Positions 1 through 53,953 of a stretch of DNA of 53,953 bases are shown piece after piece. Below the pieces are notes generated by a model. The model saw nothing but the letters and a program-made list of their open reading frames with translations. It was not told where the DNA came from and made no database searches. The translations under genes were made by a program, and so were the position numbers. The DNA lies in the NCBI GenBank assembly GCA_905181785.1, contig CAJIZC010000028.1:1-53953 (forward strand), in the 5' to 3' direction. How positions within the stretch are numbered: position 1 is the stretch's first letter; every line of letters begins with the position of its first letter. The DNA comes from an uncultured Candidatus Poseidoniales archaeon (lineage in GTDB: Archaea; Thermoplasmatota; Poseidoniia; Poseidoniales; Poseidoniaceae).

Positions 1-2688
1 CGCTGCAAGGTCGATGCCTGCGTCAATAAACGCCTGATCGGTTGGCGCAAAGAGCGTGAACGGTCCGTCGCCTTGGAGCGTTTCCAACAGTTCGGCCTGG
101 ATCACGGCTGCAACCAACGAATCGTGAACACCTGTGCATTGAGCGGTGCGTGGAATGTTGTTGGGTGTGGACGTTGGACTCAGCACCTTGTCGATGACGT
201 GAATCACACCGTTGCTGGTGTTCACGTCCGCAAGCGTAACGTTGGCTCCGTTGACCATGACGCCGTCACCGACGGTGAAGGACAACGGTTGCCCGTTAAC
301 CGCCGCAGCGCTCATGCAGTCGGTGACCGCAGAGGCGGGAACTGCGCTGCCCACAACGTGGTAGAGCAGAATGTCGGTGAGAGCGGTTTTGCCGTCAGGC
401 GTGTCGAGCGCTGCAAGGTCGATGCCTGCATCAATGAACGCTTGATCGGTTGGGGCAAAGAGCGTGAACGGTCCGTCGCCCTGGAGCGTTTCCAACAGTT
501 CCGCTTGGATGACGGCTGCAACCAGCGAGTCGTGAACGCCTGTGCATTGAGCGGTGCGTGGAATGTTGTTTGGCGTTGCGGTTGGGGTGAGCACCTTATC
601 GATGACGTGAATCAAGCCGTTGCTTGTTGCAACGTCGGTGGCGGTCACGGTGGCTCCGTTGACCATGACGCTGTCGCCTACGGTGAAGGAAAGCGGGTTT
701 CCGTTCACGGTTGTGGCGGACATGCAGTCGGTAACGGCGGAAGCTGGAACCTCGCCTGCAACAACGTGGTAGAGCAAGATGTCGCTGAGGGCTGCTTTGC
801 CTTCTGGCGTGTCCAAATCTGCCAGAACAATGCCCGCATCAAGGAACGCTTGGTCCGTTGGGGCGAAGACCGTGAACGGGCCGTCGCCTTGGAGGGTTGG
901 CAACAATTCCGCTTGAATCACGCTGGCCACGAGGGAGTTGTGAACGCCAGTGCATTGAGCGGTGCGTGGAATATCGTCTGGTGTTGCGGTCGGGGTGAGC
1001 ACCTTGTCGATGACGTGGATGACACCGTTGCTGGTGTTGACATCTGCGAGCGTGACGGTGGCGTCGTTCACCATCACGCTATCGCCAACAGTGAAGGCGA
1101 TGGGGTTGCCGTTAACGGTGGTTGCCTTCAGGCACTCGGTTACAGCGGAGGAAGGAACGGCTCCAGCAACGACGTGGTAGAGCAAGATGTCAGAGAGGGC
1201 TGCTTTTCCTTCAGGGGTATCGAGGGCTCCCAAGTCAATGCCTGCGTCCAAGAAGGCCTGATCGGTTGGAGCAAAGAGCGTGAAAGGCCCAGCGCCTTGG
1301 AGCGTTTCGAGCAGTTCTGCTTGAACCACTGCAGAGACAAGCGAATCGTGAATTCCAGTGCATTGTGCCGTGCGGGGAATGTTGTTTGGGGTCTCAGAGG
1401 GCGTGAGCACCTGATCGATGACGTGGATTACACCGTTGCTTGTGGCAACATCGGGAATCGTGACCGTGGCGCCATTGACCATTACGGTTGTCCCAACCGT
1501 GAAGGCGAGGGGTTGGCCGTTCACGGCGGTTGCAGTCATGCATTCCGTCACAGCGGAGGAAGGAACCTCGCCCGCCACAACGTGATAGAGCAAGATGTCG
1601 GAAAGAGCAGCCTTGCCCTCAGGTGTATCAAGGGAGGCCAAGTCAATGCCCGCATCCGTGAACGCTTGATCTGTTGGAGCAAAGAGGGTGAAAGGCCCAG
1701 TGCCTTGGAGCGTCTCGAGGAGTTCTGCTTGGACCACAGCAGACACGAGCGAGTTGTGAACTCCGGTGCATTGAGCCGTACGTGGGATGTCCTTCGGCGT
1801 ATCGGATGGTGTAAGGACCTTGTCGATCACGTGAATCAAACCGTTGGTGGTCACAACGTTGGTTGCAACAACGGTTGCGTCGTTCACCATGACGGAATCT
1901 CCGACGGTGAAGGAAAGAGGTTGACCGTTGGCAGCGTCCGCCATCATGCAGTCGGTCACGTCCCCCGCTGCGACTTCAGCGGAAACGACGTGGTAAAGCA
2001 AAATGTCACTCAGTGTGACTTTGCCCTCAGGTGTGTCGAGTGCCCCGAGGTCAATGCCTGCATCTGCGAACGCTTGGTCGGTTGGAGCAAAGACGGTGAA
2101 CGGGCCTGCACCTTGGAGGGTGGCGAGCAAATCGGCTTGAACAACCGCAGCCACAAGAGAATTGTGAATGCCGGTCGTTTGAGCGGTTGCTGGAATGTCG
2201 AGCGTTGGTGGGGTAAGAACGGTGTCAATGACGTGGATGATTCCGTTGGATGCCAGCACATCAGCGGTGGTAACAGTAGCGCCTCCGACTGTGACGACGC
2301 CGTTGCTGACTCCGAAATTGACGTTCTGACCGTTGACCATCTGAGCGACCATTCCGTCGCTGACTGCGCTTGCCGGAACCTCGCCTGCAACCACGTGGTA
2401 GAGGAGAATATCAGTGAGGGTAGCGTTCTCTTCCGGAGTGTCAAAGTCAGCCAAATTGATACCGGCATCGGTGAAAGCTTGGTCGGTTGGGGCAAAGACA
2501 GTGAAGGGCCCTGTTCCTTGGAGGGTGGCCACGAGGTTGGCATGAGTGAGAGCGGCAACCAACGAGTCGTGAACACCGGTTGCTGCAGCGTTTGCTGGTA
2601 TGTCTTGAGTTTCGTCTGCGCTTGCTGTCAGGGGGAGGGCAGAGGCAAGCAATAGGGCAAGCGTTAGGTATACGGCAGCGGTTCTCAT
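1..2688 (-). CDS. Secreted multi-domain fasciclin (FAS1) repeat protein, 3' end outside the window
   Basis: The minus strand stays open from here to the left edge, so the C-terminus is missing. An N-terminal signal peptide (MRTAAVYLTLALLL..., cleavage probably after ASA) is followed by seven tandem FAS1 domains of about 136 residues (spacing 405-411 bp), the seventh cut by the edge. Each carries the family signatures GPFTVFAPTDQAF, DILLYHVV and NG(V/L)IHVID. FAS1 domains mediate adhesion and binding in secreted or cell-surface proteins; here an extracellular role is inferred. Repeats 3-6 each carry two cysteines (TAQC and xCM), repeat 1 none and repeat 2 only the second. An in-frame ATG at 2697 exists, but a TATA box centred about 28 nt before 2688 favours 2688 with a leaderless transcript. 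FAS1 identification is secure; the start and the missing C-terminal anchor are not. Confidence 0.9.
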   Translation of the reverse strand, partial: MRTAAVYLTLALLLASALPLTASADETQDIPANAAATGVHDSLVAALTHANLVATLQGTGPFTVFAPTDQAFTDAGINLADFDTPEENATLTDILLYHVVAGEVPASAVSDGMVAQMVNGQNVNFGVSNGVVTVGGATVTTADVLASNGIIHVIDTVLTPPTLDIPATAQTTGIHNSLVAAVVQADLLATLQGAGPFTVFAPTDQAFADAGIDLGALDTPEGKVTLSDILLYHVVSAEVAAGDVTDCMMADAANGQPLSFTVGDSVMVNDATVVATNVVTTNGLIHVIDKVLTPSDTPKDIPRTAQCTGVHNSLVSAVVQAELLETLQGTGPFTLFAPTDQAFTDAGIDLASLDTPEGKAALSDILLYHVVAGEVPSSAVTECMTATAVNGQPLAFTVGTTVMVNGATVTIPDVATSNGVIHVIDQVLTPSETPNNIPRTAQCTGIHDSLVSAVVQAELLETLQGAGPFTLFAPTDQAFLDAGIDLGALDTPEGKAALSDILLYHVVAGAVPSSAVTECLKATTVNGNPIAFTVGDSVMVNDATVTLADVNTSNGVIHVIDKVLTPTATPDDIPRTAQCTGVHNSLVASVIQAELLPTLQGDGPFTVFAPTDQAFLDAGIVLADLDTPEGKAALSDILLYHVVAGEVPASAVTDCMSATTVNGNPLSFTVGDSVMVNGATVTATDVATSNGLIHVIDKVLTPTATPNNIPRTAQCTGVHDSLVAAVIQAELLETLQGDGPFTLFAPTDQAFIDAGIDLAALDTPDGKTALTDILLYHVVGSAVPASAVTDCMSAAAVNGQPLSFTVGDGVMVNGANVTLADVNTSNGVIHVIDKVLSPTSTPNNIPRTAQCTGVHDSLVAAVIQAELLETLQGDGPFTLFAPTDQAFIDAGIDLAA

Positions 2689-2712
2689 AAGCAACATTTC
2701 ACCACGAACAGG

Positions 2713-2720
2713 TTATAAAA
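2713..2720 (-). promoter_or_regulatory. TATA box of the fasciclin gene
   Basis: On the minus strand this reads TTTTATAA. Its centre lies about 28 nt upstream of the ATG at 2688, the usual TATA-to-start distance in archaea, which suggests that transcription begins at or next to the start codon. Confidence 0.55.
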
Positions 2721-2884
2721 GGGTGTTTTTCAACTCCAAAGAAACACACTCGAAGCAGAAAGGAATCGAATCGCCTTCTGCTACAGGCCCGGTAGGCGGC
2801 GGCCAATCGATGAAATGGAGGGTTCCCCCCAATACGGGTTTTTCCGAGTTGTAAGGCAATATCCTCAAAAGCCCTTGACAAACG

Positions 2885-4885
2885 ATGCACCTCATGGTTC
2901 TAAGCGCATTGCCGGGTGTCGGCGAACGATTGGCAAAGAAAATCACCGCTCACTTTGGTGATGAAGAAGAGGCCCTTGCCTCGTTGCGTTGCGGTGATAT
3001 TGCACGCGTCGCAGAGATCGATGGTGTCTCTCCAAAGCGGGCCCTTTCGCTTGCTCGGCTTGTTGCTGGGGATTCGGGCTCGTTTCTTGCGACGAAGGAA
3101 GCGGAACGGTTGCACAAAAATATTCTCACCCACATCCAATCATACGCATCGGCTTCAGCCACCCGCCAACGGATGCAACTTTTGATGCCGGTTCAGGACC
3201 CAACCGCTCGGAGGGAAAAATCACAAGCTGCAATCAACTTCGCCAAGGCTTGCCCAGACCGCATGAACCAACTCACATCCATTCTCAAAACCCTTGGACA
3301 GACCCGCCACAGCACCGAGCGCTACGAACGGGTTGTTGTGAGCAAGGCACCGATGGAGCACCTCAAAAAATGGTGCAGGGTTCTGCAGCCAGGCGACGGT
3401 GAGACTTGGAAAGACTATACTGTGTTCAAGCTGGTTACATGGATCGGTGCCGGCGCACCCGCAAATCCTCCAAAGGGTTGGGTCGTTCTAGGTACGAACC
3501 CTTCGCCAGAAATGGTTGTGCCCGAACGGACGATTGACTGGTTCGCCAACAATCAACGGCCTCTCTCAGCGCTTGTGGCTCTGGTGGAAGACGCCCAGAA
3601 CGGCGATGAGGGTCAATCATTCCTTTCGGACATTCACGGTGCGGTGGCCGGCCTTGAACGTTTACCTGAATGGTTGAACAGCATTGAGGATCAAGGCGAT
3701 TTAGAAACCATTGCCGATGTCAAAGACCGGTTGTGGAAGATTGCAAAAGGGCTTGAAGCCACCGTCAATGACGAGGTGGCGGAAGCAATGAACAACGCCA
3801 AAATGAACCTCAGCGGGAGTGAACTCTTGGAGGCGCTGTCCGATGGAGCGGCGTTCCAGAGAAAACTCAAGCAGGCAACAAGCGAGGTCATCACCGACGC
3901 CATGGAAGCGGCAAAACAGCGGCTGGCCGTGGAACTCGAAGGCACAGGTGTTCGGGTCCCATACTCTATTTTCGCAAAGGATTGGCCTGCTAAGGTGGAT
4001 CGCAAAGTCATCGATGAATTGGACAACGCCTTGGGCGTCAACCTCGCATCAGGAGAAACTGAACGCATGTTGACGCTGGCCAAGAACCTCGGCCCGTTGC
4101 AGGCGAGGTGCGAGCAAGCCGTTCGAACGCTGATCGAACTCGACCAGTGGGTGGCTGTAGCACGCTGGGCCGTCGAGCACGGTTGCACCATGCCGGTGCT
4201 TGCCGAACACGGAATACACATCGAGCAGGGTCGACACCTGCTCTTGGGCGTGGAACCGGATGCTGTCACTTACGGGCTTGGTCAATGCGCTCTCAAAAAT
4301 GACCAACAATCTCTAGCGTTGTTGACTGGTGCGAACTCCGGTGGCAAAACAACCTTGCTTGAATTGCTTGCACACACCTGCATCTTAGCCCATATGGGCT
4401 TGCCAGTACCCGCTCAACACGCAGTGGTGGGTCAGGTCGAAGCCCTGCACATATTGGCAAAAGCAGGAGGCACTCAAAGCGCTGGTGCGCTTGAACAAAC
4501 CCTCGTTGAATTGGCAACAGTTGTCAGCGACCCAACACCAAAATTGATCTTGGCTGATGAACTTGAAGCGATTACAGAACCCGGCGCTGGTGCGCGTATT
4601 ATCGCAGGCATGTTGTTGGCTGCAGAATCCCAAAAAGACACCACAATGATGCTGGTCACCCACCTTGCACCTTCCATCATTGAGGCCACCGGGCGCGACG
4701 ATTTGCGGGTTGATGGAATCGAAGCCACTGGCCTCGATGCAGACTTAGAACTCATGGTTGACCGCACCCCGAAGCGGAACCATTTGGCCAGATCGACACC
4801 TGAACTCATCGTGAAGCGCTTGGTTGAACGAAGCGACGGTCATGCCCAGAACTTGTTTCGAGACATCTTAACGATGTTTCAGTGA
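2885..4885 (+). CDS. MutS-family (MutS2-like) DNA-binding ATPase with N-terminal helix-hairpin-helix
   Basis: 666 residues. The C-terminal part is a MutS-type ABC ATPase: Walker A GANSGGKTT near residues 482-490, a Q-loop/signature region (GGTQSAGALEQTL) around 530, and Walker B LILADELEA near 555 with the catalytic DE pair. The N-terminus (LSALPGVGERLAKKI) is a helix-hairpin-helix typical of non-specific DNA binding. The middle is long and helical, as in the lever/clamp of MutS2-type proteins. No mismatch-recognition domain of the bacterial MutS1 type (FxE motif) is visible, nor a Smr nuclease tail. A role in recombination or DNA-structure processing is therefore more likely than classical mismatch repair. 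An ATG at 2894 is an alternative start. It converges on the next gene with no base between the stops. Confidence 0.8.
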   Translation: MHLMVLSALPGVGERLAKKITAHFGDEEEALASLRCGDIARVAEIDGVSPKRALSLARLVAGDSGSFLATKEAERLHKNILTHIQSYASASATRQRMQLLMPVQDPTARREKSQAAINFAKACPDRMNQLTSILKTLGQTRHSTERYERVVVSKAPMEHLKKWCRVLQPGDGETWKDYTVFKLVTWIGAGAPANPPKGWVVLGTNPSPEMVVPERTIDWFANNQRPLSALVALVEDAQNGDEGQSFLSDIHGAVAGLERLPEWLNSIEDQGDLETIADVKDRLWKIAKGLEATVNDEVAEAMNNAKMNLSGSELLEALSDGAAFQRKLKQATSEVITDAMEAAKQRLAVELEGTGVRVPYSIFAKDWPAKVDRKVIDELDNALGVNLASGETERMLTLAKNLGPLQARCEQAVRTLIELDQWVAVARWAVEHGCTMPVLAEHGIHIEQGRHLLLGVEPDAVTYGLGQCALKNDQQSLALLTGANSGGKTTLLELLAHTCILAHMGLPVPAQHAVVGQVEALHILAKAGGTQSAGALEQTLVELATVVSDPTPKLILADELEAITEPGAGARIIAGMLLAAESQKDTTMMLVTHLAPSIIEATGRDDLRVDGIEATGLDADLELMVDRTPKRNHLARSTPELIVKRLVERSDGHAQNLFRDILTMFQ

Positions 4886-6694
4886 TTAACAAGTACGAGT
4901 CACATCTTCGCTGTACTCGTGCATTGGGGCTTGGAAGAGGTCATCACAGGTCCGGTACACGAGCGGTAAGGTGAGTTCTGAATTGGCCCAATTGACGCTG
5001 TAACCACCAGCTGCTGCTGGCGATGGAACGTAATCCCGACCGGTTTGTGTCATCGTGATGGTGATGGTTTCACCGGCTGCAATGAACACATCCATTGGCA
5101 TAAATTCCATCTTACCAAGAACGCTCGAAAACGCCACCAAGACTTCGCTTCCATCCCGTCCACCATCGGCAAACCGGAAATCCATGACCGCATGGCCAAG
5201 GTGCATGCCTGAGGAATCGGTCATGTCCAAGAAGGCGTGAGCCCCGTTGGCGGTGTGCGGGGTCACTGCGATGTGGAATGAAGGCATACCTGCGATGTAG
5301 ACGTCTTCTTCAAACGGCCCGTAACTCATGGTGATCGTTTCAGTGGTGGTCACCATGCCGGCTCCGCTTGGGCTGAGGTCGCCTCCACCGATGATGAGGT
5401 ACTCTGTATCCGGAGCGGGGTAAGTGGCTTCAAATCGCCATCCGCCTTGGTTGTCTTGCATTTCGACACCCAACGTAGGTGCTCGGCCTTCTCCTTTGAG
5501 GTACCAGTCGAACCAGTAGAGCATCTCATCCGCCCAATCCCAACGCAGTGTGTAAGGGTAAGCTTCGCCACCTTCGCCTGATGGCAGGGTGCTGTGGCCG
5601 GAAGTTCGATCCGGGTAGTCGTGGGCCCATTGGCCGGCGAGGGTCTTCACTTCGATGCCTGCATCTTCGACGATTTGATGGGTTGGGAACGCCATGTGTG
5701 GGTCTACGTTCCAATCCTGCATGCCTTGGATGATGTAGACCGAACCGTTGTAATTCTCGACAACACGGTCGAGGAAAGAGCGGGAAGTCCAGTAATCGTT
5801 ACCAGCATAATCAACCATACCACCGGTGAGGTATGCGGCGGGACCGTTGGCGTACCCTTGGATGTAACCTTCACAGAGGTTTTCGCTGTCTTCGGTGTCC
5901 CCGTCAACGCCGAATGAGCCATAGACGCCGTTGTGCATGATCATCCCTCGTGCCTCCATGCTCCCGTTGCGCCACATGAGTTCATGCACGCCGATAAGTC
6001 CAGACATTGGGACAATGGTGGCCAAGTGAGGGTTGCCAAAAGTGGCTGCTTGCCAAGGGGTTGAGCCGTCGTATGATTTTCCAATCAACCCAACATTGCC
6101 GTTGGACCAACCCTGACTACCGAGCCAAGTAACCGCAGCGTCAATGCCGCGTTGTTCATCGGTGCCCATCAGGTCCATGCAGTGATTGGATTCACCGGTG
6201 CCAAAGACCGAAACTTGAGCGACCCCGTAGCCGTGCGGAACGTAATTTTCAATCAGCATGCGACCAAGTCGGTCGGCTGGTGTGAGTGCGTCAACATCCC
6301 CGTCGTTGTAGTAAGGTCCAACTTCTGCGATGACTGGAACTTGACATGCATCTGACACGTTGCCTGCCTCCCAGTCACAACCTTCGATCACAGGAAGCCA
6401 AAGGCCGAGGTGAACTTCAGCGCCACCAGTGAGTCCCGCGCCACCGTCTGCGACGGTAATAGAGGGTACAGGGACGAACACGGAACGGACGGTATCGATA
6501 CCATAGGAGCCGTTGGTGGTTACCCGAGCGAAGACATCGCTTTCATCGTACATCATTTCAGTCCGGTCCCATGGGTCAGGATAGACATCGTAAGGTACCT
6601 CAACACCATCTTCGTCGATGGTTTGTTCGCCAAAACAACCTGACAAGCTGGTGGTGAGCAACACGAACAAAATAAGCCAAGGCCGCAGGTTCAT
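4886..6694 (-). CDS. Lipoprotein CocE/NonD-type hydrolase (X-Pro dipeptidyl-peptidase S15 family)
   Basis: 602 residues. The N-terminus ([20 protein letters not shown]) is a signal peptide ending in a lipobox-like LSGC, so the enzyme is probably exported and lipid-anchored. An alpha/beta-hydrolase core carries the S15 nucleophile motif GKSYDG (Ser about 207), an Asp in [10 protein letters not shown] (about 327) and a His in QWAHDYPDR (about 357). The C-terminal jelly-roll resembles PepX_C. Family members cleave Xaa-Pro dipeptides or hydrolyse esters/amides; the substrate cannot be told here, but peptide scavenging fits the neighbouring surface proteases. ATG 6694 is chosen because the open frame upstream offers only a TTG and no signal peptide. 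Thioredoxin lies 59 bp upstream on the same strand. Confidence 0.85.
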
Positions 6695-6753
6695 GGCTGG
6701 TGGGACACCGCGTGTTTTTTGAACGCATTGGTTCAATGCTGTGGCTGTTTGTT

Positions 6754-7134
6754 TCAATCGTCCGACTCTGCAGCTTCTTCTTGAGCCTTAATTTCAGCCC
6801 GTACTTCGTCCATGTCCAGGGTCCCCAATTTGGTCACTAGGTCCCGCAATGCATCTTCAGGCAAGGCACCAGGTTGCATGAAAACGCCAATCCCATCCTT
6901 GAATGCAATGGTCGTGGGAATGGAGCGGATGTTGAAGGCTTGAGCCAGTTGAGGCTCGGCTTCAGTGTCGATCTTCCCGAACACCACATCAGGGAATTCT
7001 TCGGAAACTCGATCATAAACTGGTCCGTATGCTTTGCATGGTCCACACCATTCAGCCCAAAAATCGAGCAAAACGATGGTGTTGTTCTCAACGGTATCTG
7101 CGAACTCTGGTTCTGTGAGGTTAACAGCAGCCAT
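6754..7134 (-). CDS. Thioredoxin
   Basis: 126 residues with a single thioredoxin fold. The active site WCGPC is at residues 29-33 (Cys30, Cys33), preceded by the usual DFWAE, and the cis-proline loop is SIPTTIAF. It is a cytosolic thiol-disulfide reductant: no signal peptide is seen from this start. The acidic C-terminal extension of about 20 residues is not part of the fold. In-frame ATGs at 7161 and 7212 exist. The start at 7134 gives the standard family N-terminus and lies about 30 nt below an AT-rich GATATTGA element. Confidence 0.93.
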
Positions 7135-7160
7135 ATCACCCTGCGTGAAACGGAGGTTCA

Positions 7161-7181
7161 TCAATATCACCGCATAATATT
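7161..7181. promoter_or_regulatory. Candidate divergent promoter region between thioredoxin and amidohydrolase genes
   Basis: The 87-bp gap between two divergent starts contains two AT-rich elements. One is GATATTGA on the minus strand (7161-7168), about 30 nt before the thioredoxin ATG. The other is the near-palindromic ATAATATT (7174-7181), lying 43-45 nt from both start codons. Either could place TFB/TBP for one or both genes. Assignment is by spacing only. Confidence 0.35.
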
Positions 7182-7221
7182 GCGCCGACGAGTTCATGTG
7201 CCCACACCTCAACGCCCATCC

Positions 7222-9942
7222 ATGCGAATCATTCGTGGTGCCGCCGTGGCCATGTTCTTGCTGATGCTCCTGCCAAGCCTAACCTTAGCCTCGGTACAGG
7301 AAACAAACGCCACTCAAGGCAGAGAAACGACGATTCAAGTTTCGGAATTATTCATCAGTCCAAACAATTTAGTCTCAAACGAAACTTCCCAAAACGTCTA
7401 TGGCGCTGTGGACTGGAACGCTGACGGTGAATTTGGAAAGTACTCAGACCAGTTCATCGAAGTGTGGAACAACGGCGCCACTGCTGTCGATGTTTCCGAT
7501 TGGCAAATCTCAGTTACAAGCGGCAGCCCACCTTGCCAGTTGGCTTGGAACACATCGATTCCTGCGGACGGAAGAATCTCGATCTTCAGCGCCGACTCCG
7601 GCATCTTGCTGTCTTACTTTGACGGCGACACGGTCACCATCAGCGACACAAGCGGTGCGGCAGTGGATTCAATGTCCTACCCTGCTCAAGATTCGTGGTA
7701 TGGCCAATCATACGTCGAAGACGACAACGGCGCCCTTTCGAAGGTGTCTCCTACACCCGGATGGGGGCCTGGAGGCGCAGATTCGACCACCGCAATGAAC
7801 ATCGTTCGATGCTACAACATCCCAGAACCTGCAACCAGCAACGCTTTCCTGCTCAAAGGTAGAGTGGTCACAATGGATGGTGAGAGCAACGTCTTGAACC
7901 AAGGCAACGTCATGGTCCGCGATGGAAAAATTACCGGCGTTTGGTCCACTGGATCCTCCATCCCAAGCGGTGTGGATTTGACCGATGTCCCAGTGATTGA
8001 AACCGAGGGCACCATCTACCCCGGTTTGATTGACCTCCACAACCACATGCATTACAACCACATTCCGTTGTGGGACTTTGAAGTCCACCTCAATGACAAT
8101 CAAAAATCCGCTGAAGGCGGCTACACAAACCGTGGCCAATGGGGCGACAATTACGATTACGGGCCAAGCATCACTTGGAACAAAGGCAATGTCCAGAACA
8201 ACAACCGATGGGGCATGGCAACTGAGCAGATGAAGTACGCAGAAGTCCAAGCCATCGCTGGCGGTGTGACTGCGGTTCAAGGGTCACCCTCTGGCAACGA
8301 TGCATGGGACAGCACCCTTTCTCGCAACGTCGAACTCTACAACTTCGGTCAAGATAACATCCTCACATGCGCCGTTTGCGAATGGTACAAATCCTCCTAC
8401 AACGCAGACGGAAAGATTGCTGACTTCGCTGACGGCGACCTCGAGGCTTGGTTCATTCACCTTTCCGAGGGCGTGGACCAAACCAGCAGAGATGAATTCG
8501 ATTTGCTGAATCAAAAAGGATTGTTAGCTCAACCAACGGTTGTCATCCACGGCACCGCCTTAACGCCATCTCAGTTTGGAGAAATGGCGGCCGTGGGCTC
8601 AAACCTCGTGTGGTCACCGCTCTCCAACCTGTTGTTGTACGGAAACACAACCGATGTTCGAGCTGCTGACAACGCTGGCGTTCAAATCTCCCTCGCACCT
8701 GACTGGGGCCCAAGTGGCTCAAAGTCCAACCTTCACGAACTGAAGGTAGCAGACATGTGGAACCGTGAAGTGATGAACACCCACTTCACGAACTACGAAC
8801 TGGCTGAAATGGTAACTTCAAACCCCGCTGCTGCAGCAAAGTGGCAGAACTATGTTGGTCAAATCAAGACTGGAATGGTGGCAGACATGGTGGTCATCGA
8901 TACCTTCCATGACGACCCATACCGAAATCTGATTGAAGCGGTAGACGCTGATGTTCGACTGACACTCGTTCAGGGCAAAGCGCTCTTTGGAGATCAAGAC
9001 ATCATGACGACCCTCAAAGGCGATGATTGGGAACCAATCACAGGTGGCGGTGTGTCCAAGGCCATTGACATCACCTCAACTGCTGTTGTCGATGGTTCAC
9101 AGACCTGGGCGAGCATTGAAGCAGATCTGGCCATGGCCATGCGCAACGACCTTTCGGACATCCGAGAACACTGGTCTGAAGTCTCGGAAATGACAAGCGA
9201 TGCCGAAGTTCAGGCTTACCTCGACACCACGTTTGACGGCGATTACAGGGACGAAGTTTCTCACCTGAAAAGCATGGAAGTGGATCCAATCTTCACCACC
9301 GGTGATGAGCGTTTCTTTGATGTCATCAACCGCTCGTCGTGGGCCAACACCCACATTGATTTGACCAAACTCTACGATTACTATGCAGTGGCAATGGACG
9401 CTGATGGCGACCGAACTGGCGCTGAAGTCACCCTTCCTCAAGACACTGGAAACACGGGTGGAACCACTGGTGGCAACGACAACGGCGGGACGGACACCGG
9501 TGGAAACACAGACGGTAACACCGGCGGCAATGACGGCACAGGCACCGGCGGTACCACGGACACCACCACTGAACCAGGCAACAGCGATGGAACCACCATC
9601 GACCTGTGTGAAGATGGCACCGCACCTCCTTGCATAACAAATCCAAACGCAGGAGAATCTGATGATGCGAATTCCGATACCGATGGCGCAAGCAGCGAAG
9701 GCACCAAGCAGAAGGCAACCTTTGCTCTCTTTGCGATCATTGGCGTAATGGGCGTTGGTTTGTTCCTAATCAGCAAAACAGGCGGGGATGAATTAAACCT
9801 CGCTGAAGAAGCGAAAATCGAGAAGATTTGGGACGCCGATGAACTCGAGCCTGAAATTCCTGAAGCGGATATGTCTGAACCGGAATTTGTACCCGCACCA
9901 CCTCCAATTGAGGCACCAAGCGCTGACGAAAAGGAAGAGTGA
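7222..9942 (+). CDS. Surface-anchored amidohydrolase with N-terminal lamin-tail domain
   Basis: 906 residues. A signal peptide (MRIIRGAAVAMFLLMLLPSL) precedes a lamin-tail-like beta domain (about 30-165: WNNGATAVDVSDW, then SWYGQSY and a PTPGWGPGG end). The amidohydrolase core (about 200-600) has the metal-binding HNHMH motif near residue 272 (after GLIDL), further His in WFIHLSEG and VVIHGTAL, and an Asp in SLAPDWG. A long Gly/Thr/Asn/Asp-rich linker (about 740-790), one transmembrane helix (about 831-850) and a short acidic cytoplasmic tail follow. The catalytic domain is thus displayed outside the cell. The family hydrolyses C-N bonds in imidazolonepropionate-, cytosine- or dipeptide-like substrates; the actual substrate is unknown. 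The open frame extends upstream, but the signal peptide sets the ATG at 7222. Confidence 0.82.
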   Translation: MRIIRGAAVAMFLLMLLPSLTLASVQETNATQGRETTIQVSELFISPNNLVSNETSQNVYGAVDWNADGEFGKYSDQFIEVWNNGATAVDVSDWQISVTSGSPPCQLAWNTSIPADGRISIFSADSGILLSYFDGDTVTISDTSGAAVDSMSYPAQDSWYGQSYVEDDNGALSKVSPTPGWGPGGADSTTAMNIVRCYNIPEPATSNAFLLKGRVVTMDGESNVLNQGNVMVRDGKITGVWSTGSSIPSGVDLTDVPVIETEGTIYPGLIDLHNHMHYNHIPLWDFEVHLNDNQKSAEGGYTNRGQWGDNYDYGPSITWNKGNVQNNNRWGMATEQMKYAEVQAIAGGVTAVQGSPSGNDAWDSTLSRNVELYNFGQDNILTCAVCEWYKSSYNADGKIADFADGDLEAWFIHLSEGVDQTSRDEFDLLNQKGLLAQPTVVIHGTALTPSQFGEMAAVGSNLVWSPLSNLLLYGNTTDVRAADNAGVQISLAPDWGPSGSKSNLHELKVADMWNREVMNTHFTNYELAEMVTSNPAAAAKWQNYVGQIKTGMVADMVVIDTFHDDPYRNLIEAVDADVRLTLVQGKALFGDQDIMTTLKGDDWEPITGGGVSKAIDITSTAVVDGSQTWASIEADLAMAMRNDLSDIREHWSEVSEMTSDAEVQAYLDTTFDGDYRDEVSHLKSMEVDPIFTTGDERFFDVINRSSWANTHIDLTKLYDYYAVAMDADGDRTGAEVTLPQDTGNTGGTTGGNDNGGTDTGGNTDGNTGGNDGTGTGGTTDTTTEPGNSDGTTIDLCEDGTAPPCITNPNAGESDDANSDTDGASSEGTKQKATFALFAIIGVMGVGLFLISKTGGDELNLAEEAKIEKIWDADELEPEIPEADMSEPEFVPAPPPIEAPSADEKEE

Positions 9943-9947
9943 GCCGC

Positions 9948-11435
9948 TCAAGCAAGGTCCCATGTGGGGCCATCAGGGCCATCGGTGACGACAACACCGA
10001 GTGTTGCCAATTCGTCACGGATCTGATCTGCACGTGGCCAATCCTTCGAAGCCCGAGCTTCTGTTCGTTCGAGCAACAGCGATTCAACCTGCTCCGCAAT
10101 GGCTTCTTTTCGAGGGTCAGCTTCAGGTTCAGCCAGCGCTATCTCTGGAGGAGGAAGGACGCCGAGCACGGTGCCCGCAGTTTCTTCCAGCCAATTCACC
10201 GCGTAGTGGGCAAACGCGTTTCGATCCGCATCGTCGAGATCGCTGTTGAGGGTTTTCATCATTTCTCGAATTGCACCAAGCACCTTGGCAACGGCTTCTC
10301 GACTGTTGAAGTCGTCGTCCATGGCTTTAGCAAACCCTTCACCCATTTTTTCAAGCAAGCCGAGTGATTTTGAAAGCGGTTGGGTTGACATCAAGTCTGC
10401 ATGAGGCAACTCGACAGGTGCATCGCTGGTTTTTCCTTTCAGCATAGCGATGTATGTCTCTAGGACCTTGTTGTAGTTTCGTTCTGCGTTCTTGAGAAGG
10501 GTCTCATTCATGTCGATAGGTGAACGGTAATGAGCGTTGACCAAGGCAAAGCGAAGGACCATTGCGTCCACTTTTTCCAAAATATCTCGAATCGTCCAAA
10601 AGTTACCGAGCGACTTGCTCATTTTCTCACCATCAATATTGACAAAACCATTGTGCAACCAATGATGAACAACAGGACTGCACCCTGTGTGGCATTCGCC
10701 TTGGAAAATCTCTGCTTCGTGATGCGGGAATCGCAAGTCATGCCCGCCACCGTGAATGTCAAATTGAGATCCAAAGTGGTCCATGCTCATCGCTGTGCAT
10801 TCAATATGCCAGCCCGGCCGTCCAGGCCCCCATGGTGAATCCCAAGTTGGTTCGCCCGGCTTTGCCGCTTTCCACAATGCGAAATCCTTGTGATCTCGCT
10901 TACCAGAACCTGTTCCTTCTACTCGACCACCTGCACCTGAGCGAACTGCTTCGATGTTTTGGCCAGTGAGAGCACCGTATTTTTCGGGAGCGGATTCGAT
11001 GTCGAAATACACGCCGTCATCCGCAGCGTATGCGTTGCCCTTTTCGATTAAATCTTCTGTGATGCGGATCATGTCATCAACGTATTCTGTGCAGCGCGGG
11101 TAATCATCGGCACGGAGGATGTTCAAAGCATCCATGTCTTCGTAATATGCTTCAATGTTGGCGTCCACAAGGGCCTTCCAGTCACCATCCAATTCGTTGG
11201 CGCGTACGATGATTTTGTCGTCAATGTCAGTGAAGTTTTGAACATAATGAACATCATAGCCAGATGTTTCAAGCCATCTGTGAATTAAATCAAAGGCCAA
11301 ATAACAACGTGCATGCCCCAAATGACAGCGGTCGTAAACGGTAACGCCACACACATACATCGATACCTTCCCCGGTTCCATGGTCGAGAAATCGACTTTC
11401 TCTCGGCGACGGGTATCGTGGAGTCGTAAAGGCAT
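9948..11435 (-). CDS. cysS: Cysteinyl-tRNA synthetase
   Basis: 495 residues, class I synthetase charging tRNA-Cys. The HIGH motif is HLGH (38-41), the zinc-binding Cys29 sits in MYVCGVTVYD, the tRNA-Cys-specific ECTAMS and HHEAE segments are present, and KMSKSLGN lies near residue 270. The anticodon-binding helical domain ends in a wHTH-like tail (RADQIRDELATLGV). Length is normal. It converges on the amidohydrolase gene with only 5 bp between the stops. Confidence 0.97.
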   Translation of the reverse strand: MPLRLHDTRRREKVDFSTMEPGKVSMYVCGVTVYDRCHLGHARCYLAFDLIHRWLETSGYDVHYVQNFTDIDDKIIVRANELDGDWKALVDANIEAYYEDMDALNILRADDYPRCTEYVDDMIRITEDLIEKGNAYAADDGVYFDIESAPEKYGALTGQNIEAVRSGAGGRVEGTGSGKRDHKDFALWKAAKPGEPTWDSPWGPGRPGWHIECTAMSMDHFGSQFDIHGGGHDLRFPHHEAEIFQGECHTGCSPVVHHWLHNGFVNIDGEKMSKSLGNFWTIRDILEKVDAMVLRFALVNAHYRSPIDMNETLLKNAERNYNKVLETYIAMLKGKTSDAPVELPHADLMSTQPLSKSLGLLEKMGEGFAKAMDDDFNSREAVAKVLGAIREMMKTLNSDLDDADRNAFAHYAVNWLEETAGTVLGVLPPPEIALAEPEADPRKEAIAEQVESLLLERTEARASKDWPRADQIRDELATLGVVVTDGPDGPTWDLA

Positions 11436-11501
11436 GGGATACAGCCTTGGGTGTGGCCGTCCTCACTTGAAGGTTAAGACGCTCGGGTGGGTGGGCGGTT
11501 C

Positions 11502-12530
11502 ATGAGCGAAGCAAAACCCAGCAACGGTCAAACGCTTTTCGTGACCGGTGTCAACGGCCACATTGGCAATCACATCGTTCGTGATTTGCTCGAACAGGGG
11601 TACGCTGTCAAAGGCTCAGTTCGAGATCTTAGCGATCCAAAAAAGGTTGATCATGTCCGCAAGCACGCACTTGACCTTGGTGTACCGGAGCGGCTCGAAC
11701 TTGTCGAAGGCGATGTTCTTGACGCGGATGTTTGGGCGGGCCATCTGAAAGGATGCAATGGTTTGTTCCACACAGCAACAGTTTACGCCACAAGTGGGGA
11801 CGCTGCAACCATCATTGACACGGCCAACCTTGGCACTCAACACCTGTTTTATGCGGCAAAGGCTTGTGGCATCCAACGCGTTGTTTACACCTCCAGCATT
11901 GCTGCTGTTGGCTCGACTCCAAAAGGAAGGGCAAAGACAGAAAACGACTGGCAGGCTGATCGAAGTTCGCCTTATGTCATCGCCAAAACGGAATCTGAAC
12001 GCTTGGCTTGGGTGTTGGCAGAAGAGCTGTCGTTGGATGTTCGAACCGTGAATCCAGGGGGCGTTCTTGGTGGAGGGTTTGCACGACCAACGCCGAGCGT
12101 TGAGTGGTTCGAAGATGCCATGAAAGGTGTCTTTCCCGCAGCGCCAAAGATTCCGATGGCCTTCGTTCACGTTGAAGATGTGGCTCTTGCGCATCGCAAA
12201 GCATACGAAATCGACAAGGCTGAAGGCCGGTTTATTCTCGCACCACACAATAATTCCAGCGTGGCTGCCGTGTGTAAGCGGATTCGTGAACTCTATCCCG
12301 ATACAAAGTCACCTAAGCGAGCAATCCCCGTTCCCCTCATGTCCATCGTTGTGTTTCAAGACTGGGTGATGAGCCTCTTTGGAGCACCTCGTCGAATGAC
12401 AAGAAAAGCTGTCAAGGGCTACTTCAAGGGGGATTCCAATTTATCATCGCAAAAAGCGACCGATGTGCTTGGCATCGAATGGCGATCGTTTGATGATTGC
12501 ATTCACGACACTGTGAGGGAATTTCTATGA
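11502..12530 (+). CDS. Extended short-chain dehydrogenase (NAD-dependent epimerase / dihydroflavonol-reductase-like)
   Basis: 342 residues. The Rossmann motif TGVNGHIG lies near residues 15-22, with an NADP-type basic residue in GSVRD after beta-2. TSSIAAVG carries the catalytic Ser, and YVIAKTE (Tyr about 155, Lys +4) completes the catalytic triad. The overall pattern matches the dihydroflavonol-4-reductase/3-beta-HSD-like group of extended SDRs. The substrate is unknown; a sugar-nucleotide, sterol-like or isoprenoid carbonyl is possible. The ATG is preferred over an upstream GTG (11487) because it gives a normal N-terminus. Its stop overlaps the next start (ATGA), so it is translationally coupled to a membrane protein. 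Confidence 0.85.
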   Translation: MSEAKPSNGQTLFVTGVNGHIGNHIVRDLLEQGYAVKGSVRDLSDPKKVDHVRKHALDLGVPERLELVEGDVLDADVWAGHLKGCNGLFHTATVYATSGDAATIIDTANLGTQHLFYAAKACGIQRVVYTSSIAAVGSTPKGRAKTENDWQADRSSPYVIAKTESERLAWVLAEELSLDVRTVNPGGVLGGGFARPTPSVEWFEDAMKGVFPAAPKIPMAFVHVEDVALAHRKAYEIDKAEGRFILAPHNNSSVAAVCKRIRELYPDTKSPKRAIPVPLMSIVVFQDWVMSLFGAPRRMTRKAVKGYFKGDSNLSSQKATDVLGIEWRSFDDCIHDTVREFL

Positions 12531-13243
12531 TTCAATGGTCTGGAAAAAACGGACTCAGCATCAAGGGTGTCGAACTGGATGACCGCTTGTTGTTGCGCGC
12601 AGCGTGGATGACCATGCTGTTCACATGCACCGTCTCGATGATGATTCATGCCCTTTCAGGCAACTCAAGGGCGATTCCCTTTTTCATTTCAGAATCTGAT
12701 TACCCGGGGTTAGAACGCATCGTGTTCAGGTGCGGGTTGAACGCTGCTGGTTTGATGCTATGTTGCCTCGCCTTGCGGCTCCCATATGCGCTGGATCTTT
12801 CACAAAACGCGCGCTTGAGCAAGATGGCCAGAGCAAGCGGGCTCATTACTGGCATCTCGACCATCCTGTTGTCTTGGTTTAGCATGCACACCCATCTGTT
12901 GATTCATTGCATATTGGCATCCATAACATTCGTTGGAGCGTATGTCTGGTCGTACACCATGCATGCTTCTCGGTCGAACAATCCCGGGCTCGGGCACGCA
13001 AAGCGACGAATTTGGTTGACCTTAGGAGGATTGTCCTATGTGGTGATGAACATTGCACTTGCTAAATCGGTGCGTCAATTGGTCTTCGAACAAGGATTGA
13101 CAAAAGGCACTGAAGTGATGAACCTCGCTCAAACCTCAATCAACATCGCGGCACCTGCTGAATACCTGTTTTTCTTCAGCGTCATCATGATGTTAGCGTC
13201 GTTTGACCACGACCTCGCCGAAGCACGCCAAGAACACGCTTGA
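12527..13243 (+). CDS. Six-helix membrane protein, Frag1/DRAM/Sfk1-like
   Basis: 238 residues with about six hydrophobic helices. The overall pattern resembles the eukaryotic Frag1/DRAM/Sfk1 (CWH43 N-domain) family: an early helix, an extracytoplasmic PFFISESDYPGLERIVFR segment resembling the family's F-I-S-D ... P-E motif, and a last helix in APAEYLFFFSVIMML followed by SFDHD. That family affects lipid traffic and GPI-lipid remodelling in eukaryotes; no function is claimed here. The start codon sits in an ATGA overlap with the reductase gene, so the two are co-translated and may act together, for example on a membrane lipid. The call is by pattern memory only. Confidence 0.5.
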   Translation: MIQWSGKNGLSIKGVELDDRLLLRAAWMTMLFTCTVSMMIHALSGNSRAIPFFISESDYPGLERIVFRCGLNAAGLMLCCLALRLPYALDLSQNARLSKMARASGLITGISTILLSWFSMHTHLLIHCILASITFVGAYVWSYTMHASRSNNPGLGHAKRRIWLTLGGLSYVVMNIALAKSVRQLVFEQGLTKGTEVMNLAQTSINIAAPAEYLFFFSVIMMLASFDHDLAEARQEHA

Positions 13244-13281
13244 CGACGATTCCGGCCGTCATGATGCGCCTCTGCCATGCC

Positions 13282-14238
13282 TTATTCCGCACCACCAAGG
13301 CTGAGTATTTTCACATCCAAGGAAGAAAGCGGGACGCTTTGAGGGTCAACACCTGAATCAACAGCACCTTTCCAAACGCGAATATGCATGTCTCGATGAG
13401 ACAAAACGTGATGCACTTCTCCAAGGTAAGCAAGCGAATCAACATCAAGCGATTCGGCCATCACTGGGCCCCACATGCCAGCGAGGATCCCCGTTGCATC
13501 CCGTTGAACAAGTTCTGGCCAACCCCGAGCATCAAGTCGGAGGATGCACATCAGGTCGAGGCGTTTCTTTCGTCGAAGGGTCGGGGCAGGGTATCGAGCG
13601 GGTTCTTGCCTCCCTTCGCACGAGGATGCGATTGGGCATGAGGTGCATTTCGGTGATTTGGGCGTGCAGATGGTTGCACCCAACTCCATAACCGCTTGAT
13701 TCCAGTTCCCGGCATCTGGCGACCAAAGCGCTGCATCAGCCCAAGATTGAACCGAGGCGGGCGAAGGCGAAGTCTCTGCAGTTTGGCGGGCCATGACTCG
13801 TCGCACGTTGCCATCGACGCAGGCAACGGCCTCACCGTGAGCGATGCTTGCGACTGCTGCTGCTGTGTATGGGCCAACGCCTGGCAGGGCCTCAAGCGCC
13901 CTGGCGGTTGTCGGCAACGAGCCACCATGGCCACCGTCTGAACTTGGTGAACAGACCACTTGAGCAAGGCGAAAAAGTCGACGAGCTCTGCTGTAGTAAC
14001 CAGCGCCCTGCCAAAGAAACAAGACTTCCTCTTCGGTTGAATCCGCCATGCTTTGTACGGTTGGGTAACGTTCGAAGATGCGTTGCCAGAACACCACGCC
14101 ACGGCTCACCTGTGTTTGTTGAAGTAAAATTTCAGACAACAAAATGGGCCATGGATCCTTTAGTTGACGCCAAGGCAAGTCCCGTTGATGTTCTGCGAAC
14201 CACGCCAACAATGCGTCTTGGTTGAGGCTTGGTGGCAT
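13282..14238 (-). CDS. mutY: A/G-specific adenine DNA glycosylase
   Basis: 318 residues. Removes adenine mispaired with 8-oxoguanine. Visible features: LLSEILLQQTQV with catalytic Glu36; the HhH LEALPGVGPYTAAAVASIA; catalytic Asp142 in VDGNVRRVMAR; a [4Fe-4S] cluster loop C-x6-C-x2-C-x5-C (CTPKSPKCTSCPIASSC); and a NUDIX-like C-terminal recognition domain with LSHRDMHIRVW. ATG 14238 is chosen because the longer frame would run 128 bp into the upstream gene. The gene follows the Fe-S oxidoreductase by 16 bp and is probably in its operon, both products being iron-sulfur proteins. Confidence 0.95.
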   Translation of the reverse strand: MPPSLNQDALLAWFAEHQRDLPWRQLKDPWPILLSEILLQQTQVSRGVVFWQRIFERYPTVQSMADSTEEEVLFLWQGAGYYSRARRLFRLAQVVCSPSSDGGHGGSLPTTARALEALPGVGPYTAAAVASIAHGEAVACVDGNVRRVMARQTAETSPSPASVQSWADAALWSPDAGNWNQAVMELGATICTPKSPKCTSCPIASSCEGRQEPARYPAPTLRRKKRLDLMCILRLDARGWPELVQRDATGILAGMWGPVMAESLDVDSLAYLGEVHHVLSHRDMHIRVWKGAVDSGVDPQSVPLSSLDVKILSLGGAE

Positions 14239-14254
14239 GGAGCGAACCCCTGAA

Positions 14255-16291
14255 TCAGGCTTCTGTTTGAACTGGAGCTGCTTTCTTTGCTTCGATTGCA
14301 GCATCGTTGGCCTTGATTTGTTCCCAAACAATTTCAGCAATGTCTTTGACTTCCATCTTCGAGTCAATGGCAGAGAGACCATCGCTCACCATGGTCGAGC
14401 AGAAGGGGCAACCAACAGCAACTGTTTCAGCGCCGGTTTCTGCAATTTCCTTCGCACGAATGACGTTCACGCGCTGGTCTGCGTCTTCCTCCATCCACAT
14501 TTGAGCGCCACCGGCGCCACAGCAGAAGGATTGCTTCCCGTGCCGTTCGATTTCAACATCCACACCGCCAATGGCGTTGCGTGGAGCATCGAGTTCGCCG
14601 CCGATGCGGCCGAGGTAGCATGGGTCGTGGAAGGTGACCGAGGGGTCGTGCTTCGGGTCAGGAAGTTTACCCTCTTGCTGAAGGTGATTGATGAGTTGCG
14701 AGTGGTGCATCACTTCAATGTCCTCGCCACCGTAGTCCTTGTATTCCTTTCCAAGGGTGTGGAAGCAGTGCGGGCACGATGCGACGATCTTTTTGACGCC
14801 GATTTCCTCAAAGGTTGCCAGGTTCGTTTCAGCCAGCATCTGGAACAGGTACTCGTTGCCAGCCCGGCGCGCTGAGTCGCCGCTGCAGCCTTCTTGCATG
14901 CCGAGGATACCGACATCAAGGCCGGCTTCTTTCATCACGCTGATGGTGTCTCGAGCGACCTTCTTGTTGCGTTCATCGAAGGATGCGGCACAGCCTGCGA
15001 AGTAGATGTATTCTGCAGGTTCTGCAACCTTGACGTCCAACCCTTCTGCCCAGTCACCGCGTTCGTGGGCTGGCAAACCATAGGGGTTCGAATCTGATTC
15101 GAGATTTTCAATGGTCGCCATCAAGGGTGCGATGGTTTCTTCGACGCTTTCGTCAAATTCCATACGCTCCATCATCAAGTGGCGGCGAGCGTCGGTGAGT
15201 TTTGGAACGTGATCGATGTAGATTGGGCACGCTTCTACGCAAGCGTGGCAGGTGGTGCACGCCCAGATGGCTTCTTCGCCAAATCGAGCAATGATGTCTT
15301 GCGCTGGCGTTTCTCCAGCCATCAACGCTGTTGAGTTGTCATTGGCGTAGTGGCGTACATCGTGAATGATTTGCATGGGGTTGAGCGATTTACCGCTTTG
15401 AAATGCGGGGCAAACGTCTTGGCAGCGAGCGCATGAAGTGCAAGCCCAACCATCGATGAGGTTGCGCCATGTGAGGTCGGTGTAGTTGACCGTTCCAAAC
15501 GATTCGATGTCGAGGTCGTCCAAAAGCACAGCCTTGCCGTCTTCGCCTCGGGCCAAGGGCTCCATTGTTGCCATTGGGCGCATGTCGTGGAAGAACACGT
15601 TTGGGAAGGCCATGACAAGGTGCATGTGCTTTGAAAGAGGGATGAGGAATAAGAAGGTGGAAATCGCAAGCATGTGCATCCAATAGGAAGCGACGACTAA
15701 GAGCGTGCTTGGCGACATTGTGTCGGCAACCCAAGCGCCAATTGGCTCCCAGGTGGAGGATACGCCTGCTTCGCCTGCCTCGACCACAAACGAGGTCAGG
15801 GTAATCGTCATGATCAGCACGAGAATGAAGTTGCCTTCAAGTTGTGATTTTCCCTTGAGTTTCTCAGGCGTGAAGACAACACGCCGGAGCAGGGCAGCGC
15901 AGCAACCAATCAGTGCAATGGTGTAGCCAGTCTCAACGATGAGGTTCCAAGGACCACGGACAACGTCCGGCAGGAGGTTATGCGAAAACCAATTCGCAGT
16001 AGCAAGATCGAACATGTCGGTTGAGAGCATCAAGAAGCCCCAGAACATGAGAACGTGGATGCCACCTGCAATGCGATCTTCGAGCACTCGCTTTTGACCG
16101 AGCCAGCCTGTGATGACTTCTTTGATTCGTGCGCCCCAATTGTCGAATCGGTTGTCAGGCGCACCGATCAAAACAAGGCGGGATGCCTTGACGACTTGAT
16201 AGAGGAAAAATCCTCCAGAGATTGCCCCAAGAACAAGCAAAAGGAGCCAACCCGGCAATGGACCGTATGACATTGAGAGAGGATGTTCCAT
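14255..16291 (-). CDS. Membrane-bound Fe-S oxidoreductase (HdrD/GlpC/FadF-like)
   Basis: 678 residues. The N-terminal ~270 residues hold about six transmembrane helices of the NarI/cytochrome-b-like type with several His (for example IHVLMFWGF and YWMHML). Next come two [4Fe-4S] ferredoxin motifs (CTSCARCQDVCP and CTTCHACVEACP), then two CCG domains (CPHCFHTLG, HDPCYLG, FCCGAGG, GCPFC) that bind non-cubane or cubane clusters in heterodisulfide-reductase subunits. Such fusions pass electrons between the quinone pool and soluble partners; in aerobes the FadF/Etf-quinone type serves acyl-CoA oxidation. That role is inferred, as no Etf gene is in the window. MSYGPL (16273) is an alternative start. 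Confidence 0.85.
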   Translation of the reverse strand: MEHPLSMSYGPLPGWLLLLVLGAISGGFFLYQVVKASRLVLIGAPDNRFDNWGARIKEVITGWLGQKRVLEDRIAGGIHVLMFWGFLMLSTDMFDLATANWFSHNLLPDVVRGPWNLIVETGYTIALIGCCAALLRRVVFTPEKLKGKSQLEGNFILVLIMTITLTSFVVEAGEAGVSSTWEPIGAWVADTMSPSTLLVVASYWMHMLAISTFLFLIPLSKHMHLVMAFPNVFFHDMRPMATMEPLARGEDGKAVLLDDLDIESFGTVNYTDLTWRNLIDGWACTSCARCQDVCPAFQSGKSLNPMQIIHDVRHYANDNSTALMAGETPAQDIIARFGEEAIWACTTCHACVEACPIYIDHVPKLTDARRHLMMERMEFDESVEETIAPLMATIENLESDSNPYGLPAHERGDWAEGLDVKVAEPAEYIYFAGCAASFDERNKKVARDTISVMKEAGLDVGILGMQEGCSGDSARRAGNEYLFQMLAETNLATFEEIGVKKIVASCPHCFHTLGKEYKDYGGEDIEVMHHSQLINHLQQEGKLPDPKHDPSVTFHDPCYLGRIGGELDAPRNAIGGVDVEIERHGKQSFCCGAGGAQMWMEEDADQRVNVIRAKEIAETGAETVAVGCPFCSTMVSDGLSAIDSKMEVKDIAEIVWEQIKANDAAIEAKKAAPVQTEA

Positions 16292-16441
16292 GATGCATCA
16301 CCAAGGGAGCACGGCTCCCCTACATACCGCCAGCGAAAACCAATCCTTGAATGCACCGTCAAGATACCATCAGCGAAGGCGGTGTTTCAACAAGGGATAT
16401 GAAGCGAGCGTGCGTGGTCTTACACAAGGGGGGCTGTGAGG

Positions 16442-17611
16442 ATGAAGGTCGAAGCGAGCGCCCCCGGAAAATGCATCCTCTTCGGCGAGCATGCTGTTGT
16501 TTTTGGACAACCGGCGGTCGCAGTGGCCATTGAACAACGCATTCAAGTGAGCATCGAAGCGATTGAAGGCGAGGATTGGAAACTCGAAGGCATGCGATTT
16601 GATCCTAAAAAGCACCCACACATCGACACCTTGCGTCACCGGTTGTGGCCATCTGAAGCAGGCGCTCCTGCGCTGTCGATCCAAGTCAACGGGGATATTC
16701 CAAGGGCATCTGGCCTTGGTTCCTCGGCAGCCTTGAGCGTTGCTGCATCCGCTGCACTCCGAGCAGCGCGTGGCCGTTGGCTCACAGAACAGGGCAGCGG
16801 CACTGAAATGTGGGCAGAAGGCTATGCGAGCACGATAAACGACACCGATGCCTACGGCTCCAATGAAGGACCAAAAGTCGGCCTACGGCCATCGAAGGTT
16901 CAACACAAGTCGATCCTATGCAGCGGCGTTGAAGCGGTCAATGAGGATGAATGCGCACTGTTGAGTCACGCTGTAGAAGCCTCGGCCCAAGGCGGAAGAG
17001 CGTCGCCAATGGACGCTTCAACCTGCGCCCATGGCGGGATTTTATTGCTCAGTGATGTCATCGAAGAAGATGCAAATCATCTTTATCAGCGTCAATTAGA
17101 AATGAGCGACGCCACGCGAACTTGGCAACTTCACGAACTGACCGTACCCAAAGGCGGAGACGAGGTTTACTTGGTGATCGGAAACACTGGCGTCCATGCA
17201 CCAACCTCGGCTCAAGTCGCCAAAGTCGCCAGAGCGATCGAACGGAACCCTGAACGGATGAAAGAAATCGAAACAATCGGCGTGATCTCACGCCGCGGCA
17301 TTCTTGCTCTCAAGCAGGGTGACTTTGAGGCGGTTGGAAGGGCGATGACTGAAAACCAAGTCATGTTGCAAGGCCTTGGCGTTTCATGCCCGGAATTGGA
17401 CGCACTTGTTCGTGCAGCGGCGCCTTCTGCGCTCGGCGCTAAACTCACAGGAGCAGGTGGTGGAGGATGCATGGTTGCGTTAACGAGGGATCCAAAAGCA
17501 ACAAGTGAAGCCATTGAATTGGCCGGTGGGCGAACGCTGATCTCGACCTTTGGAAACGATGGTTTAAGGGTCGAAATGGCACAAGGCGTTCCGTTTTGGA
17601 GTCCTGCATGA
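16442..17611 (+). CDS. mvk: Mevalonate kinase
   Basis: 389 residues, GHMP kinase. It phosphorylates mevalonate in archaeal isoprenoid-lipid synthesis. Motif 1 is APGKCILFGEHAVVFG (7-22), the ATP-binding PRASGLGSSAALSVA spans 88-102, the catalytic Asp region is SPMDASTCAHGG, and motif 3 is LTGAGGGGCMVAL. Length is about 80 residues greater than compact archaeal enzymes. A GTG lies 6 nt upstream in frame; the ATG gives the family-like MKVEASAPGK start. No other mevalonate-pathway gene is near. Confidence 0.93.
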   Translation: MKVEASAPGKCILFGEHAVVFGQPAVAVAIEQRIQVSIEAIEGEDWKLEGMRFDPKKHPHIDTLRHRLWPSEAGAPALSIQVNGDIPRASGLGSSAALSVAASAALRAARGRWLTEQGSGTEMWAEGYASTINDTDAYGSNEGPKVGLRPSKVQHKSILCSGVEAVNEDECALLSHAVEASAQGGRASPMDASTCAHGGILLLSDVIEEDANHLYQRQLEMSDATRTWQLHELTVPKGGDEVYLVIGNTGVHAPTSAQVAKVARAIERNPERMKEIETIGVISRRGILALKQGDFEAVGRAMTENQVMLQGLGVSCPELDALVRAAAPSALGAKLTGAGGGGCMVALTRDPKATSEAIELAGGRTLISTFGNDGLRVEMAQGVPFWSPA

Positions 17612-17670
17612 CAAGCGCCCCGCAGTTCCCCGTTTCTGCTGAGTTTTGGTGGTATGGAGTCTGCCTTTCT

Positions 17671-17690
17671 TTTATATAGTGGTTATATAT
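17671..17690 (+). promoter_or_regulatory. Tandem TATA boxes upstream of tbp
   Basis: Two strong TATA elements lie 12 bp apart: TTTATATA (17671-17678) and TTATATAT (17683-17690). The first is centred about 27 nt before the tbp start codon, giving a leaderless mRNA. The second would place initiation about 12 nt inside the gene or occlude the start. Because the product is itself the TATA-binding protein, a self-regulating arrangement is conceivable. Confidence 0.75.
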
Positions 17691-17700
17691 CGCTGTCACC

Positions 17701-18321
17701 ATGACTACCGATGAAGAACGTCTAACCGTCGTAAACGTGGTTGCCAGCACACGAGTTGCTGAGGAACTGGACCTACCTGATATCGCAATTCAATTGAATT
17801 GCGAATACGAACCAGAGCAATTCCCTGGTGTTGTGTACAGAGTGACCGAGCCAAAACTCGCCATCCTCATGTTCCGCTCCGGACGTGCAGTGTGCACCGG
17901 CGGAAAGAACGAAGATAACATTCACACTGGTATTGAGCGCATGATCAACGATTTGCGCGCTGCTGGCATCGAAACATGGAACCTCGACCAAGTGGAAATT
18001 GAAGTTCAAAACATGGTCGCTACCTACGCCTTGCACTACCCCGAGGATTACACTGGAACCGACAAGTTCACCGGCGAACCGCAAGCTGGCGTTCCTCGCA
18101 AATTGAACCTCAACAACCTCACCTTCCACCTGCCATTCGACAAGGTGGAGTACGAACCAGAACAATTCCCAGGCCTCATTTACCGCCTTGACTACCCCAA
18201 GGTAGTTTGCCTCATTTTCGGCAGCGGCAAAATGGTCATTACCGGTGCCCGGCACAAGGATGAGATCCTCGAAGCCGTTGAAATCATCAAGGACGAACTG
18301 GCTGATTTGCTGGAATACTGA
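17701..18321 (+). CDS. tbp: TATA-box-binding protein with an insertion in repeat 2
   Basis: 206 residues. General transcription factor that bends promoter DNA and recruits TFB. Two pseudo-symmetric repeats: the first at about 8-95 (VVNVVAST ... EYEPEQFPGVVYR ... GRAVCTGGKN), the second at about 98-200 (EVQNMVAT ... EYEPEQFPGLIYR ... SGKMVITGARHK). Between QNMV and EYEPEQ of repeat 2 there are 43 residues, roughly 20 more than usual in archaeal TBPs; the extra segment (about 110-132, YPEDYTGTDKFTGEP...) is rich in polar residues and Gly/Pro. The usual acidic C-tail is short. A promoter with two TATA boxes precedes it and the transcript looks leaderless. Confidence 0.96.
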   Translation: MTTDEERLTVVNVVASTRVAEELDLPDIAIQLNCEYEPEQFPGVVYRVTEPKLAILMFRSGRAVCTGGKNEDNIHTGIERMINDLRAAGIETWNLDQVEIEVQNMVATYALHYPEDYTGTDKFTGEPQAGVPRKLNLNNLTFHLPFDKVEYEPEQFPGLIYRLDYPKVVCLIFGSGKMVITGARHKDEILEAVEIIKDELADLLEY

Positions 18322-18382
18322 ATCGAACGCACCCTGCTTGTGCAGGAGAAGCGTTGATGTTCTACTGAGCGTGTCGCGTAGC

Positions 18383-21300
18383 ATGCACCCGAGCATCCGC
18401 CGAGCCCTTCCGGCGCTCACACTGGTGCTGTTGCTCTTTCTCAGCGTGCAAACCCCCCTTCTTCAGGGCAACTTGTTTGAAGCGCAACCCGAGGCTAGGG
18501 CCTCAGGCCAAGATCCCGGTGTCAGCGATGTGCCAACTTGGCGAGTGGGTGACAAATGGATTTACTCCGGAACTTTTGACCCGACCTTACTCGTGACCAA
18601 CACCGGCGTCCAAGCCACTGTTGGCGAAATCTATGGCGACACCACGACCGAGGTCCTTGGCATCACAGAACGCACCGTCGACAACATGTCCGTTTTGGCC
18701 TACACGCTCCGTTCATCGGCAAATTTCGACAAATCTGGCGTGTCTTTGGAAGGCTATGATGGCAACGTCTACATCACCTACAGCCAAACCGAATACCTCC
18801 GAGTGAGTGACCTTGCAAGCATGCGAAGCGACCTTGATATGTACATTCGGTTCGTTCCTTACGGCATCTCCAGCCTGACTCAAATCCTCGGTGACATCAC
18901 CATCACAACCACCTACAGTCCCGTTTCCGAGACCTATGACTTCCCGTTGCGCCTGAATGAACAATGGACCACAACAACAACCTCTTCAGCCCAGTGGTCG
19001 GGTGCAAGCGATTACATCACGCCGTTCCCACCACCCTTGAGCGACACCAACAGTTCCACGTGGGAAGCAACAAGCGTTGGAAAACCAAGGAACAGCTTCG
19101 GCCAAACGATTGGTTATGGTGGGTGTAACGCCTCATACGAGTTGCAATCGGTCAACAGCGAGGGCGCATCCACTGGGTACAGATGGTACTGCCCTGAGGT
19201 ATCGAATTACGCTTGGTTGCACACAGAAGATGACATTGGACTCACCATCGATTTCAGACTCAAGCGCTACATTCCGGTTGGCGCCACAGGGGTCGAAGAA
19301 TACAGCAATCCGGGGACCCGCGATCCATGCTTGGCTGTCGATCTTGAAAATCCAATCACCGCCCTCAACACGCCGATGGGTGTTTGGGTCAACGCCTCAG
19401 CTTCATGTTTCTCAAGCCCCGGCAACCTTCCTGTGGAATTGCGTCATGAAGCAACGGGTTCAACCCAATACGCATCAACGGCGGCCAATGGCTCGGCGTA
19501 CTTCACCCTCAATGTGGGCGATGCGAGGGATCCCTCGGCTTCGCTGTTGGATTGGGCAAGCCACGGCATTGTAGCCCGCGTCGACCCCGCAACAGAATCG
19601 CCCACCGCACACGTCGGAGCAAGCACACTCACGCTTGATGAGTTCCTTGTCGGTCTGGACCTCATTGCAAGTGAAGACTTCGCAAAGGTAGTACGCAACA
19701 GAAGCGGCGTGACCACTGAATTGAATTCCCGTTCCGGATGGAACGTGCTCCCTGGTGACGAATTGCTGGTTGAAGTCGGGGTTCAAAACCGTGGCATCAC
19801 CACATCAGCAACGAGCACAATTGGCGTGACGGGGCCTGACGGGCAAACGACTTCCTTCACCCTGCCCCCGCTCCCAACCTATGCGGCTCACAAAGTCAAT
19901 TTCACATGGATTGTTCCATCCGACCAAGCCATCGGTGTGGTCCCCGTCACTTGGGAAGCGGACCCAACCAATGTCAACTCCGCAGACGCCAACGCTGACA
20001 ACGATGTGGCTCAATTGGCCATGTTTGTCGGACGATTGCCGACACCAATGTTAGAGAACGCCAGCGCCCTCACCTTGGAAGAAGTTACGCTCGATGCCTC
20101 TAGCAGCTTTGATGAAGACGGCGGTGAAGTCACCTGTGAATTCAACATCCCCTTCGATGACGGCACCAGAACATGGGATTGGATTGCAATCCCTTCAGAT
20201 GACTGCACGGTCAATTGGACGTGGATCGATGATGGAAACTATCCTGTTGAGGTGACTGTTATCGATGAGGAAAGAGACAAGTCACAAACCACGCTGATGG
20301 CCTCAATTGGGAACCGGGAACCAAAGATCGAAATTCGCAGCGCCCGAAGTGAAGCCAAGGTTGAACACCCAATCACATTGTACGCATACGCCAACGATTC
20401 AGATTCAGAAGATGTGTGGCCCGGTGTAGTCGATGTGTTTTGGCCGGACACCATTTGCAAGGAAGGGTATTACACACGAGTGTGCACAACCACCGCACCC
20501 ACCGAAGGATGGCACACCTTTACCGCTGTTGGAACCGATGATGATTCAGCCAGTACAATGGCCAGCATCGACATCAAGTTCACCAACATAGCACCTCACA
20601 GCACAACCATCGGTTTGCTCAAGGATGAATCATTCATCTTGAGCGATGAACAGCAGATATGGCAACTGGAAGAAGATGAAGTCGTCACCGTTCGAGGCCA
20701 AGCCTTGGATTCAATTGACGATTTGGAAAGCCTCACTCACACATGGTGGCCCGACGGCCAGGAGCCCTCGCTCATGTACACGTATTCTGGTCGAGTGTCG
20801 AATTTCCCGATGATGTGGTCAACCTCTGGCCTTCACACCATTCGATTGGAAGTGAGCGACGAAGATGGCGAATCAAGCACCATCAATGAACGCTGGGTCA
20901 ATGTTCGCAACGTTCCCCCTGTGATTGAACCGCTGGTTTCCATTCTTCCCATCGCAGAAGGCCAATCGATCACAATCACAGGAAACGCTACCGACACACC
21001 CAGTGACATAGCTTCACTCGTTCGATGCTGGGATGTAGATCCTGGCATCGACAGCGACGACATGGGTGGAGCGGATGACGACTGCGATGTCAAAGGCGAC
21101 GTTCTGACATACGCTTGGAACCGCAGCGGAACACACACAATCATCTACCACGTCACGGATGACGACGGAGCACAAACAAGCGAAGTGTTAACCCTCGAAG
21201 TGCTCAACATGCCACCCATTGTCAGGTTGCAAAACTTGGCATGCATGGCCTTGCAAACGTGCGTCCTCAGCGCACAACAAACCATTGATTCCGCCAATGA

Positions 21301-21985
21301 CATCGACTCACTCACCGTGGTTTGGGACCTCGATATTACGATTGACAGCAATGGGGACGGCATCAAAGACAACGATGCCGACCTTGTTGGAACCACCGTA
21401 CAGCATGTGTTCCGAACCTCTGGTAACGTGCGAGTGAAGGCAATTGTTTGGGATGAGAACCCCGAACGGCCTGGCCAAGCGACAATGGTCATCGATGTGG
21501 CCCCCCCTCAACGAAATTCACTCGAACAAATCAGCGCTGGTTTGATCGGTGAAGAAGCAAACTCCCTCGCACAATTGGGCCTCTTGATTGGTTTGTTGAT
21601 GCTTTTGGCTTTGCTGACAAGGCGAAGAAGAGGCGGCAATGAAACGCCATGGGCTGGCGATCAAGACGCCATGATGGATGATGTGTTCGACACCCCGTCG
21701 ATGATTGAAGAAGCACAGACAAGAAGGCCTTCAGCACCTCCATCAATGAATGCCTTTGCCCCGAAGATTGCCCCCCTCGAGGCAACCGTTCCAGCCGACA
21801 AAACGGTACCTGAAAACAACATGCAAGTTCCGAATGAAGGTGTACAACCGGGCCCAGCACTGCCCGAAGGCGGCTTACCCCCGGGCTGGACAACGGAGCA
21901 GTGGGGTCATTACGGCCAACAATACCTTGAGGCACAGGGTTCGCAAACCACCGCCTTTTCCGGCGCGGGCACCGACCTCAAGTAG
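18383..21985 (+). CDS. Giant surface protein with CARDB and PKD-like repeats, C-terminal membrane anchor
   Basis: 1200 residues. A signal peptide (MHPSIRRALPALTLVLLLFL) precedes an N-terminal domain beginning VPTWRVGDKWIYSGTFD. A CARDB-like domain follows (about 440-560: LLVEVGVQNRGITTSATS ... ADNDVAQ). Then come several PKD-like beta domains marked by ASSFDEDGGEV, DDDSAS and DDDGAQT, some with Asp-rich calcium-loop candidates (DSNGDGIKDNDAD). One transmembrane helix (about 1070-1090) is followed by an RRRRGG stop-transfer and a cytoplasmic tail of about 110 residues ending in GLPPGWTTEQWGHYGQQYLE. It is the upstream member of a tandem paralogous pair. Adhesion or surface-layer function is inferred; no catalytic motif is seen. 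The signal peptide sets the start. Confidence 0.8.
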   Translation: MHPSIRRALPALTLVLLLFLSVQTPLLQGNLFEAQPEARASGQDPGVSDVPTWRVGDKWIYSGTFDPTLLVTNTGVQATVGEIYGDTTTEVLGITERTVDNMSVLAYTLRSSANFDKSGVSLEGYDGNVYITYSQTEYLRVSDLASMRSDLDMYIRFVPYGISSLTQILGDITITTTYSPVSETYDFPLRLNEQWTTTTTSSAQWSGASDYITPFPPPLSDTNSSTWEATSVGKPRNSFGQTIGYGGCNASYELQSVNSEGASTGYRWYCPEVSNYAWLHTEDDIGLTIDFRLKRYIPVGATGVEEYSNPGTRDPCLAVDLENPITALNTPMGVWVNASASCFSSPGNLPVELRHEATGSTQYASTAANGSAYFTLNVGDARDPSASLLDWASHGIVARVDPATESPTAHVGASTLTLDEFLVGLDLIASEDFAKVVRNRSGVTTELNSRSGWNVLPGDELLVEVGVQNRGITTSATSTIGVTGPDGQTTSFTLPPLPTYAAHKVNFTWIVPSDQAIGVVPVTWEADPTNVNSADANADNDVAQLAMFVGRLPTPMLENASALTLEEVTLDASSSFDEDGGEVTCEFNIPFDDGTRTWDWIAIPSDDCTVNWTWIDDGNYPVEVTVIDEERDKSQTTLMASIGNREPKIEIRSARSEAKVEHPITLYAYANDSDSEDVWPGVVDVFWPDTICKEGYYTRVCTTTAPTEGWHTFTAVGTDDDSASTMASIDIKFTNIAPHSTTIGLLKDESFILSDEQQIWQLEEDEVVTVRGQALDSIDDLESLTHTWWPDGQEPSLMYTYSGRVSNFPMMWSTSGLHTIRLEVSDEDGESSTINERWVNVRNVPPVIEPLVSILPIAEGQSITITGNATDTPSDIASLVRCWDVDPGIDSDDMGGADDDCDVKGDVLTYAWNRSGTHTIIYHVTDDDGAQTSEVLTLEVLNMPPIVRLQNLACMALQTCVLSAQQTIDSANDIDSLTVVWDLDITIDSNGDGIKDNDADLVGTTVQHVFRTSGNVRVKAIVWDENPERPGQATMVIDVAPPQRNSLEQISAGLIGEEANSLAQLGLLIGLLMLLALLTRRRRGGNETPWAGDQDAMMDDVFDTPSMIEEAQTRRPSAPPSMNAFAPKIAPLEATVPADKTVPENNMQVPNEGVQPGPALPEGGLPPGWTTEQWGHYGQQYLEAQGSQTTAFSGAGTDLK

Positions 21986-22005
21986 GAGTACTTCCTCGCG
22001 AAACC

Positions 22006-25000
22006 ATGACTCAACTCCGGCCGATTGTTCTTGGCTTGATATTTCTCATGTTTGCATCTCCGTTTGGAGCCATGGTAACGTCTTCGGATTTCCTTGAAGA
22101 AGAACGAAAATCAATGAACGCAGAGGGTTGGGACCGAGACATCGATGTGCCCACCTGGCGCATTGGCGACGAATGGGTCTATGATACAAAATTCGACGTG
22201 GCTCAACTGATCGCTCAGGCGAACGTTTCCGCCTCACTCAACACCCTCACTGGAGATACAACGTACACCGTTACCGATATTCTGTTTGTCACGATTGATG
22301 GCATCCAAACCTTGGCCTATGCCCTTGAAATTGATGGTGATTTCTCATCAGGCAACAGCGGTGCAACCCTAGAAGGCGTCAGCGGAAGACTTGACATTGG
22401 CTATCAAGGCGAAGACCTCATTCGTGTTCGCGACCTTGCAGTCATCAATTCTGAATTCACACTTGATGTTACATTCAGACCATTCAATCTAGGATTCCTT
22501 CAACAAGACATCGCTGAAATCACCTTCGACACTTTTTATGACCCACCCAAGGAGAAGTATGACTTCCCTCTCCATCTTGGTGACCAATGGTACATGCCAT
22601 TCCAATCTGGAACCGGAGTCACAGGGTCATCGGATTACTTTGACCCGAGCGAATTTGACACATCTGGTGGAGAAAACAACAGCTGGCAAATCACTGCAAA
22701 GGGTGCGCCAACTGATGGCGCAAACAACATCGATTACACCGGATGCGGCGACTCATACAAAATCAATGAAGTGAATGAAACTGGAGTGTCTTCGGGCTAC
22801 AATTGGTACTGCCCTGCGGTTCGTTACAATTCATGGATCCGTGTGACAAATGCGGCAGGGTTCACCATTGATTGGCTTTTGAAAGAATACAACCCTACTG
22901 ATTCTTACGGTGTTTCTGCCTCCTCAACGCCAGGTACACGGAATGTAGACATTGTTGTCGACATGCAATTCTTGGCAACTTTACCAAACTCTGAACAAAC
23001 GGTAACAGCGACGTATCAGACCTCCCCTGCCAATACGCCTCAGGCGAACAAGAACCTCCAGCTTCGGTATGAACTGGATTCATATCTGGCAAGTCCAACT
23101 ACAGACGGAAATGGAGTAACAACCAATCAACTGAATGTTTCAACGGTTGTTGACAACACGCCCTCAAGCGATGATTTCACCAGCAACGGTGTGATCGTAT
23201 GGGACCCAGCAACCGACATCATTGGTGCGACAACCGTCGTCATCGACTTGACGGTGGTCGGTGTTGACCTTGTAGCCCAAGCTGATTCGATTATTGTCAC
23301 CCGCATCCGCGACGGTGAATCTTCCATCTTGAGCAAGGTTACGGGCTATGGAGCCCTCCCCGGCGATCTGATCAGTTTCTCAATTCCTGCTCAAAACCGA
23401 GGTGTTCTCACTTCACCGGCAACCGAAATTGAAGTGACCACACCTGACGGGACAAGCATTCGTGAAAACATTCCCGCTATACCTTCCTACAGCGAAGAAC
23501 GCATCACGGTGAACTGGACAGTTCCAGCAATGACCACCATTGGCAACCAAACCCTTTCGTTCACGGTTGACCCGGATGAACTTGTTACTGAAGATGCAAA
23601 TCGAAGCAACAATGACGCTCAAATCAACATCTTCATCGGACGTGCGCCAACTGCTTCCCTCGACGTGGATGCAGGCAAATACACCTTTGAGAACATCACC
23701 TTGAACGCAACAGAAAGTTTCGATGAGGACGGCGGTGAAGTCAATTGTAAATTCGAAATCGAATCTCGCCCCGGCTTGATCGATGTGATTGAAACTGAAG
23801 ATTGCTGGACTCAGTGGAATTGGACCGATGATGGCCAATGGAGCGTGAGGCTCATCGTAACCGATGAAGAACTCGATGTTGACATCATAGAATACAACGT
23901 CACAGTACTCAACCGAGATCCATACCTCAATCTCTCCGTCGTGCCAAACATCGACGTCGAGCAGAAGGTGACGATAGACGCAACCGACAGCGGCGACACA
24001 GACACCGTCTCTCCCCCAGGCCAACAGGTGAGCATCTCTTGGCCGGGAATGGCGTGTGAAGAAGGATTGACCCAACCAACCTGCACCATCACCCCAATGG
24101 CGGAAGGCATCATGATGATCACCGCTGTTGCCACCGATGATGACGGGGCAACCACGACCGTTGAGACTCAACTCGATGTGCTCAACGTAGCACCAACCCT
24201 TGCTGCACCAGAACTTTGGTACGGTGGAGCGAACCTCAGCATGGACACCACTGGTTTTTGGAACTTGGATGAAGACCAAGTTGCTTTGTTGAGGATCAAC
24301 GCTGATGACACGCTCTCGGATCGAGACGATATCAACATCGAATGGTCGCCTTCAGACCGAGATTTGAACTGGACTGAAACCACACGAGGCCCCGCTTCAA
24401 CCGCCACGGTTTCATGGTCCAATTCAGGCATCCACAACATCTCAGTTGTGGCTTACGACGACGATGGTGCTCAGTCAGCAACCAAAACCGCCATGGTCAA
24501 CATCCGAAACGTGGCCCCGACAATCACTGGGCTTGGCTCAGATGTACCAATCCTCGAAGATGCGAATGTGACCTTCACGGCCGTTGTGGATGATACAGCC
24601 TCCGACCTTGACACCCTTGTTGTGTGCTGGGACATGAACGCTGCAATTGACAGCAACAGCGACGGAAACCCCGTCAACGACTGTGAATTGGAAGGCCTCG
24701 AAATCACCTCTGCTTGGACAACTCGCGGGATCCGTCAAATCACGGCGACAGTCACCGATAACGATGGTGCGCAAGCCCTTGCTTCTGTCAACGTCAGCGT
24801 GCAAAACTTACCACCTTCTGCAACCATCACCAATTCAACAAGCGTAATATCGCTGATGGAAGGCGAAAACATCACGCTCTCGGGATTGACTTCTCGAGAA
24901 ACCGCTGGCGACAAATTGAGCCTGATCTATCAATGGGACAGCAGCCATTATGATGCAGATCTCGATGGAAAGAAGACAGGCGATGTCGATTTCACGGGCC

Positions 25001-25776
25001 CAATGTACACCATCGAGGATTTGCCTGCCGGCCAATGGACCGTCCAGTTGACGGTCACCGATGACGATGGGGAATTCTCAATCGCAACAATACAACTCAC
25101 CGTGACTGAACAGCCCGCTGACGGATTTATCGAATCAGTGAGCAGTGCAATCGGCACGGTGCCAACAGCCATCATCGGTGGGCTTGGTCTCATCGTGATC
25201 TTGCTCGCAGGATTCCTGCTCTTGACAAGAAGGCGCAGTGGCGGTGATGTTGACGATTTCTCCAATTTCTCATCCATGCCGGCAGGCACACCACCAGCGC
25301 CAACAATGGCAGAGGCACCTCCAACGCCAGCCCCCGATTACGCGCCACCAGCGGCTCAGCAAGACATCTATGCTCAAGCAGGCTACCAACAAGCAGCAAG
25401 CCCAAGCATGACACAGGAGCAAATGTTCGCACCGGTTCAAACCTTTGCCGCTCAACCGGCTCCCGCTGTAATGGAAGATCCATTCGCAGCAGTGGCACCA
25501 AACCAATTCGGAACACCACAACCGCAACCTGCTGCCGTGCAACCTGCTGTCGTGCAACCTGCTGTCGTGCAACCTGTGGTCCAAAACGCTGGCCCACCAC
25601 TGCCTGCCTCTGGACTGCCTGAAGGGTGGTCGATGGAACAATGGGGCCATTACGGGCAACAATACCTCGCTGCACAACAAGGGCAACCTGCTGCAATTCA
25701 ACCGGCAACTACTGATAGCACACCCACATCTCCCGTATCGGACATCTCTGGATTGCTTGACGATCTTGATTTGTGA
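22006..25776 (+). CDS. Giant surface protein, paralogue of the preceding gene
   Basis: 1256 residues with the same architecture as its upstream neighbour: signal peptide (MTQLRPIVLGLIFLMFASPF), an N-terminal domain starting VPTWRIGDEWVYDTKFD, a CARDB-like region (LISFSIPAQNRGVLTSPATE), and PKD-like repeats (DEDGGEVNCKF, TDDDGATTT, YDDDGAQSA, TDNDGAQA, TDDDGEFS). Then come a transmembrane helix (about 1045-1067), RRRSGG, and a long Pro/Ala/Gln-rich cytoplasmic tail ending with GLPEGWSMEQWGHYGQQYLA and a short acidic end. Tandem duplication is clear from shared order and motifs. Only 20 bp separate it from the upstream gene and the stop overlaps a GTG before the next one, so the three form an operon. 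Confidence 0.82.
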   Translation: MTQLRPIVLGLIFLMFASPFGAMVTSSDFLEEERKSMNAEGWDRDIDVPTWRIGDEWVYDTKFDVAQLIAQANVSASLNTLTGDTTYTVTDILFVTIDGIQTLAYALEIDGDFSSGNSGATLEGVSGRLDIGYQGEDLIRVRDLAVINSEFTLDVTFRPFNLGFLQQDIAEITFDTFYDPPKEKYDFPLHLGDQWYMPFQSGTGVTGSSDYFDPSEFDTSGGENNSWQITAKGAPTDGANNIDYTGCGDSYKINEVNETGVSSGYNWYCPAVRYNSWIRVTNAAGFTIDWLLKEYNPTDSYGVSASSTPGTRNVDIVVDMQFLATLPNSEQTVTATYQTSPANTPQANKNLQLRYELDSYLASPTTDGNGVTTNQLNVSTVVDNTPSSDDFTSNGVIVWDPATDIIGATTVVIDLTVVGVDLVAQADSIIVTRIRDGESSILSKVTGYGALPGDLISFSIPAQNRGVLTSPATEIEVTTPDGTSIRENIPAIPSYSEERITVNWTVPAMTTIGNQTLSFTVDPDELVTEDANRSNNDAQINIFIGRAPTASLDVDAGKYTFENITLNATESFDEDGGEVNCKFEIESRPGLIDVIETEDCWTQWNWTDDGQWSVRLIVTDEELDVDIIEYNVTVLNRDPYLNLSVVPNIDVEQKVTIDATDSGDTDTVSPPGQQVSISWPGMACEEGLTQPTCTITPMAEGIMMITAVATDDDGATTTVETQLDVLNVAPTLAAPELWYGGANLSMDTTGFWNLDEDQVALLRINADDTLSDRDDINIEWSPSDRDLNWTETTRGPASTATVSWSNSGIHNISVVAYDDDGAQSATKTAMVNIRNVAPTITGLGSDVPILEDANVTFTAVVDDTASDLDTLVVCWDMNAAIDSNSDGNPVNDCELEGLEITSAWTTRGIRQITATVTDNDGAQALASVNVSVQNLPPSATITNSTSVISLMEGENITLSGLTSRETAGDKLSLIYQWDSSHYDADLDGKKTGDVDFTGPMYTIEDLPAGQWTVQLTVTDDDGEFSIATIQLTVTEQPADGFIESVSSAIGTVPTAIIGGLGLIVILLAGFLLLTRRRSGGDVDDFSNFSSMPAGTPPAPTMAEAPPTPAPDYAPPAAQQDIYAQAGYQQAASPSMTQEQMFAPVQTFAAQPAPAVMEDPFAAVAPNQFGTPQPQPAAVQPAVVQPAVVQPVVQNAGPPLPASGLPEGWSMEQWGHYGQQYLAAQQGQPAAIQPATTDSTPTSPVSDISGLLDDLDL
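25531..25577 (+). repeat. Short 15-bp tandem repeat inside the paralogue's cytoplasmic tail
   Basis: About three copies of a 15-bp unit encoding A-V-V-Q-P, in the Pro/Gln-rich tail just before the conserved C-terminal motif. It probably arose by replication slippage and lengthens a flexible linker. Confidence 0.7.
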
Positions 25777-25787
25777 ACGGTGAAAGC

Positions 25788-26363
25788 ATGGCGAGTCTCT
25801 GGCAATTTTTTGGACTCCCTGACCCCGAAGCAGGTCAAACTTCCAAGAGGAAAAAAGACGAGCCAACGGCACCCGTTGAAACCCCAGGGGTTCAACAGCA
25901 AATCGCACCATTGCCGAATCCTTTGCCAGCACCAGTGACTGCCTTGCCAGAACCTGTTGGTGCCGAACCACCTCGGAAACTGGTCCCTCTTGGATGGACA
26001 GGCCCCCTCACCGCAGATGGCGAACCCTTCCACGACTTGGGCGCTCTGACCAGCCCACCGCCTATGATTCCAAACAGAGCTCTGCGTTACGTGGCTCCAG
26101 ATCGGATGAATCGTTTGCCAACCCGTGGCCTAGCCTCTCGAATCGCTCAAGGTGACACCATCATCGTAGATTTAAGACCGCTCGTCCACATGGACACGCA
26201 TCAAAACGTATGCAGGAGGGAACTAAAGCAATTGAGCGATGACATAGGAGTCGGCGTGTTTGCTCTCGATGCTGAAGACAAATTACTCCTGTTGCCGGGA
26301 AATGATGTAACGGTTGACATGCATAACCATGAACTTGGTTTGATGCAACTGTTGAAGCATTGA
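25788..26363 (+). CDS. SepF-like cell-division protein
   Basis: 191 residues. The N-terminus MASLWQFFGLPDP is a short amphipathic segment like the membrane-targeting sequence of SepF, followed by KRKK and a Pro-rich linker (about 25-65). A small C-terminal alpha/beta domain (about 100-180) has the SepF pattern: a basic start, QGDTIIVDLRPLVHMD (strand then turn), a long helix RRELKQLSDDIG, then GVFALDAEDKLLLLPGNDVTVD. Archaeal SepF tethers FtsZ to the membrane. Start choice: GGTGA at 25779-25783, 4 nt before this ATG, beats the GTG at 25773 that overlaps the previous stop. Co-transcription with two envelope proteins is suggestive. Recognition is by pattern, so alternatives remain open. Confidence 0.6.
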   Translation: MASLWQFFGLPDPEAGQTSKRKKDEPTAPVETPGVQQQIAPLPNPLPAPVTALPEPVGAEPPRKLVPLGWTGPLTADGEPFHDLGALTSPPPMIPNRALRYVAPDRMNRLPTRGLASRIAQGDTIIVDLRPLVHMDTHQNVCRRELKQLSDDIGVGVFALDAEDKLLLLPGNDVTVDMHNHELGLMQLLKH

Positions 26364-26377
26364 ATATCGGCAACGAG

Positions 26378-26385
26378 TTTATACC
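26378..26385 (+). promoter_or_regulatory. TATA box of the polytopic membrane protein gene
   Basis: TTTATACC centred about 27 nt before the ATG at 26408, indicating a leaderless transcript and an independent promoter after the PKD/SepF operon. Confidence 0.6.
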
Positions 26386-26407
26386 AAGATTGGAGAAGTG
26401 GTAAACA

Positions 26408-27724
26408 ATGAGTCGTTTCGAGAGCATTCGGTCCAGTACGACTGGATCTTACCTCGGACTTTACGTGACTTCATGCATTTCTACCGCCATGTTTGGAATT
26501 GCCATGGGGTGGCATTTGCTGACTGAATCGCTGTTTTTTGATTTGATTCAGTCGGAATACGAACTCATGCTCTATGTCATTATCACGTGGACATGCCTTG
26601 GTTGGCTGATGTGTTTGGTTGCTGGAATTGGGTTTGATATCCTGCCCCTGATCCATGGCTCAAGCCCGTTCCATGAAGACGCTTTACGACAATTCATACT
26701 GATGAATTTCGCCGGCCAAACCGTCTTGTTCATCTCCACATTCATGAATACGCCCGAGCAAATTCAGGAATTTTCCACGATTGGTATTTCGTTCCTCTGC
26801 ATTGCAATGATTCTCTTGGGACGGCCGGGCCGGCGCTTGTATCGTGATTCTAAAATGGAAACCGATGGTGATGAGGTTGGTCTTGTTTCGCTTGTTCCGG
26901 GATTGTCATTCCCATTCTTAGGTGGTCTCATTCTTGTTTGCTGGATGTGGAGAAATACGCCAGGAATGCTCGACCTTGGACGCAGCGTGATGGTGATGCT
27001 CTACCTTTTGTTTACGTTAATTATGATCATCAGCCACTTCAACCGCCGATTGAATTGGCACATTCTCGCCCCTGAGAAAATTTCCCTTCGGATTCGAGGA
27101 TTTTTCATTCTTTGCCTCTTGCATGTTTTGTTCGCTTACCTCGCCGGTCGAGAAGGAGCAGAAACTGACACCCTCATCAATCAAATGAACAATTACACAC
27201 TTGGAATGGTCCTGTTTTACGCCTTTATCATGTGCAACCCGCTCTTGATCATGAAAAAGGCTTGGACAGGTGAACGAATGGCGCATAATACGCTCATCTT
27301 GGCAGCTTTGTGCATGCTTCCATTTTCGGCGTTTCACGCCTTCAATTCTGCATCCTACCTCGATCGGCCAGGCTCACCGGGCTACGCCACCTTCCTCAGC
27401 ACATCCGCCCTCCTGGCCATATGGGGTTATTCTCAGTACCTTCACCTTGATCACTTGCACATCAACATTCACAAACGCAAATCAAACGTTCCTTTTATGG
27501 CATGCTTCCTCATTGGATTTGCTGCGATTCAGGTGCTCTTCATCAAGAATTGGTTTGAGTTAGGATCAACTGATTTGGAACAGAATATATGGATCATCAG
27601 CTTGGGGACTGGTTCTGTCCTGATGGTGGTCAATTTGCTGCGACAGACCATGTTGAGTTTTGATACCTGGCACCGAGTTCCAATGTTCTACGGAAGGTAC
27701 ATTCAGAACTCATCCGACGATTGA
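26408..27724 (+). CDS. Polytopic membrane protein of unknown function
   Basis: 438 residues with about 12 hydrophobic helices and short loops. I do not recognise the family. Visible features are scattered histidines within or next to helices (MGWHLLTES, SAFHAFNSA, YLHLDHLHINIH), a GRPGRRLYRD cytoplasmic loop after helix 4, and no signal peptide or soluble domain. The helix count and His content recall NnrS-like or haem-copper-related proteins, but no diagnostic motif supports that. It has its own TATA box and its 3' end overlaps the convergent Maf gene by 15 bp. Confidence 0.75.
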   Translation: MSRFESIRSSTTGSYLGLYVTSCISTAMFGIAMGWHLLTESLFFDLIQSEYELMLYVIITWTCLGWLMCLVAGIGFDILPLIHGSSPFHEDALRQFILMNFAGQTVLFISTFMNTPEQIQEFSTIGISFLCIAMILLGRPGRRLYRDSKMETDGDEVGLVSLVPGLSFPFLGGLILVCWMWRNTPGMLDLGRSVMVMLYLLFTLIMIISHFNRRLNWHILAPEKISLRIRGFFILCLLHVLFAYLAGREGAETDTLINQMNNYTLGMVLFYAFIMCNPLLIMKKAWTGERMAHNTLILAALCMLPFSAFHAFNSASYLDRPGSPGYATFLSTSALLAIWGYSQYLHLDHLHINIHKRKSNVPFMACFLIGFAAIQVLFIKNWFELGSTDLEQNIWIISLGTGSVLMVVNLLRQTMLSFDTWHRVPMFYGRYIQNSSDD

Positions 27725-28279
27725 ATTCAGCACGTCCAACGCTTCTTTTGGGATGCCAAGAACCGTTGAGGAATCCCCATCGATGACACGAGCGAATTCG
27801 CCCATAGGACCGGCCAAATCATAGCCTCCTGCTTTGCCTTTCCATGATTCATTGAGCACCAAATCCACAAGAGTTTCATCGGGTAATTCATCAATTTCCA
27901 CCACCGCATATTCAACAAAATATCGCCAAGTCCCATGGACGAGCAGGCCCGCAGCAGACCACACTTGGTGGCGGCGTCCAGAAAGCCGGTGGAGCATGGT
28001 TGCAGCATGAACTGCATCTGTGGGTTTTCCAATAAGGGCATTGACTTCATCTGGATCCGAGAGCACAGTATCGCACACCATTACAATATCAAAGCCATGA
28101 TCGGATGGAACCGCTTCTGCTTTGTTCTGGCAAATCGATTGAACTTGTTGTGCGATTGTGCCTGACGAGCGTGGGGTTTCATCCACCCCTTCAAGCCCTT
28201 GGCAATGCACGCTTGGAAACCGTTCGATTACCATTGCCGCTCGGCGGGGTGATTGAGATGCTAACCACAGTGATGTCAT
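27710..28279 (-). CDS. Maf-family nucleotide pyrophosphatase
   Basis: 189 residues. Maf/YhdE/YceF enzymes hydrolyse non-canonical or pyrimidine nucleoside triphosphates to monophosphates. The signature SQSPRRAAM is at the N-terminus, followed by VDET, a KAEAV segment, the catalytic-region VCDTVL, the GKPTD loop, and a C-terminal YDLAGPMGEFARVIDGDSS matching the family's Y-x-I-x-G...F ending. ATG 28279 gives the family-type N-terminus; an in-frame ATG at 28312 would add 11 residues. The last 15 bp overlap the convergent membrane-protein gene. Confidence 0.88.
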   Translation of the reverse strand: MTSLWLASQSPRRAAMVIERFPSVHCQGLEGVDETPRSSGTIAQQVQSICQNKAEAVPSDHGFDIVMVCDTVLSDPDEVNALIGKPTDAVHAATMLHRLSGRRHQVWSAAGLLVHGTWRYFVEYAVVEIDELPDETLVDLVLNESWKGKAGGYDLAGPMGEFARVIDGDSSTVLGIPKEALDVLNSIVG

Positions 28280-28404
28280 GGGATTCAAACCATGGTAACA
28301 AGCCCTTCTCATTTACTTTTTTCATTGAGTTTTAGAACCAAACTGCCAAAGAGCGCGAGGGAGAGTTTGAAGTCTTGACCTGCCTTCCAACACATGGTGC
28401 CGGC

Positions 28405-29124
28405 ATGAGCGACGTTGAAAGAATCCCCACACACATTGAAGGATTGGACGAAAATATGCAAGGCGGTGTCCCACAAGGGCACATTTGCATTGTTGCAGGT
28501 TCCTCCGGTGCCATGAAGTCAAGCCTGACTTTTTCGATGCTCTACAACGCCGTGCTTTACGGCGAAACCAGTGGCATCTATGTCACGCTCGAACAAGGCA
28601 AGGACTCATTGCGCTCGCACATGGCAAACATGGGCATGAACGTGGACGATGCTCGCGTTCGAAACCGCATTGCAATCATCGATTTGTCAGATTTGCGAGT
28701 CGAACTTGACAAGCAAGGCATGAGCGACCGGGTCGATTGGATGGGCCAATTGATCAAGCAACTCACATCGTATCGAGAAGCAATCGGATTCGAACTTCTC
28801 GTTTTCGATTCGCTTGGAGCGTTCTTCACCCTGACCAAAATGGACAACCCTCGTGATGAAATTTTCCGACTCTTTGAAGCGGTGCGCAGGCTCGGCTTGA
28901 CGTCGTTCTTCATCTGTGAAATGACAGGCGACGACCACAAGCAGTTTGGTGAATATGGGGTAGAAGACTACCTCTCCGACGGGGTTTTACATCTTGTGAT
29001 GGAGCGAACGGGCGATGAAGTAAACCGAAAACTCGGCATTGTCAAAATGCGACACACTCGCCACAGCCTCGGTTACAAGCCCTTCAATTGGAAGGAAAGC
29101 GAGCAAAGATTCACCATTCTTTGA
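28405..29124 (+). CDS. KaiC-like RecA-superfamily ATPase
   Basis: 239 residues, a single KaiC/RadA-like domain. It starts with the family pattern IPTHIEGLDENMQGGVPQGH, then the P-loop GSSGAMKSS (32-40) with Lys38-Ser39, the residue before Lys being Met instead of Gly. GIYVTLEQ, Walker B LLVFDSLGAF (Asp135) and a C-terminal VKMRHTRHS (putative arginine-finger/ATP-contact segment) complete the fold. Archaeal single-domain KaiC-like ATPases are thought to act in signalling or regulation; the partner is unknown. ATG 28405 matches the family start better than an upstream alternative start at 28375. The 3' end converges on glmS with 5 bp spare. Confidence 0.82.
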   Translation: MSDVERIPTHIEGLDENMQGGVPQGHICIVAGSSGAMKSSLTFSMLYNAVLYGETSGIYVTLEQGKDSLRSHMANMGMNVDDARVRNRIAIIDLSDLRVELDKQGMSDRVDWMGQLIKQLTSYREAIGFELLVFDSLGAFFTLTKMDNPRDEIFRLFEAVRRLGLTSFFICEMTGDDHKQFGEYGVEDYLSDGVLHLVMERTGDEVNRKLGIVKMRHTRHSLGYKPFNWKESEQRFTIL

Positions 29125-29129
29125 ATGAA

Positions 29130-30950
29130 TCACTCAACGGTGACCGACTTCGCTAGGTTTCTCGGACGATCAACATCACAGCCCAACGCAAGTGCGGTGT
29201 GGTAGGCAATCAGTTGGAGTGGTACAACCGTCAACAAAGGCGACAGCAGGTTGTGAACCGGTGGAACTGCAATGCATACATCGCCCTCTTCAGCAATGTC
29301 GTCGCCTGCTTCATGAATCAAGATAATCTTCGCCCCTCGTGCCCGACATTCGTGAATCGCAGATACGGTCTTTGTTTTGACGTGGTCGTTTGGTGCAATG
29401 AAAATGACTGGACTGCCTTCTTCCAACAGGGCGATAGGGCCGTGTTTCATCTCACCTGCCGGATAAGCAAGGCATGGAATATAGGCGATTTCCATTAATT
29501 TGAGCGCCCCTTCTTTGGCGACGGGTGCGGAGATTCCACGCCCGAGGAACAGAACGCTTTTGGCATCCTTGACCAGTTTGACTGCTTCATCAATTGGCCC
29601 TTGATTCTCTAAGTATTCTTCCACAAGGTGGGGCACTTGTTGAAGGCCGTGAATCAATTCGATACCTCGTTCTTTACTGATGTTGCGAGACCGACCAACT
29701 TGGAGGGCAAACATTGTGAGCGCTGCGACCATGTTCGAGAAGGCTTTGGTGGAAGCAACGGCTTGTTCAGGACCTGAGTGAATGTAAACGCCTTGACGGC
29801 ACAAACGAGCGATAGAGGAGCCAACCACGTTCACAACACCATGGACATTACCTCCTTTGAGTTGAATTTCCTTGATGGCGGAGAGCGTGTCTGCGGTTTC
29901 TCCAGATTGAGTCACTGCAAAATGAAGCGCTGCTGGATTAATGACCGGATCGTTGTGCCTAAACTCGCTCGATATGTGAGCAACAGCAGGAATACGAGCC
30001 AACTTCTCAATCAGCAATTGTCCTATTTCCGCTGCGTTGTAGGAGGTGCCGCAGCCAAGCAAACGAACATGGGGAATCTTAGCCAGCGTGGCTGGTGTGA
30101 GTTTTAGCCCACCGAGTCGCCCGCTGCCACGTGATCGGTCTAAACGACCGCTGATGCAATGCCGAAGAGCGTCGGGTTGTTCATAGATTTCTTTAAGCAT
30201 GAAATGTGGGAAATCACCAAGTTCAGACTCGCCCCATTCGGATTCGAGCGTCGTGCTTTTGGTTGAGCTTTTGCCTCCTTTGAGGGTCGATAATTTGACC
30301 GAGGTTGCTGTTAATGTTGCAATATCTCCGTCTTCGAGGTAAATCACCTGCTGGGTGTGAGCGGTCAGTGCGTGGGGGTCGCTGGAGATGAACATCTCAT
30401 CAACGCCTTGACCGATGATCAAGGGTGAGCCATTGCGGGCGCAGACGATGGTGTCATGCTCTTCAAACAAGGCGCATATTCCCCAAGTGCCACGCACCTG
30501 ATGAAGCGCACGGCGCACCGCAGATTCGGGATTGTTGTCCACCGAAAGTTCCCGTTCAATGATGTGAGCCAGCGCTTCGGAATCGGTATCGCTCAGCAGG
30601 TTAACGCCTTGTACGGAAAGCGAACTTCGCAGCATTCTTGCGTTCTCGATGATGCCGTTGTGGACGATGACAACCTTGCCTTGTGCGGATGAGTGCGGGT
30701 GTGCATTTTCGTCTGTGACTCCACCGTGCGTGGCCCAGCGGGTGTGTGCAATCCCAATATGGCCGTCGATTCGATCTGGCAAAACGGAACGTAATTCCTG
30801 TACCTTGCCGACTTTTTTGTGCACCGCAATGGTACCATTTTTGACAGCAATTCCAGTTGAGTCATAGCCACGGTACTCAAGTCGGCGCAATCCTTCGACG
30901 AGCAATGGAGCCGCTTGATGGGGGCCAATGTATCCAAAAATTCCACACAT
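29130..30950 (-). CDS. glmS: Glutamine-fructose-6-phosphate aminotransferase (isomerizing)
   Basis: 606 residues, full length. It makes glucosamine-6-phosphate, the entry to UDP-GlcNAc for glycan synthesis. An Ntn-type glutaminase domain begins MCGIFGYIG with nucleophile Cys2, followed by RWATHGGVTDENAHPH and NGIIENA. Two SIS isomerase domains follow (GCGTSYNAA; TQSGETADT; the second with LGRGISAPVAKEGALKLMEI), ending PRNLAKSVTVE. The start is preceded by AGGTGA (30955-30960), 4 nt from the ATG, and the upstream subtilase stop is only 9 bp away, so glmS is translated from a polycistronic mRNA with a Shine-Dalgarno site. Confidence 0.97.
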   Translation of the reverse strand: MCGIFGYIGPHQAAPLLVEGLRRLEYRGYDSTGIAVKNGTIAVHKKVGKVQELRSVLPDRIDGHIGIAHTRWATHGGVTDENAHPHSSAQGKVVIVHNGIIENARMLRSSLSVQGVNLLSDTDSEALAHIIERELSVDNNPESAVRRALHQVRGTWGICALFEEHDTIVCARNGSPLIIGQGVDEMFISSDPHALTAHTQQVIYLEDGDIATLTATSVKLSTLKGGKSSTKSTTLESEWGESELGDFPHFMLKEIYEQPDALRHCISGRLDRSRGSGRLGGLKLTPATLAKIPHVRLLGCGTSYNAAEIGQLLIEKLARIPAVAHISSEFRHNDPVINPAALHFAVTQSGETADTLSAIKEIQLKGGNVHGVVNVVGSSIARLCRQGVYIHSGPEQAVASTKAFSNMVAALTMFALQVGRSRNISKERGIELIHGLQQVPHLVEEYLENQGPIDEAVKLVKDAKSVLFLGRGISAPVAKEGALKLMEIAYIPCLAYPAGEMKHGPIALLEEGSPVIFIAPNDHVKTKTVSAIHECRARGAKIILIHEAGDDIAEEGDVCIAVPPVHNLLSPLLTVVPLQLIAYHTALALGCDVDRPRNLAKSVTVE

Positions 30951-30959
30951 AATTTCACC

Positions 30960-33900
30960 TTAGCACTGAACCGTGTTCGAACAAATCGGGCAGGAAACCT
31001 TCCTCAGAGTCATGTCTTTCACGGTGAACTTGGCATCGCATTCGCTGCATGTTACATCGCGCTGGGGTGGAGCGATGTTGGGCAATGGGGGCAAGCCACC
31101 TAGCAAAGGCAGTCCATCTGGTCCGAGCAATGGAGGCAGTTCGCCCGGGGCTGGAAGCGGTGGAAGTGTTGCTGGAGTGGGTGCATCCGGCTGGAGAAGC
31201 GGCAATGGCGGCAATGAAATCGATTCAGCGATTTCTGCAAACTCCCGTTGCTGCTTGCGTTGCATTCTTCGAGTGAGTCGCGCGTTTCCTTCACCAGATT
31301 CCGCTTTGGCCTCGAGGCTTTCTGAAAGGCTCTGCCCCTCCTCTTCCAGCGCGATGGTCGGCGCGCTTGAGGACACGACAAGTTCCTCTGCTTCCGTATC
31401 GATGGCCAACAATGGTCCATCATCGTCCTCAGGCCGGATCATCAATTCGATGCTTTCATCGGTTTCCACGAGCACTTTTGTTGCCACGTACACTTCGTGT
31501 TCTTCGGAGCGGGCGCGCCGGATTGATACGACGACCAGAAGAAGGAAAAGTGCGAGCATGAGCCCTGCAACTCCGACAATGGTGAGTTTCATTTCTTGAG
31601 AACCTGGCAACGGTGCAAGCAACGCATCGATGAAACTGCTGTCGTCGTCAATGGGCCGATCGTCGCCGGAGAGGGAAGCAAGGGTTCGAAGTTTGAGCGA
31701 TCCTGAAGCGGTCGACAACATCACGATGCCATCGTATTCCATTCCAGCATACCCTTCAAGGAAGCCTTGAGCCATAAGATTCGACATGCCTTCGATCGAG
31801 TCATGATCTGCATTTGTAAGCAGTCCGTAACGGGTGGTTGGACCGAAGGTGTTGATTTCATCGTACATGATTTGAACCCCGTAGGCTGTCGCATGCATCT
31901 TAATGTCGAGCACACCAGGCGCTTCAATTGTCGAGGCTTCGTCCACTGTCCAAGCGTTGTCAGTCACGGCATAGGCGACATTTGCATCTCGCCCTCGCCC
32001 TTCAATCCAAGCAGCGATGAGAACATCATCCCCGTTCGACTGCTTGACGATAAGGTGAGCCTTTGAGGCTTCATCCCCGATTGAAGATTGGAAACTCCAA
32101 GAGGAGAGCGTAGGTTCTCCATGCGTGTACATCAGACCAACACGGTTGATGCCTGAAACATCGTCCCTCATCTCTTGATAGATGATGTGTAAGTTTTCCT
32201 CGCCATAGCCAATGGCCAATGGATCGCCTTTTGATGGGCGAATGTCGATATCGGAGAGGACATTTGTTGGGTTACCCCAGCTCGTAGGGCTGTCAGGGTT
32301 ATTGGAAACAAGGGTGAAGATGGAGGTCACATCTTGCCATGATCCAGATGTCGCAATGTCTCTGTGATAACCGGCAAGAACAACGGTGTCCTCGTATTCC
32401 GCCATAGCGAGGCCCCAATAGGAGCCTTCGGACAATTTTTGCGAGGGCATCTGGTAGTGCACGGGGGTGTTCATTTCCACCTTCGAGAGTGACGTCATGC
32501 CAATGTTGGTGAGCGTGTAGCCATCTGCGCTGATGCTTTTGCGAGTCCAAGCCGCATGAATCAAGCCATCCGAACGTTCGAGCACGGCCAATTCGCCACC
32601 CCACATGTCTTCAAGCAACAAGTCGGTTTGGACCGCCATCGAAGGCGTGATGCTCCGAACGTGAAGTTCGCCGTCGATCGTGGTAAACAGCAAAGCCCCA
32701 TTTTCAAGCCCAATGAATTCCACTGGGACCTCGCCTGTGGCGAGTTCGATGCTAACTTGAGAACCAAGCGAAAGATCATCCACCACGACGGTGAACCTGT
32801 AATTGCTAAATTCAGCCTCTACACCGTTGCCTTGCAACGACGCTTTGAATCGAACTGCGCCCACTGTTTCGCTGGCATTAATTGCAAAACTGACGACTTC
32901 ATACCCCGAACTTGTGTCCGAACCTGGAACGACCAAGATGCTCTGGGTGCCAAGTTGAACAAAACCGTCAACGCCGTTGGACCACCGGGAGAGCGACATA
33001 GCCAAATCAGTAGCATCGGTTTGCCCCAAGTTATCGATCCGAAGCCGAAGCATGTAGGGTTCATCTGGGACAGGGATGTTCGGGAGCGAAGTGACAGCAC
33101 CCGGCAAGAATCGAAGCATGGCTTCAACAGGACGTTCTTCAACTTCGAAAGAAAAGGTATAGGCATTATTCTCTGGTGTTGGGTCTGCGTGTTGCGATGT
33201 TGGGTCGACCAAAATCGATACTTCTTGTGTACCTGGCTCAGTCGCCCACCAGTAGAGGGTGACTTGTTGGCTTTCTCCTTCATTGAGAATGGAAATGCTG
33301 GTTTCAGAAGGGTAGGTTTCCGAACTTGACCCTTCAGCATTGAGGCGGACATAGACATCTGTTGCATCCAAATCCCCTACGTTTGCGATTGTAAAGTCAA
33401 TTTCGAGAACCGTCCCAGCCACAGCGGAGTAGACCGGTAAGCCCTGGTCCATGATTTCAACCGAACCTTGGAACACAAAGTCAGGCGCTGCTGGTTGATT
33501 GTCAACAATGTAAGTTCGCCGGACGGTGTCCGTTACGACCCCACTTTCGTTGACCATTCGGAAACTGAGGCGGTGAGAGCCGTCCTCAACGCTGTTGGAA
33601 TTCCAAGTAAAGGACCAATCTTGGGACCCTACTTCGAGGAATTCGAGTTCTTCTCCAAGCAACCATTCACCGCTGCCAACCTTGAATTCCAAGCGGTCAT
33701 GCTCAAGGCCTTCAACGGTTCCAGTAAACTCCACTGATCCTTCAAGGGCGGTTCCGACAGAGGGCCCTGCAAGGGTCACGGCCATGCGCGCTAAGTTCAC
33801 AAAGCGAACTTCGATGGACGATTCCTGTCCGTCGTCGCTGATGGCTCGAGCGAGCACGAGGACGTATTCTTCATCCTGGCGAATCCAATCGGATTTGATG

Positions 33901-35903
33901 GAAATGTCCAGGAACCAGTTGTTCACATCGCCTCCAGTGTCAACCCAGCCTTGCAATTCACGGACAGTGCCGGATTCAAGGTGTTGTTCAATTCGAACCT
34001 GTACCTTGTCGTAGGCTCCATCGTCCCCGTCGACAGCAGTCCCTGAGATTCGTGAACGATCCCCTTCAATCCACCACGTGCCGTTTGAAGGTTTTTCCAT
34101 GGTGACGTGGTCGCCGGTTCCGTTTCCAGTTGGAGGTGGATCGATGACGCCGCCACCGCCTTCAAGGGGTGTGCATGAACGTTCGAGCACGGTGTCAATG
34201 GCGCATGATGCATCGATAAGTCCGAAGCCCCATTCTGCGTTCCAACGGTTGGAGATGGAGGGTTCTGTGGCTGAACCTCGCTGTTCAGAGGAGTTCCTCA
34301 GAATGTCCTTGACTTCCTGAGGCGTGAGCGAAGGTTCTGCTTGGAGCATGGTTGCAACCACCCCAGAGGCAATGGGTGTCGCCATGCTTGTTCCGTCTTT
34401 TTCATCGTATTCATTGCTGGCCAGCGGCCGTCCTGGTTGACCTGGGAACGATGAGCCTGTTTGGGCTGTGGCGGACATGATACCAGACCCAAAGGAAGTG
34501 ATGTCGGGCTTGAGTTCATCCCATTCATCGTCATCCTCATCGTCCAAACGAGGCCCGGTGTTGGAGTAATCTGCGACGTTGTCATTTGTTCTGTTGACGG
34601 TGCCGCGGTCTGTTGCTGCGCCCACTGAAATGGCTTTGTCTGCACTTGCTGGTGATGGAACCCGATTGGTTCCGTCGTTGCCCATAGCCACCACACAAAC
34701 GATGGAGGCATTGACGGCGTCGTTCACGAGACGAGCTTCAGCTCCAGAGCCGTTGTCGCCTTGATCGCCCGGGTTGAGGGGGGAGGATGCGGAACCAAAC
34801 GACATGGATGCCACTTGGATGCCCCGGCTTGACGCGTTGTTGCCCCAGTCGGTGTTGACGTTGTTGATGATCCATTGAATCCCGTTCAGAGAGGCTTGTG
34901 AGTTCGTACCGCCGGTGTCGGTCAAGACCTTGACATCGACCAAATAGGCGCCGGGTGCTGTGCCCATGTGAACTCGGCTTGAATCTCCGGTTCCAACAAC
35001 TGAACCAGCCACGTGAGTCCCGTGACCGTTACCGTCATCGGGGTCTTGAGTCCCATCCGTCGCTCCTGCTGAAGACGTTGCGTCATAGCCTGCAACCCAT
35101 TTTTGGTCGTCGTACGAGGTGGCATCCTCATCAGGCTCATCGTCCACATCGTCGAAATCGTTGAGTGCTTCGTGTTCGTTGTCCACACCGGTGTCGAGAA
35201 CAGCCACAACGACTGCTTCGCCGATGTAGTCGCGTTCATAGGCTGTTTGAGAATAAACTTCGGAAGGCCTTGAACGGGCTGCTTTCGCTGCCACATCGTT
35301 GAATGGAATCATCACGTTTTGCATTTCAATGACCACAACGCCGTAGGAAGCATAGAGGTCCATGAGCGCGCTAATGGGCACCTTGTCAACCGCTACAGAA
35401 TCAATGTCGTCGAGCACTTGAAACCAAGCACCCTGTTCTTCTCCAACCCATCCATGTGCGGCTAGAACGCTGCGCAGCGTCTCGATTTCACTGACGCCTG
35501 GGTGCCAAGCATAATCGACGACGATGGCAACCGTTTTCCGGCCATCATCGCCAATGATGGCGGTTGGTGATTCAGATTCCGCACCTGCAATCACCCGTTG
35601 CAAACGGTCATCCATGCCGTTCCAATCCAGATCTGGGCCGTAACTTTGCCACCATGCATCATCCTCAGAAGAGGGGCGCTCACCTCGATCGATGTCTCGA
35701 AGAGGGCGCAAGCAAAGTTCCTCACCGCACATCAACGGTGGCAGACCTTCAACCAAGATTGGCTGAGCGTACTCAACCGGTTCAGACCATGGTTCTGTTT
35801 GGCTTTGGGTCGCCATTGCGCCGAGGTCAGCGATGAGGAAAACGGCGACAAGGATCAAAGAAACGAGAGGCGTTTTGCGCGAAGGTTTGTCCATCATTGC
35901 CAT
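30960..35903 (-). CDS. Giant membrane-anchored subtilase (peptidase S8) with C-terminal zinc-ribbon-like tail
   Basis: 1647 residues. A signal/anchor segment (TPLVSLILVAVFLIADLGAM) is followed by a pro-region. The subtilisin domain has catalytic Asp about 237 (VAVLDTGVD), His about 294 (GHGTHVAGS) and Ser about 506 (GTSMATPIA). Beyond it lie a P-domain/jelly-roll-like region, at least one CARDB-like region (GTVLEIDFTIANVGDLDATD) and a beta-rich segment. A transmembrane helix (about 1439-1462) leads to a cytoplasmic tail rich in Asp/Glu and Pro, ending in two CxxC pairs (CSEC ... CPIC). Extracellular protein degradation or maturation of surface proteins is likely. ATGs at 35930, 35897 and 35894 are alternatives. 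It lies between the rhomboid gene and glmS on the same strand. Confidence 0.9.
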   Translation of the reverse strand: MAMMDKPSRKTPLVSLILVAVFLIADLGAMATQSQTEPWSEPVEYAQPILVEGLPPLMCGEELCLRPLRDIDRGERPSSEDDAWWQSYGPDLDWNGMDDRLQRVIAGAESESPTAIIGDDGRKTVAIVVDYAWHPGVSEIETLRSVLAAHGWVGEEQGAWFQVLDDIDSVAVDKVPISALMDLYASYGVVVIEMQNVMIPFNDVAAKAARSRPSEVYSQTAYERDYIGEAVVVAVLDTGVDNEHEALNDFDDVDDEPDEDATSYDDQKWVAGYDATSSAGATDGTQDPDDGNGHGTHVAGSVVGTGDSSRVHMGTAPGAYLVDVKVLTDTGGTNSQASLNGIQWIINNVNTDWGNNASSRGIQVASMSFGSASSPLNPGDQGDNGSGAEARLVNDAVNASIVCVVAMGNDGTNRVPSPASADKAISVGAATDRGTVNRTNDNVADYSNTGPRLDDEDDDEWDELKPDITSFGSGIMSATAQTGSSFPGQPGRPLASNEYDEKDGTSMATPIASGVVATMLQAEPSLTPQEVKDILRNSSEQRGSATEPSISNRWNAEWGFGLIDASCAIDTVLERSCTPLEGGGGVIDPPPTGNGTGDHVTMEKPSNGTWWIEGDRSRISGTAVDGDDGAYDKVQVRIEQHLESGTVRELQGWVDTGGDVNNWFLDISIKSDWIRQDEEYVLVLARAISDDGQESSIEVRFVNLARMAVTLAGPSVGTALEGSVEFTGTVEGLEHDRLEFKVGSGEWLLGEELEFLEVGSQDWSFTWNSNSVEDGSHRLSFRMVNESGVVTDTVRRTYIVDNQPAAPDFVFQGSVEIMDQGLPVYSAVAGTVLEIDFTIANVGDLDATDVYVRLNAEGSSSETYPSETSISILNEGESQQVTLYWWATEPGTQEVSILVDPTSQHADPTPENNAYTFSFEVEERPVEAMLRFLPGAVTSLPNIPVPDEPYMLRLRIDNLGQTDATDLAMSLSRWSNGVDGFVQLGTQSILVVPGSDTSSGYEVVSFAINASETVGAVRFKASLQGNGVEAEFSNYRFTVVVDDLSLGSQVSIELATGEVPVEFIGLENGALLFTTIDGELHVRSITPSMAVQTDLLLEDMWGGELAVLERSDGLIHAAWTRKSISADGYTLTNIGMTSLSKVEMNTPVHYQMPSQKLSEGSYWGLAMAEYEDTVVLAGYHRDIATSGSWQDVTSIFTLVSNNPDSPTSWGNPTNVLSDIDIRPSKGDPLAIGYGEENLHIIYQEMRDDVSGINRVGLMYTHGEPTLSSWSFQSSIGDEASKAHLIVKQSNGDDVLIAAWIEGRGRDANVAYAVTDNAWTVDEASTIEAPGVLDIKMHATAYGVQIMYDEINTFGPTTRYGLLTNADHDSIEGMSNLMAQGFLEGYAGMEYDGIVMLSTASGSLKLRTLASLSGDDRPIDDDSSFIDALLAPLPGSQEMKLTIVGVAGLMLALFLLLVVVSIRRARSEEHEVYVATKVLVETDESIELMIRPEDDDGPLLAIDTEAEELVVSSSAPTIALEEEGQSLSESLEAKAESGEGNARLTRRMQRKQQREFAEIAESISLPPLPLLQPDAPTPATLPPLPAPGELPPLLGPDGLPLLGGLPPLPNIAPPQRDVTCSECDAKFTVKDMTLRKVSCPICSNTVQC

Positions 35904-35958
35904 CCACTCACGCCTTTGGTGATGGCGCATGCCTTTGAGGGTATCCGTGATTTGTCCC

Positions 35959-35986
35959 CTCCCCAGCCCCTAAGGGGCTAGGGGAG
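35959..35986 (-). terminator. GC-rich hairpin between rhomboid and subtilase genes
   Basis: A 12-bp stem with one bulged base (the A at 35980) and a 3-nt loop (TAA on the plus strand, 35971-35973). It starts 3 nt after the rhomboid stop codon and lies 55 nt before the subtilase start. There is no clear U-tract after it on the minus strand, so it may act as a processing or attenuation element, or as an mRNA 3'-end stabiliser, rather than a classical terminator. Confidence 0.55.
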
Positions 35987-35989
35987 TTT

Positions 35990-37042
35990 TCAATCCGGCC
36001 ATGTGAGGTGCGATGGTTCATTGGCACATTGCAGGTGCGGACCGCCCCGTCGATCGACGACACCTAGCCGAGCATCGCACTCAGGACAGGCTCCAAGTTC
36101 CGCAAGATGTTCCATCCAAGCCAATCGCGTTTCAGGCTCATCGCCTGAAGCCCGTAACTTCGCAAGGCCGTTCCGTAGATTCCGGGGCACAGCAAGGCCC
36201 CTTGCGCTCCACGGGTCTTCAAGTGTCGATAGGTCAACCATGCTGGCTTTGACGCGATTTAGATGCGCCCTGACATCGCTTGAGGATGAGGGGCCCCCGT
36301 CTTCCACGCCCAATTCATAAGGACCACCTTTGGCCACATAAGGCAGAAGAAAATAAGCCGCTAAAAAGCCGCCAAGATGCGCCATGTGAGCGACATCGCT
36401 GACTTGTTGCAACCCAAGCGTCTGATAGGCTCTTGCCACCTCGAGGGCGAAGTAGATCAAAGCGATGACATACACCGGCCATTTTCGAATCAAAATCAAT
36501 GGGAAGGCGATTTCATCGCGTGGCCATCCTGCGAGGTAAGCCCCGAACAAGCCAAATGCAGCACCTGAAGCACCAAGCGAAGGTGTTGCAGAATCGAGGT
36601 TCATCAACCACCACGAGATTGAGCCTCCGACCAAACCTACGCAATAGATTGCGGCGAACCTTCGCATGCCTAATCGTTGTTCGAGTGGAACCCCCACGAG
36701 GGCGATGACGAGGATGTTACCCAGCACGTGTGTAGCGTCGAATGGATTGTGTAAAAAGCCGGCAGAAATGAGCGTGTGTGGCCAATCGAAAAGACCGGTT
36801 CGAGCCGGTACAAGCCAGAAATCAGACCACATGTACCACGAGTCGCTGTCGAGCCAACCTTGGCGCATTGAAAACAAGTAAATCACCTGAACAAGGTAGG
36901 CCAGCAGAAGCCCTACCGTTAACGATAAAGCAAGCGATGATTTGTGCTTAAAGGCGGAAAAAATGGGCCAGAACAGCGCCGTAAGCCAGAGGCCAAGCAA
37001 GGCCCATTCACCGGCCCCGAACATGTCCATACCAGTGGCCAT
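35990..37042 (-). CDS. Rhomboid-family intramembrane serine protease with C-terminal Cys-rich tail
   Basis: 350 residues. Cleaves transmembrane segments of substrates within the membrane. Six to seven helices; the rhomboid HxxxN pair in THVLGN (His105, Asn109), nucleophile Ser159 in GASGAAFG, and catalytic His222 in HMAHLGGF. The helical core ends near residue 237. A soluble tail of about 110 residues follows, ending with CPECDARLGV and a further Cys/His (QCANEPSH), a possible zinc site like that at the end of the adjacent subtilase. ATG 37042 is preceded by AAGGAG; the longer frame would overlap the divergent ccmA gene. Confidence 0.9.
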   Translation of the reverse strand: MATGMDMFGAGEWALLGLWLTALFWPIFSAFKHKSSLALSLTVGLLLAYLVQVIYLFSMRQGWLDSDSWYMWSDFWLVPARTGLFDWPHTLISAGFLHNPFDATHVLGNILVIALVGVPLEQRLGMRRFAAIYCVGLVGGSISWWLMNLDSATPSLGASGAAFGLFGAYLAGWPRDEIAFPLILIRKWPVYVIALIYFALEVARAYQTLGLQQVSDVAHMAHLGGFLAAYFLLPYVAKGGPYELGVEDGGPSSSSDVRAHLNRVKASMVDLSTLEDPWSARGLAVPRNLRNGLAKLRASGDEPETRLAWMEHLAELGACPECDARLGVVDRRGGPHLQCANEPSHLTWPD

Positions 37043-37130
37043 GCTCCTTTCCACGATGACCCGACATTTGAGTTCATGGGCTGGAGGCTTGTAGGGGAGC
37101 ATTGATGTTAATGCTCCCTGTGGCAAAACC

Positions 37131-38345
37131 ATGGCAGAGGCCCTTCTAAGCATCGAAGGCGTTGAACTCCGCCGTGGCATGGGCGTTGTTTTATCGGCCT
37201 TTGATTTGCACCTCGAGTCTGGTGAAATCATCATGCTTCACGGCGCGAATGGAGCAGGAAAATCCACAGTGATTGAAACGGCTGCTCGATTGCTCCCCCT
37301 CGAACGAGGATCGGTGTCGCATCATGGCCACCTCACCTTCGATGCTGAAGGTCGGCGCGTCAATCCTAGGCGACCCTTCGGACTTACGCTTCAAGACAAT
37401 GGAATGATTGGAAGCGAAACAATTCACGCCCACCTTTCTGCCGTAGCAAACCTATCTGGTGCACACCTCGAACTCGAGCCTCTGCTCGAAACGTACGGTC
37501 TGCAACACAGAATGCATGATAGAATCGCTCACCTTTCAGGAGGACAAGCAAGAAAAGTCGCCGTACTCGCTGGTTTGATACCTGCCATGGTCGCAGCTCT
37601 ACCAACGGTTGTTCTCCTCGATGAGCCAGATTCTGGTTTGGACGAGGAGGCATTGGCTGCGCTCATGCTGCATGTGCAATCGCTTGCTGCCGCAGGCCAT
37701 GGATTCTTGATAGCCACACACAACCCGACCTTGCTCACCATTGGCACACATCTCCATGACTTGGAAACAAAATCACCTCAAGATCACCTCACTACGAAGG
37801 CTTGGATGCAAGCAGGAGAACCTCGCGCACCGTCTTGGTTGATGGCCAGAACCGGCCATCGTTACACAGCCTCAACGCGCTCTGGAATTGCACGCAACGG
37901 TCTTGCTGCTTTGATGGTCTTGGGCTGCGCACTGGCCTTGGGCGATCCGTCTGTTCTTCCTAAGGGATTATGGGTGACTGGTGGAGTGTTAGCCCCCGCT
38001 TTTGCCGCTGGCCTTGCCGGCGACCCGACGACCCACCTCATGCGAGAACAACGCGCCGGCGACTGGTGGCGAGCCCATGGCCAACACACCCCGTCTGCGA
38101 TGGGCCTTGGCTTGGGCGTCGGCGCTTTGGCGACCATGCTATCGAGCTACATATTCACAGGTGAACTTGAGTTAAACCTGGTTGTCGTTGGAGCGCTCAT
38201 TGGGGAGATAACAATGGTGGGAGTGCGTCTTCTGAACAATTCAACACAGCGACTTGCTCGCCCGAATGCAGTGTTCATTCGCCTCTTGCTGCCTGCGTTT
38301 ATATTGCCGTGGGCTCTTGTCGTAAGTTGGGTTGCTGGTTGGTGA
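37131..38345 (+). CDS. ccmA: Haem-exporter ABC ATPase (CcmA-like) fused to a membrane domain
   Basis: 404 residues. Residues 1 to ~215 are an ABC ATPase: Walker A GANGAGKST (38-46), Q-loop LTLQDNG, signature LSGGQARK, Walker B VVLLDEPDSGLD, and H-loop ATHNP. The remaining ~180 residues carry about five hydrophobic helices, so ATPase and permease parts are one polypeptide. In bacterial system I cytochrome c maturation, CcmA and the six-helix CcmB are separate; the fused domain may replace CcmB. The ccmC context and stop/start overlap support this pathway assignment, but export of another molecule cannot be excluded. Confidence 0.75.
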   Translation: MAEALLSIEGVELRRGMGVVLSAFDLHLESGEIIMLHGANGAGKSTVIETAARLLPLERGSVSHHGHLTFDAEGRRVNPRRPFGLTLQDNGMIGSETIHAHLSAVANLSGAHLELEPLLETYGLQHRMHDRIAHLSGGQARKVAVLAGLIPAMVAALPTVVLLDEPDSGLDEEALAALMLHVQSLAAAGHGFLIATHNPTLLTIGTHLHDLETKSPQDHLTTKAWMQAGEPRAPSWLMARTGHRYTASTRSGIARNGLAALMVLGCALALGDPSVLPKGLWVTGGVLAPAFAAGLAGDPTTHLMREQRAGDWWRAHGQHTPSAMGLGLGVGALATMLSSYIFTGELELNLVVVGALIGEITMVGVRLLNNSTQRLARPNAVFIRLLLPAFILPWALVVSWVAGW

Positions 38346-39091
38346 GAACGCCCAACTTCAAGAAGGTGAACCGACGGGTTCTGTTCATGGCAGGCCGAAG
38401 TGCAGAAGCCCTCCTCGGCGCGGGCTTTCTCGGGGTGATGACCACCCTTTACCTCGGCTTTCAATGGGCCCCGAGCGTGGCCATCGATGCCTTTGAATCA
38501 CCCGCCGCCCAACGGATTTTCTACTGGCATGTGCCGGCGGCATGGGCTGCATTCATTGCCTTCGCCGTACTTTTCGCAGGTTCCGCAATGTGGTTTTTCA
38601 AGCGCAGCCCGCTGGGGTGGCGCTTGCATGTTGCAGGCGCAGAAGCCGGGCTCGCATGTGGCCTGATCACGGTTTGGTCAGGATGCGTATGGGGTGCTGC
38701 TGAATGGGGTACGCCATGGGATTGGACCGATGTTCGCTTGAACACATTTGGATTGTTGACCCTGCTCGCCTTATTTTTGGTGCTCGGCCGGCAATCACAA
38801 CCGGATGGTGTTGAAACGCGAGACACGTTTTCCACCTTTGGATTGTACGGCTTTGTCCTTGTGCCTTTCACCTACATAGCCACCCGAGTTTGGGAAATTA
38901 GGCATCCAGGTCCAGTCATCGGAGCTGGGGACGATGGTGGTTCGCTTTCTGGCGACATGGCCATCGTGTTGCTCATTGGCGCGGTATCGTTTACCCTCTT
39001 CATCATCGGTCATATCTTGATGTCCATGCGCATCACGGGACTCGAGCAACGCTTAGAGCAAGCGCAGAAGCACCTTGACGTGGGGGAATAG
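38342..39091 (+). CDS. ccmC: Cytochrome c maturation haem-handling protein CcmC
   Basis: 249 residues from the GTG that overlaps the ccmA stop (GTGA), or 234 from ATG 38387. Six transmembrane helices; the tryptophan-rich WWD motif is VWGAAEWGTPWDW (about 116-128), with the two flanking haem-ligand His candidates in YWHVPAAW (His63) and IRHPGP (about 198). CcmC loads haem onto the chaperone CcmE at the outer membrane face. No CcmE, CcmF or CcmH gene lies in this window. Haem-dependent c-type cytochromes imply a respiratory organism. Confidence 0.9.
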   Translation: MRTPNFKKVNRRVLFMAGRSAEALLGAGFLGVMTTLYLGFQWAPSVAIDAFESPAAQRIFYWHVPAAWAAFIAFAVLFAGSAMWFFKRSPLGWRLHVAGAEAGLACGLITVWSGCVWGAAEWGTPWDWTDVRLNTFGLLTLLALFLVLGRQSQPDGVETRDTFSTFGLYGFVLVPFTYIATRVWEIRHPGPVIGAGDDGGSLSGDMAIVLLIGAVSFTLFIIGHILMSMRITGLEQRLEQAQKHLDVGE

Positions 39092-39092
39092 A

Positions 39093-39272
39093 ATGGAAGG
39101 AATGACCTACCTTACTGTAGCCTACTTGGGCATGATCGCCGGCATCGCCATTTGGACTTGGACGGTTGTCAACCGCTCGAAAGCAATCGAGGCTCGCCTA
39201 GAAGCCGTTGAAGCAAGCATTGGCGTCGTCGCCTCGGATGCGGACGCTGTGGCCAAAGAACAGGCTGAGTGA
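39093..39272 (+). CDS. ccmD: Small one-helix membrane protein, CcmD-like
   Basis: 59 residues: a single N-terminal helix (MTYLTVAYLGMIAGIAIWTW), a basic RSK stop, then an amphipathic acidic helix. Size, topology and position directly after ccmC (one base after its stop) match CcmD, which holds the CcmABC complex with CcmE. Sequence conservation in this family is too weak for certainty. Confidence 0.65.
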   Translation: MEGMTYLTVAYLGMIAGIAIWTWTVVNRSKAIEARLEAVEASIGVVASDADAVAKEQAE

Positions 39273-39332
39273 CCCCCAAGGGAAGCCACAGGTTCAAGGC
39301 GAGAACCACGAGGGTCAACAAGAGGCAATCCC

Positions 39333-40409
39333 ATGTCAACGAAACTCGGAGGTGAATTTTGCCTTGTCTGTGGAGCGGAACCGCCGTTGTATGGGGACCG
39401 CATGTGTGAGCCCTGTATTCGCAAGCGGGTCAAGCTCGTAGAAGTTCCCGAAAACATCCCATGGATCCGCTGCGCACGATGTGGAATTGTTGAAATCCAA
39501 GGCAAATGGGTTCAGATTGAAGAAAAAGAAATCTGGGATGAATTGATTCAACGCCACGTTCAATTTCACAAGGACGCCGAAAATGTTGGTTTAGGTCTGG
39601 AAACACGCACGGTTTCAGATCGACACACAATGCTCTACCTCCAAGTTTCAGGCACCGTCGAAGGATTAGCCTTCACTGAAGAACACACAATGCGTGCACG
39701 AATGGCAAACGGCGTCTGCCTTACCTGCACACGAAGGGCCGGAAATTATTTTGAAGCGACCGTTCAATTGAGGTCGACTGGTCGGAAATTAAGTGAAGAT
39801 GAATACACAGCACTCCGAGCCACATTGGACAAGGTATTGGAAGATATGGCGGACGACCCGATGTTCTTCATCACCTCTGAAGGCCCCGTCACCGGTGGCT
39901 ATGATATCGTGCTTGGCAGCAAAGGATTAGCCCGCACATGGGGCCGACATTTGGTCAAAGAATACGGCGGACAAGTCGCTGAATCAAACACCATTGCTGG
40001 TCGGAAGGACGGTGTCGATGTCACTCGCCTTACCCTTCTTTATCGAAAGCCCGGCTATGACATAGGGGATGTCTTGCGATGGCGCGACAACTTTTGGCGC
40101 CCCGCTTCATGGACAAAAGAAGGCGCTATCATGAGCAGAATTGACCGCCAAGAACGAACGGGAGCAAGTTGGCGAGATTTAGAATCCGCCAACGTCGCAA
40201 CGCAAATGAAGGATCAAGCGGTTGTTGATTTGATTACACAAGATGCTTCAGTCGGGGAATTCTTAGACCCAAGCACATGGCAAATGACTTCGGTTCGCCT
40301 GCCATGGGATCACGAAAAGAAACGCCAAGCGCGTGTCACTCGAATTGAAGGTGAATGGCTTGCATTGCATCACCTTGGTTGCGACGACGAGGATGGTGCG
40401 CAATCATGA
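39333..40409 (+). CDS. NMD3-family protein
   Basis: 358 residues. Homologue of the eukaryotic adaptor for 60S ribosomal subunit export. The archaeal role is probably large-subunit maturation, inferred from the family. The N-terminal region has the paired zinc-binding motifs CLVCGAEPPLYGDRMCEPC and IRCARCG; the centre has CLTCTRRAGNYFEATVQLR, highly characteristic of NMD3, followed by TRTWGRHLVKEYG-like and VTRLTLLYRKPGYDIGD segments. GAGG 8 nt before the ATG is a possible ribosome-binding site. It overlaps the next gene by an ATGA. Confidence 0.88.
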   Translation: MSTKLGGEFCLVCGAEPPLYGDRMCEPCIRKRVKLVEVPENIPWIRCARCGIVEIQGKWVQIEEKEIWDELIQRHVQFHKDAENVGLGLETRTVSDRHTMLYLQVSGTVEGLAFTEEHTMRARMANGVCLTCTRRAGNYFEATVQLRSTGRKLSEDEYTALRATLDKVLEDMADDPMFFITSEGPVTGGYDIVLGSKGLARTWGRHLVKEYGGQVAESNTIAGRKDGVDVTRLTLLYRKPGYDIGDVLRWRDNFWRPASWTKEGAIMSRIDRQERTGASWRDLESANVATQMKDQAVVDLITQDASVGEFLDPSTWQMTSVRLPWDHEKKRQARVTRIEGEWLALHHLGCDDEDGAQS

Positions 40410-41527
40410 GTGAACAACCAACCGCTTCAAACGCTGGAGGTGAAGACAATCCAAGTCTCGTTGAGTTGGCCAAGGCCCTCGACAATGAAGGAATGGTTGG
40501 CTTTACCCAAGCCTTCGTTCAAGACCTCCGCCAAGGCCTTGAACATGCGACCCCCGAACACTTTCCTTGGATTGAAGCGCTGAGTCGAGAGAAGTGGACC
40601 GGCGTGGTGTGCCTGGGCATGGGTGGCTCTGCGGCAGGTGGCGAATTCCTTTCAGCCCTTGCATCGTTTCAAGGTGAGATTCCAGTTCATGTTCAACGAG
40701 ATTACGTCCTGCCCGCATGGTGGACGCCAAAATGGCTGGTGCTTTCCACCTCGCACAGCGGAAACACGGAAGAAACGCTTGAAGCGACAGAAACGGCCCT
40801 CAAAGCAGGCGCCACAACAGTTGCGATCTCAACGGGAGGCATGCTTGCAGGCCTACCCGAACTCTATCCACGCTGTTACCTGATTCCATCGATTGGAGGC
40901 CAACCACCGCGCAGCGCTTTCGGCCACATCTTCAGTCGTCAACTCGGATTGTTGCGTCATCTTGGTGCGCTTCCCATACCTTCGAAGGAAGCGGATGAAG
41001 GAATGCTTGAACGGCTTCAAGGGGCAATGGACGGTTTTGACATTCTTAAAGATCCTGAAGGCGACATAGCTCAATTGGCCATGTGCATGGTGGATCGGCC
41101 AATTGCCCTCTTGGGTCCAACCGAATTGACACCCGTGCTGAACCGCTACAGAAATCAACTCAACGAAAATGCAGCACGGTTTGCTCGCGTTGGCGTTGTC
41201 CCAGAAATGAACCACAACGAAAGCGTCGCTTGGGGTGGCGTGGGCGAGGATCGAGACCCAACTGGAATTGATCATGTGCTCTTGTTGCTCACTTGGAACG
41301 GTATGCATCAACGGGTTCAGCGTCGAATGGATTGGATGATTGCTCATGCCGCGACCGATTACGCTTGGAAGATTGAAGGCGAAGGGAAAACCTTGCTGGA
41401 GTCGATGCTCCACCTCTGCATCCTTACCGACTGGATTTCGCTTGCTCTGTCCTTTTTGCACGGAAAAGACCCTGCATCGATTGGCCCAATTTCAGCATTG
41501 AAAGCGCATTTGGACTCAGTCGAATAA
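40406..41527 (+). CDS. Bifunctional phosphoglucose/phosphomannose isomerase (SIS family)
   Basis: 373 residues. Interconverts glucose-6-P or mannose-6-P with fructose-6-P. Two SIS domains: GMGGSAAGGEFL at the first P-loop-like turn, the phosphosugar-binding STSHSGNTEET, the RSAFGHIF segment, and the second-domain catalytic Glu in NHNESVAWGG, ending DWISLALSFLHGKDP, which is the usual family C-terminus. The start codon overlaps the NMD3 stop (ATGA). The stop abuts the stop of the convergent metallopeptidase gene with no intervening base. Fructose-6-P supplied here also feeds GlmS. Confidence 0.9.
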   Translation: MSEQPTASNAGGEDNPSLVELAKALDNEGMVGFTQAFVQDLRQGLEHATPEHFPWIEALSREKWTGVVCLGMGGSAAGGEFLSALASFQGEIPVHVQRDYVLPAWWTPKWLVLSTSHSGNTEETLEATETALKAGATTVAISTGGMLAGLPELYPRCYLIPSIGGQPPRSAFGHIFSRQLGLLRHLGALPIPSKEADEGMLERLQGAMDGFDILKDPEGDIAQLAMCMVDRPIALLGPTELTPVLNRYRNQLNENAARFARVGVVPEMNHNESVAWGGVGEDRDPTGIDHVLLLLTWNGMHQRVQRRMDWMIAHAATDYAWKIEGEGKTLLESMLHLCILTDWISLALSFLHGKDPASIGPISALKAHLDSVE

Positions 41528-42214
41528 TCAGTACAGCGGCCCCAACACAAGTCGGGGATCTGGATAATCTCGAAGCGCTTGTTCTCGGTCTTCACGCCGA
41601 ACAACACCAGGCAAGTCTGGCGCCTCGGGTTCGATGAGCGACAATTGAAAATGCACGTGTGGTTCCCAGCCCCCATTTTCTTGCTTGTGACCCATCTGTG
41701 CAATGCATTGCCCATTTCCGACCGGCATTCCAGCGACCAAGCCAACGAGGCTTGAAGTCGAGAGATGGCCATACAACGCCCAAACTTTGCGAATGGGGTG
41801 CCTTTGTTCTGGGGTTGGCGGCCAAGAGAGTTGGTGTTCAACCACAATGGTTGGCCCGTAGGAACCCGCTTCAGCATTGATGCCGAAGGAATGGATTTTA
41901 CCCTCGGCAAAGGAGTGGACAGGCGTTGACGCTGGAGCGCCGATATCGATGCCGACATGGAGGTCTCGTTCTCCGCCAAACAGCGGCGTGAGGTACATTC
42001 CGGGCCGCACCTCATCGTAGCGACCAATTTGGAACGTGTATGGGCATGTCCAATCTTCAGCTGGGCCGCGAGAAAAATTGAACACCCAATATGGTTCATC
42101 GATTTGCACCACTGATGCAAAAGCGTTCGGTGCACTGCCCATGGCTTTGGTATTGGGGGCTTTCTTTTGATTGTTGGCCGAACAATCAAAGTCTGCACCT
42201 TGATGCTCGCTCAT
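41528..42214 (-). CDS. M23-family (LytM-type) metallopeptidase
   Basis: 228 residues. The HxxxD zinc motif is HVGID (His86, Asp90), the middle His is in LYGHLS (His150), and HVHFQ gives the HxH pair (186/188). Bacterial members cut peptidoglycan cross-bridges. An archaeon without peptidoglycan must use it on another glycine-rich or cell-wall peptide, possibly for defence against or feeding on bacteria. No signal peptide is seen from this start, so export is unproven. The start codon overlaps that of the divergent neighbour (CATG at 42212-42215); an internal ATG at 42142 is an alternative. Confidence 0.85.
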   Translation of the reverse strand: MSEHQGADFDCSANNQKKAPNTKAMGSAPNAFASVVQIDEPYWVFNFSRGPAEDWTCPYTFQIGRYDEVRPGMYLTPLFGGERDLHVGIDIGAPASTPVHSFAEGKIHSFGINAEAGSYGPTIVVEHQLSWPPTPEQRHPIRKVWALYGHLSTSSLVGLVAGMPVGNGQCIAQMGHKQENGGWEPHVHFQLSLIEPEAPDLPGVVRREDREQALRDYPDPRLVLGPLY

Positions 42215-44543
42215 GCTCTCGACTGCGTTGCTCTTGCTCGCGGTCACCGTCACGCCCGGTTACGCTCTGTGTCGAATCCTTGATGCGAGTGCTGACGGAT
42301 GGCGTAAAGCAATGCTCAGTCCTGCATTGGGGCTTTTGCTGGCTTTTGGATTGGCGGGCAGTCTGCTTTACACAAAGGTGTGGTCATGGAGCCTGATGTC
42401 TGCGTGCTTGCTGTTGATCAATACGATTGGTTTCGCCCACATACGGCAGAGGGTTGAAGATAAAAACAACAGGACGCCTTGGCAGGCCTTAGAAGCAGCA
42501 ATGCACGGGGAAGTATCCTCACCGCAAGAGGCTGCACTCAGTGAAGAAGTCACGGCACAGCGATGGTTTCAATCGAATCGAAAACCATGGGTGATGACGC
42601 TCGGCGGCCTTGTTGCGCTCAGTTGCCTGACCTTGCCCTTTTTGCAAACCTTACCCTTTGGCGTGGATTGGATTGGGTTCTCGATGCTCAGCGGCCAAAT
42701 TCACATCGCAGGTTCAATGGCACTTCCAGGCACAAGCGAAGGCTTCTGGACCTACCCACCCGCATTCCCTGCCCTTGCCGCTTGGTTGCAAGGCTGCCTT
42801 GGAATCACATCGGGCCAAGCCGTGTTTCAACTGGGGCACTACAGCCTGTTTGTCATTGTCCTCGGCGTTGGTGGAGCCATGGATCGCCACGGAGCCGGCG
42901 CCCAAGGCATGTTGAGCATGGCACTTGGAGCGGGTTTGTTTGCAAAAACGTTTGATTCAGGCTACCCCACCGTCGCAAGCCAACTCGGGCTGGTGGTTGG
43001 TTTGTTGGTGCTGTTGCGGCCAAGCGCGACTCGCGGCAAGCATCACACGAGAGGCTTCATGCTGGCTTTCCTGTGTGTTCTTCTGATTCATCCGACGGGA
43101 GCGATCTACCTTGGCATGCTGATGGCTGCCCACCTTGTGATTGGGTTGCGTCTGGATGAAAAGCACGCGGCTGGCATCCAAAAACTCCTGATGACGAGTG
43201 CCATTTTGCTCACCGCTGCTGCTGCGATTGCCCTTTTGATGCTCGCTCCAAGGATGCTTGATGCTGCGGTGTTTGCAGAATATGGATGGCAGGGGGGGCG
43301 GCCACTGTTGTCCTACAACGGCGTGTTGTTGCTTGGAGGCTTATTCGCTTCATGGCAACTGCGAGGCACCGTTGAAGGCATGTTGTTGAGCGCTTGGGTT
43401 GCAAGCCTGTGGATGTTGAGCGGCATTCACCTGATTGAAGGTCTTGAGCAGATTCCAATTTTGTCCTTGCTTTCCTATGTGTTGTATTCAATGGGTCTGC
43501 ACGCGTTCCATATCCCCCTTGCCGCCCTGTTTGCGCTGCTGTGGAGCGACAGCACGAACCTGACCGCCGTCGACTCAAAGCGCGGCCTTATGGGTATAGG
43601 TTGGGACCCACACCTTCACCGACATATTGTCACGGGTTTGATGTCGGGGCTTGTTCTTGCGTTGATGCTCGGCAATCTCTTGCTGATTCAGGTGAGTCAA
43701 CATGACGAACTTCGCCCACAAACTCAAGGCGATGTGGCGCTGCTCGAAGAGATCGCAGCTTTGCCTTCGGGAAGCATCGTATTTTCTGAAAACGCTCACT
43801 GGGGTTATGTTCTGGATGCCCCAGCCCACATCAAAATGACCAGCATACCGACCCTTGGATTGGTGCAATTGGAGGATTCAATTCAGGCGCAAGCGACGTC
43901 GGCCGTGTTTGGTGACAATTCTGAAGCCATTCACGCCCTCAACATCACACATGCCGTTTCATCCCCGATTGGGACCGCTGGGTGGTACCTTGGCGCATCA
44001 GCACACTGGTCGCTGATGAGCGAGCACGCTGGAAGCGCCTTGTGGGCCTTTGATTCCAGCGGCACCAGTGAACAGTTCCAATTCACATCAGCCAACGAGG
44101 CAAGTTGCAGAGAAGGGTGTAGCATGCGCGAAGATCCTTGGCGAAACCATCGTTTCCGAGACCCCTTCAACATCGGCGAAATGAGGCCGTTCGTAGAACA
44201 AGGGCAAACCTCGGGCGTCAATTTTGCTGCACCAGCGCACCTCGGTTCGAACATGACGGTGTGCGTTGTGTTTGAGGCGGTTGGTAACTTGAATGAAATT
44301 AAATTCACATTGAACGGCCAAACGGCCACGAGTGGGGTGCATGCACAACGCAACGCTGGATGGCATTCAACATGCATGGAGCCGTCAAATTTGAGCAACG
44401 GCGAATTGGAATTAAGCATCGAATGGGGCGAGGAGGCTTCACTTGCCGACCGCTGGGTCAACCCGATTGGGTTCTCTGGCCGCGGCGATGCGTTGTTCGA
44501 CCGAACTGGAGTCCGGCTCCATTGGCTCGAATTTAGGGCCTGA
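42213..44543 (+). CDS. Large polytopic membrane protein, GT-C-glycosyltransferase-like
   Basis: 776 residues. About 12 helices fill residues 1 to ~500 and a soluble, probably extracytoplasmic domain of ~270 residues follows, with two possible disulfides (CREGC; VCVVF ... TCMEP). The loop FWTYPPAFPALAAWLQG resembles the YP-x-x-[FW]-x-A segment of GT-C-type membrane glycosyltransferases and DUF6541 proteins, but no clear catalytic acidic motif is identified. The next gene is a GT2 transferase of the polyprenyl-phosphate-sugar type, which would supply the donor for a GT-C enzyme. Function is therefore a context inference. Confidence 0.6.
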   Translation: MLSTALLLLAVTVTPGYALCRILDASADGWRKAMLSPALGLLLAFGLAGSLLYTKVWSWSLMSACLLLINTIGFAHIRQRVEDKNNRTPWQALEAAMHGEVSSPQEAALSEEVTAQRWFQSNRKPWVMTLGGLVALSCLTLPFLQTLPFGVDWIGFSMLSGQIHIAGSMALPGTSEGFWTYPPAFPALAAWLQGCLGITSGQAVFQLGHYSLFVIVLGVGGAMDRHGAGAQGMLSMALGAGLFAKTFDSGYPTVASQLGLVVGLLVLLRPSATRGKHHTRGFMLAFLCVLLIHPTGAIYLGMLMAAHLVIGLRLDEKHAAGIQKLLMTSAILLTAAAAIALLMLAPRMLDAAVFAEYGWQGGRPLLSYNGVLLLGGLFASWQLRGTVEGMLLSAWVASLWMLSGIHLIEGLEQIPILSLLSYVLYSMGLHAFHIPLAALFALLWSDSTNLTAVDSKRGLMGIGWDPHLHRHIVTGLMSGLVLALMLGNLLLIQVSQHDELRPQTQGDVALLEEIAALPSGSIVFSENAHWGYVLDAPAHIKMTSIPTLGLVQLEDSIQAQATSAVFGDNSEAIHALNITHAVSSPIGTAGWYLGASAHWSLMSEHAGSALWAFDSSGTSEQFQFTSANEASCREGCSMREDPWRNHRFRDPFNIGEMRPFVEQGQTSGVNFAAPAHLGSNMTVCVVFEAVGNLNEIKFTLNGQTATSGVHAQRNAGWHSTCMEPSNLSNGELELSIEWGEEASLADRWVNPIGFSGRGDALFDRTGVRLHWLEFRA

Positions 44544-44553
44544 GGGCCGTATC

Positions 44554-45327
44554 ATGCGAAGCGATGAAAGGTATATTCACATTCCAAACACCATGAAGCG
44601 AGTGCTGGTGCTGCTTCCAACCCTCGACGAGGCGGAAGGAATTGCCGAAGTGGTCCCAAGGATTCCAAAGGGAGTTCTTCAACAGGCCGGATGGGAAGTT
44701 CGCATCCTTGTCGTCGACGGTGGCAGCGATGACGGGACCATTGAAATTGCTGAGTCGCTCGGTTGTTCCACGCTTCGCCAATACGGCAAAGGGAAGGGCG
44801 CAGCAATGCGTCAAGGGTTTTCGATTTTTCTTCAAGGGGAATGCGACGCTCTTGTGATGTTGGACGCTGATGGAACGTATCACCCCGAAGAAATTCCAAG
44901 ATTCCTCCGGGGGCTGGAGAAATCCGATGTGGTGGTCGGTGATCGGCTAAAAGGGAAAATGGATCCAGACGCAATGACTCGAGTCAATTACTTTGGCAAT
45001 CATTTGTTGACATGGTGTGCTGTGGCCCTCTATGGGGTCGCAATGAATGATTTGTGCTCGGGGTATTGGGCGTTTAAGCGTCCATCAATCGCCATGTTGA
45101 ACCTCAATTCGATGCGCTTTGAAATCGAGGCAGAGATGTACACTTCATGCGCAATGGAGGATTTGAAAATGACCCACATCCCAATTCGGTATTCCAGCAG
45201 ATTGGGTGAAGCGAAGCTTGGATCTGTCAAAGATGGTTGGAATATTCTTCGCAAACTCCTGGTTCGTCGTATTTTCAAAACACCTCCGCAAACCACGCCG
45301 GGTGAAGGGAATTTGAACTTGGATTAA
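44554..45327 (+). CDS. Family 2 glycosyltransferase (dolichol-phosphate-sugar synthase-like)
   Basis: 257 residues, GT-A fold. LPTLDEAEGI at the N-terminal strand, VVDGGSDDGT for nucleotide binding, and MLDADGTY (DxD metal site) followed by HPEEIPRFL are the family signatures. VVGDRLKGKM and DLCSGYWAFKR match dolichol/polyprenyl-phosphate mannose or glucose synthases. No C-terminal membrane helices are present, so it is probably peripheral. GAGG 8-9 nt upstream supports ATG 44554; ATG 44593 is the alternative. It lies 10 bp after the membrane GT-C-like gene and probably works with it in protein N-glycosylation or a surface glycan. Confidence 0.88.
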   Translation: MRSDERYIHIPNTMKRVLVLLPTLDEAEGIAEVVPRIPKGVLQQAGWEVRILVVDGGSDDGTIEIAESLGCSTLRQYGKGKGAAMRQGFSIFLQGECDALVMLDADGTYHPEEIPRFLRGLEKSDVVVGDRLKGKMDPDAMTRVNYFGNHLLTWCAVALYGVAMNDLCSGYWAFKRPSIAMLNLNSMRFEIEAEMYTSCAMEDLKMTHIPIRYSSRLGEAKLGSVKDGWNILRKLLVRRIFKTPPQTTPGEGNLNLD

Positions 45328-45365
45328 CCAACAAGGCTCAAAGCGGACCAGCCAGAGCATGGGCC

Positions 45366-46529
45366 ATGCAGCGCCATAATGCCGTGGTTCTTGGGGCCTC
45401 TGGCCTTGTTGCCCAACGCATGCAACAAAGGCTGGCGCATCATCCATGGTTCACGCTGAGTGCCGTGGTGGGAAGCCCACGCACTGCGGGTACTGAATTG
45501 GCTTCGATTCCGTGGAACTTAGAAGAAAAACGACCCAATTTGCCTCCTCTTGTGGTCCTCGATGCTGGAGACGACAACCTCGTTAATCAACTGAAAGAAC
45601 TCGGCATCACTGTGGCCTTTTCATGCATCCCATCTGAGGCAGCAGACCCGTTAGAACTGAAACTTTCTTCAGCAGGTGTCGCTGTCTTTTCCAACGCCAG
45701 TGCATTCCGGCGATGCGATGGCGTGCCTCTTGTCATTCCAGATGTGAACCCTGAACATATGGATCAGTTCGATGCCCATAATCACAAACTTGCTTGCGCT
45801 ACAAACTGCACATTGATCCCGCTTGCCGTACCCGTAGCCGCTCTTGCGGATGCGTTTGGTGTCAGCGCCGTTCGTATGAACAGCGAACAGGCGCTTTCAG
45901 GTGCTGGCTATTCAATGGTGCTTGACAAGAGAGCCTTAGCCGGTAGACATCCTTCCGAAATTCCCGGAGAAGCCGAAAAAACCGCAATCGAACTGATCCA
46001 TGTGCTAGGCCAAACTCAACAGGGGAGGCGAGCGGTTGGAAGTGAATCTTCCTCGCATCGAGAACACGCCGCATTCAACGAGGCTGGCGTGCATGTTGTA
46101 AGCGCAGAAGTGGACGTTCAAGTGACGTGTAAACGCGTGACTCGCGTCGATGGCCACCAAATTTTTGCAACCGTATCATTACAGGAAGCAGCCTCCCTTG
46201 AAGAGGTGTTCACCTGCTTCACAAGCCACGGGTTAAGCGATGCACTCCAAACTTGCCCGAGCGCTCCCTCGACCTCGATTCAACTCGTTGATGCGGTGGA
46301 TCCCGAAGTTCATCTTTGGGCGGATGGACTCGGTTTTCCAATCGACCCAAACCCCAGCGTGGATTTGAAGGCGGGCATGGGCGTTGTTGTTGGCTCAATC
46401 AAGATGCTCGATTCGATGACGGTTGAGTTTTCCGCATTGTCCCACAACACCATCCGCGGGGCTGCAGGAGGAACGATGTTCTTGGCTGAACAAGCCTACA
46501 TCGAACAAAGGCTCCCGAAACAGCAGTAG
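45366..46529 (+). CDS. asd: Aspartate-semialdehyde dehydrogenase
   Basis: 387 residues. Reduces aspartyl-phosphate to the semialdehyde for Lys/Thr/Met synthesis. NADP-binding GASGLVAQRM (10-19), catalytic Cys148 in ATNCTLIP, the acceptor-binding EQALSGAGY segment, and the active-site His in CKRVTRVDGHQ mark the archaeal/fungal-type enzyme. Length is slightly greater than usual. No other amino-acid gene is adjacent. Confidence 0.92.
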   Translation: MQRHNAVVLGASGLVAQRMQQRLAHHPWFTLSAVVGSPRTAGTELASIPWNLEEKRPNLPPLVVLDAGDDNLVNQLKELGITVAFSCIPSEAADPLELKLSSAGVAVFSNASAFRRCDGVPLVIPDVNPEHMDQFDAHNHKLACATNCTLIPLAVPVAALADAFGVSAVRMNSEQALSGAGYSMVLDKRALAGRHPSEIPGEAEKTAIELIHVLGQTQQGRRAVGSESSSHREHAAFNEAGVHVVSAEVDVQVTCKRVTRVDGHQIFATVSLQEAASLEEVFTCFTSHGLSDALQTCPSAPSTSIQLVDAVDPEVHLWADGLGFPIDPNPSVDLKAGMGVVVGSIKMLDSMTVEFSALSHNTIRGAAGGTMFLAEQAYIEQRLPKQQ

Positions 46530-46569
46530 GCATAAAGGCGTACAGCGCCCCGAAGGATTTGGTGCGAGC

Positions 46570-47682
46570 ATGGGTATTACGGCAATGATTCCCGACATGA
46601 CCGTAGGTCAACTGAAGAACGAGGCGGATGCACGCTGGGGCGAAATTTGGGACCCAGCGGCTGCTCGCATGACCTTGTTGCTGATGTGCCCGCGGAAAGA
46701 ACGGAAGCTGATGGAACTTCACGGCGACATGATCGAACATGGCCAACCGGTTCTCACCGTGTTTCACCGCCCAAGGGCAGCAGCACAACTGCTCGAAGAA
46801 CAAGGCTTTGATCCTCGAAGCGCATCGTTCCAATTCGTCGACATTGCAAGCCCAGACCTCGGACCATGGATGCAACATTTGGTCACCAATGAAGGATGGC
46901 TACGTGGCTCCATTGAAGTGATGGCCTTGCCATACTCCGTCGACAACCCTGCTCAACGCGGGTTTGAAACACAACGCATCCTCTGCTTCCGCCACCCGTC
47001 AATCGATGCATTGGAACGATATTACCTTCCGTTCCCACCTCACGATGTGCCAGGTAAATGCTTCGTGAGTTTGCCTCGTCGCCAAGCAGCAGAATTGGCA
47101 CGCCAACAAGCAGAAGTGCTCGGTGTGGGGCGTCTTGAACGCAAAACTACGGTTCATGAAGCAACCCCTGAAGAGATGCCAGCCGTAGAGCCCGTCATTG
47201 AAAGCGGTGCAATGGATAAGATGGAAGCTGCCTTTTCCACTGATTTGGTGGCAGGCATTGTGGCTGAAGCAGACCAAGAGGAAACCTCAGACGAACAAGA
47301 AACCGTGGCGCTTCCAACCGCGGAGGCAGAGCCCTCAACCCCCGCCGATCAAGAGGGTGGACCAGAGCATGTGTTCGTCCCACTCCCGCCCGGCTCGAAG
47401 CCCGCAGAACCATCAAGCGTCGAACCTGCTCCTGCGCCAGCACCTCCAGCCATGGAAGAAAACCGCACCAACGTCCCGGTGCCCGTAGTTGAGTCTGAAC
47501 CAGAAGAAGCGATGGCTCCAATTGAAATCGAATTCAGAGAACTCGTCAACGGGTTGCTCGCTGCAGGTGTCGACCCCACTGAAATGATGGACGACCCTCG
47601 CTGGGAAGAGATCAATGAACGAGCGGCTGCTGTCGGATTCGAAACATGGCCGGTCTTCCTACAATTAGCAACAATGGGATGA
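46570..47682 (+). CDS. Conserved-looking acidic protein of unknown function
   Basis: 370 residues, not recognised. Residues 1 to ~195 form a compact alpha/beta domain (RMTLLLMCPRKERKLMELHG; ILCFRHPSIDALERYYLPF). A low-complexity Glu/Pro/Ala linker (about 200-310) then leads to a C-terminal small helical domain (IEFRELVNGLLAAGVDP ... WPVFLQLATMG). There is no signal peptide, membrane helix or catalytic motif. ATG 46570 is chosen because the longer frame would run over 100 bp into asd. The following genes concern RNA, so a link to RNA handling is possible but only by context. Confidence 0.75.
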   Translation: MGITAMIPDMTVGQLKNEADARWGEIWDPAAARMTLLLMCPRKERKLMELHGDMIEHGQPVLTVFHRPRAAAQLLEEQGFDPRSASFQFVDIASPDLGPWMQHLVTNEGWLRGSIEVMALPYSVDNPAQRGFETQRILCFRHPSIDALERYYLPFPPHDVPGKCFVSLPRRQAAELARQQAEVLGVGRLERKTTVHEATPEEMPAVEPVIESGAMDKMEAAFSTDLVAGIVAEADQEETSDEQETVALPTAEAEPSTPADQEGGPEHVFVPLPPGSKPAEPSSVEPAPAPAPPAMEENRTNVPVPVVESEPEEAMAPIEIEFRELVNGLLAAGVDPTEMMDDPRWEEINERAAAVGFETWPVFLQLATMG

Positions 47683-47716
47683 CAAGATTCAAAACCGCTC
47701 GACCTGACACACAATT

Positions 47717-47721
47717 GGAGG
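47717..47721 (+). promoter_or_regulatory. Strong Shine-Dalgarno site of the mini zinc-ribbon gene
   Basis: GGAGG with a 7-nt spacer to the ATG at 47729: the best anti-16S match noticed in the window, confirming that this very small frame is translated. Confidence 0.7.
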
Positions 47722-47728
47722 CACCACC

Positions 47729-47947
47729 ATGGGATTCTGTATCAACTGCGGACAACAGCACCAAGATGGCATTCGCTTCTGCCGATTTTGTGGCAATCAG
47801 CAACCTGGTGACCAACTCTTGATGCGCCTTCGGCAAGAAGCCGAGCAAATACACTACATGCGTTTGCAAATGCAAGCCGCTCAACAAGCAGCTCAGCAAC
47901 AATACGCTGCAAACAATCAGTATCAACAGCAACCACCGCGCTGGTGA
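47729..47947 (+). CDS. 72-residue zinc-ribbon protein
   Basis: The N-terminus is a compact zinc ribbon with two CxxC pairs (FCINCGQQ ... FCRFCGNQ) and only 11 residues between them, followed by a charged helix and a Gln/Ala/Tyr-rich tail. Such mini ribbons commonly serve as nucleic-acid or protein docking modules. A GGAGG site precedes it. Its stop codon is part of the GGTGA site used by the downstream methyltransferase, so the two are tightly coupled. Confidence 0.8.
   Translation: MGFCINCGQQHQDGIRFCRFCGNQQPGDQLLMRLRQEAEQIHYMRLQMQAAQQAAQQQYAANNQYQQQPPRW
47943..47947 (+). promoter_or_regulatory. Shine-Dalgarno site of the METTL5-like gene
   Basis: GGTGA, 5 nt before the ATG at 47953 and containing the stop codon of the preceding gene. 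It decides for 47953 over a GTG at 47944. Confidence 0.6.
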
Positions 47948-47952
47948 GCCGC

Positions 47953-48615
47953 ATGAGGCCTAAGCATCTGGCCATTGAGTTGTCGAAACTTCAGCCTCAC
48001 CCGTGCGGCTCTGTCGAACTTGAGCAATACGCCACAGAGGGCGACCTCGCTGCCTACTGGATGCTCGGAGTCGATCAACTTGATGATGTTGAAGGCAAGC
48101 ACGTGGTCGATTTAGCCGCAGGAAATGGTATTCTTGGTCTGGCCACATTGATGATTGGTGCTGGTCATGTAACGCTTGTGGAGGGCGACAAAGCAGCGGC
48201 TGAAGCCGCTCTGGCCAACATCGAACGGGTGACGCAACGACGTGACGGGACCGCAAGCGTTGTTCACGCCATGGTGGGTCATGAGGAAATCGAAATCGAG
48301 CGGCCCGTTGATTTGGTCGTGATGAATCCCCCTTGGGGCGTTCAAACGGCCCGTGCAGATCGGCCGTTGCTTGAACTTGCGTTTTCACTTGGCGCACCTG
48401 CAGTTCATATCCTTCACAGTGCAAAAGCACGCCACGTGCAAGCCATCGCACGGGACAACGGTTACGAGGGTGAAATCATGCTGGAAACTGAATTCCGTCT
48501 TCCTCCAACCTACGCTCACCACACCAAGGGCAAAGCCGCAACAGAAGTTCGATGCTGGCGTTTCCACCTGCCGGGGGATGCGAAATTAATCGAGGACGAA
48601 ATCGAAGAGGCGTGA
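47953..48615 (+). CDS. METTL5-like rRNA adenosine N6-methyltransferase
   Basis: 220 residues. SAM-binding VVDLAAGNGILGLATLMIGA (51-70), acidic VEGD after the second strand, and the amino-methyltransferase motif NPPW (125-128). The N-terminus (KHLAIELSKLQ ... ELEQYATEG) and the ending (LPPTYAHHTKGKAATEVRCWRF) follow the METTL5/archaeal orthologue pattern, which modifies an adenosine of small-subunit rRNA in eukaryotes. Human METTL5 needs the zinc-finger partner TRMT112; here a zinc-ribbon protein is encoded directly upstream, though it is not a recognisable TRMT112. Start chosen by the GGTGA site. Confidence 0.85.
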   Translation: MRPKHLAIELSKLQPHPCGSVELEQYATEGDLAAYWMLGVDQLDDVEGKHVVDLAAGNGILGLATLMIGAGHVTLVEGDKAAAEAALANIERVTQRRDGTASVVHAMVGHEEIEIERPVDLVVMNPPWGVQTARADRPLLELAFSLGAPAVHILHSAKARHVQAIARDNGYEGEIMLETEFRLPPTYAHHTKGKAATEVRCWRFHLPGDAKLIEDEIEEA

Positions 48616-48692
48616 AACCTCGTATGAGGGGTTGAAAAGGGGACAGCCCACCCGTTCAAACAAGCGAAACAGCGTGCGACCTACCTCGGGCC

Positions 48693-50126
48693 ATGTTTGC
48701 AAAAGGAATGAATCACATGACGCCGAGCCTCGTCACCCCAGGAATGAATGTATCAAGCACCGCAGATTGCGAGGCTGGAGAAGGAACAATCGAAGTGGAT
48801 GGTCGCATTGTGGCCACCGCAGTTGGCGCCTTTTCCATCATCGAAGGGGTTGGAACCGTTATGGCTGCAAAGGCCATCGTCACTCCAGAAGTGGGCGACA
48901 CCGTGCTGTGTGAAATCGTCAAGCTCAACGAGAAGAACGGAGAAGCGCAAGTGATCTGCGTCGAAGGCAAGCCAGGAAGCGTGCTTCCTGAGCACCTCTA
49001 CGGACAATTCCACGTCACCAACATCGTCGATCGCTACATGCACCAAACCTCGGATGCTGTTCGTCGACGGGACGTGTGCCGTGCTGAAGTCAAAGAAACG
49101 AGCCCCGTGCTCCGCATCTCGTTCCGTGACCGAGATGACTGTGGCGTGCTCCACGCAATCTGCCCCTCCTGCGGTGACACACTCAACGCCGACCAAGACG
49201 GCGACTGGAACGTTCGTTGCCCAACATGCGATTACCAATCTTACCGAGCCCTTGCCGACAACTACGGCGCTGGCTGGGGTGAAGTTGAGCAAGGTGCAAG
49301 CGCCCTCAACAATTCTGGAAAGCGATGGGGCGGTGCTGCTGAAGCCATGTTTGGCAAAGGCCCTGCTGGCCGTGCGACCTTCATTGCCGCCGACGTCCGA
49401 GAAGATGGACGAGAGCGCACCTATTTCCGATTCGAAGGCGAAAGCGGTGGCCAAGGTCGCCGACCACGAAACGCTCCGGGATGCCGACTGTTTGTTGGTG
49501 GCTTGCCACGTGAAGTTGGAACTGAAGAACTCCGCGCCCTGTTTGCTGAACACGGTGACATGACCGATTGCATTGTCCTCACCGACGACAACGGCGTAAA
49601 CCGGGGCTTCGGATTCGTCACCTACAGCGAAAAGGCACACGCTGATGCTGCAATTGCAAAGTTGGACAAGCACAAGGTCAACGGCCGACGCATCGGCGTT
49701 CGCGATGCAGACAGCGATGACAAGAAGGGCAAGCGCGAGAAGCGAAAGGATCCTGAAGGTCTCAAACTCTACGTCGGTAACCTCCCATTCAAGGCAACTG
49801 AGGAACAACTCAAGGCGCTGTTTGAAGGCGTGGCAACCATTACTGAACTTGTGATGGCAACCGACAACGCTGGAAAGCCCAAAGGATTCGCATTCGCATT
49901 CGTGAAGGAAATAGATCAGGGTGAAGCAATCGTCGAGAAACTCAACGGCACTGAACTGCTTGGTCGGAAGATCAAGGTCGATGTTTCACAAGGTGGAAAG
50001 AAAGGCGGAAAGCCCGGAAAGCCTGCTGAATCTGGTGGCAAAACCAACCGTGAACTTCAAGCCATGCGGGAAGAGGAAGAAGACGGCAAGAAGCGCCGTC
50101 AACGCCGACGCCCCAAGAAGGATTGA
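48693..50126 (+). CDS. Csl4-type exosome subunit fused to two RRM RNA-binding domains
   Basis: 477 residues. Residues ~10-185 follow archaeal Csl4: N-terminal VTPGMNV ... GEGTIEVDGRIVATAVG, an S1/OB region beginning VGDTVLCEIVKLNEKNGEAQV, and a zinc ribbon with Cys157/160/176/179 (CPSC ... CPTC). After a linker of ~75 residues come RRM1 (~265-338; RNP2 LFVGGL, RNP1 RGFGFVTY) and RRM2 (~358-431; RNP2 LYVGNL, RNP1 KGFAFAFV), then a Lys/Arg/Glu-rich tail. Csl4 caps the RNA exosome and recruits partners and poly(A); RRMs bind single-stranded RNA and are uncommon in archaea. The whole is one uninterrupted frame. ATG 48717 is an alternative start. It follows the rRNA methyltransferase by 77 bp. Confidence 0.85.
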   Translation: MFAKGMNHMTPSLVTPGMNVSSTADCEAGEGTIEVDGRIVATAVGAFSIIEGVGTVMAAKAIVTPEVGDTVLCEIVKLNEKNGEAQVICVEGKPGSVLPEHLYGQFHVTNIVDRYMHQTSDAVRRRDVCRAEVKETSPVLRISFRDRDDCGVLHAICPSCGDTLNADQDGDWNVRCPTCDYQSYRALADNYGAGWGEVEQGASALNNSGKRWGGAAEAMFGKGPAGRATFIAADVREDGRERTYFRFEGESGGQGRRPRNAPGCRLFVGGLPREVGTEELRALFAEHGDMTDCIVLTDDNGVNRGFGFVTYSEKAHADAAIAKLDKHKVNGRRIGVRDADSDDKKGKREKRKDPEGLKLYVGNLPFKATEEQLKALFEGVATITELVMATDNAGKPKGFAFAFVKEIDQGEAIVEKLNGTELLGRKIKVDVSQGGKKGGKPGKPAESGGKTNRELQAMREEEEDGKKRRQRRRPKKD

Positions 50127-50152
50127 AGACCGCCGCACGCGGGTTGGTCATT

Positions 50153-51931
50153 ATGGTCGAGGCGCATTCTGAAAAGTGGCTCGTCATCGATGGCTACGAA
50201 GATGAACCCGCTGCCTTCGGCGTCCCGCCTTACGTTGGTTTCCACATCCGATATTTATGTGGCGTATTAGAACGAGCCAACATCGAATATGATTACATCA
50301 CCATTGATGACTGGCGGATGTTCATCCGTCAGCAAGGCGAAGAGGCCGTTCGTAAACGATTGGCCGTGGTATCTGGCCTTGCTTGCATCGCAGGGGCAGT
50401 GGTGCCAGGCCGCTACTTGCGAGGCACACCCATCTCACTCAAAGAAACTCGAGAATTAATTCGAACCCTTCCGAACAACACGCCCGCTTTGTTTGGAGGT
50501 TGGGCGATTCGCGGTTGGCGCCAGCAAGGTTGGTCGCCGCTTCAAGCCAACCTTTTTCTCGCACTGCAGGACACAGACGCAACGCTCGACAAGTACCTCA
50601 AAACTGGTGCTTGGTCGCATGAGCGGCGCACGGCTGAACAATGGACTGAATGGGCGCAAGCAGGAGCCTCGAGCAAAGCTGTCAGCGACCATCCTGATCT
50701 TGGAACAGAGCAAAAGCGAGGCCCGCTCACCTATGAGGTGGAAGTCTACCAAGGCTGCGTCCGTTACAAACGAGGGTGCAAGTTCTGTATTGAGCCAAAG
50801 AAGGGTGTTCCAATTTGGCGAACCCCAGAAGACATCATCGAAGAAGTTCGCCTTGCGCATGACGCCGGCGTTCAACACGTGCGCTTGGGCGGCATGACCG
50901 ACACCTACACCTACATGGCAGACGGGGTCAAGGAACTCGAATATCCTGTACCAAACCCAGAGCCGATTGCTCAATTGCTCCATGGGCTGCGCGATGATGA
51001 TCGCCTTGGAATCCTCCATACAGACAACGGTAACCCTTCGATTATCGCTGAGAACTTGGAAGAATCAGAAGCCATCACGAAAACGCTGGTCGAAACGCTT
51101 TCCGATGGTGCAGTCCTTTCCTTTGGTCTTGAATCAGCAGATCCATCCGTTCATGATGCCAATTGGTTGAACTGCGACCCTGCACAACTGAAGGCGGCGA
51201 TCCGTTTGGTTAACAAATACGGCAAAGAACGCGGCTCACGGGGGTTGCCCAAACTTTTGCCGGGCCTCAACTTCATCGCTGGACTCAATGGAGAAACGGA
51301 AGCGAGTTACCAAATGAACCTCGATTTATTGCATGAAATTCGCAGAGAAGGCCTCCTTTTGCGCCGAATCAACATTCGTCAAGTCGAAGGTGAAGGCTTC
51401 CAAGACATCCCACAGAAGCAATTTAACATGTTCAAAACCAATGTGCGCGACACCATTGATGGGCCACTCTTGCAGGAACTATTCCCTATGGGTGGCGTTC
51501 TATCCGATGTGCATTGGGAAACGCATGACGGACGGACGCGCCTTCCCGCCCACCTTGATGAAGCGCACACTGCGGAGTCATCAAGAGGTAAAGCAGGGAT
51601 TACCTTCGGGCGCCAAATTGGCGCATACCCGATTCTTATTGGCGTCGAATACCACATTCCTCTCGAAACGCAGTCCGATGTGGTCATTACAGGGCATGGC
51701 GCACGTTCGATTACTGGTGTTGAGATCAACCTCGATCATGACACAATGACCCAAAAACACCTCGAAGCAATACCTGGAATCGGCGAAAAGACCGCTTGGA
51801 AGCTGATCAGCCAACGTGCCAAACGAAAACGCAAGACCCGTGATGAAGCAGCATACACAGATCCCGAAGCATGGTTCAAGGCGACGTCCATCGATTGGGA
51901 CGAGGATTACTCAATTTATTTCAAGTCATGA
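50153..51931 (+). CDS. Radical SAM protein with C-terminal helix-hairpin-helix (COG1031-like)
   Basis: 592 residues. The N-terminal ~200 residues form a B12-binding-like alpha/beta region (VIDGYEDEPAAFGVPPYVGFH). The radical SAM cluster is in YQGCVRYKRGCKFC, spaced C-x6-C-x2-C instead of the textbook C-x3-C-x2-C, followed by VRLGGMTDTYTY and a TIM-barrel pattern (LSFGLESAD). Near the C-terminus EAIPGIGEKTAWKLIS is a helix-hairpin-helix, so nucleic acid is the likely substrate or docking site. The reaction is unknown. The ATG is preferred over a TTG overlapping the Csl4 stop. Confidence 0.85.
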   Translation: MVEAHSEKWLVIDGYEDEPAAFGVPPYVGFHIRYLCGVLERANIEYDYITIDDWRMFIRQQGEEAVRKRLAVVSGLACIAGAVVPGRYLRGTPISLKETRELIRTLPNNTPALFGGWAIRGWRQQGWSPLQANLFLALQDTDATLDKYLKTGAWSHERRTAEQWTEWAQAGASSKAVSDHPDLGTEQKRGPLTYEVEVYQGCVRYKRGCKFCIEPKKGVPIWRTPEDIIEEVRLAHDAGVQHVRLGGMTDTYTYMADGVKELEYPVPNPEPIAQLLHGLRDDDRLGILHTDNGNPSIIAENLEESEAITKTLVETLSDGAVLSFGLESADPSVHDANWLNCDPAQLKAAIRLVNKYGKERGSRGLPKLLPGLNFIAGLNGETEASYQMNLDLLHEIRREGLLLRRINIRQVEGEGFQDIPQKQFNMFKTNVRDTIDGPLLQELFPMGGVLSDVHWETHDGRTRLPAHLDEAHTAESSRGKAGITFGRQIGAYPILIGVEYHIPLETQSDVVITGHGARSITGVEINLDHDTMTQKHLEAIPGIGEKTAWKLISQRAKRKRKTRDEAAYTDPEAWFKATSIDWDEDYSIYFKS

Positions 51932-52061
51932 AGGCCATTTATGCGAAGTGAATAGAAAAATATTCATTAGCAATATGCCACCTTATCGACAGCCTTTTTC
52001 GGTTTTGGGCACGGTATTCTGGTTGCAGTTAGTCTTTAAGTCCGGATGATGAGCAACCACC

Positions 52062-53953
52062 ATGCGCACGAAGCAAACCATCTCAGTGGCCCTTTCCCTG
52101 ATGATCTTACTGCTAGGACAAGCAATGACTTCGCACCTGAATCAAATCCCCACGTATTTTGAGGATTCATCATTCGAATCCGCTGAACCTTTGTTTTCTT
52201 CAAATAATTCAACTGGCAACAATTCTTCGAACGATTCGCATTGCATGACCGTTGATAATTTTACAATCAATTCAACCTACTATGTAGGGATTGATTTGGT
52301 CAACATCTGCAGCAATGCGATACAATATCCCGGGGTGAATACCAGTGTGAACCATTCCGGCGTTTCTGGCTTCCCCAACCAAACAAATTGGTTCTACATG
52401 ATTGGAGCCAATGGGACATACAACCTCACTTGGCAATTATCATTCAATCAATCGGTCGTCAATGGAACGCCGATTCAACTTGATTTTGAAGCACATGTAC
52501 TCAATTGTGGTCCAAACAATTCATGGTCGCACGCATGCCCGAACTCGACCTTCTCGCATCAGTTCATATTCGTCAGCAGCAACACAGGTGGCAACAACAC
52601 TGGCGGCAACAACACAGGTGGTAACAACACAGGTGGCAACAACACCGGTGGAAACAACACTGGTGGCAACAACACAGGTGGCAACAACACCGGCGGCAAC
52701 AACACTGGTGGCAACAACACCGGCGGTAACAACACAGGCGGTAACAACACAGGCGGTAACAACACTGGTGGCAACAACACTGGTGGCAACAACACTGGTG
52801 GCAACAACACAGGTGGCAACAACACTGGTGGTAACAACACCGGCGGCAACAACACAGGTGGTAACAACACTGGTGGCAACAACACCGGCGGAAACACAGG
52901 TTGTGGATACGATGCCAATTATTCAGAGGTTTATTCTAATTTATGGAATTCTCAATACTACGTAAATCAAACAATCAGTTCAACTCTGTGGGTTACTTGC
53001 GAGGTGCTAAACGCCTCAATGTTGCTAAATTATTGGATTTATGATTCAAGTAACTACACTCTTGCTGCAAATAACCAAACATGGGTCGGTTCGAATAATT
53101 TCAATACAACTTGGTCGACCCCTGGCCTATCCACTGGAAATTATACCTTACATGCAGATCTCTACGTGGACGGTACATGGGTTGACAGTTATGAAAGCTC
53201 ATTCGGAGTAATTAGCAACAACACTGGTGGTAACAACACAGGCGGTAACAACACAGGTGGCAACAACACCGGTGGTAACAACACCGGCGGCAACAACACG
53301 GGTGGTAACAACACAGGTGGCAACAACACTGGCGGCAACAACACCGGTGGTAACAACACAGGTGGTAACAACACTGGTGGCAACAACACAGGTGGTAACA
53401 ACACCGGCGGCAACAACACCGGCGGCAACAACACGGGTGGTAACAACACAGGTGGTAACAACACTGGTGGTAACAACACAGGTGGTAACAACACTGGCGG
53501 CAACAACACTGGCGGAAACAACACCGGTGGCAACAACACTGGCGGAAACAACACCGGTAGCACAGTGTCCATTGTTTGGATTGATACAAATGCGAGTTTC
53601 GGAGGAGGAGATGCTGAAATTTCGGTAGAGCATAGTGGAAACTGGACTGCCTATTGGGGAATAACCAATACCAACAGTGCACCAACGTTCCCATCATGGG
53701 ATTACAGCAACGGCTGGTGGAATGCTTCTGCGAGTGGAGGGCTTGGGACAACAACTGGAAGTGGCGATTCCACTTGGCTTTTCCAAAATATGGATCAATG
53801 GGGCGCTTTAGCCCCTCCTTCTTGTAATGTGTTGATGGTTGCCTTGTTCGATGGCAATCAAGGAGCTGCTTCAACCCAATCTACACCAGCAATGGATGAT
53901 CCTGTGGCGATCGATTATCAGACATTCGAGCTTGGCAATATCACCGCAGCTGA
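52062..53953 (+). CDS. Secreted Asn/Thr/Gly-repeat protein, 3' end outside the window
   Basis: The frame stays open to the right edge. A signal peptide (MRTKQTISVALSLMILLLGQ) and an Asn/Ser-rich region precede a beta-type domain (~residues 65-170, with Cys in SHCMTVDN, VNICSN, LNCGP and HACPN). Array 1 of NNTGG pentapeptides (~174-280) follows, then a second beta domain (~281-385, Cys in GCGYD and VTCEV), array 2 (~386-498), and a third domain starting VSIVWIDTNASFGGGD. Every NNTGG unit is an N-x-T glycosylation sequon; many more occur outside the arrays. No catalytic motif is seen. A weak TATA-like TCTTTAAG is centred ~27 nt before the ATG, suggesting a leaderless transcript. Function is probably a heavily glycosylated surface or matrix protein. 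Confidence 0.82.
   Translation, partial: MRTKQTISVALSLMILLLGQAMTSHLNQIPTYFEDSSFESAEPLFSSNNSTGNNSSNDSHCMTVDNFTINSTYYVGIDLVNICSNAIQYPGVNTSVNHSGVSGFPNQTNWFYMIGANGTYNLTWQLSFNQSVVNGTPIQLDFEAHVLNCGPNNSWSHACPNSTFSHQFIFVSSNTGGNNTGGNNTGGNNTGGNNTGGNNTGGNNTGGNNTGGNNTGGNNTGGNNTGGNNTGGNNTGGNNTGGNNTGGNNTGGNNTGGNNTGGNNTGGNNTGGNNTGGNTGCGYDANYSEVYSNLWNSQYYVNQTISSTLWVTCEVLNASMLLNYWIYDSSNYTLAANNQTWVGSNNFNTTWSTPGLSTGNYTLHADLYVDGTWVDSYESSFGVISNNTGGNNTGGNNTGGNNTGGNNTGGNNTGGNNTGGNNTGGNNTGGNNTGGNNTGGNNTGGNNTGGNNTGGNNTGGNNTGGNNTGGNNTGGNNTGGNNTGGNNTGGNNTGGNNTGSTVSIVWIDTNASFGGGDAEISVEHSGNWTAYWGITNTNSAPTFPSWDYSNGWWNASASGGLGTTTGSGDSTWLFQNMDQWGALAPPSCNVLMVALFDGNQGAASTQSTPAMDDPVAIDYQTFELGNITAA
52581..52901 (+). repeat. 15-bp tandem repeat array 1 (NNTGG-coding)
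   Basis: About 21 contiguous 15-bp units encoding Asn-Asn-Thr-Gly-Gly, 20 of them with the complete NNT sequon. The Asn codons are invariant AAC while Thr and Gly third positions vary (ACA/ACT/ACC, GGT/GGC/GGA), so the array has had time to diverge synonymously under selection for the protein sequence. Confidence 0.95.
53217..53557 (+). repeat. 15-bp tandem repeat array 2 (NNTGG-coding)
   Basis: 23 NNT units with the same pentapeptide and the same codon habits as the first array, separated from it by a unique domain of about 105 residues. A few ACG codons occur here that are absent from array 1. Confidence 0.95.

What the first reader, a model, noticed from the sequence alone, without database searches (positions are those of the whole stretch)
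48693..50126. Exosome subunit Csl4 fused to two RRM domains
Seen: one continuous frame with a Csl4-like N-domain, S1 region and four-cysteine zinc ribbon, then two full RRMs with canonical RNP2/RNP1 motifs and a basic tail. Known: archaeal Csl4 normally ends after the zinc ribbon, and RRMs are scarce in archaea. Inference: the fusion would give the exosome cap its own sequence-selective single-strand RNA-binding arm, a built-in substrate selector resembling the eukaryotic use of separate RRM cofactors.
Basis: partly seen in the sequence, partly recalled or inferred. Interest (0 to 1): 0.8.

Follow-up and report, generated by a model that had tools for sequence, protein, structure and literature searches.

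The report
Exosome cap protein with built-in RRMs
In an order of marine archaea, the Csl4 cap protein of the RNA-degrading exosome carries RNA-recognition (RRM) domains on its own tail, so the degradation machine probably has its own RNA-grabbing arm where eukaryotes use separate adaptor proteins.

Summary
The frame at 48693-50126 (likely start 48717) is a Csl4: NCBIfam Csl4 99 bits, cut-off 90; a two-family profile finds A. fulgidus Csl4 at E 3.5e-26 and human CSL4 at 1.8e-8. A linker, two full RRMs and a basic tail follow. It is not an artefact: Csl4 and RRM share one frame in 30 of 30 close loci and 20 of 20 other genus representatives of the order.

(2) These are the only RRMs found in the window's genome, which is 80% complete. 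(3) SBDS-Rrp4-Rrp41-Rrp42 and DnaG are present.

Best explanation: a cap subunit with an RNA-capturing arm. A laboratory fusion of an RNA-binding domain to the Sulfolobus Csl4 C-terminus worked that way (PMC4227792, passages). Docking, RNA binding and selectivity here are inferred. New variant of a known kind; nine searches of one open-access library showed no description of it.

The parts
48717..50126 (+). csl4-RRM fusion gene from its likely start (first-stage frame begins 48693)
48729..49268 (+). Csl4 core: N-domain, S1 region (by full-length Csl4 alignment; no Pfam S1 hit), zinc ribbon
   Evidence: NCBIfam NF034126, residues 13-192, 99 bits, cut-off 90; profile match to PDB 2ba1 E 3.5e-26
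49161..49229 (+). four-cysteine zinc ribbon, CxxC...CxxC
   Evidence: sequence; cysteine positions; the ribbon aligns with that of 2ba1
49269..49475 (+). linker; its first part (LN..GKRW...AE) is shared with most rows of families f1 and f2
   Evidence: dN/dS 0.023-0.093 in 5 of 7 comparisons
49488..49694 (+). RRM1
   Evidence: PF00076 69.2 bits; RRM element order in the model
49767..49976 (+). RRM2
   Evidence: PF00076 61.4 bits; RRM element order in the model
49992..50123 (+). Lys/Arg-rich C-terminal tail
   Evidence: sequence; dN/dS 0.085-0.380 in 5 of 7 comparisons
47944..48615 (+). upstream neighbour: small-domain methyltransferase
   Evidence: PF05175 36.6 bits; a relative lies directly upstream of Csl4 in 18 of 20 order loci and 6 of 6 f3 loci
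50123..51931 (+). downstream neighbour: radical SAM protein
   Evidence: PF04055 43.8 bits; a relative lies directly downstream in 17 of 20 order loci

Best explanation
The gene encodes the Csl4 subunit of the archaeal exosome cap with an RNA-capturing arm built onto its C-terminus. The Csl4 N-domain docks on the Rrp41/Rrp42 ring; the linker carries two RRMs and a basic tail away from the cap; the RRMs hold single-stranded RNA on their aromatic RNP surfaces and raise the local concentration of chosen RNA 3' ends at the pore, for phosphorolytic decay or for tailing in the reverse reaction. A cap can hold up to three Csl4, so several RRMs could ring one exosome. SHOWN: domain make-up, conservation, purifying selection, the only RRMs found in the window's genome, presence of the other exosome genes. 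INFERRED: docking, RNA binding, sequence preference, effect on decay or tailing.
For: Csl4 by model and profile. Core exosome genes and DnaG in the same genome. Fusion in one frame in 30 of 30 and 20 of 20 loci. RNP aromatics kept in 31 of 31 fused RRMs and low dN/dS. Fused RRMs form one side of a branch, 98/92. Only RRMs found in G000. The fused gene holds the Csl4 place next to the same methyltransferase as in f3. Precedent: an RNA-binding domain fused to the C-terminus of Sulfolobus Csl4 gave poly(A) binding and the fastest exosome of those compared (PMC4227792, passages).
Against: No experiment shows that this Csl4 joins the exosome or that the RRMs bind RNA. The Csl4 core is diverged: of ten order cores scored singly, four f2 cores fall under the curated cut-off (75.9-89.4 bits against 90), and Rrp4 and Rrp42 of the genome are under theirs too. 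RRM2 evolves faster than RRM1. The Csl4 part of the structure model is poor. DnaG seems complete, so the RRMs may be redundant.
Confidence: 0.72

Rival explanations
1. The RRMs are mainly docking modules for proteins, tying the exosome to DnaG, the ribosome or RNA polymerase, and bind RNA little.
For: RRMs can bind proteins: the RRM of human RBM7 binds ZCCHC8 through its helical back face (PMC5146272, passages). RRM2 of the own family evolves faster than RRM1 and does not form one clade in the tree.
Against: The RNA-stacking aromatics of RNP1 and RNP2 are kept in 31 of 31 fused RRMs, which a pure docking role would not need. RBM7's RRM still binds RNA while docked.
Confidence: 0.12
2. The fused protein also or mainly works off the exosome, as a general RNA-binding or RNA-chaperone protein such as the small free RRM proteins of other archaea and bacteria.
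For: The sister family f3 has a free RRM protein of 85-105 aa frames in 8 of 8 genomes, whose job might have moved into the fusion. The RRM part scores 99.5 bits, just under the cut-off of 100, with NCBIfam's Rbp_regulator model.
Against: It was the only Csl4 found in G000 and keeps the Csl4 place in the genome, so an exosome role should remain.
Confidence: 0.13
3. Assembly or frame artefact that joins two genes.
For: Metagenome-derived genomes are error-prone; f3 has the halves on different contigs.
Against: Same fusion in 30 of 30 and 20 of 20 loci, among them the 2.06 Mb chromosome record CM001443 (L032).
Confidence: 0.005

Closest known systems
Archaeal Csl4 (A. fulgidus AF_0206, PDB 2ba1; NCBIfam NF034126)
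   Same: N-domain, S1 region and zinc ribbon align nearly end to end
   Different: The known one ends after the ribbon; here about 290 residues follow, with two RRMs
Artificial Csl4-NT fusion of S. solfataricus (PMC4227792, passages)
   Same: An RNA-binding domain placed on the C-terminus of Csl4 in the exosome cap
   Different: Made in the laboratory with the N-terminal domain of DnaG; the natural one uses RRMs
RBM7 of the human NEXT complex (PMC5146272, passages)
   Same: RRM that directs RNA to the exosome; the role proposed here
   Different: Separate adaptor protein, joined through ZCCHC8 and MTR4; no common descent of the arrangement is claimed
Eukaryotic tandem RRM proteins (Sxl, hnRNP A1, PABP)
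   Same: Two RRMs with a short spacer; best sequence and fold matches
   Different: Not fused to Csl4; the nearest RRMs seen here are those of the same order. The relative position of the two RRMs is not settled by the model
Free small RRM proteins of Thermoplasmatota (L096-L123, part)
   Same: RRM_1 domain
   Different: Separate genes of 81-158 aa frames; they fall on the other side of a supported branch

Membership tests
Archaeal exosome Csl4 | Match to the curated Csl4 model over its length and cut-off | tested here: met
   99.0 bits for the whole protein, 102 for the core, cut-off 90. Of the 20 order cores 20 match at E 0.001; of 10 scored singly 6 are over the cut-off
Archaeal exosome Csl4 | N-terminal ECR1_N-type domain | tested here: inconclusive
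   25 bits, cut-off 27
Archaeal exosome Csl4 | S1 domain | tested here: inconclusive
   No Pfam S1 hit; the region aligns with that of 2ba1 in the profile match
Archaeal exosome Csl4 | Four-cysteine zinc ribbon | tested here: met
   C157, C160, C176, C179 (sequence); first and third invariant, second and fourth at least 90% in 20 rows of two families
Archaeal exosome Csl4 | Other exosome subunits in the genome | tested here: met
   Rrp41 328 bits over 318.7; DnaG 365 over 300; Rrp4 141 and Rrp42 237 are full-length matches but under their cut-offs (200, 280)
Archaeal exosome Csl4 | Assembly into the cap on the Rrp41/Rrp42 ring | not testable with these tools
   Needs reconstitution or pull-down
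RRM (PF00076) | Curated score, RNP1/RNP2 and RRM element order | tested here: met
RRM (PF00076) | Binding of single-stranded RNA | not testable with these tools
   Needs EMSA or CLIP

The most novel reading that the evidence does not exclude
The order hard-wired RRM-type RNA recognition into the exosome itself. The free RRM gene of the third family of the class is gone or rare, and nearly every RRM of the cell is an arm of the Csl4 cap. The arm is swappable between lineages (two RRMs, or treble-clef finger plus RRM, on one shared linker), giving lineage-specific substrate choice. This would be an independent, built-in counterpart of the eukaryotic exosome adaptors.
Probability: 0.45. Interest if true: 0.78.

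Novelty: new variant of a known kind. Interest (0 to 1): 0.62.

Why it matters
[quoted passage not shown] natural substrates are little known (PMC7667871, passages). Here an order of marine archaea has put RNA-binding domains on Csl4. This can be tested in vitro: make the protein with and without its arm, rebuild the exosome, and read which RNAs it takes. It also looks like a natural case in which a separate RNA-binding protein became part of the decay machine, parallel to eukaryotic adaptors such as RBM7.

Tried and rejected
Artefact: rejected by conservation. A second, classical Csl4 in the same genome: none found in G000. In the other order genomes the best Csl4 match is never stronger than E 3.4e-37, against 7e-39 to 4.7e-49 in the six f3 genomes with a clear Csl4. 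The margin is small, and second matches in the order were not listed, so a hidden classical copy there is unlikely but not excluded.

Sub-threshold matches are unspecific: in the control genomes the Csl4 model rings in 11 of 14, most of them bacteria, but over the cut-off in only 2; likewise Rrp41 12 and 2, DnaG 10 and 4. I therefore lean on cut-offs and full-length alignment.

Other Csl4 fusions: 10 Csl4 loci with long frames were fetched. Seven show only upstream open frame or tails of 2-38 residues; three (L174, L175, L176) have RG-rich tails of 72-116 residues.

Which RRM of the own family corresponds to the f2 RRM is not resolved: RRM1 with f2 p 0.512, RRM2 with f2 p 0.291, both f1 RRMs together p 0.108, RRM2 as one clade p 0.0955. 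The group table is wrong (my script put f10/f11 rows into f1 and f36 into f3); one search replaces it.

Structure of the Csl4 half: poor. Not repeated, because the job may hold only window and the search for related loci sequences and these are too alike. Of the 33 loci, 29 went into that alignment; L054, L059 and L062 (fragments) and L063 (a bacterial RRM match) were left out. The Csl4 profile used 20 of 21 rows; L134 was left out for ambiguous residues. Fusions outside the phylum were not surveyed beyond and the control genomes.

Papers: nine searches, of one open-access library; I saw listings, plus passages of PMC4227792, PMC7667871, PMC11641769 and PMC5146272. Subscription papers were not searched.

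Full report
WHAT IS THERE. The frame 48693-50126 + codes for 477 aa. Residues 13-192 match the curated Csl4 model at 99.0 bits (cut-off 90), nearly full length. A single-sequence search finds A. fulgidus Csl4 at E 2.1e-14. A profile of the Csl4 part from 20 rows of two families finds it at 3.5e-26 and human CSL4 at 1.8e-8; the Rrp4 matches cover only the N-terminal part. The core is diverged: ECR1_N is just under its cut-off and no Pfam S1 model is listed. After the ribbon come about 70 residues of linker, RRM1 (49488-49694), RRM2 (49767-49976) and a Lys/Arg-rich tail. The start is probably ATG 48717.

STRUCTURE. AlphaFold2 with 30 rows gave both RRMs the order strand-helix-strand-strand-helix-strand, with 10-residue block means of 64-87 pLDDT over 251-330 and 69-83 over 351-420; the rest, the Csl4 part included, is poor (mean 48.0). 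Foldseek on the model finds two-RRM chains: Sxl, hnRNP A1 UP1, SFPQ, HuD, HuR, PABP (best E 1.5e-13; TM by target about 0.25-0.50 and large rmsd, so the mutual position of the RRMs is not supported).

HOW WIDE. The window lies in a genome of 1.66 Mb, 79.75% complete. Close relatives in named records are titled Candidatus Poseidoniaceae, Poseidoniales, Euryarchaeota archaeon or uncultured euryarchaeote (32 of 33 loci; the 33rd is an Akkermansia RRM match). In 99 genomes (the own one and 98 relatives) 91 match: 52 of 59 of the own genus, 46 of them in one stretch from residue 8 or earlier to 476 or 477, and 39 of 40 of a second family of the order (f2). The misses are G012, G014, G017, G034, G052, G053, G054 and G066. 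In a phylum sample of 389 genomes, RRMs were found in 70 of 71 of the own family f1 (two or more each), 54 of 55 of f2 (one each; G070 two, on two contigs), 8 of 8 of f3 (same class; one each, in frames of 85-105 aa) and 21 of the other 255. The order's two misses, G376 and G066, also lack a clear Csl4. The names Thalassarchaeaceae for f2 and Marine Group III for f3 are my guess; the tools give codes only.

THREE STATES. (i) f1: Csl4-linker-RRM1-RRM2-tail in the window and in one representative of each of 9 further genera. (ii) f2: Csl4-linker-second zinc finger-RRM in one representative of each of 11 genera; the finger is PF23477 zf_Tbcl_2 in 3 of 3 proteins scanned (37-50 bits, cut-off 27), and the alignment shows its cysteines in all 11. 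(iii) f3: Csl4 ends 3 residues after the core in the 6 loci with a clear Csl4, of 8 genomes, and the RRM is on another contig in those six. The first part of the linker (LN..G.RW...AE) is shared by most rows of f1 and f2, less well kept in L135 and L136, and the 31 fused RRMs fall on one side of a branch against 21 free ones, 98/92 support. Both point to one fusion before the two families split, followed by remodelling of the middle module. Seventy-nine columns cannot settle which RRM is which. The methyltransferase upstream of the window's Csl4 has a relative directly upstream in 18 of 20 order loci (not L133, L137) and beside Csl4 in 6 of 6 f3 loci, so the fused gene sits in the old Csl4 place.

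THE ONLY RRMs. In the window's genome the two RRMs in Csl4 are the only ones found at E 0.01. Six order genomes were looked at row by row, among them the four with extra matches. G289 has a possible free RRM-like frame (C15, 111 aa, 38.8 bits) and a weak second (C16, 22.4 bits). G198 has a partial match in a separate 90-aa frame (C186). G318 shows pieces, two of three at contig ends; G070 has two Csl4-RRM copies on two contigs. So free RRMs are rare in the order, not shown to be absent. The RRM model rings in 2 of 14 control genomes, both bacteria; the four archaea among the controls named are not among them.

SELECTION. dN/dS against seven relatives: core 0.042-0.121 in 7; RRM1 0.007-0.083 in the 4 that could be estimated; RRM2 0.030-0.165 in 5; linker 0.023-0.093 in 5; tail 0.085-0.380 in 5. 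dS is near or past saturation in many, so the values are rough. The three RNA-stacking aromatic positions (RNP2 position 2, RNP1 positions 3 and 5; their role is recalled) are aromatic in 31 of 31 fused RRMs.

EXOSOME CONTEXT. In the same genome one run of genes codes for SBDS (216 bits, cut-off 127), Rrp4 (141, cut-off 200), Rrp41 (328, cut-off 319), Rrp42 (237, cut-off 280) and L37Ae (94, cut-off 87). Rrp4 and Rrp42 are full-length but under their cut-offs, so the whole complex is diverged here. DnaG is over its cut-off (365 against 300), and its model match begins at residue 21, MKYQIRADIKVNG. In Sulfolobus K6 and Y7 of the N-terminal domain bind RNA; that this KY is the same pair is my inference. 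If so, the RRMs add to DnaG and do not replace it.

HOW IT WORKS. In S. [quoted passage not shown] Putting DnaG's RNA-binding domain on the Csl4 C-terminus gave strong poly(A) binding and an exosome faster than those with Csl4 alone or with Csl4 and DnaG (PMC4227792, passages). The natural fusion places RRMs at that same end. I therefore propose an RNA-capturing arm on the cap. The step from RRM presence to sequence choice is not shown; selectivity could be broad.

CONTEXT IN THE PHYLUM. Of 48 unfused Csl4 loci examined, 45 have tails of 2-38 residues; three (families f15, f7, f7) have RG-rich tails of 72-116 residues. The loci were the 30 best-scoring, 8 and 10 with long frames, not a random draw. 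Csl4's C-terminus seems to have been used more than once for adding likely RNA-binding sequence.

NOVELTY. Nine searches of the open-access library showed no description of a Csl4-RRM fusion. Subscription papers and database annotations were not searched. Class: new variant of a known kind.

Noticed in passing
window 52576-52896 and 53217-53558 (+): Two 15-bp tandem arrays that read as about 21 and 23 copies of NNTGG in frame with flanking Asn/Thr-rich sequence: dense N-x-T sequons, a likely heavily glycosylated surface-protein stretch cut by the contig end. An AglJ-like N-glycosyltransferase match lies at 44443-45327 (TIGR04182 179 bits, cut-off 325).
   Followed up: partly
window 1-2118: About five copies of a 408-bp tandem repeat, 77% alike, inside an 860-aa frame without Pfam match at E 1e-4; it runs to the contig edge.
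   Followed up: no
L138-L148 (family f2): Csl4 carries a second, treble-clef zinc finger (PF23477) between linker and RRM where the own family has RRM1.
   Followed up: yes
L174, L175, L176: Unfused Csl4 of other Thermoplasmatota families (f15, f7) ends in an RG-rich tail of 72-116 residues, perhaps a parallel way to add RNA binding to the cap.
   Followed up: partly
G107, G117, G126, G133, G163, G166 (family f11): Six of the eight f11 genomes in the sample have no or only a weak Csl4 match, while G146 and G152 have a clear one; seven of the eight have an RRM match. Possible loss or divergence of Csl4, or incomplete genomes.
   Followed up: no
window 50123-51931: Radical SAM protein with weak C-terminal helix-hairpin-helix matches, directly downstream of Csl4-RRM in 17 of 20 order loci; its link to RNA decay, if any, is unknown.
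   Followed up: partly
window 2885-4885: Protein with a MutS domain V match (38 bits) and a weak N-terminal helix-hairpin-helix match; no other MutS domain listed.
   Followed up: no
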